Positions 1 to 32,181 of a stretch of 32,181 nucleotides of DNA are shown here, piece by piece. How positions within the stretch are numbered: the stretch's first letter is position 1; each line of letters opens with the position of its first letter. The stretch covers positions 1 through 32,181 of the forward strand of contig JABAZY010000021.1 of assembly GCA_018608245.1 (NCBI GenBank). Direction: 5' to 3'. The notes under the pieces are model-generated. The model was not told the origin of the DNA. It did no database searches and saw only the letters and a list, made by a program, of their open reading frames with translations. A program made the translations under genes and the position numbers. The stretch comes from Alphaproteobacteria bacterium (lineage in GTDB: Bacteria; Pseudomonadota; Alphaproteobacteria; Micavibrionales; Micavibrionaceae).

Positions 1-2
1 AC

Positions 3-416
3 ATTAGAGCATTACATGGCAATGTAACATGGGCAACTGTATCAGATGAGCGTTACAAAAAAGACATTAAGGATTCAACAGCAGGACTTAACTTTGTTAA
101 TGATTTAAAACCACGAACCTTTAATTACAGAAACAAAGGTGACTTACCTACTACTTTTAGAGCTTACGAAAAAGATTCAACTGAAACTTATAAAAATTCA
201 GAAACCAATCATGGCTTTATAGCACAAGAAGTTAAAGCGGCTATTGATGCACATCCTGATATTAAAGATGGTTTTAAAATGTGGGATAGTCGTGATGATG
301 GCTCTCAAGAAGTTTCAGAAGCGGCAGTTATTCCAATATTAGTAAAAGCAATACAAGAACTCTCTGCGAAAGTAGAGGAATTACAAACTGAAATTAAAAC
401 TTTGAAAGGAAACTAA
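3..416 (+). CDS. Tail fibre/tailspike C-terminus with S74 intramolecular chaperone (partial, 5' end missing)
   Basis: The reading frame is open from the left edge to TAA at 414-416, giving the last 137 residues of a longer protein. It holds the peptidase S74 (endosialidase-type) chaperone signature: an SDERYKKDI motif whose Ser codon is at 42-44, then a GFIAQEV motif, a conserved AVIPILVKAIQEL helix and a terminal coiled coil (VEELQTEIKTL). In characterised S74 proteins this domain trimerises the fibre and cuts itself off immediately before the Ser, helped by a nearby Lys. The Ser and the KK pair are both present here, so autocleavage is expected. The protein is probably the receptor-binding fibre of the virion. 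The receptor-binding part lies outside the window. Confidence 0.88.
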   Translation: MRALHGNVTWATVSDERYKKDIKDSTAGLNFVNDLKPRTFNYRNKGDLPTTFRAYEKDSTETYKNSETNHGFIAQEVKAAIDAHPDIKDGFKMWDSRDDGSQEVSEAAVIPILVKAIQELSAKVEELQTEIKTLKGN

Positions 417-417
417 A

Positions 418-660
418 ATGACTGACGAAAACGTAGTATTAGATGTACCAAGTACCGAAGAAAAAGCACAGCACTATTCTGCAATGCAGGATTCTGTTAA
501 CTTGATTGATGAGATGAGAACTAACCCACCTGAAGATATGACTGACGAAGAAGTAGCAGATTGTATCTCTAGGAATGTAGAGCATCTTGAAATCATGGTG
601 GCAAAAGAATGGTGGGGTAATGAAGATATGACCGCAGCAAACGCAGCAATCGCTGGCTAA
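418..660 (+). CDS. Small acidic hypothetical protein (80 aa)
   Basis: ATG follows the tail fibre stop by one base, with GAAAGGA about 8 bases upstream. The product is strongly acidic (many Glu/Asp, runs such as PPEDMTDEEVADC) with a WW pair near the C-terminus and no membrane segment. I do not recognise a family. Its position directly behind the fibre gene, and tight spacing, suggest co-translation and possibly a role in fibre assembly or host-range, but this is inferred from position only. Confidence 0.7.
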   Translation: MTDENVVLDVPSTEEKAQHYSAMQDSVNLIDEMRTNPPEDMTDEEVADCISRNVEHLEIMVAKEWWGNEDMTAANAAIAG

Positions 661-684
661 TTTTAACTTTACAAGGAAAATACA

Positions 685-921
685 ATGGCTAAAAATAAAC
701 AAGAATCCATTAAAACACAAATTAAAATAGATGATGTTGATTATCAATATGAAGATATGACACCAGAGCAACAAACAATGGTTAATCATATTGCTGATTT
801 AGATAAAAAACTTAATGGCACAAAATTTAATGCTGACCAATTACAAGTAGGTAAAGATGCTTTTGTTAATATGTTAAAGACATCATTAACATCTAAAGAA
901 GAAAAAGAAGTACATCAATAA
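685..921 (+). CDS. Small phage protein, DUF6447-like (78 aa)
   Basis: ATG at 685 is preceded by AAGGAAAA at good spacing. The layout is a short basic start, an IKIDDVDYQYEDMTPEQQ segment, then two predicted helices (MVNHIADLDKKLNGTKFNADQLQVG and a following helix). This resembles the small DUF6447 proteins that sit near tail fibre genes in marine phages (short beta-hairpin plus helical hairpin). Function is unknown in that family. Recognition is by pattern memory only, so the family assignment is tentative; the gene itself is well supported by its ribosome site and compact packing. Confidence 0.68.
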   Translation: MAKNKQESIKTQIKIDDVDYQYEDMTPEQQTMVNHIADLDKKLNGTKFNADQLQVGKDAFVNMLKTSLTSKEEKEVHQ

Positions 922-938
922 TTACTAGGACTTAAATT

Positions 939-1421
939 ATGTTATCGATATTGTCGGGAATATTAGGCTTTGCTACATCAGGACTTCCTAGTGTATTAAA
1001 GTTTTTTGAACAAAAGGGCGATCAGAATCATGAACGTGAGATGGCTAAAATTGAAATGCAAAGAAGTTTGGCAATGGCAGAAAAAGGTTTTGCTTCACAG
1101 GAAAGAATTGAAGAACTTAAAACCGAACAAGTCAGCATGGATACATACACTCAAGAAAGAGTGGCGTTATATAAAAACGACGAAGCGTCTGCAGAAGGGG
1201 CATCTACTTGGGTTATTAATCTTCGTGCTAGTGTTCGCCCCATTATCACCTATGTTTTTGTTATTATTCTTTTGGTGGTCGATTTTGTAGGGTTATACTG
1301 GGCTATTTCATCAGGACATAATTATGCAGAAGCTATGCACATTGTATTTAGTAACGAAGAAATGGCTATTCTAGCGTCTATTATTGGTTTTTGGTTTGGG
1401 TCTAGACATTGGGAAAAATAA
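939..1421 (+). CDS. Holin-like membrane protein (3-TM gene-transfer-release type)
   Basis: The 160-aa product has a weakly hydrophobic N-terminus, a charged Glu/Lys-rich helical middle (about 25-75), then NLRASVRPIITY followed by a strong membrane segment (about 104-124) and a second one (about 138-154), ending in a basic tail. The RxSVRPIITY motif before the first strong segment is typical of the family called Holin of 3TMs, for gene-transfer release. Holins form membrane lesions that let the endolysin reach the cell wall. The next gene, starting at the base after this stop codon, is the endolysin, which supports the call. A GGA ribosome site lies ahead of the ATG. Confidence 0.8.
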   Translation: MLSILSGILGFATSGLPSVLKFFEQKGDQNHEREMAKIEMQRSLAMAEKGFASQERIEELKTEQVSMDTYTQERVALYKNDEASAEGASTWVINLRASVRPIITYVFVIILLVVDFVGLYWAISSGHNYAEAMHIVFSNEEMAILASIIGFWFGSRHWEK

Positions 1422-1874
1422 GTGAATACATCAGAAAAGGGTATAACCCTCATAAAGTATTTTGAAGGAGTACATGCCACACCTTATATCTGCCCTGCCG
1501 GCTATTATACTATTGGCGTTGGTCATCTTATCAGTCGCGATGCTGAGCTACCTATTGAATGGGATAGGGTTTTATCACCTGGGGAAATAGATGATTTACT
1601 TAGAAAAGACCTACGACGCTTCGAGTTGGGAGTACTTCGTATGTTGGGTACTGTGCAACCAACACAGTCTGAGTTTGATGCTCTTGTTAGCTTTAGCTTT
1701 AATCTTGGCTTGGGATGCTTTCAAAGGAGTACAGTTCGTTCGGCTTTTGTGCGTGGTGATAAAAAGAGAGCTGGTGAAGTTCTTTTGAAGTATTGCTATG
1801 CCGGAGGACGGAGACTTAAAGGATTAATTAGAAGACGTTTAGCAGAACACGCGCTATTCATGACACAAGGATAA
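1422..1874 (+). CDS. Endolysin, GH24 lysozyme (muramidase)
   Basis: Product of 150 aa with the GH24 (T4/P1/lambdoid R-type) active site: E15 in YFEG, C24 in ICPAG and T30 in YYTIGVGH, i.e. E-x8-C-x5-T. That spacing and the Cys match the E42-C51-T57 triad of phage P1 lysozyme. It should cleave the MurNAc-GlcNAc bond of peptidoglycan. The start is GTG, placed directly after the TAA of the holin-like gene; no in-frame ATG precedes the catalytic Glu, so GTG is required. No signal peptide or SAR anchor is seen, so export should depend on the neighbouring holin. The downstream gene's ribosome site (AAGGAT) overlaps the end of this gene. Confidence 0.93.
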   Translation: MNTSEKGITLIKYFEGVHATPYICPAGYYTIGVGHLISRDAELPIEWDRVLSPGEIDDLLRKDLRRFELGVLRMLGTVQPTQSEFDALVSFSFNLGLGCFQRSTVRSAFVRGDKKRAGEVLLKYCYAGGRRLKGLIRRRLAEHALFMTQG

Positions 1875-1877
1875 AGT

Positions 1878-4067
1878 ATGCCACTTAGTAAATTAAAATT
1901 TAGACCTGGCATAAACCGAGATAAAACTGATCTTGCTCAAATGGGTGGTTGGTATGATGGAAACATGATACGGTTTAGAGAAGGTTTTCCTGAAAAAATA
2001 GGAGGCTGGGAAGCAGCTACTTTTACTCCCTATGTAGGAGAAGCGGTCAAACTATTTGTTTATGCTATAGATACAGGTGCAGCCATTGCAGGTCTAGCGA
2101 CGACTAAAAAAATCTACATTCGTGCCGGTACAACTCTTTATGATATAACTCCTATACGAGCTACATTTACTACTTCAACTACTCCCTCCACAGACAACTG
2201 TTTTACTACTAACACCACTGCAGGCACTGAAGGCCAAGTCTTAGTAACACTTACTGGACACGGTGCTACTACAGGTGATTATGTTACTTTTAGTGGTGCA
2301 GTCGCAGTCGGTGGTATTACAGCCCCAGAACTTAATTTAAACTTCGAAGTAACCGTTATTGATAGTAACTCTTTTACTATTGAAACAGCGGGTACAGCGA
2401 CTTCAGTAGCTACAGGGGGTGGTACAGGAATTACGGCAGCGTTTGAAATTAACATTGGAGCAGACACTTCAATAGCAGGCTATGGTTGGGGTGCAGGTAC
2501 ATGGAGTCGAGGAACTTGGGGTTCAGGAGCTACACTTCCAGCTATCGTCGATGTACGATTAGTGTTTATGGACAACTTTAATAATGACTTAATCTTTAAT
2601 CTAAATAATAAAGGCGCTATTTATTACTGGACTTATAATGCAAGTTTTAATAATAGAGCGGTATTACTAAGTTCTTTAGCGGGTTCAATTGCGGTACCCG
2701 CTGAAAATGAAAAAATACTTTTTGCGCCTAGTGGTCATTTACTATCTTTAGGGGCTAGTGAATACAGTGAGACATCTACTGCAGGTATTACTATTTCAAG
2801 TATTACAAGTAGTGGAACAACAGCTACGGTGACTACAGCCTCTGCTCATGGAATAGCTACTAATGACTGGGTCTACCTTTCTGGTCAAACGACAACGGCT
2901 TACTCAGGTACCTATCAAATTACAGTAACAAGCACAACGACTTTTACGTACACATTATTAGCATCTACTACGTCCCCTGCCTCTGTTGCAGGAAGTTATC
3001 AATCTGTCTCTTATACTGCAGGTACATTTGATCCAATGATAATTAGGTTTGCTGATGTTAATGCAGACATAGGGCCTAAACCAGAAGTATGGAAACCTGA
3101 ACTTGCTAATAGCGCAGGGTTCTTATATGTTAAAGAAGGTTCTAAAATTGTTACCGGTGCTAATGTAAGACAAGAAACTCTTATATGGACAGACACATCA
3201 CTTAGTACACTACAATTTTTAGGTACAGCTGAAGTATTTGGGCTACAACTTTTATCTAACGATACTAACATTATGGGCCCTAATGCATGGGCAAGTGTTA
3301 ATAACAATATGTATTGGATGGGAACGGATAACTTCTTTGTATATGATGGTCGTGTTAATGTTCTTAAGTGTCCTTTACTACGATATATATTTGAAGATAT
3401 TAATAGAGAACAAGCTCAACTTATTCACAGCGGTACCAATAAAGAGTTTAATGAGGTCGTATGGTTCTATTGTTCTGGCGGAGCAACACCTTCGCTTACA
3501 ATTGATCGTTATGTAATCTACAACTACCGTGATGATATTTGGTATTATGGGCAACTTAACAGAACAACTTGGGTAGATGCAGGAGTTAACGAATATGCAC
3601 TAGCTACTTCTGGTGGATACTTATACTCACATGAGAAAGGTACTAATAATGGACAGCCTTTAGGTGCAGCCCCTTTGGCTATCAACTCATACATTGAGTC
3701 AGCCTTTATGGATATAGCTGATGGTGAGTTTTATATGTTGACTAAGAAAGTTATACCTGATGTAGATTTTACTGCATCACAAACAGTCAATCCTGTGACA
3801 GGAGCCACACTAACCCCTGCAGTCGATATGGCAGTTGCAGTCACTAAGTTTCCAGGAGCCGCAACACAGACTACTGATGTAGCGGGGGCAACATTAACTC
3901 GAGGTGTTACTACAACAGCAGCAACAATAGATCAGTATACGAATCAAGTATTCATCAGAGCACGAGGACGACAAATGAACTTTAAAATATCATCAGATAC
4001 TCTAGGCACACAATGGCAACTCGGTGATACAAGAGTCGATGCTAAACCAGATGGACTAAGGGGATAA
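1878..4067 (+). CDS. Tail/head-tail structural protein, P22 stabilisation-protein-like (729 aa)
   Basis: The N-terminus (FRPGINRDKTD, GGWYDGNMIRFREGFPEKIGGWE) is characteristic of a large family of phage virion proteins annotated as phage stabilisation or tail accessory protein, comparable to P22 gp10. Two beta-rich insertions, around residues 115-195 and 300-375, each read as an FCCH-type module (TVTTASAHGI, DWVYLSG, YSGTYQITV, TTFTYTL and a diverged first copy). The later part (YWMGTDNFFVYDGRVNVL, NEVVWFYCSGG, IDRYVIYNYRDDIWYYG) looks like a beta-propeller-like body. The role is inferred to be a tail-hub or tube component that closes the portal. Ribosome site AAGGAT overlaps the endolysin stop region. 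Confidence 0.8.
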   Translation: MPLSKLKFRPGINRDKTDLAQMGGWYDGNMIRFREGFPEKIGGWEAATFTPYVGEAVKLFVYAIDTGAAIAGLATTKKIYIRAGTTLYDITPIRATFTTSTTPSTDNCFTTNTTAGTEGQVLVTLTGHGATTGDYVTFSGAVAVGGITAPELNLNFEVTVIDSNSFTIETAGTATSVATGGGTGITAAFEINIGADTSIAGYGWGAGTWSRGTWGSGATLPAIVDVRLVFMDNFNNDLIFNLNNKGAIYYWTYNASFNNRAVLLSSLAGSIAVPAENEKILFAPSGHLLSLGASEYSETSTAGITISSITSSGTTATVTTASAHGIATNDWVYLSGQTTTAYSGTYQITVTSTTTFTYTLLASTTSPASVAGSYQSVSYTAGTFDPMIIRFADVNADIGPKPEVWKPELANSAGFLYVKEGSKIVTGANVRQETLIWTDTSLSTLQFLGTAEVFGLQLLSNDTNIMGPNAWASVNNNMYWMGTDNFFVYDGRVNVLKCPLLRYIFEDINREQAQLIHSGTNKEFNEVVWFYCSGGATPSLTIDRYVIYNYRDDIWYYGQLNRTTWVDAGVNEYALATSGGYLYSHEKGTNNGQPLGAAPLAINSYIESAFMDIADGEFYMLTKKVIPDVDFTASQTVNPVTGATLTPAVDMAVAVTKFPGAATQTTDVAGATLTRGVTTTAATIDQYTNQVFIRARGRQMNFKISSDTLGTQWQLGDTRVDAKPDGLRG

Positions 4068-4068
4068 C

Positions 4069-4251
4069 ATGGCACACGTCGTACAACCTAAAGCACCTAA
4101 CTTGGCTCTTCCTAAAATAGAATATAGTGAAGATCAACAGAACCAACTACAGAATCAGCTAAGGTTATACTTTGCGCAACTAGATAAAGCACACTTAGAT
4201 GAGATTAAAAACTTACACACTAACAATGTAATGCATTGGATGGGGATATAA
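4069..4251 (+). CDS. Small hypothetical protein in structural operon (60 aa)
   Basis: ATG begins one base after the preceding TAA and the gene ends in a TAATG overlap with the next start. The product has a Pro-rich head (PKAPNLALPKIEY) followed by a Gln-rich amphipathic helix (SEDQQNQLQNQLRLYFAQLDKAH). I do not recognise a named family, though short Pro-head/helix proteins at this place are common in marine podoviruses. Tight packing and direction argue it is real. Confidence 0.68.
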   Translation: MAHVVQPKAPNLALPKIEYSEDQQNQLQNQLRLYFAQLDKAHLDEIKNLHTNNVMHWMGI

Positions 4252-4601
4252 TGTCAGGAGAATTTCAAGATTTAACAGGTAAAAAATTAGGACAAGCAGC
4301 TTTAACCACTACTACAGTAATATTATATGAAACCCCTGCTAACACACGTACTTATATAAAAGATATTATGGTAGCTAATCATAGTGGACCTTCAGGCACA
4401 ACAGGGACAGTATCAGTATATATAGTTCCAGCCGGCGGTGCCGCGTCAAATGATAATGAGCTTATAGGAACTGTTAACGTACTTAAACAAGAATATTTAC
4501 ATTGGTCAGGATTACAGATAACTAACCCTGGAGATACGATACAAGCAGTATCCGATGGAACTGAGTTAACGATCACTATATCAGGAGCTGAAGCCGTATA
4601 A
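4251..4601 (+). CDS. Small beta-rich virion protein (116 aa)
   Basis: The start is taken at ATG 4251, which shares its A with the TAA of the upstream gene (TAATG); a longer in-frame start at 4236 would only add residues inside the upstream gene. The sequence is Thr/Gly/Ala-rich with alternating strands (TTTVILYETPANTRTYIKDIMVANHS, TVSVYIVPAGG, NELIGTVNVL, DTIQAVSDGTELTITISG), the pattern of compact beta-sandwich decoration or tail-tip proteins in many tailed phages. Likely structural; the exact location in the virion is not deducible. Confidence 0.72.
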   Translation: MSGEFQDLTGKKLGQAALTTTTVILYETPANTRTYIKDIMVANHSGPSGTTGTVSVYIVPAGGAASNDNELIGTVNVLKQEYLHWSGLQITNPGDTIQAVSDGTELTITISGAEAV

Positions 4602-4613
4602 AACGGTTTATAC
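4596..4613 (+). other. AT-rich hairpin over stop codon, possible weak promoter beyond
   Basis: GTATAAA-ACGG-TTTATAC forms a perfect 7-bp stem with a 4-base loop and contains the TAA stop of the preceding gene. There is no T-run after it, so it is a poor terminator. Its right arm (TTTATA, 4607-4612) lies 17 bases before TATTAT (4630-4635), a weak -35/-10 pair ahead of the 817-aa protein gene. This could be an internal late promoter or an mRNA processing or stability element; both are guesses. Confidence 0.3.
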
Positions 4614-4660
4614 ATAGCATATTACATGGTATTATACAACTTAAATAAATAGGAATTTAA

Positions 4661-7114
4661 ATGGTAGACTATCAAAACACGGCTCAAGGATTAGCTACTT
4701 TAGGTAGAGGAGGAGACTCTACTTTAGTACATATGAATCCATCAGAAGTGGCTGGACTTCAAAACTTAGCTGTTCGCAACGGTACTTCGCTTACTACAAA
4801 TCCTAATACTGGAATGCCAGAAGCCTTTAATTTACGCGGTTTAATTCCTATGGCTGTAGGCGCAGGTTTAACTGCTGCGACAGGTGGTGCAGCTGCTGGT
4901 GGTATTAGTCCATTAATGGCTGGACTTATGGTAGGTGGAGCAACTGCTTTAATGCAAGGTGATATTATGGCTGGACTAGGTGCTGGACTAGGTGCTTACG
5001 GTGGTGGTAGCTTAGCTGAAGGTTTTAGCGCGGCTGCTGAAGCAGTGCCTGCTGGAACAACAACAGGTGAAGTTGTTCAAGACCAAATACAACAAAATAT
5101 TTCTAATATGAACCCAACTATTCCGGGACCACAAGGTCCAAATATGACGAGTTTTTCAGGTGGAGCAGGTGGTGGTACTATGGGAATACCTAATGCAGGG
5201 AACGCTGTCTCTGGAAATTATCCTACAGCGTTTCAAAATACTACAAATCCTAATTCTAATATTTTAGGTCAAGGTAATATTCCTCAAGCAAACTTAAATA
5301 CGTCTAACGCAAGTGGGTATCAATATACACCAAATGAAATAGCGGGTAGAGCTGGCACTGCAAATAATCCAATATATAATGATGCTACAGGTATTATAAG
5401 TAAAGTAGGGACATCTCCAACAATTACTAACGCGGCAAATTCAACTATGCCATCTTATATGAATCAAACAGGTGCTCAACAAGCTGCAAATAATGCTGGA
5501 ATTACAGACGCCCTAAGTATAAGAGATATTAATGCTGTTAGTGCTAATAATTCAGGTCTTGGTTCTATTAGTGTTGATTCTGTTAGTGATAATCTTAGTC
5601 GAACAGGAGAGGGATTTAAAAACGTATTTACTGATTACTCTGCTACTAGAGATGCTATGGGTCTAACTGATGGAGAAATGGCAATGAAGTTTGGTATGCC
5701 CATGGCTGCAGGATTAGCAGGAGGGTTAGAAGAATCAGACTTTCAAGAAAAAGGCGTAGACATGACTGAGTTTGAAGATAATAGATTTAGAGGTCCTGAA
5801 GGGCAACTTAATCTATCAGGTCAGACTGGATTAAATTTAAATAATCCTTATGGATACGCAAAAGGTGGTGCTGTAGAACAAGGAATGGAAGCAGCTATAG
5901 CTAGAAATAGTGGTGGATCATACACACCACCTGCATCTGTATCTACTCCTATATCTACCCCTGTAGCTTCCTCTAATATAAATGTAGGAGGCTTTAGTAG
6001 TGCTCCCTCTAATTTAACTGGGGGTTTAGGTGCTTTGAATGTAGGGACAGGAACTGTAGGACAATCGCCTAATGCTGTAGCAGAAGCAGCTAGACTTAAA
6101 GCAATTGAAGATGCTAAACCTAAATATACAACGCCTAGTTCAGGAGTAAATGTAGGTGGAGCTGGAGGACAAGGGTCTTTTAGTGTGCCTTCAGAATTAG
6201 TAATGGGGCAAGGCTATATGCCAACTGGCGCTATTATGGCAGGACCTGCAGCTAATTATTATAGAGATATTGCAGGAAATTATATTAGAAGAGCGGAAGG
6301 TGGGCCAATCCCCGCAGCATATGCAGAAGGCGGTGCTGTAGAACAAGGAATGGAAGCAGCTATAGCTAGAAATATAGGAAGAACCTATACACCGCCTGCC
6401 TCTGTATCTGCCCCTGTATCTGCCCCTGTATATGCCCCTGTATCTGCCCCTGTAGCTCCCTCTAATATAAATGTAGGAGGCTTTACTAGTGCTCCCTCTA
6501 ATTTAACAGGAGGCGTAGGTGCTTTGAATGTAGGGACAGGAACTATAGGAAAGTCACCTGATAAAGCTCTTAGAGATACTCATTTTAAAATGCTACGTGG
6601 ATATGAAGTTCCTATTGATTACACCCCTGGATCACCAGGCGGACAAGGTAATATTTATTCAGGGTATACCCAACCTACACAGGCAAGTCACACATATAAT
6701 AAGAGTACAAATAAGTGGGAAAAATCAAAACCTGTACATCAGCCATTTAGAATTGGTGGAAACAACGGTATGGGCATCCAATATATGGTTCAACAAGCTT
6801 TTTCAGGATATGGTGGACCTGATGTTGGAGTTGCACAGTTTGCAGAAGGTGGATACTTAGGTGGTGGAGATATAAACGTTCAAGGTGATGGTATGAGTGA
6901 TGATATACCTGCAAACATTGATAACGAACAACCAGCGGCTTTATCAGAAGGTGAGTTTGTAATACCAGCTGATGTAGTTAGTCACATAGGTAATGGCTCT
7001 TCTGAAGCAGGGGCAAAAGAATTTTACGGTATGATGGATAGAGTTAGAATGGCTAGGACTGGTAGGAAAAAACAATCACCAGAAATAGATCCAGAAAGGT
7101 TTATGCCAGCTTGA
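4661..7114 (+). CDS. Virion/ejection-associated Gly/Ala-rich protein with internal duplication (817 aa)
   Basis: Residues 17-52 carry a GDSTLVHMNPSE...NPNTGMPE signature also found in the 521-aa protein downstream. Residues 55-120 are hydrophobic and Gly/Ala-rich (glycine-zipper-like: AVGAGLTAATGGAAAGG, GLGAGLGAYGGG), consistent with membrane insertion or tight helix packing. The middle is low-complexity Asn/Thr/Gly. A block of about 75-80 residues starting YA(K/E)GGAVEQGMEAAIARN occurs twice. The C-terminus (ALSEGEFVIPADVVSHIGNGSSEAGAK...) is a conserved tail seen in many marine phage virion proteins. It precedes the GNAT-like and ejection genes, so it is probably a tail or internal virion protein. 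Ribosome site TAGGAAT precedes the ATG. Confidence 0.75.
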   Translation: MVDYQNTAQGLATLGRGGDSTLVHMNPSEVAGLQNLAVRNGTSLTTNPNTGMPEAFNLRGLIPMAVGAGLTAATGGAAAGGISPLMAGLMVGGATALMQGDIMAGLGAGLGAYGGGSLAEGFSAAAEAVPAGTTTGEVVQDQIQQNISNMNPTIPGPQGPNMTSFSGGAGGGTMGIPNAGNAVSGNYPTAFQNTTNPNSNILGQGNIPQANLNTSNASGYQYTPNEIAGRAGTANNPIYNDATGIISKVGTSPTITNAANSTMPSYMNQTGAQQAANNAGITDALSIRDINAVSANNSGLGSISVDSVSDNLSRTGEGFKNVFTDYSATRDAMGLTDGEMAMKFGMPMAAGLAGGLEESDFQEKGVDMTEFEDNRFRGPEGQLNLSGQTGLNLNNPYGYAKGGAVEQGMEAAIARNSGGSYTPPASVSTPISTPVASSNINVGGFSSAPSNLTGGLGALNVGTGTVGQSPNAVAEAARLKAIEDAKPKYTTPSSGVNVGGAGGQGSFSVPSELVMGQGYMPTGAIMAGPAANYYRDIAGNYIRRAEGGPIPAAYAEGGAVEQGMEAAIARNIGRTYTPPASVSAPVSAPVYAPVSAPVAPSNINVGGFTSAPSNLTGGVGALNVGTGTIGKSPDKALRDTHFKMLRGYEVPIDYTPGSPGGQGNIYSGYTQPTQASHTYNKSTNKWEKSKPVHQPFRIGGNNGMGIQYMVQQAFSGYGGPDVGVAQFAEGGYLGGGDINVQGDGMSDDIPANIDNEQPAALSEGEFVIPADVVSHIGNGSSEAGAKEFYGMMDRVRMARTGRKKQSPEIDPERFMPA
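5854..6073 (+). repeat. Direct repeat copy 1 within the 817-aa virion gene
   Basis: Encodes a block beginning YAKGGAVEQGMEAAIARN and running through TPPASVS, NINVGGFSSAPSNLTGGLGALNVGTGT to VGQSP. The matching copy lies at 6319-6562. Identity is high at DNA level over long stretches, including synonymous positions, so the duplication looks recent relative to the surrounding low-complexity sequence. Confidence 0.85.
6319..6562 (+). repeat. Direct repeat copy 2 within the 817-aa virion gene
   Basis: Second copy of the block at 5854-6073, starting YAEGGAVEQGMEAAIARN. It is longer than copy 1 because of extra 12-bp units (6407-6454) coding SAPV/YAPV tetrapeptides between TPPASVS and SNINVGGF. Confidence 0.85.
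6407..6454 (+). repeat. 12-bp tandem repeat, four units (TCTGCCCCTGTA)
   Basis: Four in-frame units of TCTGCCCCTGTA, the third differing by TAT for TCT, encode SAPV-SAPV-YAPV-SAPV. Copy 1 of the larger duplication has only diverged TCTAC(C/T)CCT(G/A)TA units at the same place. Length change by whole 12-bp units would keep the frame, so this is a natural site for slippage. Confidence 0.85.
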
Positions 7115-7527
7115 TGAAAACAACTCTTGTTCCTAGAGAACATGTAAAAGAAGTTTGGAGTAGCATAGAAAAATTTGCAGAAGGGTGTGCTAAATACACT
7201 TATGGTAGGTACACTGCAAATGATATACTAGATGAACTACTCACTAAAGACCAACAGTTATGGACTGCGTTTGATGAAGATGGCATTCATGCTTTTTGGG
7301 TAACAGAAGTTATAGAATATCCTCAAACTAAAGTGCTAGTAATGCATTTTACAGGGGGTAACAGAATAGAAGAATGGCAAACAATAGGTTTAAAACAGCT
7401 ACAAAGTTTTGCAAGAGATACAGGTTGTACTAAAATAGAGTCTTACGGTAGACCTGGGTGGGAAAAAGTTTGGAAACATGAAGGCTATAAAAAACGGTTT
7501 GTATTTTACGAATTACCAGTGGAGTAA
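7114..7527 (+). CDS. GNAT-fold internal virion protein, in the position of T7 gp13
   Basis: The start is placed at ATG 7114, overlapping the TGA of the upstream gene (TGATG), rather than the in-frame TTG at 7111. The 137-aa product has a GNAT-like run of strands and helices (LWTAFDEDGIHAFWVTEVIEYPQTKVLVMHFTGG, then EEWQTIGLKQLQSFARDTGC, then IESYGRPGWEKVWKHEGYKKR). The RPGWEKVxKxxGYKK ending is usual for acetyltransferase-like proteins encoded between tail and ejection genes in podoviruses, the place T7 gp13 (138 aa) occupies. A clear acetyl-CoA loop (R/QxxGxG/A) is not visible, so it may be structural rather than catalytic. Confidence 0.72.
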   Translation: MKTTLVPREHVKEVWSSIEKFAEGCAKYTYGRYTANDILDELLTKDQQLWTAFDEDGIHAFWVTEVIEYPQTKVLVMHFTGGNRIEEWQTIGLKQLQSFARDTGCTKIESYGRPGWEKVWKHEGYKKRFVFYELPVE

Positions 7528-7532
7528 TAAAA

Positions 7533-9098
7533 ATGTTATTAAAGTTAATACCTAAAAAAATTAAAGTATGGCTACTTAAGCATCTATATAAAGATATAGC
7601 TGCTGAAGGTCGTATGGGTGATACTCAACTTGCTCATATTAATGACTATGAAGCTGGCTTACTTAAATCAGTAGGGGGTACTGGAACTATAAACCCAGCG
7701 ACAGGTTTAGTTGAATATGGTGGAGGCAAGGGTGGTGGTGGTAGCTCAGCTCCAGCTTCAACAACAAATGAAACTACTTCATACTCTACTAACTTACCTG
7801 AATATGCTCAGCCATTCTTTGAAGAGCAGATGAAGCAAGGAGCAAGATTAACTTATAACACTGACTCAAGAGGTAATGTTACAGGTGTTAAAGGCGCTCC
7901 TGTATATCAAGGGCCTAGAGTTGCTGGATTTTTACCAGACCAAACAGCAGCCCAAGCAAATACAAGGAATTTAAGAGACCCTATTCAAATAGCACAAGGA
8001 ACGTATGCATTAAACAGAGGTTTAACAGGGGCTAATACGGCAATGGGTGGACTCGGTCTAGCAAGAGCTTACACTCCTGGAACAATTACAAGTGAGGATG
8101 TAACAAATGAGAATATAGAAGAAGTTTTCAGAGGTAGAGAGTTAGGAGGACCTTCAGATATATCGGCTACTCAAGTAAATGAAACTGTAACTACTGATAG
8201 ATTTACCGACCCAGGTATAGCAGCAAATTACATGAACCCTTATCAGCAACAAGTGGTTGATGTAGAATCTGCTGAAGCTAGAAGACAAGCTGACATTGCC
8301 AAAGCATCAAGAGGTTTAGGATCTATAAGCCGAGGTACTTTTGGTGGTGGTAGACAAGCTTTAATGGAGTCTGAAGCAGACAGAGCATTAGCAACTCAGT
8401 TAGGTGCTATACAAGCTAGAGGAAGTCAACAAGCTTATCAACAAGGACAACAAGCATTTACTCAAGACCAAGCTCGTGGCTTACAAATGCAACAAGCAAA
8501 CCAAGCAGCAGACTTACAAGCTCAGCAATTGAGGCAAGCAGGCCAAAAAGCAAACCAAGCAACTAGAATGCAAACAGATCTGGCAAATCAAGCCGCTGAC
8601 TTACAAGCTCAACAGTTAAGACAGCAAAGTCAAAAAGCAAACCAAGCAGCTGACCTACAGGCACAACAGTTAAATCAAGCAGCTAATTTACAAATGCAGG
8701 GGATGCAACAAGCAGGCGATCAGTTTGGCGCAGATTTAAATAAACAATTAGGTTTAGGTGGTCTACAAGCTCAAAGTACACTAGGTGGTCAACTAGGACA
8801 ACTAGGTGCGCTCGATCAACAAACAGACCTACAAAGAATTCAGGCTCTAGCAGCTTCTGGTGCAGAACAACAAGCAATGGACCAAGAGTATTTAAATGCA
8901 GCTCAACAAAGATACTTAGAGGATGCAAACGCTCAAAGGGCTATGTTAGAGTATCAATCAAATATACTACGTGGTACTGCAGGTGCGTTAGGTTCAACTC
9001 AAACACAGTATGCAGCAGCTCCAAGCATGGCATCTCAAATTGGTGGGTTAGGTCTAGCAGGGCTAGGACTTTATAATACTATGATGGGAAAGGGGTAA
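7533..9098 (+). CDS. Internal virion/ejection protein with Gln/Ala-rich coiled repeats (521 aa)
   Basis: The N-terminus is basic and amphipathic (LLKLIPKKIKVWLLKHLYK). Residues 29-59 read GDTQLAHINDYEAGLL...GTINPATGL, a signature shared with the 817-aa protein. A Gly-rich linker follows. From about residue 240 the protein becomes an almost charge-poor Gln/Ala helix with repeats of NQAADLQAQQLRQ (about 320-390). The C-terminus ends in a Gly/Leu-rich hydrophobic segment (IGGLGLAGLGLYNTMMG). Gln/Ala-rich long helices between a gp13-like gene and giant ejection genes match the position and composition of T7 gp14-type proteins, which form an outer-membrane pore during DNA entry. The functional link is by synteny and composition, not clear homology. 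Confidence 0.7.
   Translation: MLLKLIPKKIKVWLLKHLYKDIAAEGRMGDTQLAHINDYEAGLLKSVGGTGTINPATGLVEYGGGKGGGGSSAPASTTNETTSYSTNLPEYAQPFFEEQMKQGARLTYNTDSRGNVTGVKGAPVYQGPRVAGFLPDQTAAQANTRNLRDPIQIAQGTYALNRGLTGANTAMGGLGLARAYTPGTITSEDVTNENIEEVFRGRELGGPSDISATQVNETVTTDRFTDPGIAANYMNPYQQQVVDVESAEARRQADIAKASRGLGSISRGTFGGGRQALMESEADRALATQLGAIQARGSQQAYQQGQQAFTQDQARGLQMQQANQAADLQAQQLRQAGQKANQATRMQTDLANQAADLQAQQLRQQSQKANQAADLQAQQLNQAANLQMQGMQQAGDQFGADLNKQLGLGGLQAQSTLGGQLGQLGALDQQTDLQRIQALAASGAEQQAMDQEYLNAAQQRYLEDANAQRAMLEYQSNILRGTAGALGSTQTQYAAAPSMASQIGGLGLAGLGLYNTMMGKG
8503..8670 (+). repeat. Imperfect repeats encoding NQAADLQAQQLRQ
   Basis: Three in-frame copies of a segment coding N-Q-A-A-D-L-Q-A-Q-Q-L-(R/N)-Q, two of them followed by x-x-Q-K-A, occur at about 8503, 8587 and 8641. 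The spacings are 84 and 54 bases, multiples of three, so the repeats extend the helix in frame. Confidence 0.75.
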
Positions 9099-9101
9099 CT
9101 A

Positions 9102-10916
9102 ATGAATATTATTCAAATGCAGGATAGACTAAAAGACCTCTCAGATAATCAACTACGTACTTACGTAGAGAACCCTCGTAATATGCAAGGGAGTGGTGTT
9201 GGACAAGGTGGGACTAGTGGTGGATATGTGCCTACATATTTAGTGTTAGGAGAAATGAAACGTAGAAAAGATAGCCGTAGTAAATATGAAGGTGAAAAAG
9301 CTCAACAAAAAACAACTGTTGCTGATGACTTAATAACAGAGCAAGGCATAGGTGGTAATCAAATGACAAGAAACCCAATGTCTCAACCTACTGCAGGGGT
9401 GGGTACACCTCAACCTCAAGAACCAGTAAATCCAGCAATGCTTTCAAAAAAAGGCATAGGTCAATTAGATCCTGGTGCTGTAAAACAAATGAATGACGGT
9501 GGCATTGTAGGGTATGCAGCGGGTGATTTAGTACGAAAAACACAGGCAGAAAATGCACAGCTTAATTATGGAATGTCGCCATATAGTAGTAGTTTTGCAG
9601 ATCCTTTTAGACAGCCTGATTTAGAACTACTGCGTGAGAAAAAATCACTTATTAATGATTTAGAAGGACAAATAGCAGGGGTAGAAGCTCAACCTAATAC
9701 TTTAGATAAATTTGATACTCTTAAAGAACTGTCTCGTCAATTAAAAGTTGCAGAAACAACACCTATAAAAGGCGGAGGTTATGAACAAGGTGATGAAACT
9801 TTGTTTACATCTACATTAATTGAAGATGTAGTAGAGCCTGATGGAAGTTCAGAAGTTCTTAAAGAGCAAATTGAGGATGTATCTAAAGTTGAACCTATAC
9901 CTAATAAACCACAAGAAAATAGTAATGAGGGTATGGCTGGGTATATAGGAGAGGGTGATTTAGCTGCTGATATGTTAAATAAAAATGCATACGATTCAGT
10001 TTATGGTAAAGATGAAGCTATAGAACAATTAAGTCAAGAAGACTTTATGAAAGAATTAACAGGCAAAGATTCTGCATTTGCTAAACAACAAAAAACAACT
10101 AAAGAATTTAAAGAAGATTTACTCAAACGAGCAGATGATAAAATTATGTCAACAGATGAAATACTAATGAACGTAGGCTTTAACATGATGGCTGATAAAG
10201 GTGGAGAAACTAATGCTCTTAGATCGCTTATTGGTTCTGGAGGTCGAGCTGCAATAGACACTGTCAAGAAAGTAAAAGCAGGTGAGAAAGAAAGTGATGC
10301 TCTTAAAGATAAAGCTAATCAATTAGAGATGAATATGAATGCTGCTGAAACAGAACTAGCAACAAAAGCTCTTCAGTTTGGTGTAAATTCTAAACAGTTT
10401 GCGGAAAAAGCAAGACAGTTTGGTCTTTCATACCGACAAGCTCTACAAATTGCAAATGCCAAGATAGCATCTAATGAAAAAGTAGCTAGGATTGGAGCAG
10501 CAGCTAAAGTTAAATCAGCGGGAATTACAGCTGAAAATGATAGAAAAACTGCAGCTGATGCTGCAGTAAATAAATGGTCAACAAATTCAGGCAATTTAAG
10601 TAAAGTAAGTAATTCACTGTCATTTGTTAATACGCCAAAAGAAAAATTAATGAAAGATGGAAAATTAAATAAAAATGCGAAGACAATGTATGATAGTGGT
10701 ATAGCGTATATTAATGCAGTAGAAACAATTTATTCTCAAGCTGGTTTAACTCCTAACAACAACCCTCTTTATGTACAACTAAAAGAAAAATTTAAAGAAT
10801 TAGAAGGTGGTGGTAGTGAAGGGGTGGTAGAAGTAACTAGTAAAGAACAAGTTGATAATTTATCTCCAGGCACTAGATATAAAACGCCTAGTGGTATAAT
10901 AAATACTAGACAATAA
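9102..10916 (+). CDS. Internal virion/ejection protein, T7 gp15 position (604 aa)
   Basis: The first 60 residues (IQMQDRLKDLSDNQLRTYVENP, then VPTYLVLGEMKRRKDSRSKYE) match a widespread N-terminal module of marine podovirus virion proteins. A Gln/Pro-rich linker follows, then NDGGIVGYAAGDLVR, a motif of the same GG(x)VxxxAxGG kind seen in the 817-aa protein. The rest is charged and helical: coiled coils about 180-220 and an Ala/Lys/Glu-rich helix about 390-490. It sits between the Gln/Ala protein and the 2333-aa giant, where T7 places gp15. AAAGGGG precedes the ATG. No enzymatic motif was found. Confidence 0.68.
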   Translation: MNIIQMQDRLKDLSDNQLRTYVENPRNMQGSGVGQGGTSGGYVPTYLVLGEMKRRKDSRSKYEGEKAQQKTTVADDLITEQGIGGNQMTRNPMSQPTAGVGTPQPQEPVNPAMLSKKGIGQLDPGAVKQMNDGGIVGYAAGDLVRKTQAENAQLNYGMSPYSSSFADPFRQPDLELLREKKSLINDLEGQIAGVEAQPNTLDKFDTLKELSRQLKVAETTPIKGGGYEQGDETLFTSTLIEDVVEPDGSSEVLKEQIEDVSKVEPIPNKPQENSNEGMAGYIGEGDLAADMLNKNAYDSVYGKDEAIEQLSQEDFMKELTGKDSAFAKQQKTTKEFKEDLLKRADDKIMSTDEILMNVGFNMMADKGGETNALRSLIGSGGRAAIDTVKKVKAGEKESDALKDKANQLEMNMNAAETELATKALQFGVNSKQFAEKARQFGLSYRQALQIANAKIASNEKVARIGAAAKVKSAGITAENDRKTAADAAVNKWSTNSGNLSKVSNSLSFVNTPKEKLMKDGKLNKNAKTMYDSGIAYINAVETIYSQAGLTPNNNPLYVQLKEKFKELEGGGSEGVVEVTSKEQVDNLSPGTRYKTPSGIINTRQ

Positions 10917-10928
10917 CAAAGGATTCTT

Positions 10929-13900
10929 ATGGCTGTAGATGACTTTGGTTTTCCTATAATTACTGAAAAAGCTACTGAAGAAAAAACTCAATCAGTTGAT
11001 GACTTTGGTTTTCCTATAATTACTAAAGAAGCTACTGAAGAAGAATACGATACTTCTTTTGCTAGAAAATACCTTGCAGACCCTGCTTTAAGTATAGCTA
11101 AAGGTGTTACTCAACTTCCCGATGTAGTATCAGGCTTAGCAGATACATTTGTTTTATCTCCGATAAATGCTGCAACAAAAGCTTTAGGTGCCCCTTCAGA
11201 AATTCAAGACTTATCTGTAGGTAAATTATTTGAGAATATTGAAGAACAATTACCTGATGCCCTACAAGATGTAGGTGAAACTCTAGAACAAGCAAAATCC
11301 CCTGAACTAAGAGCTAAAAAAGAAGCTCAACGAAAAGAAATAGATGCAGCTAAAGGGTTTAGTGATACAGCTAAAACTACTATTGGCACCATGTTAGAAA
11401 ATCCCTCCTTACTATTTGATACTTTATTTGAATCTTTGCCTAGCACAGTTACAGGGGGTGTAGTAGGTAAAACATTATTAAAAGCAGATAAACTTAGAAA
11501 AGCTGGATTAGGTACTGTAGGCGCTGGTGCAGCTGGTGAAGGATTAGTTTCTGGTGGTTCAACTGCTGAAAGTATTAGACAGCAAACTGAAGATGGCATA
11601 TTGTCTGGTAAACAAGCAGCGATTGCTGGTACAAGTGGTTTGCTTACCTCTATATTTGGTCAATTTGGTGGTAGATTAAGTAAAAAATTTGATGCTTTAG
11701 ATATAGATACTTATCTTGCAGGCGGAGTTCCTTCGCAAAAAGCTCAAAGTAAAATTATAAAAGGTTTTAAGTCAGCTATTATAGAAGGTACTGCTGAGGA
11801 ATTACCTCAGTCAATGCAAGAACAAATGGCTCAAAACATTGCTCTAGGTAAAGACCCTATGGAAGGAGTAGCAGAAGCAGGTGCATCTGGGTTCTTGTTA
11901 GGAATGACAATGGGTGGTGGCGCTAGTCTTCTTCTAGAAAATAGTAATATAGATCAAACTACTCCTCCACAAGACGACCCAAAAAACAAGCCAGACTATA
12001 CTGAAGACGAGTCTATGAATGAGGGGGTTGAATTTGAAACAGCTCCAGAACCTGACCCTCAAACAACTGACATGTTTGAAGACGACGAAAACGTTCAAGC
12101 TATAGATAAAGACCTTATGTCTTTAGTTAACACAGTATCAAAACAATCTTTTAAAACACGAGAGAAAGCAGAAGCAAGATATAAAAAATTATTAGAAAAT
12201 GAAGATTTTGCAAAAGTTGCTGGTCAATTTAAAATTGTTGAAAGAATTAATAGTAAAGGTGAAACAGAATTTAGAATTTTACAAGACGACCTAGGAGGAG
12301 GTGGTAGTGGTGATGAAGAAGTATTAACACTTGAACAGGAGAAAGCTGCATATGAACAATCTCAAAAATTCACCGGACCTAGACCTGAGGGATTTGACAG
12401 TGCAGGAAATAGAGTTGGGGATGTGGTTTCTGGAGCACTCGACTTTACAGACACCAATACCCAAACAGCTGAAGAAGTTAAAAGAAAATCAGTGGGTAGG
12501 ACTTCAAGTACTCCTAGAAGACCTGATGCAAGAAAAAGCGATGTCAAAAATACATTAGACTTTATTAAAAACACAGATTCTAAAAGTTCTTTAAGAAATC
12601 CTGCAATAAAAAAAGTTCTTACAGACAATCCTAAAATATTAGAGACTGCTACTTTTGAAGAAACCGCAGAAACTACAGATACCTCTCAAATGGCCGAGGG
12701 TTTAAAGCCCTTACAGCAAGAAAGAAAAGTATTAGATGTAGCTATAAGAGAAGTTGTAGCTGAAGAATATTCTACAAGTTCAAGGACAAAACGTAGTAAG
12801 TTATTAAAAAAATATAGACAACCTAAAGAAGCAAAATTAGAAAAAGAATACCAAAGAATTAACAAACAATACAAAAAAGATAATAATACTAAAGAAAACA
12901 TAAGTCCTGCTGAAGCAGCAAGAATAGCTAATAATAAACAACTAAAAGAAAGAAAAGTAACTGAAAAAGAAAAGGTTACTTATTTCACAGATAATAGACC
13001 TCAAGAATTTATTGAAGATAAAACTATTATAGAAGATATAAACCGTAAATCTTTTGGATTACCTAAATTTAGAAATTTTAAAACAGCTTTAAAAAAAGAA
13101 GGCTTATTAGACCAATACAATAAAGAAGTTGACAACATAATTGCTAACCCTCCAGGTACACAAGGAAATCTTCCAACTGAACCTGGTCAAGCAGTAGAAA
13201 AAAAATATAGATTTGAAACTGCAGAAGAAAGAGATGAGTTTGTACAAACTGCAAAAGAAAATGTAGGTAAGGAAAATAAAAAACCTGTATTAGATAATGA
13301 AGGTAAACCAAACACAGATTTTGAAGTGCTTGAAAGTCAAGATATAATTGCTACAGATTTACCGGGTGCTGAACGATTTAAATATACAGCTAGACTCATA
13401 CCTAAACCACCTATATCTGAACAAGAACGCCAACAAGAAGAACGTAAAAGAAATATTGAAAATTATATTCAAATAGACCCTACTACCTATAAAGGTCAAT
13501 CAGCTAGGTCTGATGGGCAAGACTTAGCTCAACAAGAATTAAATACACAAATGGGTGAAATACAAAAAGTATTAGAAGAAACTATAGGTAAAGATGGCGC
13601 TTCTATACAAGAAGTATTAGATGTTTTAAGTAATTATCAAGGCATGCAAGCAACATTTGAATCACAAAAAATAGCTCAACTTTTTACTGACTTAATAAAT
13701 AGGGTAAGTAGCAACAAGGTAACTGCTGCAATTTTTGATGGTATTAAAATAAAACTAGATAGTAAAATTAAAAACAGGGGACAATATAATCCTAAAACTC
13801 AGACTATAAGTATAAATTTAAAGTTAATAAACCAAAACCAAATTCAAGAAGCAGGACCAGTAGTAATTCATGAAATAGTACATGCAATGTTAGATAGAGT

Positions 13901-16900
13901 TCTTCTAAAAGGTAACTTTAATAAATTAAATACTTCTATGCAAGAAGCAGTAACTGAAATTAATAGACAGTATAAGCTATTTGAAACTTTAAAAAAGAAA
14001 CAACCTAACTCTGTATTTAAAAGAGCTAGTAGTTTAAAAGAGTTTGTAGCTATGATGTTTGAAAGTTCAGAATTAGCTAAAGCAATTGCTGAAGCTGCTG
14101 CTAAAGAACAAATAGATCTTGACACATTAAATCGTGATGTAAGAATTAAAGAAGGAAAGGAAAGCCAAACAGAAGAAGAGTTTGAGAATTATATAAATAG
14201 TATAACAGGTACAAGAGCTCTTGCTATACGAGGTGAAGAAAGTATAGCTACAACTATAAAAAAATATTTAGTAAGAACCTTTACAAATTTTATGGAAGCT
14301 TTAGGATTAAGAACTGGAGCTAACAGAACGGTTCAAGATGTTATACAAAGCTCACTAGAAATAATACTAAATGAAGATTATGGCAAAATTTATGGGGGTT
14401 TGAAACCTGGCTCTATATCCAACTTTGGGAATAAAGATACTAAAGATGCTAATCAATTAGCAGAAAAAGAAATTGAAAATGAGTTAGATAATGAACCTAA
14501 AGAAAAAGGATTTTATAAAAATAGAACGTGGAACGAACGATTTTCAGAAATAATTCAAAAATTCCAAGATGTAAACATAAAAATTAAAAAGGCTATGCAA
14601 AAACTTGACGAGGGTGGCATACTTCCGCAAGACGAAAATATAGATACTCAACAAACTCTTATTAATGGTAAAGCTTCTGCAATATTTAAAGAGATGATTG
14701 AAGGATTTATAAATAACATGTATCTGTCTTATGAAAACTTTAAATCTGTTATGGGTTTAAAAGAAAGAGCTACTCAAAAAATGGTGGATATGTACTATGA
14801 AGCAATGGGTGAGTATGACAGAGCTAGATGGTTATTTGTAATTAATATGCCTGTGCGAACTGATAACACAATTAATATACCTAAATGGAAAGATTTAAAT
14901 GGTGTTATAAAACCTTGGACAGGGTCTTCTTCAGAACTTAGAAAAGCTATATTAGATAGACTATCAGCAGCTACAGAACAACAATCTATAGACCAAAGTG
15001 CCACTGATGAAATAGCAAAATTAAGAGAGTTTCTTGATAAACTTATAACTTCAGAACAAAAATTAGCTCTTAGTAAATTTAAAAAAGGCACTCCATATAT
15101 AGTAGGTGTTGCAGGAGAAGGTAAAATAGGTGGTCGAGCTACAAAAGATGCTTTCGATCCTATGTCTATACAATATTCTTCTGGTACATTAGGAGTAAAT
15201 AATAAAGATACAAAGAAAAATATACCTTCACAAGTTGCAGCTCGAAATATTTTAACAAAATTAGGGTTGAACTATGATGCTACTTTAAGCCCTATGACTG
15301 AACAACAACTACAAGAAAACAAAAATGTAGTATTAGATAAAGCAAAACGTGATGCTTTTTTACAGTTAGCTGAAAGAATACGAGCTGCAAATAATGGTAT
15401 TAAAGAAGTAAATAAAGGAAATGGTTTTGTACCTCCTCAAGCAAGTAATATTATTGACTTTATGGGATTTAAATATTACAAATCTCTTAAAAGAAAAAAT
15501 CCAAAAGATAAAAACTTTCACAAAGTACAAGACTCAAATTTCTTAGAAAAAGATTTACCTTCAAGAGATACAAACCCAGGAGTTGAGGATAGATTTTCAG
15601 GCGGACAACAATCATCAGTTAATAATGTTATAGCTCAAACATCTGCAGACGGTTCGATAGCAGCTATGAGACACGGAATAAGATTTTATACTGATGCAAT
15701 ATCTAAATTATCTCAAGCTACAATAAATATTGAAGTTGATGATAAAAAAACAATTAGAAAAAAAACAGTTGCACAACCTAAAGTTGATTTTTTAAAGTTT
15801 GATAAAACTTTTACATTTGATGAAAGATATAAAATAGCTCAGGATAAAAAATTACAATCTGAACTCAAAGCTGGAAATATTGTTTTAAACTTTAAACTTG
15901 ATGGTACAGTAGATGTTATAAAAATTACTAGTCCCGATATGGTAACAGCAATTAAAGGAGTGCAAAATAATATAGGTAAAGCTATGACTATGCTAGCAAG
16001 AGCAACCGCTATGTTTGGTCAAGTTCACACTAGGTTTAGCATACCTTTTGCTTTAACTAACTTTCAACGAGACTTCTTTACTAACATACCTTTATTAATT
16101 ATAAAAAATCCCTCTGCAGTTATACCTTATATATCTGAAATTTTAGGTCAAGTATTTAAAGGAAATTTTATTACCACATGGAAATATGTAAGAGCTATGA
16201 ACCGAGGTGATATAGCTCTTGTAAGAAAAGGACTTAAAACACCAGAAGGAAAATATGAAAATACTCTTGCAAGATATTTACTATCTGGAGGTATGATTTC
16301 ATACTTAAGAGGAGTGTCTAGTGCAAGCGATGCTGAATTTTTAACTAGAGACGTAATGTCAAAACAAGGAGTATTAAATACAACATTTCTTACTAGAATA
16401 TTTGATGCTTGGATTAATACTTTTGAGTTAGCAGTAAGAGGTTCTGCAAATCAAGCGTTAAGACCTGTAGTATTAAAAAAATATTTAAATCAAGCTGGAA
16501 ATCCTGCGCCAGGGACCAAAGAATATAATAATATAAAAGAAGGTTTAGATGATACTGTGTCGGCTATGGTTAAAAATTTAGCTAACTTTGAGCAAGCAGG
16601 TACATCTAGTGCATTTTACGGCGCTTTCTATATGTTCTTCAAACCTTCTATGACTAGTGCAGTTGTTAATGTAAGAGCTATAGCACCTGCATACACCTCA
16701 GAAAAAGCCTATCTTAATTCACTTGACCCTAAACTTTTATTAAACCCTGAATATAAACAAAAAGCACTAAAAACATTTAAGGGAGAAAGTTTAAGAGCTT
16801 GGGCGGTTATACTTGGAGGAGGAGGATTAGGATATGCGTTATGGACAGTGCTTGCAAGTTTAGGAGATGAAGAAGAACAGAAAAAATTTAAACAAGATAG

Positions 16901-17930
16901 TATGGATAGATGGACTAGAAATATTAGAATACCTCTTAATTGGTTACCTGAAACAGCTCAAGATACATTAGGTATTAAAAAAGATACCGGAGATACTATG
17001 TTACAACTACATTGGGGCTTTGGTAACATGGGTTGGCCTGCTATGGGAGTGCAGTTAGCATCTTTTGTTGATAGTAAATACGGCGGTCCAAACAATCCTA
17101 GAGTTCCTACTGACTTTGATATTTATGACTTGTTTAGTAATATGAACAATATAGCTATGGATAACTTTTTACCTCTCCCTGTATCCAGGTCTAAACTGAC
17201 AGATGATCCCGTGTTTTATTTCCTAGATTCTATAGCACCGAGTATAGTTCGACCTTTCATAGAATACACAGCAAATACAAATACTTTTGGCTATCAAATA
17301 ACTAGACAAAGAGCTACTACTGTTGGAGGAGCCTATGGGGGTTCAATGAATACAGATGAGCTATATAGATTTATAGCAGAGTTTGTAAATCAAAATTCAA
17401 GGTTTAATGAAGAAGGTTCATGGAATGTAGACCCCGCCTTACTTGCATTTGGAGCTAATGCATATATAGATGGGTTTGCTAGAATAGTGACTACCCTTGC
17501 AGGTTCAGGAGAAATAACTGATTTAGAATCTGCTAAAAATAAAACTTTGTTATTTAAACAATTTTTTACTAAACGAGTTCCTATTGAAAGAGATAGGTAT
17601 TCAACTGAATCTAAAAAATTAAAAAACATTAGTGCTACTTATGAAGATTTTAAAAGAGATAGTCGATATGTAGATAGTAAAGGAAGAACTCTTTCAGATT
17701 TTGAATATGAGAACGCAGCTAATTTACAAAGTATTAATGATTTAAAAGTAACAGAAGCTGAACTAAAAAGGTTATATAAAATACAAAAGTCTTACAAACT
17801 AGGATTTAGAGATGACGGAACTAGAATGTCTGAAGAAGAAAGACTAGAAGAAATAGAAAACATCAAAATACAAATTATGGCAGTGATGAGACAATTTACT
17901 AACCAAGTAGAAATAAATAATATGGAATAG
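10929..17930 (+). CDS. Giant ejection protein (large polyvalent protein) with zinc-metallopeptidase domain (2333 aa)
   Basis: The N-terminus has two copies of VDDFGFPIIT(E/K)(K/E)ATEE. Residues about 40-340 include helical and Gly-rich segments. At 981-985 is HEIVH (VVIHEIVHAMLDRVLL), the HExxH zinc site; E1038 in LKEFVAMMF is a candidate third ligand as in gluzincins. The C-terminal third contains FSIPFALTNFQRDFFTNIP, the hallmark of the LPD38-type large polyvalent domain, then GESLRAWAVILGGGGLGYALW, a probable membrane or pore helix. Size and position equal T7 gp16, the largest ejected core protein. T7 gp16 carries a transglycosylase; none is seen here, so the peptidase may provide the wall-opening activity, or process partner proteins. 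It ends with TAG directly against the - strand stop at 17931. Confidence 0.8.
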   Translation: MAVDDFGFPIITEKATEEKTQSVDDFGFPIITKEATEEEYDTSFARKYLADPALSIAKGVTQLPDVVSGLADTFVLSPINAATKALGAPSEIQDLSVGKLFENIEEQLPDALQDVGETLEQAKSPELRAKKEAQRKEIDAAKGFSDTAKTTIGTMLENPSLLFDTLFESLPSTVTGGVVGKTLLKADKLRKAGLGTVGAGAAGEGLVSGGSTAESIRQQTEDGILSGKQAAIAGTSGLLTSIFGQFGGRLSKKFDALDIDTYLAGGVPSQKAQSKIIKGFKSAIIEGTAEELPQSMQEQMAQNIALGKDPMEGVAEAGASGFLLGMTMGGGASLLLENSNIDQTTPPQDDPKNKPDYTEDESMNEGVEFETAPEPDPQTTDMFEDDENVQAIDKDLMSLVNTVSKQSFKTREKAEARYKKLLENEDFAKVAGQFKIVERINSKGETEFRILQDDLGGGGSGDEEVLTLEQEKAAYEQSQKFTGPRPEGFDSAGNRVGDVVSGALDFTDTNTQTAEEVKRKSVGRTSSTPRRPDARKSDVKNTLDFIKNTDSKSSLRNPAIKKVLTDNPKILETATFEETAETTDTSQMAEGLKPLQQERKVLDVAIREVVAEEYSTSSRTKRSKLLKKYRQPKEAKLEKEYQRINKQYKKDNNTKENISPAEAARIANNKQLKERKVTEKEKVTYFTDNRPQEFIEDKTIIEDINRKSFGLPKFRNFKTALKKEGLLDQYNKEVDNIIANPPGTQGNLPTEPGQAVEKKYRFETAEERDEFVQTAKENVGKENKKPVLDNEGKPNTDFEVLESQDIIATDLPGAERFKYTARLIPKPPISEQERQQEERKRNIENYIQIDPTTYKGQSARSDGQDLAQQELNTQMGEIQKVLEETIGKDGASIQEVLDVLSNYQGMQATFESQKIAQLFTDLINRVSSNKVTAAIFDGIKIKLDSKIKNRGQYNPKTQTISINLKLINQNQIQEAGPVVIHEIVHAMLDRVLLKGNFNKLNTSMQEAVTEINRQYKLFETLKKKQPNSVFKRASSLKEFVAMMFESSELAKAIAEAAAKEQIDLDTLNRDVRIKEGKESQTEEEFENYINSITGTRALAIRGEESIATTIKKYLVRTFTNFMEALGLRTGANRTVQDVIQSSLEIILNEDYGKIYGGLKPGSISNFGNKDTKDANQLAEKEIENELDNEPKEKGFYKNRTWNERFSEIIQKFQDVNIKIKKAMQKLDEGGILPQDENIDTQQTLINGKASAIFKEMIEGFINNMYLSYENFKSVMGLKERATQKMVDMYYEAMGEYDRARWLFVINMPVRTDNTINIPKWKDLNGVIKPWTGSSSELRKAILDRLSAATEQQSIDQSATDEIAKLREFLDKLITSEQKLALSKFKKGTPYIVGVAGEGKIGGRATKDAFDPMSIQYSSGTLGVNNKDTKKNIPSQVAARNILTKLGLNYDATLSPMTEQQLQENKNVVLDKAKRDAFLQLAERIRAANNGIKEVNKGNGFVPPQASNIIDFMGFKYYKSLKRKNPKDKNFHKVQDSNFLEKDLPSRDTNPGVEDRFSGGQQSSVNNVIAQTSADGSIAAMRHGIRFYTDAISKLSQATINIEVDDKKTIRKKTVAQPKVDFLKFDKTFTFDERYKIAQDKKLQSELKAGNIVLNFKLDGTVDVIKITSPDMVTAIKGVQNNIGKAMTMLARATAMFGQVHTRFSIPFALTNFQRDFFTNIPLLIIKNPSAVIPYISEILGQVFKGNFITTWKYVRAMNRGDIALVRKGLKTPEGKYENTLARYLLSGGMISYLRGVSSASDAEFLTRDVMSKQGVLNTTFLTRIFDAWINTFELAVRGSANQALRPVVLKKYLNQAGNPAPGTKEYNNIKEGLDDTVSAMVKNLANFEQAGTSSAFYGAFYMFFKPSMTSAVVNVRAIAPAYTSEKAYLNSLDPKLLLNPEYKQKALKTFKGESLRAWAVILGGGGLGYALWTVLASLGDEEEQKKFKQDSMDRWTRNIRIPLNWLPETAQDTLGIKKDTGDTMLQLHWGFGNMGWPAMGVQLASFVDSKYGGPNNPRVPTDFDIYDLFSNMNNIAMDNFLPLPVSRSKLTDDPVFYFLDSIAPSIVRPFIEYTANTNTFGYQITRQRATTVGGAYGGSMNTDELYRFIAEFVNQNSRFNEEGSWNVDPALLAFGANAYIDGFARIVTTLAGSGEITDLESAKNKTLLFKQFFTKRVPIERDRYSTESKKLKNISATYEDFKRDSRYVDSKGRTLSDFEYENAANLQSINDLKVTEAELKRLYKIQKSYKLGFRDDGTRMSEEERLEEIENIKIQIMAVMRQFTNQVEINNME
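10935..11054 (+). repeat. 60-bp tandem duplication at the start of the giant gene
   Basis: Units 10935-10994 and 10995-11054 both begin GT(A/T)GATGACTTTGGTTTTC and are nearly identical for about 48 bases, then diverge. They encode VDDFGFPIIT followed by an ATEE tail twice. The repeat keeps the frame. Confidence 0.9.
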
Positions 17931-18104
17931 TTAAGAAAGTCTCCAAGCTCTTACACCTAAGCATTTATTCTTAACAGTTATAAACACCTTAACTTTTACA
18001 TTAGCCCGTTTAGCCCCTGACTCTATTGCATGCAAAACAGGGGAGGGTTTAGTAGTAGGAATAAAAAAACTTTCACCCCTACTCATATTCTCAAAAGGGA
18101 ACAC
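17931..18104 (-). CDS. Small conserved phage protein, SFFIP type (57 aa)
   Basis: Reading leftward, an open frame runs to a TAA whose complement is 17931-17933. The product contains FPFENMSRGESFFIP and ends AKRANVKVKVFITVKNKCLGVRAWRLS. This layout, G(D/E)SFF(I/V)P followed by Ala/Lys/Arg helix and a GxRxWR ending, is a pattern I recognise from many small phage proteins of unknown function. The start is uncertain: ATG 18086 would cut off the conserved FPFE segment; GTG 18104 sits just before it and is chosen; CTG 18131 has the better AAAGGA ribosome site. It is the last gene of the leftward operon. Confidence 0.62.
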   Translation of the reverse strand: MFPFENMSRGESFFIPTTKPSPVLHAIESGAKRANVKVKVFITVKNKCLGVRAWRLS

Positions 18105-18117
18105 CCATTCTAATTCA

Positions 18118-20922
18118 TCATGTAGATTCAGAGTTCTGTTCCTTTAATAAGTCATCTAAAAACTTAGTAGTATCTATTTCTATTGCAGTCACAGGACTAA
18201 ACCCTGTAGCAGGTTTCCACCCTGTACCCATCCTTAATTTTTTATCTTTTATTGTGTATCCTTTCTCTTTCATTTGAAATACAAACTCATTTGTACTAAC
18301 ACCGTTCTCTGTAAGATATGTTCTAAAGTGTTTCTTCTCTATATAGATTAGTGCTTTGTCTAAATCAGCTCTTACTACTAGATTACTTCTAGGTTCCATA
18401 GTTACTTGATTATTTTCTAGTGCAAGTATGCCTGTCTGGTGTGCATTGATATATTCACCTAATACACTTTCGTAGTCTACGCTATTAATTCTAATGACAT
18501 TATCTCTAATGTTAATCATCTCGCCTACTACACGTTTATATATTCTGTCTAGTTCTAAATCAACTATCTTTGCTTTTAGGGCTATCTCACCTGCCGTGAA
18601 AGTAGCTACAATTAAACTCTCATAAAACCTATAGACTGTATCGTCTCCAAAGTCTTCTTTGAATTTTTTAGTCCACTTGTCTGTTAAAGAGATCAGCTCT
18701 GTTTCACTATATTTAAAAAGGTTCTGTATGAAGTCTGGACCTGCCCATCCATAATTAGTACGAAAAGTATTAAAGATTTCTATACCACTACTAGGGTTGT
18801 CTATAAACAACTGAGGTTTACGCATACTAAACTCAATTAATCTAGCTACTTCACCGTTAGGGTCTTTCTTTATAGTGCTCAACTTATCATAAAGAGAATG
18901 ATTAGAAGTAAAAATAGCTATCAATGAAGCTGACATCTCATGCTCTCGTTCAGCATTGACTGATGCCTGCATACGAATTTTAGATTTACCTTGAGATATT
19001 TTATGAATTAGTTGGGATAGAATTCTTCCATGTGTGTTACCTACTTCATCTAACCCAAATGGTAAATTATGTAGGGCTAAGTATCTACCTGTCATTCCAT
19101 TTTCAGTTGCTTCTAACACAGATAAATCTTTAGGGTTACCCCATAGAGATAAACTGCCATACAATGCACCTGTTTTAGCAGCTCCTGAATCTCCTGTTAA
19201 AGATATAGTAACTCCGCTTGTAGGGGTACGGTTCATAAGCACAGAACCTAGACCTGCTAATAAAGTAAAAGCGTGTAGTTCTAAACTAGGGGTGTTAAGT
19301 TTATTAACTGCCTCTTTCCAAGTTTCATATGAACCTACAGGCACTAAGTGTTTAGCTATACTTCTACACAAAGGAGACGTAGGGCTATTTAATACTTCAC
19401 CTGTTTTAGTTATTTCTTGTGAACCAATAACAAAAGCTTCTTTGTCAGGAGTCCACCCCATTTGCATACGCATAATTTCAGCTCTGTCTTTTGCTATGAG
19501 GTATTGTCCCCATTCATATAAATAAGTCATTAAATATTTTCCTTGTTGGTTGTTAGGGTTATATATAATACCCACACTAGTAATAATTTCCCTAAACTTA
19601 TCTAGTGCATATAGGTTTTTCATGGGTAGCATAAACTCTCTTTCAGGGTCATTAGGTAAGTGAACCTTCATTAATAAACATTCACCATCATGCACACTGT
19701 AGATTCTTTTGATAGGATACAAATCATAAGTAGAAACTAATATGGGGTCTTTAGCTTGAGCATTTCCATCTTCGTCATACACTACGGGGGGTTGAAAATA
19801 TATACCTCCGTTCTTACCATATCTAAATGGACCTAAGTCTTTAGGCAGTCCTACCAGTCCTGTTTTAGTAGATGTAACCATTTCTCCTGTAGTAGGTGCA
19901 GGTTTGAATTCTTTTCCTAGAGCTAATGGGTTTGTTATCTTACCTTGATGTTCACACTTATCACAAACTCCTGTTACTAATTCATTAAAGATTTTACATG
20001 ATTGAGGTTTGTCTTGTGTTTGATTAGCCTTTCTTTCAGTTACTTCTTTATTATAGTCTCTATGTCCTTCAGATAAATTATGTATTGCCGTGTTCCTATC
20101 ATCACAGTGTTGAGCTATAGATAATCCTGCATACCATAAAGGTTCAGAAATATTATTAGGGTCAGTTATCATTTGTTTTATGTGACCACACCCTTTATCT
20201 TTTAAACTTTTTATAGCAATAGTCTTAAAATTAGACTGAAAATTGTCTAACTTTAAAATACTTTTCTGGTCTTCTGTTAGAGGTCCTTTAGCTTCTATTA
20301 GTATATTGTCAAGAGATGTTTTGACTTCTCCTAAATATGTTTTAAAGTCTTCTATATCATACGTAGGTATCTCCCGGCTTATAAGTTTAGTTTGAGTAGG
20401 GGGATTATCTTTCATGTTTAAAGTATTAGGACATCTCATAATTCTTGCAGGGTCAGCCATAACAGCTCTGTCTATTCGTAAACCTTTGTCTAAACAGTAG
20501 TCTCTGAGTTTTTCAGAATATGATACATATTGAGATTTAGCGATCTGTTCATTCAATATCCAGTAAGCATGAATTCCTCTACCTGAATCTAATTTTAGTG
20601 CGCGGGGAAAATGATTATCTTCTATAAATTTATCTAAAGCTTCTTCAGCTTCTTGTTTTGTAGAATAGTCTTTTTCTTCACCCACATCTAAATCAATGAA
20701 TAATGACTTAAAATATAAAGCATTGTCTGCTTTTCTACTATAACCATCAAAACTTCCAAGAGCTATGTATATGTTTTGGTCTTCTTTACTTTTTAGTTCT
20801 TCTACCTTAGGTTCTATTTCTTCAACGGATTCAACAAAATAATGTTTAACCCTGTCTTTAATTGTAGCTACACAATAGACACCCTCTGTAGGTAAAACTT
20901 TTTTATAGAATTCGTTTATCAT
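18118..20922 (-). CDS. DNA primase-helicase fusion (AEP-type primase + DUF927 helicase), 934 aa
   Basis: Start chosen at the ATG at 20922, which overlaps the upstream TGA as ATGA with GGATGG upstream; an ATG at 20934 would add four residues. The N-terminal part has archaeo-eukaryotic primase motifs: FIDLDVG (D77, D79), SGRGIHAY (H118) and RIMRCPNTLNMK near 160. A middle Cys-rich segment (SCKIF...GVCDKCEHQG) may bind zinc. The C-terminal half is a DUF927/P-loop helicase: GDSGAAKTG with K583, then LPFGLDEVG as Walker B. The protein should prime and unwind DNA at the phage fork with the family A polymerase. It is the last large gene of the replication operon. Confidence 0.85.
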   Translation of the reverse strand: MINEFYKKVLPTEGVYCVATIKDRVKHYFVESVEEIEPKVEELKSKEDQNIYIALGSFDGYSRKADNALYFKSLFIDLDVGEEKDYSTKQEAEEALDKFIEDNHFPRALKLDSGRGIHAYWILNEQIAKSQYVSYSEKLRDYCLDKGLRIDRAVMADPARIMRCPNTLNMKDNPPTQTKLISREIPTYDIEDFKTYLGEVKTSLDNILIEAKGPLTEDQKSILKLDNFQSNFKTIAIKSLKDKGCGHIKQMITDPNNISEPLWYAGLSIAQHCDDRNTAIHNLSEGHRDYNKEVTERKANQTQDKPQSCKIFNELVTGVCDKCEHQGKITNPLALGKEFKPAPTTGEMVTSTKTGLVGLPKDLGPFRYGKNGGIYFQPPVVYDEDGNAQAKDPILVSTYDLYPIKRIYSVHDGECLLMKVHLPNDPEREFMLPMKNLYALDKFREIITSVGIIYNPNNQQGKYLMTYLYEWGQYLIAKDRAEIMRMQMGWTPDKEAFVIGSQEITKTGEVLNSPTSPLCRSIAKHLVPVGSYETWKEAVNKLNTPSLELHAFTLLAGLGSVLMNRTPTSGVTISLTGDSGAAKTGALYGSLSLWGNPKDLSVLEATENGMTGRYLALHNLPFGLDEVGNTHGRILSQLIHKISQGKSKIRMQASVNAEREHEMSASLIAIFTSNHSLYDKLSTIKKDPNGEVARLIEFSMRKPQLFIDNPSSGIEIFNTFRTNYGWAGPDFIQNLFKYSETELISLTDKWTKKFKEDFGDDTVYRFYESLIVATFTAGEIALKAKIVDLELDRIYKRVVGEMINIRDNVIRINSVDYESVLGEYINAHQTGILALENNQVTMEPRSNLVVRADLDKALIYIEKKHFRTYLTENGVSTNEFVFQMKEKGYTIKDKKLRMGTGWKPATGFSPVTAIEIDTTKFLDDLLKEQNSEST

Positions 20923-21224
20923 TTTGCCATCCAATCACTAGCGTATTGCCGTGCAGTAGCTAAATTTCGTGCAGGTAGCACATCATTATCTAAATCAAGT
21001 TGGACTATAGTTATAAATTCTAAAATTAATTTCTGATGTCCTTTCCTGATAGGTTTCCCTCGAAACCAGTTATGCACACTTTGTCTACTAACTTTAAATA
21101 TATCTGTTAAATACACTGTAGGTAGATTAGACTTGACGCATAGTTGAGCTAGTTGTATGCCTAGTTTACTTTGGTCAGCATACTGTAAACCCAATAAAAA
21201 TTTATCACTATATGGTCTTGCCAT
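20919..21224 (-). CDS. HTH DNA-binding protein (101 aa)
   Basis: The open frame extends to 21278, but the start is put at ATG 21224, two bases after the upstream stop, because AAGGGAG lies at ideal distance before it. The product contains a helix-turn-helix of the Cro/XRE kind: VYLTDIFKVSRQSVHNWFRGKPIRKGHQ. No sensor or catalytic domain is present. It overlaps the primase-helicase start by ATGA coupling, so the two are made together. Likely a small regulator or an origin-binding accessory factor; which one cannot be decided from sequence. Confidence 0.75.
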   Translation of the reverse strand: MARPYSDKFLLGLQYADQSKLGIQLAQLCVKSNLPTVYLTDIFKVSRQSVHNWFRGKPIRKGHQKLILEFITIVQLDLDNDVLPARNLATARQYASDWMAK

Positions 21225-21225
21225 T

Positions 21226-22068
21226 TTAACTCCCTTGTTTATTTGTCCAACGATTAATAATATCTGTAACTTCTTCATCTCTTTTTAATTGTTGAGAGGA
21301 AGGTTCAGGAGGTGTTTCAAGAAACACATCAAATTGTACAGACGGCCTGTTAGTATCTACTTCATTCTGAGGTTTTACATTTAATGTAATAGCCCTAAGC
21401 GCGGTAGGTGTTTCTGATATTGATTGGAGTTTTTCTACCTCATGCTCTTTCAACGCAGCGACAGGTGAAAACAATAGTTTAGGTATTTCTACCTTATCAT
21501 CAAACTCTAGTTTAGTAACCACTCTACCTGCACTTACGCTATTGTTTGCAAGCATTTGAATATAAGGTCTGAAAGACCATTTACCCTCTGCTTCTTTTTT
21601 AAAACAAGACATTGCAGGTAATACAAGTTGAATGACATCACCCTCTAAGTCATTAGCTAAAACTACTGCTATTCTCCATGATAGCTTACAAGCCATACCT
21701 ATACCGTTTGCACCAGAACCTCGTATACTATTTTTACATTGTGAACACGATTGAGCTTGAGCAATAGGCACATCTTTATCTGCTACATTAGAATCAGAAG
21801 ACCAACAAACAGGACTAGAAATAACTCCCTCTTGATATACTTTATCATAATAAGTACGAGAGGGGGTATGAGCCATCTTAACTATTACAACTTTTAAATG
21901 TTGACTAGGAGCAGTAGCAACTTCTTCACCGCCTAACATCTTTCTAAACTTTTTACCATTTAGTGATAGACGATGAAGAGGTTTAGTATCTTCCCCTGAT
22001 ACTGCTAAAGTATCCGCATCTAAAGGTTGTTGGCTATCTTTAAATATATCTTTGAATTCATCTGCCAT
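21226..22068 (-). CDS. Unknown replication-operon protein with Cys cluster and SSB-like C-terminal tip (280 aa)
   Basis: Start at ATG 22068 with AGGGTAG upstream; a longer frame to 22119 would lie inside the upstream gene. The centre has SCSQCKNSIRGSG...GMACKLSWRIAVVL and later AMSCFKK, a possible zinc or Fe-S site. The second half has strands and a disordered Pro/Ser/Gln stretch, then a tip DEEVTDIINRWTNK that closely matches the tip DDISGIIDKWSTK of the DUF2815 protein encoded just upstream. I do not recognise the family. Adjacent position, shared tip and similar tail layout suggest a second ssDNA-binding or recombination-mediator protein binding the same partner. Confidence 0.7.
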   Translation of the reverse strand: MADEFKDIFKDSQQPLDADTLAVSGEDTKPLHRLSLNGKKFRKMLGGEEVATAPSQHLKVVIVKMAHTPSRTYYDKVYQEGVISSPVCWSSDSNVADKDVPIAQAQSCSQCKNSIRGSGANGIGMACKLSWRIAVVLANDLEGDVIQLVLPAMSCFKKEAEGKWSFRPYIQMLANNSVSAGRVVTKLEFDDKVEIPKLLFSPVAALKEHEVEKLQSISETPTALRAITLNVKPQNEVDTNRPSVQFDVFLETPPEPSSQQLKRDEEVTDIINRWTNKQGS

Positions 22069-22075
22069 GACTACC

Positions 22076-22750
22076 CTAGTCTTTGGTAGACCATTTATCA
22101 ATAATACCTGATATATCATCAGACTTATCTATACTACTAGGTGCTTCTTTTCTAACAGTAGGTTCTTCTACTTTAGGTGCTTCAGTAGTTGCAACTACTT
22201 CTTCAAAAGTTTCAGGAGTTTCTTGTACAAATCCTCCGTCTTCTTCTTCAAAGCCAAATCTTCCTGCACCTTGAGAGCCTTCTACATACTGAATTACTTG
22301 AACTGCTCTAAGTCTAAGAGCCACACCTGCACCTACCATACTCGTAAAATAAGGTGCTACATAGCCATTCACTTTAATTTCAGAACCACCCCATATATTA
22401 CTTTCTTTCATGAGTGTGCCTTTTGAATCAAAGATAGCAGGAGGATAAGCTGCTTTAGATTTGAACTTAAGAATAACATTACCTGTAGGGTTTCCGTCAT
22501 CATCAAGTTCATCTGCATAAGGTGGGTTAGAAGTTTTCACTTCTTTGCCTTTTGCTTTTTTAGTTTCAGCTTGAACATTTTCTGCAAATATAGTATTGAT
22601 TGTATCAATCATAGGTTGTGCTTCTTCTTTACCTAATATTACATTTACTTTGTACTCGCCCTCCTCTGAAAATTTAGTATCGGGTTTAGATAACCAAGGG
22701 TACTGTGCAATACCTTTGGGTGTAGTAATAGTGTTATCTGTTGTTGCCAT
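22076..22750 (-). CDS. ssDNA-binding protein, DUF2815 family (224 aa)
   Basis: The fold signature of DUF2815 is clear: TPKGIAQYPWLSKPDTKFSEEGEYKVNVIL at the start, a DELDDDGNPTGNVILKFKSKA segment, IWGGSEIKVNGYVAPYF and VGAGVALRLRAVQVIQYVEG. DUF2815 proteins are OB-fold single-stranded DNA-binding proteins of phages, similar in role to T7 gp2.5. After residue 175 comes a long acidic, Pro/Val-rich linker and a C-terminal tip DDISGIIDKWSTK. AAAGGAGA precedes the ATG. It should coat ssDNA at the fork and recruit partners by its tail. Confidence 0.88.
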   Translation of the reverse strand: MATTDNTITTPKGIAQYPWLSKPDTKFSEEGEYKVNVILGKEEAQPMIDTINTIFAENVQAETKKAKGKEVKTSNPPYADELDDDGNPTGNVILKFKSKAAYPPAIFDSKGTLMKESNIWGGSEIKVNGYVAPYFTSMVGAGVALRLRAVQVIQYVEGSQGAGRFGFEEEDGGFVQETPETFEEVVATTEAPKVEEPTVRKEAPSSIDKSDDISGIIDKWSTKD

Positions 22751-22769
22751 AATATATTTCTCCTTTAAG

Positions 22770-23168
22770 TTATTTACTTGGTTTGCGAACTACGATTTGA
22801 AACTCCTTCATACTACTAATTCCTGGAGGAAGTCCCTCATCTGTTCGGTTGCTTAAAAACTCTTTGAAATTAGTCTGATGTAAGCGTTGTTGTAATAATT
22901 CGATTGCGTCGTTTTGCATGACGTACTGCTTAAAATTATCCCAATCACCACATACAAAATTCTCTTTCGTAGTTTTTATGATTGTTCCACTGTTAGTTTT
23001 TATACTATCAGCTTCTATCTCGTTACATGAGCTCAGCATTACTTGGTCCAACTGTGCAAGTTCCGCTTTTAATTCTGAATCTTTAGCGTTGAACTCTCTT
23101 GCATTAGCGTCACGTTTATTACGAATTGCAATATACGCTTTGACTAATTCTTCTAATTTAACTGCCAT
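22770..23168 (-). CDS. Conserved phage replication-region protein of unknown function (132 aa)
   Basis: Layout: N-terminal coiled helix (LEELVKAYIAIRNKRDANAREFNAKDSELKAELAQ), a small beta unit (ADSIKTNSGTIIKTTKENFVCGDWDNFKQYV), then NDAIELLQQR and a DEGLPPGISSMKEFQIVVRK ending. I know this arrangement (S(I/V)KT..GT..., DW..F..YV, LPPGv) from many phages, where it is unnamed. GGGGAGA precedes the ATG, and the start overlaps the upstream gene by 11 bases. Its place between the alpha-CTD-like protein and the ssDNA-binding protein suggests a DNA-metabolism role. Confidence 0.75.
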   Translation of the reverse strand: MAVKLEELVKAYIAIRNKRDANAREFNAKDSELKAELAQLDQVMLSSCNEIEADSIKTNSGTIIKTTKENFVCGDWDNFKQYVMQNDAIELLQQRLHQTNFKEFLSNRTDEGLPPGISSMKEFQIVVRKPSK

Positions 23169-23775
23169 TTTCTATCTCCCCTCTATATGAATATAATTTT
23201 GTATTTAATTTAAGTCCCCAATCATCCAATGTATACTTAATGTCATTTAAAGTCTTTCTACCTAGGTTAGGTGCCCTCAATAACTCCCTTTCGCTCTTTT
23301 GAATTAAGCTACCAATAGTATAAATCTGTTCCGCTATAAGACAATTCGACGCTCTAACACCTATGTTTAAAAAATAAATGTCATAAGTTGCAAGTTTATG
23401 TCCGAACGGAGTTGTATCATTATTACCATCTTGTAACTCTTTTTTTAACCCCTTTATTTCTTTGCGTTTTTGTTTCCAAATTCTTTGAGCTCGCTGTCGT
23501 CGCTCAACTGCTTGTATGATGCAATGAACTCTTGAGCCAGACAAATTATATTTAGCTCCTAGTTTTTTATGTGTAATTTCTCCCCTATCATATTCTTCTT
23601 TAATCTGCTCATCTCTTTTTGCCACCAATAATTTTTTCTTTTCGCGCGCATCAAAAGTTGCTTTTCTTTTTACCCACTGTGCTTGTCTTATTTTCTCAGT
23701 TATTGCTTTTGTTTCTTCATAATATTTGTTCTTTAAGTCTGTTCTTTCCCTTTCTAATTTCTCTATTTTATTCAT
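23158..23775 (-). CDS. Fusion of sigma-region-4-like HTH and RNA polymerase alpha C-terminal domain (205 aa)
   Basis: Residues 1-60 are a Lys/Glu-rich coiled coil. Residues 66-95 (EITHKKLGAKYNLSGSRVHCIIQAVERR) read as a helix-turn-helix like sigma70 region 4.2. Residues 134-192 match the bacterial RNA polymerase alpha-CTD: GVRASNCLIAEQIYTIGSL, then ERELLRAPNLGRKTLNDIK and WGLKL. Aligned to E. coli alpha, DNA-contact residues R265, N268, C269, G296 and K298 correspond to R141, N144, C145, G172 and K174; S299 and E302 become T175 and D178. The assembly domain (alpha-NTD) is absent, so this is not a full subunit. It is ATGA-coupled to the SNF2 helicase and probably redirects or competes at host promoters. 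Confidence 0.85.
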   Translation of the reverse strand: MNKIEKLERERTDLKNKYYEETKAITEKIRQAQWVKRKATFDAREKKKLLVAKRDEQIKEEYDRGEITHKKLGAKYNLSGSRVHCIIQAVERRQRAQRIWKQKRKEIKGLKKELQDGNNDTTPFGHKLATYDIYFLNIGVRASNCLIAEQIYTIGSLIQKSERELLRAPNLGRKTLNDIKYTLDDWGLKLNTKLYSYRGEIENGS

Positions 23776-25343
23776 GAATCTAACTCCTCTCTGTATAAGT
23801 CTACTAATTTTGTGTGGGAATCCACCTTACCCTGAAGCATTCCATACATCCTTTTCTCTACATCAGATCCCTGTAAGTGCACTACAGTCATTTTATTCTT
23901 TTGTCCTACTCTATCAATTCGAGCTATACATTGAAGATATACTTCAACAGACATAACAGGAGACCAAAACACAACTACATTAGCTTTAGTTAAAGTTACT
24001 CCGTGTGATGCAGACTGAGGTTGAACCACTAACACTCTAGGATTATCGGAAGTTTGAAATCTATTAATTATAGAGGCACGTTCATTTGCCGTAACGTCTC
24101 CATGTATTAATTCAGTTGTTATATTTTTATCTGTTAAATAGTTTTGTACTAATTGTATTGTATGACGATAAGGAACAAATACTAATATCTTATGTTCGGT
24201 TTCTTCTATAGCTTCTAGTAGAGCATTTAATCTTGGTTTAATATCAAACTCTATAACTTTTCTGTCATCAGTATAAACTGCTCCACCTGATATTTGTAAT
24301 AGCTTATTTAATCCTGCCGCAGCATTGACTGCGGTTACAGACTCTCCTCCTGTTTCAATGAGCATTTCTGTTTTAAGTGCTCTATAGTAAGAAAGTGCTT
24401 GAGGTGTTAAAGGTATTTCTCTAGTTTGATACATTACATCAGGTAAATCTAAGCAATCATTTTTAGCATATCTAATTGCAGGTTGTAACACATCAAAAAC
24501 TTTATGTTTAGAATCAGGTCTAGGTATCCATTTAAATCTGGATACTTGGTGCATTACTTTATCTCGCCATGCATTAGTAAATTTGGGAACTCTTTCAGGA
24601 GATACTAACTTAGCAATACCATATGCATCCATAGGTGATTGAGATGCAGGTGTTCCTGTCAACATCCATAACCTAGTGTTGTCTGTAAGTATTTTATTTA
24701 TTATTTTCCATCTAGCTGTACTAGTAGATTTATACGCGTTAGCTTCATCTATGACTATCAAATCAAATTTAGCGTCTTTGATTTCTTTTTTTATTATCCC
24801 TACACCATCATAGTTTATAATAGTAAAATCAAAGTCTCCCTCAATAATTGTTTTTCTTTTAGTAGCAGAACCATGACATACGGCTGATGTACGATGCATG
24901 CATGTGTTAAATATATCATTTTGCCATGCTGAATGCATAATTGATAAAGGGCATATTACTAAAACTTTTTTAATTAAGCCGAGATTCATTAAATAATCAG
25001 CTGACCACAATACAGAGGAAGTTTTTCCTGTGCCTGCTTCATTAAAACAAAACGCTTTAGGATTAATACTTAAAAACTCAGAAGTTATTCTTTGGTGTTT
25101 GAAAGGTTTATAAAGACCAGGCCAATCATAATTTTTAGTAATAGGAGAGGGTAAAAAGTTTTTAAATTTAACACATTTATTTAGGGTAGACATTTCTTCA
25201 ATACCCCAATTAACTATTACATCTACTAATTCATTATCTTTATATTCTTTTATAATTTCAGACTTATCTATATGAGATGTTATTACTAGTCCTACTTGTT
25301 TAGAGACAGTAATATGCACTGCCTTATCGTCAATTAACTTCAT
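23772..25343 (-). CDS. SNF2-family DEAD/H-box helicase/translocase (523 aa)
   Basis: All core motifs are present: Q-like region FKHQRITSEFL, Walker A NEAGTGKT with K107, LVICPLSIMHSAW (Ia), IVIDEANAYKS (II, D199-E200), MLTGTPASQSP (III), LVFVPYRHT, ELIHGDV, then SHGVTLTKANVVVFWSP (V) and QCIARIDRVGQ (VI). This is the compact SNF2 type typical of phage replication modules, with a short extra N-terminal domain of about 75 residues. It should translocate on double-stranded DNA to clear or remodel bound proteins or branched structures. AGAGGAAC precedes the ATG and a sigma70-like promoter lies just upstream. Confidence 0.92.
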   Translation of the reverse strand: MKLIDDKAVHITVSKQVGLVITSHIDKSEIIKEYKDNELVDVIVNWGIEEMSTLNKCVKFKNFLPSPITKNYDWPGLYKPFKHQRITSEFLSINPKAFCFNEAGTGKTSSVLWSADYLMNLGLIKKVLVICPLSIMHSAWQNDIFNTCMHRTSAVCHGSATKRKTIIEGDFDFTIINYDGVGIIKKEIKDAKFDLIVIDEANAYKSTSTARWKIINKILTDNTRLWMLTGTPASQSPMDAYGIAKLVSPERVPKFTNAWRDKVMHQVSRFKWIPRPDSKHKVFDVLQPAIRYAKNDCLDLPDVMYQTREIPLTPQALSYYRALKTEMLIETGGESVTAVNAAAGLNKLLQISGGAVYTDDRKVIEFDIKPRLNALLEAIEETEHKILVFVPYRHTIQLVQNYLTDKNITTELIHGDVTANERASIINRFQTSDNPRVLVVQPQSASHGVTLTKANVVVFWSPVMSVEVYLQCIARIDRVGQKNKMTVVHLQGSDVEKRMYGMLQGKVDSHTKLVDLYREELDS

Positions 25344-25369
25344 AGTTCCTCTCTTTAACTTGGAAATCT

Positions 25370-25399
25370 AGTATAGCTTACTTAACAAATATATGTCAA
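25370..25399 (-). promoter_or_regulatory. Sigma70-like promoter for the SNF2/alpha-CTD-like/ssDNA-binding gene block
   Basis: On the - strand, TTGACA (25399-25394) and TATACT (25375-25370) are separated by 18 bases. The -35 box is a perfect consensus and the -10 box matches five of six. The TGA stop of the upstream basic-protein gene is inside the -35 box. Transcription would start near 25363, leaving about 20 bases of leader with AGAGGAAC before the helicase ATG. Confidence 0.7.
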
Positions 25400-25725
25400 G
25401 TTTTTTTAGTTTTTTTCTTTCTTTCTCTTGTACTTGTTTCAGATACTAGCTTTTTAGAGGAGTTTCTTTTGAATGAACGGTTTTTAGATTTAGACTGAAT
25501 AGTCACACCGTGTTTGTTTTTACCACCTTTAGATAAAGCTTTTCTATGCGACACATCCTTACCTTCCCGCTTGTCCGCTTTACCGTTACCATTTGCATCT
25601 TTACCTGTTTTATCTATCTTACGACGAGCGCGTTGTCTTTCCATACGACGTTCGTGTTCAGACTTACGAGCTTTTTGTTGTTGATATTCTTTTTTGTATG
25701 GTCTTTTTTTCTTTGTATATGCCAT
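25396..25725 (-). CDS. Small basic HNH-like DNA-binding phage protein (109 aa)
   Basis: Very Lys/Arg-rich throughout. The core GKDVSHRKALSKGGKNKHGVTIQSKSKNRSFKR matches small phage proteins with a (D/E)V(D/S)H...N...(V/I)..KS.NRSF pattern, related to HNH folds but often lacking the full catalytic set. Here the first position is SH and the middle Asn is not clear, so nuclease activity is doubtful. AAGGG lies about 10 bases ahead of the ATG, inside the upstream HNH gene, with which it overlaps by 62 bases in another frame. Confidence 0.72.
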   Translation of the reverse strand: MAYTKKKRPYKKEYQQQKARKSEHERRMERQRARRKIDKTGKDANGNGKADKREGKDVSHRKALSKGGKNKHGVTIQSKSKNRSFKRNSSKKLVSETSTRERKKKTKKT

Positions 25726-26143
25726 TTTTAGCTACCCTTTTACACCACTGTATAAATTCTTTTATTGTTAAATCATGTCTGAAAGAGTTTACTGCTCTGC
25801 AAACTAACTGAACGTTCTCTATATTATACTCCCCTCCTGCAATTATTCTATCAATACTTGCGTTGGTCTTAACATATTTACCTACAACTTTTTCACAAGT
25901 AAGTTTTGTTCCTGATAACGCACACTTACCTTGTTGTTTATTAAGTAGCTCTACTAAATCTTGAGCAGTAACGTTTGTTCTTTTTTTAGATAATAAGTGT
26001 TTAAAATATAATATCCAATTACCTGATTCTCTTTTATATCTTGTATCTCTTTTGTGAGTTACCCCACATTGAGCTGAACAACATAAGTATTTAGGGTGGT
26101 GAGTTTTAAACTCTTTACCACAAACTACACAGTTTACTTCCAT
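25664..26143 (-). CDS. HNH endonuclease with N-terminal zinc ribbon (159 aa)
   Basis: Residues 1-30 hold C5-x2-C8 and C21/C22 with C26 (CVVCGKEF...CCSAQCG), a zinc ribbon. The C-terminal nuclease part has GKCALSGTKL, then ASIDRI with D98, YNIENVQLVC with N107 and N110, and AVNSFRHDL with N119, a known HNH variant with DR in place of the first HN pair. Likely a DNA endonuclease, free-standing or homing-like. The start overlaps the end of the Cas4-like nuclease gene by 10 bases and the end runs 62 bases into the next gene. Confidence 0.82.
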   Translation of the reverse strand: MEVNCVVCGKEFKTHHPKYLCCSAQCGVTHKRDTRYKRESGNWILYFKHLLSKKRTNVTAQDLVELLNKQQGKCALSGTKLTCEKVVGKYVKTNASIDRIIAGGEYNIENVQLVCRAVNSFRHDLTIKEFIQWCKRVAKNGIYKEKKTIQKRISTTKSS

Positions 26144-26802
26144 CGTCTAGGTTTCCAATGCTCACAACTGTCAACAGAACACCACCCACATAAAGGAGTA
26201 GGGTTGGCTTGCCATGTATCATTATCATAAGACATTTCTAATCTTTTTAATGACTGGTCAAACATACTCCACGACTTGTCCATATCTTTTCTAAAATAAG
26301 TTTCTTCTACAATACTGTTATGCATTATAAAAAACAAAGCCCCTTTTATCTTTTGTACATCAGGAAATAAAGTAAATACCATTAGAGACATAAGCCTTAA
26401 CTGCTTAGGGTCTGGATATTTTTTACTGCCTGTTTTGTAGTCTACTACAAATGCATGTGTGCCATCTACTATTAGTAAATCAGCAATACCTCTTACCCAT
26501 CTATTCTCATCATGAAAGTCACAAGGTTCTTTTGTGTGTGTCAATGCCATTTCGTATTCAGGGTATTTATCTCCTTTAATCTTAATTAGAGGGTCTACAA
26601 ATGGTTTAAATCGTTGGTAGTTTTTAGCTAGTTCTTTACCCTCTTTCACATAGAGCTCTAACGCCTCATGCACTTCCTTACCATACATCATGGCTTCATT
26701 CTCTTTGACTGTATAATTTTTAAGTACCCGTATTTCGTGGTATTGTTTAGGGCAGTTTGTATATTGTTTTAGTGATGAGTAGCTCCATGTAAAATTAGCC
26801 AT
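26134..26802 (-). CDS. Cas4/RecB-like PD-(D/E)XK nuclease with putative Fe-S cluster (222 aa)
   Basis: The N-terminus (WSYSSLKQYTNCPKQYH) is typical of RecB/AddB/Cas4 nucleases. Catalytic candidates: H45 (GKEVHEAL), E84, D108 (RGIADLLIV), D121 and K123 (VVDYKTGS) and Q134 (PKQLRLMSL). C17 together with C205, C208 and C213 near the end gives the C...CxxC...C set that binds a 4Fe-4S cluster in Cas4 and AddB. DUF2800 is a related phage family. Likely a recombination or end-processing exonuclease acting with the SNF2 helicase and ssDNA-binding protein. No Cas1/Cas2 or CRISPR array is present. The start is a TAATG overlap with AAGGAAG. Confidence 0.87.
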   Translation of the reverse strand: MANFTWSYSSLKQYTNCPKQYHEIRVLKNYTVKENEAMMYGKEVHEALELYVKEGKELAKNYQRFKPFVDPLIKIKGDKYPEYEMALTHTKEPCDFHDENRWVRGIADLLIVDGTHAFVVDYKTGSKKYPDPKQLRLMSLMVFTLFPDVQKIKGALFFIMHNSIVEETYFRKDMDKSWSMFDQSLKRLEMSYDNDTWQANPTPLCGWCSVDSCEHWKPRRWK

Positions 26803-26942
26803 TATCTTCCTTGTCCACGATATTTTTTAAAATCTTTCTTAAAGTATTTGTTCATAGTAGAAGTCTTGGCTACCCTACCACCTTGACTCGTTCGTTTATG
26901 TATGGGTTCTCTTACTTGTTCCGTTTGTTTTATTTTAGCCAT
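26802..26942 (-). CDS. Small basic phage protein (46 aa)
   Basis: Start chosen at ATG 26942 because GAGGAAAG lies five bases before it; the frame extends further but into the upstream HNH gene. The product is Lys/Arg/Thr-rich with IHKRTSQGGR and ends YFKKDFKKYRGQGR, an arrangement I recognise from very short phage proteins next to nucleases (KKYRGQGR ending). Probably a nucleic-acid-binding peptide; function unknown. It overlaps the upstream gene by 8 bases and the downstream one by one base. Confidence 0.7.
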   Translation of the reverse strand: MAKIKQTEQVREPIHKRTSQGGRVAKTSTMNKYFKKDFKKYRGQGR

Positions 26943-27444
26943 TCCATCTTTCCTCATTAAAATTTTGTTTTGCTCTATTCCATGTTGCAGGAACAATCTG
27001 TAAGTTATCTAGTGAGTGTGTACCCCCTTTAGATAAAGGCCTAATGTGGTCTACTTCCCACTTAATATCTGTTATTTCTGAAAGCTTTGAGGACATAGTA
27101 TATACCCATCTCGCCATCTGTTTATCTTCGCTAGAAATAATACAATTGTTTTTTTGTTTATTTGCTTGATATGTCTTTGCATATGCATTTAGTTTACCTC
27201 TATTAGCTTCATTATAAGATTTCATATACGTCTTTCTTTTTTCTTTGTTGACTTTTCTATAAGCCATCTTTTTTGCTAATATCTTTTCTCTATTAGCTTT
27301 ATAGTGCATTTTACTATACGCGCTCGTCCTTTCTTTATTAGCTTCACGATAAGCTTCTATTTTTTCTATATTAGCTCGGTAATAAGCTTTATACTTTTCT
27401 TTGTTTCCCTCGTACCAAGCTTTTCTGTATTCTTTACTTTTCAC
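26935..27444 (-). CDS. HNH endonuclease with N-terminal Tyr/Lys/Asn repeats (169 aa)
   Basis: Residues 1-95 are a run of about seven 12-13-residue units like AYREANKERTS / AYRKVNKEKRKT, helical and rich in Tyr, Lys and Ala-Asn; such arrays are known in phage HNH proteins and probably bind DNA. The HNH domain follows: WEVDHIRPLSKGG with D132-H133, DNLQIVP with N147, and WNRAKQN with N156, a complete set. The start is GTG at 27444, seven bases after the upstream stop, with a weak GGA-like ribosome site. Likely a nicking or cleaving endonuclease. Confidence 0.83.
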   Translation of the reverse strand: MKSKEYRKAWYEGNKEKYKAYYRANIEKIEAYREANKERTSAYSKMHYKANREKILAKKMAYRKVNKEKRKTYMKSYNEANRGKLNAYAKTYQANKQKNNCIISSEDKQMARWVYTMSSKLSEITDIKWEVDHIRPLSKGGTHSLDNLQIVPATWNRAKQNFNEERWNG

Positions 27445-27450
27445 TTTCCA

Positions 27451-27720
27451 TCAATTGTCCTTTATAAAAGTTTTAGGGTCTACTCCGACGAAGCCACAGG
27501 ATTGTGGTTCGGTTATTTCAAATCCAAATACATCAGGGTGGTCATCAGGAAGATTGCTATACTCTGTTAATAAACAACTCGCCGCCATGTATTCACTACA
27601 GTTCTCATGATAGTATTCGATCGCCGTCTGGCAGTCATTAAAATATCCTACAAATTCTAAATCGTCATAGTCGCCACTCAAACTTACTGTTAGAATAAAT
27701 GCTCCTTCTGTTAAAGTCAT
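27451..27720 (-). CDS. Hypothetical acidic protein (89 aa)
   Basis: AGGAGAAA precedes the ATG. The product is acidic with alternating strands and a helix (LSGDYDDLEFVGYFNDCQTAIEYYHENC), resembling the small alpha/beta units that phages often carry, but I recognise no family. Four Cys are scattered and do not form a zinc pattern. It lies between the 2OG oxygenase and the HNH gene. Confidence 0.68.
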   Translation of the reverse strand: MTLTEGAFILTVSLSGDYDDLEFVGYFNDCQTAIEYYHENCSEYMAASCLLTEYSNLPDDHPDVFGFEITEPQSCGFVGVDPKTFIKDN

Positions 27721-27731
27721 TTCTTTTTCTC

Positions 27732-28391
27732 CTAAAAGAATGCTTCTAGTAACCCATCTCGTCTGACTATATGTCCTTGCAATGTAATTCTGTATTCATT
27801 AGGAACATATTCTTTCATACCTGCTATCCTATGAATTGTTTGACCATTATGTATCACTAGGTCTTTCTCATTATACGCTAAGTGTTGTGCTTGATGAAAG
27901 TCATCAAAATAGTCCATACCTCCTCCTGATTTAGGTAGCTTGATAACAAGTGTAAATGCATAACTATCTATATTATCTAACCCTAGTGTAACGTGAGGAT
28001 GGTCCTGGTGCCATTTACCTGATATAGCTAGAAATTTTTTATCTGATGGAAATATATGGAATCCCGGTACTCTTAACTCAGTTGTTAAATAAATATCTTC
28101 TGCAAACACACTATTCAATACTATTCCTATCTCTGTATACAAATCAGCAAATACGTGTACCATCATCTCATTTTCTTCTTTTAAATTATTGTAGTATGCG
28201 TCAGTCTTACCATCAAGATATGCACATCTACCTAGTGTAAAGAAAGGATACTTATCTGACCTATCAATCCATTTATCTTTCATACTTAATACTTTACAGG
28301 CAACAGTGCCTATATCTATATCCATAGGTATAGTAGTAAATGGGGATTCTTGTTTAACTGTTTCTTCTTCCCATTCAATATCTAAGTCCAT
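27732..28391 (-). CDS. 2OG-Fe(II) oxygenase-like protein (219 aa)
   Basis: Start at ATG 28391, overlapping the polymerase TGA as TGATG with GGAGAG six bases upstream; an in-frame GTG at 28397 is less likely. The sequence has the double-stranded beta-helix iron site: H128-x-D130 in KWHQDHPH, distal H187 in GQTIHRIAG, and R201 in EYRITLQGH for 2-oxoglutarate. The stretch ELRVPGFHIFPSDKKF ahead and FTLVIKLPKSGGGMDYF between fit the fold. Such enzymes hydroxylate proteins, small molecules or nucleobases using O2 and 2-oxoglutarate. Coupling to the polymerase points to DNA or nucleotide chemistry, but the substrate is unknown. Confidence 0.75.
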   Translation of the reverse strand: MDLDIEWEEETVKQESPFTTIPMDIDIGTVACKVLSMKDKWIDRSDKYPFFTLGRCAYLDGKTDAYYNNLKEENEMMVHVFADLYTEIGIVLNSVFAEDIYLTTELRVPGFHIFPSDKKFLAISGKWHQDHPHVTLGLDNIDSYAFTLVIKLPKSGGGMDYFDDFHQAQHLAYNEKDLVIHNGQTIHRIAGMKEYVPNEYRITLQGHIVRRDGLLEAFF

Positions 28392-30262
28392 CAACACTCT
28401 CCATAATTATCTGCGTACCCACCCTCACAAGTAATAGGTAAATCTTTACCCCACTTGGGCGGTATTGACATCTCTTTCATCATAAACTCTAGTGCCATGT
28501 CTTTTTCTTCTTCAGGTGCAACACAAACTATTGCGTCATGTACGGTAAGTATAGGTTTATATTTATTATTTATAGCTATCATTTGTTCTCCTATAACTAT
28601 TCTAGCTAACGCTTGAACTACATTCTCAACTATCGAACCGCCCCAAACTGTAACTTTTCCTCGTCTTGACTTATAAACGAACTCACTGCGAGGTCCTGAC
28701 ACGTCTTTCTCAAGGTCAGGGTAGTACAGGTATAGCCCATTTGGTAGTTGAATTCCCTCTTTAGTTACTTTTAAGACGTTGTGTTTACCTATATAGTATG
28801 GAGTTTTTCCATCTTGCCATGACGCTATATCACTTATAGCTCTATCGCATTCTGCCCATAAGTCAATAACTTTATGGTTAATCTCTCTATATACTCTCAC
28901 TAAATTCTGACATTCAAAATCAGGTAACTTAGCACCTGGTGGCTGTGTTTCCAATGTGTGTTGCAGTTTCTTCCAACCTGTACCATATCCTAATCCAAGC
29001 ACGCAAGTCTTACCCACAAACCTTTCAATCTTATTAGCTTTTGTAATTTCTCTGTTATATACCTTTGACGCAAAATTAGAATAAACATCTTCGCCTTTTC
29101 TAAATTGCTCAGTAACATCTTCTTGCCCTGCAAGCCATACCAATATACGAGCCTCAATCTGAGAGGAGTCAACATTTAAAATTACATGATTATCAGGTGG
29201 AAGTATTCCATTCTTTAGCGCCCTCTTGTTTGGATCTCTGCTTGGTAAGTTTTGAAAGTTAATTTTATCTTGACCAGACCATCTACCTGTATGAGCCCCA
29301 TAGTATCTTAATGGTACAGGAAGAAGGCCTTTGTTCCGTGCACCAATGTCTAGAAATCTTTTAATTCGTGATTCTTCCATTGTTGACTTAGTACCAAGCC
29401 TTACAGAACATAGCTCTTGAATAAAGCTATCTTCGTGTTCACACAATTCTATAAATCCTAAATCATTTTTAGCTAATGCATAAGTTAGTTTGCCTGTTGC
29501 AGGGGATTCTTTTAATGGTACTGTAACTCCTAGTTCTTCTAATAAATCAGCAAATTGGTTGTTACTTGCTAACTTCTTACGTACATCTTCAGAAGTTTCA
29601 CATTTGAGTTTTTTCATTAGCCCCTGTAAAAGTTCTTCTTTCTCCTTTTCTACATCTTCAAGTCGTGTGATTAATAGTCCATCATCTACTGTTAATGTAG
29701 GCTCGGTATACATCCGAGTTGTTATATCTATCAGTTGGAATTCTTCTAAAGGAAATGAAACGTTGAGCGCTGCGAAAAGTTTCGCTGTTAATTTTACATC
29801 GTTTTTACAATACTCTCCGTACTGATGTAATTCATGTGATTGGAAATCTTCTAAACGTTTACCTTTAGCGTCCAGAACTTCTGTTCCTTTTACACCTAAA
29901 TTATATCTTTCAGATAATGCTTTAAGTGAACCCCCTGCATTTGTGCCATGTATTGCTCTAGCCATAGATAACGTATCTATATAGACTTTTGGAACTATTC
30001 CAAATATCCACGCAAGGATAGCGCCGTCGAAGTGTATGTTATGACATATCAATCCTGATTCTTTCCAATTAAAAGTATTTAATACCTTTTGTAACTCTTC
30101 GTGAGAACCTGTATGCCAAGTGCACGAACCATCATCAACTTTTATTGCAAAGCCTATTACTTGAAATTGAGGGTTCTTAATATATTCTTCAGTAGTAAGG
30201 GCTTTTAGTCCATACCCTGTGTCATAGAATGTTTCAAAATCAAGAGTTATTATTTGTTTTAT
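28391..30262 (-). CDS. DNA polymerase, family A, with 3'-5' exonuclease; apparent AUA start (623 aa)
   Basis: Exonuclease motifs: Exo I LDFETFY (D8, E10), Exo II CHNIHFD (N75, D79), Exo III YCKND (Y151, D155). Polymerase motifs: A ILNVDSSQIEARI (D365), B ERFVGKTCVLGLGYG (R414, K418, L422, Y426), C ILTVHDAIV (D576). L422 corresponds to E. coli Pol I F762. No ATG, GTG or TTG occurs in frame between the upstream gene and a TTG at 30052, which would remove Exo I; AAGGAGA sits seven bases ahead of ATA at 30262, which gives an N-terminus (MKQIITLDFET) normal for the family. The ATA overlaps the upstream TAA. A -1 frameshift from the upstream gene is the alternative. Confidence 0.9.
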   Translation of the reverse strand: MKQIITLDFETFYDTGYGLKALTTEEYIKNPQFQVIGFAIKVDDGSCTWHTGSHEELQKVLNTFNWKESGLICHNIHFDGAILAWIFGIVPKVYIDTLSMARAIHGTNAGGSLKALSERYNLGVKGTEVLDAKGKRLEDFQSHELHQYGEYCKNDVKLTAKLFAALNVSFPLEEFQLIDITTRMYTEPTLTVDDGLLITRLEDVEKEKEELLQGLMKKLKCETSEDVRKKLASNNQFADLLEELGVTVPLKESPATGKLTYALAKNDLGFIELCEHEDSFIQELCSVRLGTKSTMEESRIKRFLDIGARNKGLLPVPLRYYGAHTGRWSGQDKINFQNLPSRDPNKRALKNGILPPDNHVILNVDSSQIEARILVWLAGQEDVTEQFRKGEDVYSNFASKVYNREITKANKIERFVGKTCVLGLGYGTGWKKLQHTLETQPPGAKLPDFECQNLVRVYREINHKVIDLWAECDRAISDIASWQDGKTPYYIGKHNVLKVTKEGIQLPNGLYLYYPDLEKDVSGPRSEFVYKSRRGKVTVWGGSIVENVVQALARIVIGEQMIAINNKYKPILTVHDAIVCVAPEEEKDMALEFMMKEMSIPPKWGKDLPITCEGGYADNYGEC

Positions 30263-30456
30263 TTTTTCTCTCCTTTTGGCATTCCGTGTACTATTTCTAA
30301 ATATTTTACAATGTCAGGTAGTTTATCCATTCTGATTGAAGCTATGTCTTTTTCTGTATCAATTTTAATATCAAACAATTGACAGAAGTCAGTAAAAAGT
30401 TCGTCTTTATTTAATTGTTCTTCAGTTCGATTGTTTAAATTTTTTTTCTTTGTCAT
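30259..30456 (-). CDS. Small hypothetical protein before DNA polymerase (65 aa)
   Basis: GAGGAAA precedes the ATG, and the gene overlaps its upstream neighbour by 35 bases. The product has a basic start (TKKKNLNNRTEEQ) and a helical body (LFTDFCQLFDIKIDTEKDIASIRMDKLPDIVKYLEIVHG). No family recognised. It ends GGAGAGAAAAAATAA, which contains both the ribosome site and the start of the polymerase gene, so translation of this gene is likely coupled to, or could feed by frameshift into, the polymerase. Confidence 0.68.
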   Translation of the reverse strand: MTKKKNLNNRTEEQLNKDELFTDFCQLFDIKIDTEKDIASIRMDKLPDIVKYLEIVHGMPKGEKK

Positions 30457-30628
30457 TTTTATTTTTCCTCTCCTTTTTACGTTTTTTTATGCAGTAACCT
30501 TTAATATTAAATATTCCCAACTCACTCTCCATACCACAATACCATTTGCCACTATCATTAATTTTTGCGTCATCGCCACACTCACAACAAACAGCAGGTC
30601 CAACTCTGTTATCTTCTTTAATAATCAT
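30422..30628 (-). CDS. Zinc-ribbon miniprotein (68 aa)
   Basis: ATGA overlap with the upstream gene. Residues 14-31 contain CCECGDDAKINDSGKWYC, a C-x2-C...C pattern of a single zinc ribbon, with another Cys in GYC. The tail is extremely Lys-rich (KKRKKERKNKNDKEKK). Probably a nucleic-acid-binding peptide of the early region; precise role unknown. Confidence 0.65.
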   Translation of the reverse strand: MIIKEDNRVGPAVCCECGDDAKINDSGKWYCGMESELGIFNIKGYCIKKRKKERKNKNDKEKKFKQSN

Positions 30629-30819
30629 AGTTTGTTTGCATAATATTCATGTTCGTTACGACAGATAGGAGAACACCATCTTCTCTTATCATCTATTGGT
30701 TTTTCACACCAAAGACATTTACCTGTTTCGTTTTCAGGCACTTCTGTATTAACAGATTTTAAAGTAGCGTCTAACTGCTTTTGTGATTCTTCATTAGCGT
30801 TATCAGCTTCATCACTCAT
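30625..30819 (-). CDS. Treble-clef zinc-finger miniprotein (64 aa)
   Basis: Start at ATG 30819, an ATGA overlap with the upstream stop and AAAGGG before it; a longer start at 30840 lies inside the upstream gene. An acidic N-terminal half is followed by CLWCEKPIDDKRRWCSPICRNEHEYY, a C-x2-C...WC-x3-C knuckle typical of small treble-clef proteins in phages. Likely binds nucleic acid or protein. Confidence 0.7.
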   Translation of the reverse strand: MSDEADNANEESQKQLDATLKSVNTEVPENETGKCLWCEKPIDDKRRWCSPICRNEHEYYANKL

Positions 30820-31034
30820 ACCATATAACCCTTTGTCCATGGACTTTTTCTTATTCTTTGTTTAGCAGTGATGGGTTTAGGTAGGACAACTCCCCACCTT
30901 TCTAATACTGAAATAGCTACCCCTGCATAAACTGCTACTTTGTTTCTTGTAGTTTCAGGTTTTCTATTCATATAATCTTCTGCTCTTTCTATAATCTTTT
31001 TCTTTTCTTCTTCAGTGTAAGCCACTTTTGGCAT
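30816..31034 (-). CDS. Small helical, HTH-like protein (72 aa)
   Basis: GAAAGGAAAAGGA precedes the ATG. The sequence EEEKKKIIERAEDYMNR, then TRNKVAVYAGVAISVLERWGVVLPKP, suggests a helix-turn-helix with VAVYAGVAISVLERWG as the turn and recognition helix (compare A...GvS.s.l.rW). The C-terminus is basic. A DNA-binding early regulator is likely but unproven. The 64 bases upstream of it hold no gene. Confidence 0.65.
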   Translation of the reverse strand: MPKVAYTEEEKKKIIERAEDYMNRKPETTRNKVAVYAGVAISVLERWGVVLPKPITAKQRIRKSPWTKGYMV

Positions 31035-31071
31035 TCCTTTTCCTTTCGTTAATTTACCACGCGAGAGTTAG

Positions 31072-31088
31072 CTTAGTAAGTACCTAAG
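31072..31088. promoter_or_regulatory. Inverted repeat CTTAG-N7-CTAAG in intergenic gap
   Basis: The 64-base gap 31035-31098 between the DUF3310 gene and the HTH-like gene holds a perfect 5-bp inverted repeat with a 7-base spacer. A weak -10 (TAAATT on the - strand) lies downstream, with only a poor -35. It might be an operator or a relic stem; the evidence is slight. Confidence 0.25.
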
Positions 31089-31098
31089 ATAACTGGTT

Positions 31099-31431
31099 TC
31101 AGTCTTCGCAATTACCACCAACACAAAACTTACCATTAAGTATTTCATCGGCTATATCTACATTAGCTTTTTCAATATCTTCGGTAGCTGGTTTGTTTAC
31201 TGACTCATTTATAAATTCTTCTAGCTTACTTGCGTACCATCTTAATTTACCAGCGTCATTCGACTCGTCTTGTATAGAACCTTTCAATCCTATGCGTGTA
31301 TTGTATTTCATTATTGTGCCTTTAAGATAACCTTTGTATTCCTCATCAGTTAGTTTAGCACGAATAACTTTTATTGTTTCGATACCTTGCAAATAATGTG
31401 GAGGGTTTTCCACAACATCATTCGTATCCAT
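31099..31431 (-). CDS. DUF3310 protein, T7 gp1.7-like (110 aa)
   Basis: The core NPPHYLQGIETIKVIRAKLT...YKGYLKGTIMKYNTRIGLKG...NDAGKLRWYASKLEEF is the DUF3310 (SaV-like) pattern: (H/N)PPHY, E.I, GY..G...KY..R...KG....D..K..WY...L. T7 gp1.7, a nucleotide kinase, shares this family. A role in nucleotide metabolism is therefore likely. The C-terminal extension ends GKFCVGGNCED with two Cys. GAGG before the ATG overlaps the end of the VRR-NUC gene. Confidence 0.85.
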   Translation of the reverse strand: MDTNDVVENPPHYLQGIETIKVIRAKLTDEEYKGYLKGTIMKYNTRIGLKGSIQDESNDAGKLRWYASKLEEFINESVNKPATEDIEKANVDIADEILNGKFCVGGNCED

Positions 31432-31441
31432 CTGAATTACC

Positions 31442-31729
31442 TCACTTTAATTTGTGTAACAACGACTCTAACATATGTATATTATGTTCGTCAATTACTA
31501 TTGAGAATCCTTTTGAAGTTTGAATATCTTTGAGATGTTTCTTTTGAAGTGCAGTAGGTTTACCTCCATTGGCTTTGCACTCTATACCAACGAATAGTCC
31601 TTTGTAACAAGCAATGATGTCAGGCACACCACTTGCCCCGTAACCCCCTGTCGAGGGCATACAATGATATGCACCTAGCTTGTCTAATATGTTTTTTACT
31701 TTTACTTTAACTTTCTTTTCAGGTGTCAT
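31442..31729 (-). CDS. VRR-NUC domain nuclease (95 aa)
   Basis: Stand-alone VRR-NUC of usual length. The nuclease core reads STGGYGASGVPDIIACYKGLFVGIECKANGGKPTALQKKHL: GxPD with the metal-binding Asp, then ECK, then a Gln-containing helix. This PD-(D/E)XK family includes FAN1 and phage Holliday-junction-type resolvases, so it may resolve branched replication intermediates. No Shine-Dalgarno is visible before its ATG. A terminator and a near-palindrome lie directly upstream. Confidence 0.9.
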   Translation of the reverse strand: MTPEKKVKVKVKNILDKLGAYHCMPSTGGYGASGVPDIIACYKGLFVGIECKANGGKPTALQKKHLKDIQTSKGFSIVIDEHNIHMLESLLHKLK

Positions 31730-31740
31730 CTAATATAAGT

Positions 31741-31758
31741 AATGGTTAATTACCCATT
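31741..31758. promoter_or_regulatory. Near-perfect 18-bp palindrome upstream of VRR-NUC gene
   Basis: On the - strand AATGGGTAATTAACCATT pairs at 8 of 9 positions. It sits between the terminator T-run and the VRR-NUC start (12 bases away). Size and symmetry fit a homodimeric HTH operator, and two HTH-like proteins are encoded in this operon. The link is inference. Confidence 0.4.
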
Positions 31759-31766
31759 CTTTAAAT

Positions 31767-31792
31767 AAAAAAAGGGACTCATAACGAGTCCC
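31767..31792 (-). terminator. Rho-independent terminator for the early - strand genes
   Basis: On the - strand GGGACTC-GTTAT-GAGTCCC forms a perfect 7-bp stem with a 5-base loop, followed directly by seven T then ATTT. It lies 25 bases beyond the stop of the 72-aa gene. It should end or reduce transcription before the VRR-NUC gene. Confidence 0.9.
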
Positions 31793-31817
31793 CTTGAGAG
31801 ATTTCTAATGAGTAGAA

Positions 31818-32036
31818 CTATTCTACATCATCTTTCTTATCTTGTGCAACACCTACAACAAATAATGTTGCTCGTTCACAATCCTCATCTAAATTAAAAT
31901 TAGAACAAACTTCATTCCAATCGTTTTTAAAGTCAGCTTTGTTGATAACAAACATACCCCCTGAGTTGTAAGGTTTCCAACTATTGTCTGCTAACGCTTT
32001 CTCTTGTTTCTTAGTTAGTTCAAATGTATTACTCAT
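31818..32036 (-). CDS. Small acidic hypothetical early protein (72 aa)
   Basis: Start at ATG 32036 with GAGGAGAG six bases upstream, preferred over GTG 32042. The product (FELTKKQEKALADNSWKPYNSGG, FVINKADFKNDWNEVC, ATLFVVGVAQDKKDD) has mixed alpha/beta character and an acidic tail. No family recognised. It is the last gene before the terminator and overlaps its upstream neighbour by 8 bases. Confidence 0.68.
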   Translation of the reverse strand: MSNTFELTKKQEKALADNSWKPYNSGGMFVINKADFKNDWNEVCSNFNLDEDCERATLFVVGVAQDKKDDVE

Positions 32037-32169
32037 GTTCACTCTCCTCTAAAGGTTCTTTGTTAAACTTCACAATTACATGGTCAGGCTTGGTTTCAAT
32101 AAACTCCCAATTGCTATGACCAAATGTATTTCGGCAATACTCGTCCAGTAAATCAGTATCAAATTCCAT
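32029..32169 (-). CDS. Small hypothetical early protein (46 aa)
   Basis: A complete short frame from ATG (32169) to TAA (complement 32029-32031), with AGGAGAG at 32181-32175 as ribosome site. That site and its spacing (AGGAGAGTGAAGATG) are nearly identical to those of the next gene (AGGAGAGTGAACATG). The product is acidic (MEFDTDLLDEYCRN..., ending KEPLEESEHE) and unrecognised. It overlaps the next gene by 8 bases. Confidence 0.6.
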   Translation of the reverse strand: MEFDTDLLDEYCRNTFGHSNWEFIETKPDHVIVKFNKEPLEESEHE

Positions 32170-32181
32170 CTTCACTCTCCT

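Follow-up and report, generated by a model that had tools for sequence, protein, structure and literature searches.

The fusion gene and its neighbourhood

We analyzed the gene for a fusion protein within a stretch of DNA of 32,181 nt, referred to here as the window. An earlier note on this DNA had placed an open reading frame at 23158-23775, and we found a 205-aa frame at exactly these coordinates on the minus strand. Its protein combines a helix-turn-helix (HTH) with the C-terminal domain of the RNA polymerase alpha subunit (alpha-CTD). The features of the locus are as follows.

23158..23775, minus strand: fusion gene, encoding the 205-aa HTH/alpha-CTD protein (coordinates include the stop codon)
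23635..23775, minus strand: residues 1-47, long charged N-terminal helix (AlphaFold helix 3-63, pLDDT about 90; no family matches above cut-off)
23482..23634, minus strand: residues 48-98, putative Mor/C-like HTH (PF08765 and phrog_532 matches, HTH-alone model)
23401..23481, minus strand: residues 99-125, last part of helix 80-116 and linker (AlphaFold; residues 117-126 with pLDDT < 50)
23200..23400, minus strand: residues 126-192, RNA polymerase alpha-CTD (PF03118, PDB phmmer to RpoA, 8y5t_A2 superposition)
23161..23199, minus strand: residues 193-205, variable C-terminal tail, not part of the conserved cassette (sequence comparison with L001-L003)
23772..25343, minus strand: SNF2-type helicase, upstream neighbour, whose stop overlaps the fusion start (ATGA)
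22770..23168, minus strand: gp157-like/phrog_13900 protein, downstream neighbour, whose start overlaps the fusion end by 11 nt
23779..23796, minus strand: 5′ copy of a flanking repeat, with AGAGAGGAG, the likely ribosome-binding site (imperfect, 15/18)
23171..23188, minus strand: 3′ copy of the flanking repeat, upstream of the gp157-like start codon (imperfect, 15/18)

Three IMG/VR contigs (L001-L003) carry this gene with an intact frame at 88-89% identity, and the fusion is therefore not a frameshift artefact; L001 and L002 are identical across the 19,985 nt compared. Six exact peptide patterns, which recover near relatives only, found the same protein and homologues of residues 1-118 in IMG/VR in these three contigs alone, and residues 1-118 had no significant match in named phages (INPHARED; one match, E 3). 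Matches were obtained in 40 plasmid records, and the 15 matches listed span only residues 122-200, at the alpha-CTD end. The same end is all that is covered by the non-window matches listed from 289 genomes of the bin's class, five of which, the window's included, had two matches. Two short patterns run against genome contigs gave two matches, both to an alpha-CTD alone, with L175 being an ordinary RpoA.

The fusion gene lies in a block encoding a DNA polymerase A, an exonuclease, an HNH protein, the SNF2 helicase, the fusion, the gp157-like protein, a gp2.5-type SSB and a DUF927 primase/helicase. Together these genes make up a phage replication module; those for holin, endolysin and virion proteins are on the opposite strand. 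The contig is phage-like in the scanned ORFs, some of which had no match, and may be misbinned; the bin's RpoA, judged by its sequence, looks alphaproteobacterial. A search of the bin's genome (window included) and of the L001-L003 records found no single-subunit RNA polymerase, so that host polymerase is probably used, although this is weak evidence because the contig records may be incomplete. Related helicase genes occur in Pseudomonas phage Rollin, Rhizobium phage RHph_TM3_14A, Xanthomonas phage Xp15 and Acinetobacter phages HHU4 and Effie, and the alpha-CTD profile had no match in the stretches examined of Rollin, RHph_TM3_14A, Xp15 and HHU4 (L006-L009). Elsewhere in the block, an HNH/endonuclease-VII-like ORF at 25667-26143 of the window has weak phrog matches to "decoy of host sigma70" and "Srd anti-sigma factor" (E about 0.001-0.003), which probably arise through the HNH fold.

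The C-terminal module is an RNA polymerase alpha-CTD

Residues 126-192 form a genuine alpha-CTD of RNA polymerase, in a phage protein that stands on its own, without alpha-NTD. Residues 130-184 match the Pfam profile RNA_pol_A_CTD (PF03118) at 55.8 bits (cut-off 23.8, E 3.9e-15), and the PDB phmmer matches listed were all RpoA subunits, the best at E 4.9e-13. In the AlphaFold2 model, residues 126-192 superpose on residues 250-316 of E. coli alpha (8y5t_A2) with Z 14.2 and an rmsd of 1.0 Å over 67 aligned residues (43% identity). Profile and structure thus place the domain with alpha-CTD and exclude membership of a generic helix-hairpin-helix family, the outcome that the earlier note had named as one that would refute it. 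No RNA_pol_L or NTD match was obtained in the Pfam scan, bearing out the earlier statement that alpha-NTD is missing, and NCBIfam rpoA models match at the C-terminal end only (best 71.6 bits, cut-off 302).

The superposition of 126..192 on 250..316 means that residue n of the model corresponds to residue n+124 of E. coli alpha. In this numbering R141, N144, C145, N170, G172 and K174 correspond to R265, N268, C269, N294, G296 and K298, all of which are kept. We take R265, N268, C269, G296 and K298 to be the alpha-CTD positions that contact DNA, and every contact residue named beforehand was correctly identified. Two further changes are mild (T175 for S299, D178 for E302). D259 and E261, presumably the positions that contact sigma, are replaced by F135 and N137. 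In the 285-287 surface, T285 is conservatively replaced by S161 and E286 is kept as E162, while V287 has become R163; G315N and R317K are further changes, and we assume that positions 287, 315 and 317 lie within the activator patch.

Comparison with RpoA sequences did not point to the bin's own lineage as the source of the domain. The identity of the window alpha-CTD to RpoA is 46% for the bin's own over 59 residues, 49-53% for the ten others of the class that were scored and 59% for one from Burkholderiales; the best-scoring match of the domain is the alpha-CTD of phage L093 (57% across 61 residues). The resemblance of GRKTLNDIK to GRKSLNEIK had been taken as a weak hint that the domain was captured from an alphaproteobacterial host. 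That Burkholderiales RpoA contains GRKSLNEIK too, as do 4 of the 56 phage alpha-CTD proteins, and neither the spread of this motif nor the RpoA identities support such a capture.

By sequence the HTH probably lies closer to Mor/C activators than to sigma region 4

The AlphaFold2 model of the whole protein, built with 38 window and viral sequences, had a mean pLDDT of 83, with block values of 81-94 across residues 1-110. Its pTM was 0.41, and the model therefore does not define the orientation of the domains. Long charged helices are predicted at 3-63 and 80-116, and the HTH is laid out as the end of helix 3-63, then 69-75, then 80 onward. Modelled alone, it folds as three helices (mean pLDDT 88).

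Pfam ranked Mor (PF08765) first for this region, with E 0.0016 and 18.8 bits on the whole window protein (P0001) and E 2.3e-4 and 21.6 bits on the HTH alone, each score falling short of the gathering cut-off of 24.9; the match spans profile positions 55-103 of 107, that is, the HTH end only. Among PHROGs, the family phrog_532, annotated as "late transcriptional activator", matched at E 2.9e-4 with the whole protein and at 2e-5 with the HTH alone. Sigma70_r4 (PF04545) gave no match at E<=10 on P0001 or on its HTH alone; on the L003 protein (P0003), the only other family member scanned with Pfam, it scored E 0.025 and 14.5 bits against a cut-off of 24.1. Fold comparison of the HTH returned HetR (Z 8.1), sigmaA region 4 (Z 7.3) and Mu C (Z 6.5), with LuxR-type domains also close. 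The superposition on sigmaA region 4 (1ku7_D) aligned 61 residues at rmsd 2.8 and scored level with those on HetR and other HTHs, and that on Mu C (9l0x_I; rmsd 3.1, 58 aligned, 19% identity) lay amid similar scores for other HTHs. Foldseek with the HTH gave no match at E <= 0.001.

The earlier note had described this region as a sigma-region-4-like HTH. The HTH itself is predicted in the model, but its identification with sigma 4.2 was not supported, as Mor ranked first and Sigma70_r4 stayed below its cut-off; searching the PDB with a profile built from the aligned HTHs returned chance matches only. While the folds do not decide, the below-threshold profile matches suggest that the HTH at 48-98 is nearer to the Mor/C phage activators than to sigma region 4.

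The fusion gene has the appearance of a mobile cassette

We compared the window with L002, in which the gene order is the same. The fusion gene is 95, 94 and 97% identical at codon positions 1, 2 and 3, as against 36-51% identity at codon position 3 in eight syntenic neighbours (exonuclease, HNH, small basic gene, SNF2, gp157-like, SSB, second HTH and primase). The near-identity begins at the ATG and ends at about codon 193. The helicase gene of the window has 68% DNA identity to that of L002, and eleven other loci score higher against L002. A near-identical gene between phages whose neighbouring genes have diverged this far looks like a recent mobile cassette, and the gene is best read, from these sequence comparisons, as a single gene that was recently transferred between distantly related phages and inserted at a variable site.

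Variation at this site was apparent from the best 80 loci of a helicase search (L010-L089). None of the 80 encodes the fusion, from which we conclude that it is dispensable; the sole match in the set was to the alpha-CTD of a different, 124-aa protein in L081. The gp157-like gene is also present in 77 of the 80, and in 64 of these 77 the helicase and gp157-like frames lie within 100 nt of each other, leaving an empty site. The gap is larger in the other 13, and all ten of these that were inspected contain other small ORFs. At the same post-helicase site L012 carries a different insert (7548-7793), an ORF that by eye resembles the RDYFAA-type domain described below.

An exact repeat of 21-23 bp that contains a likely ribosome-binding site lies on either side of the cassette in L001-L003. 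As a result, the C-terminus of the fusion repeats the helicase ending REEIGL, and the gp157-like gene keeps its ribosome-binding site. The window repeat lies in the same place and matches at 15/18 (score 21, against a 95% shuffle value of 22). Duplication of the ribosome-binding site as a general mechanism at this hotspot was not supported in eleven other insert loci besides L024 (which L025 and L026 repeat; L088 was left out): L073 was weakly over its 95% shuffle value (22 against 21) and L012 equalled it, and in neither does the repeat adjoin the gp157-like start.

The protein has changed rapidly. Between the window and L002 there are 21 nonsynonymous and 3 synonymous changes (dN/dS 1.76), and dN/dS is 1.15 between the window and L003 and 0.75 between L002 and L003. 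When L002 and L003 were compared, the fusion had 6 nonsynonymous and 2 synonymous changes against 1 and 15 in six colinear neighbours (Fisher p 0.0013), the sole significant contrast among these comparisons; the exonuclease gene, where the colinearity of L002 and L003 breaks down, was excluded. The fusion protein changes faster than its neighbours, by selection or weak constraint. Positive selection was considered, and the excess of nonsynonymous changes over neutrality was not significant (21/24 changes, p 0.27). Among the three distinct proteins, amino-acid changes fell at 7 of 13 residues in 138-150 and at 0 of 43 in 151-193, these regions having been picked post hoc. An identical run of 131 nt (p 0.04) means that recombination could explain this clustering.

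One might regard such a gene as a selfish or decaying cassette that has little effect on the phage and spreads by recombination between the ribosome-binding-site repeats. The restriction of near-identity to the ORF between diverged phages, the exact repeat in L001-L003 and the three dN/dS values would all fit. We nevertheless consider this highly improbable, given that the frame is open in all four contigs, that residues 151-193 are unchanged in the three distinct proteins and that the DNA-contact residues are intact.

Free-standing alpha-CTDs recur in viral contigs

A search with an alpha-CTD alignment identified free-standing alpha-CTDs in 73 contigs assigned as viral by IMG/VR, encoding 56 distinct proteins of 55-265 aa; the 73 loci include L001-L003 (as L090-L092). 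None of the 56 is a full RpoA, three of them being cut by contig ends. The parts outside the alpha-CTD fell into 26 blastp groups at E 1e-3, or about two dozen architectures, once L100 is placed with L096 by eye and the fragment L144 is discounted. Taking the 56 together with the window protein, of which two are its close relatives, R265 is kept in 57/57, E302 in 52/57, K298 in 49/57, C269 in 46/57 and N268 in 27/57, N294 and G296 are kept in all 57 and position 287 is variable; part of this conservation reflects hit selection, because one of the two search patterns included VR..CL, which covers R265 and C269, and the other PN.G, which covers N294 and G296. When nine of the viral proteins were compared with PHROGs, none matched over the body of the alpha-CTD at E < 0.01. 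P0003 matched phrog_9278 (E 9e-4, residues 24-147), touching the alpha-CTD edge only, and L107 matched phrog_1660 at E 0.011.

Several of these proteins deserve mention in their own right. L107 (IMGVR_UViG_2791354948_000007, 3503-4192) encodes a second likely fusion of an HTH and an alpha-CTD in one viral chain, of 230 aa, as in the window. Its HTH, unlike that of the window, leans weakly to sigma region 4 (phrog_351 E 0.0062, PDB sigmaA E 0.05; no Sigma70_r4 match in Pfam at E <= 10), which brings it nearer to the earlier sigma idea than the window protein is, and it has no blastp relation beyond the alpha-CTD to L090 or L091, the window's close relatives. The viral protein of L137 (3758-4216; 153 aa) joins an alpha-CTD to what may be a remnant of the RpoA NTD (RNA_pol_L E 2.8e-4; 21 bits, below the cut-off of 24), and by its sequence could possibly be an intermediate of capture from host rpoA. 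L103 (G292) is a viral contig encoding a single-subunit RNA polymerase as well as an alpha-CTD protein of 172 aa whose sequence is the same as that of L093; its name shares a metagenome number with L001, and its alpha-CTD scores best against that of the window.

Twenty distinct viral alpha-CTD proteins, and a few more by eye, are grouped by a small helical domain resembling RDYFAAxAM...AYxxADAMxxAR (L096-L101, L104, L105, L108-L113, L116-L118, L121-L125, L127-L132, L139, L151 and L156). In L109 and L125 the alpha-CTD lies beside or inside a match to phrog_2201 (E 7.6e-16 and 5e-16), a family that L096 does not match. The repeated pairing with alpha-CTD hints that this RDYFAA-type domain may also act on transcription.

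Two other roles of the window protein were weighed. Recurrence of free alpha-CTDs on unrelated partners in viral contigs would suit a decoy that titrates host activators (CRP- or Spx-like) and so shuts off activator-dependent host genes, as would the retention of part of the 285-287 surface (S161, E162). We judge a decoy very unlikely, since V287R, G315N and R317K alter the presumed activator patch and a soluble decoy would need no HTH. The alpha-CTD could instead serve as a generic minor-groove module, anchoring a replication, recombination or packaging accessory to DNA in a role outside transcription. The position of the gene inside a helicase, gp157-like, gp2.5-type SSB and primase block would agree with this, and so would the better conservation of the DNA-contact residues than of position 287. 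Such an anchor nevertheless appears quite unlikely, because profile and structure identify the domain as alpha-CTD rather than as an HHH domain in general and the best-named matches of the HTH are transcription activators.

Proposed function

Our preferred reading, to which we give a probability of roughly 0.45, is that the fusion regulates transcription by binding DNA through two modules, taking the place of host alpha-CTD upstream of promoters or competing with it there. We infer its DNA binding, its target promoters, the sign of its effect and its early expression. It would be a phage DNA-binding transcription regulator whose gene, part of the replication module, travels as a mobile cassette. 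Its HTH, of Mor/C-like type, would recognize a particular site in the major groove, and the captured alpha-CTD would grip the adjoining A/T-rich minor groove in the way that host alpha-CTD binds UP elements. The DNA so bound would not be linked to RNA polymerase, because alpha-NTD is absent and the sigma-contact residues are lost. By occupying the upstream part of promoters the fusion would displace or replace host alpha-CTD, and transcription by host polymerase could be lowered or redirected at host or phage promoters. With the DNA contacts intact, the sigma-contact positions changed and no NTD, a composite major/minor-groove binder is the simplest reading.

The regulator reading is favoured by the retention of DNA-contact residues here and across phage alpha-CTDs while position 287 varies, by the HTH being nearest to phrog_532 and Mor, and by the overlap of the gene with both of its neighbours in the replication block. 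Modules of these two kinds are known to work side by side in phage Mu, where alpha-CTD occupies an A/T-rich site immediately upstream of the one bound by Mor, and does so more strongly in the presence of Mor (PMC4390567). Against it, the HTH match is below threshold, N268 is kept in 27/57 only, the fusion is dispensable, and the fast protein change (21 nonsynonymous against 3 synonymous relative to L002) also fits weak constraint. A DNA-bound alpha-CTD might also still contact host activators.

The same Mor-alphaCTD partnership is compatible with a recruiting activator, in which a phage promoter would be tagged by the HTH while the alpha-CTD, as an additional copy of the host domain, would draw in host RNA polymerase via sigma region 4, host alpha or activators; the Mor/C-like HTH, the retained E286 and the conservative replacement of T285 by S on the activator surface point in that direction. 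The replacement of D259 and E261 by F135 and N137 argues against recruitment through sigma region 4, V287 has become R163, and without alpha-NTD the protein has no covalent link to polymerase. We regard recruitment as unlikely.

Relation to known systems and significance

The window domain shares its fold and R265, N268, C269, G296 and K298 with the alpha-CTD of RNA polymerase (PF03118; E. coli, Caulobacter, Bacillus). It differs from the polymerase subunit in standing behind an HTH, without alpha-NTD, and in the changes D259F, E261N, V287R, S299T and E302D. Among named phages, the "RNA polymerase subunit alpha" of Bacillus phage vB_BmeM-Goe8 (210 aa) has a free-standing alpha-CTD in its C-terminal half and no RpoA NTD; the same arrangement was found by Pfam here in gp26 of Microbacterium phage Mazun, a "DNA binding protein" of 141 aa. 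Unlike the window protein, neither has an HTH match at E <= 1. BFVD entries named "RNA polymerase, alpha subunit, C-terminal" from uncultured Caudovirales phages are also annotated as alpha-CTD, a comparison that was made by names and scores only. As public databases already name such proteins, phage alpha-CTDs are a kind known by annotation. The Mor/C activators of phage Mu (PF08765, phrog_532) share the HTH region with the window protein, through a match below the gathering cut-off and at the HTH end only; alpha-CTD, fused in the window protein, is recruited in Mu, where it is a functional partner of the activator.

We found no functional study of a phage-encoded alpha-CTD protein in the open-licence literature, and "CTD" was not among the matches listed (12 of 14) from a term search of a jumbo-phage overview (PMC7824862). 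The fusion of an HTH with an alpha-CTD is apparently a new architecture; phage alpha-CTD proteins are already annotated and seem not to have been studied functionally. A wider view, which we consider possible but doubtful, is that phages have repeatedly made alpha-CTD a portable promoter-upstream module, joined to major-groove readers and other partners, spread as cassettes and occupying UP elements free of polymerase. The partner would be a Mor-like HTH here and perhaps a sigma-4-like HTH in L107.

Phages are known to act on host alpha, the phage protein Rac reportedly leading to its cleavage. They also work with host alpha-CTD through activators like Mor (PMC4390567). A phage-borne alpha-CTD joined to an HTH would be a direct way to compete for the UP-element position. 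Our survey suggests that the window protein is no one-off, as it brought together 73 viral contigs and about two dozen architectures in an apparently unstudied set. If the portable-module view is true, these proteins would represent a functionally undescribed class of phage transcription takeover factors.
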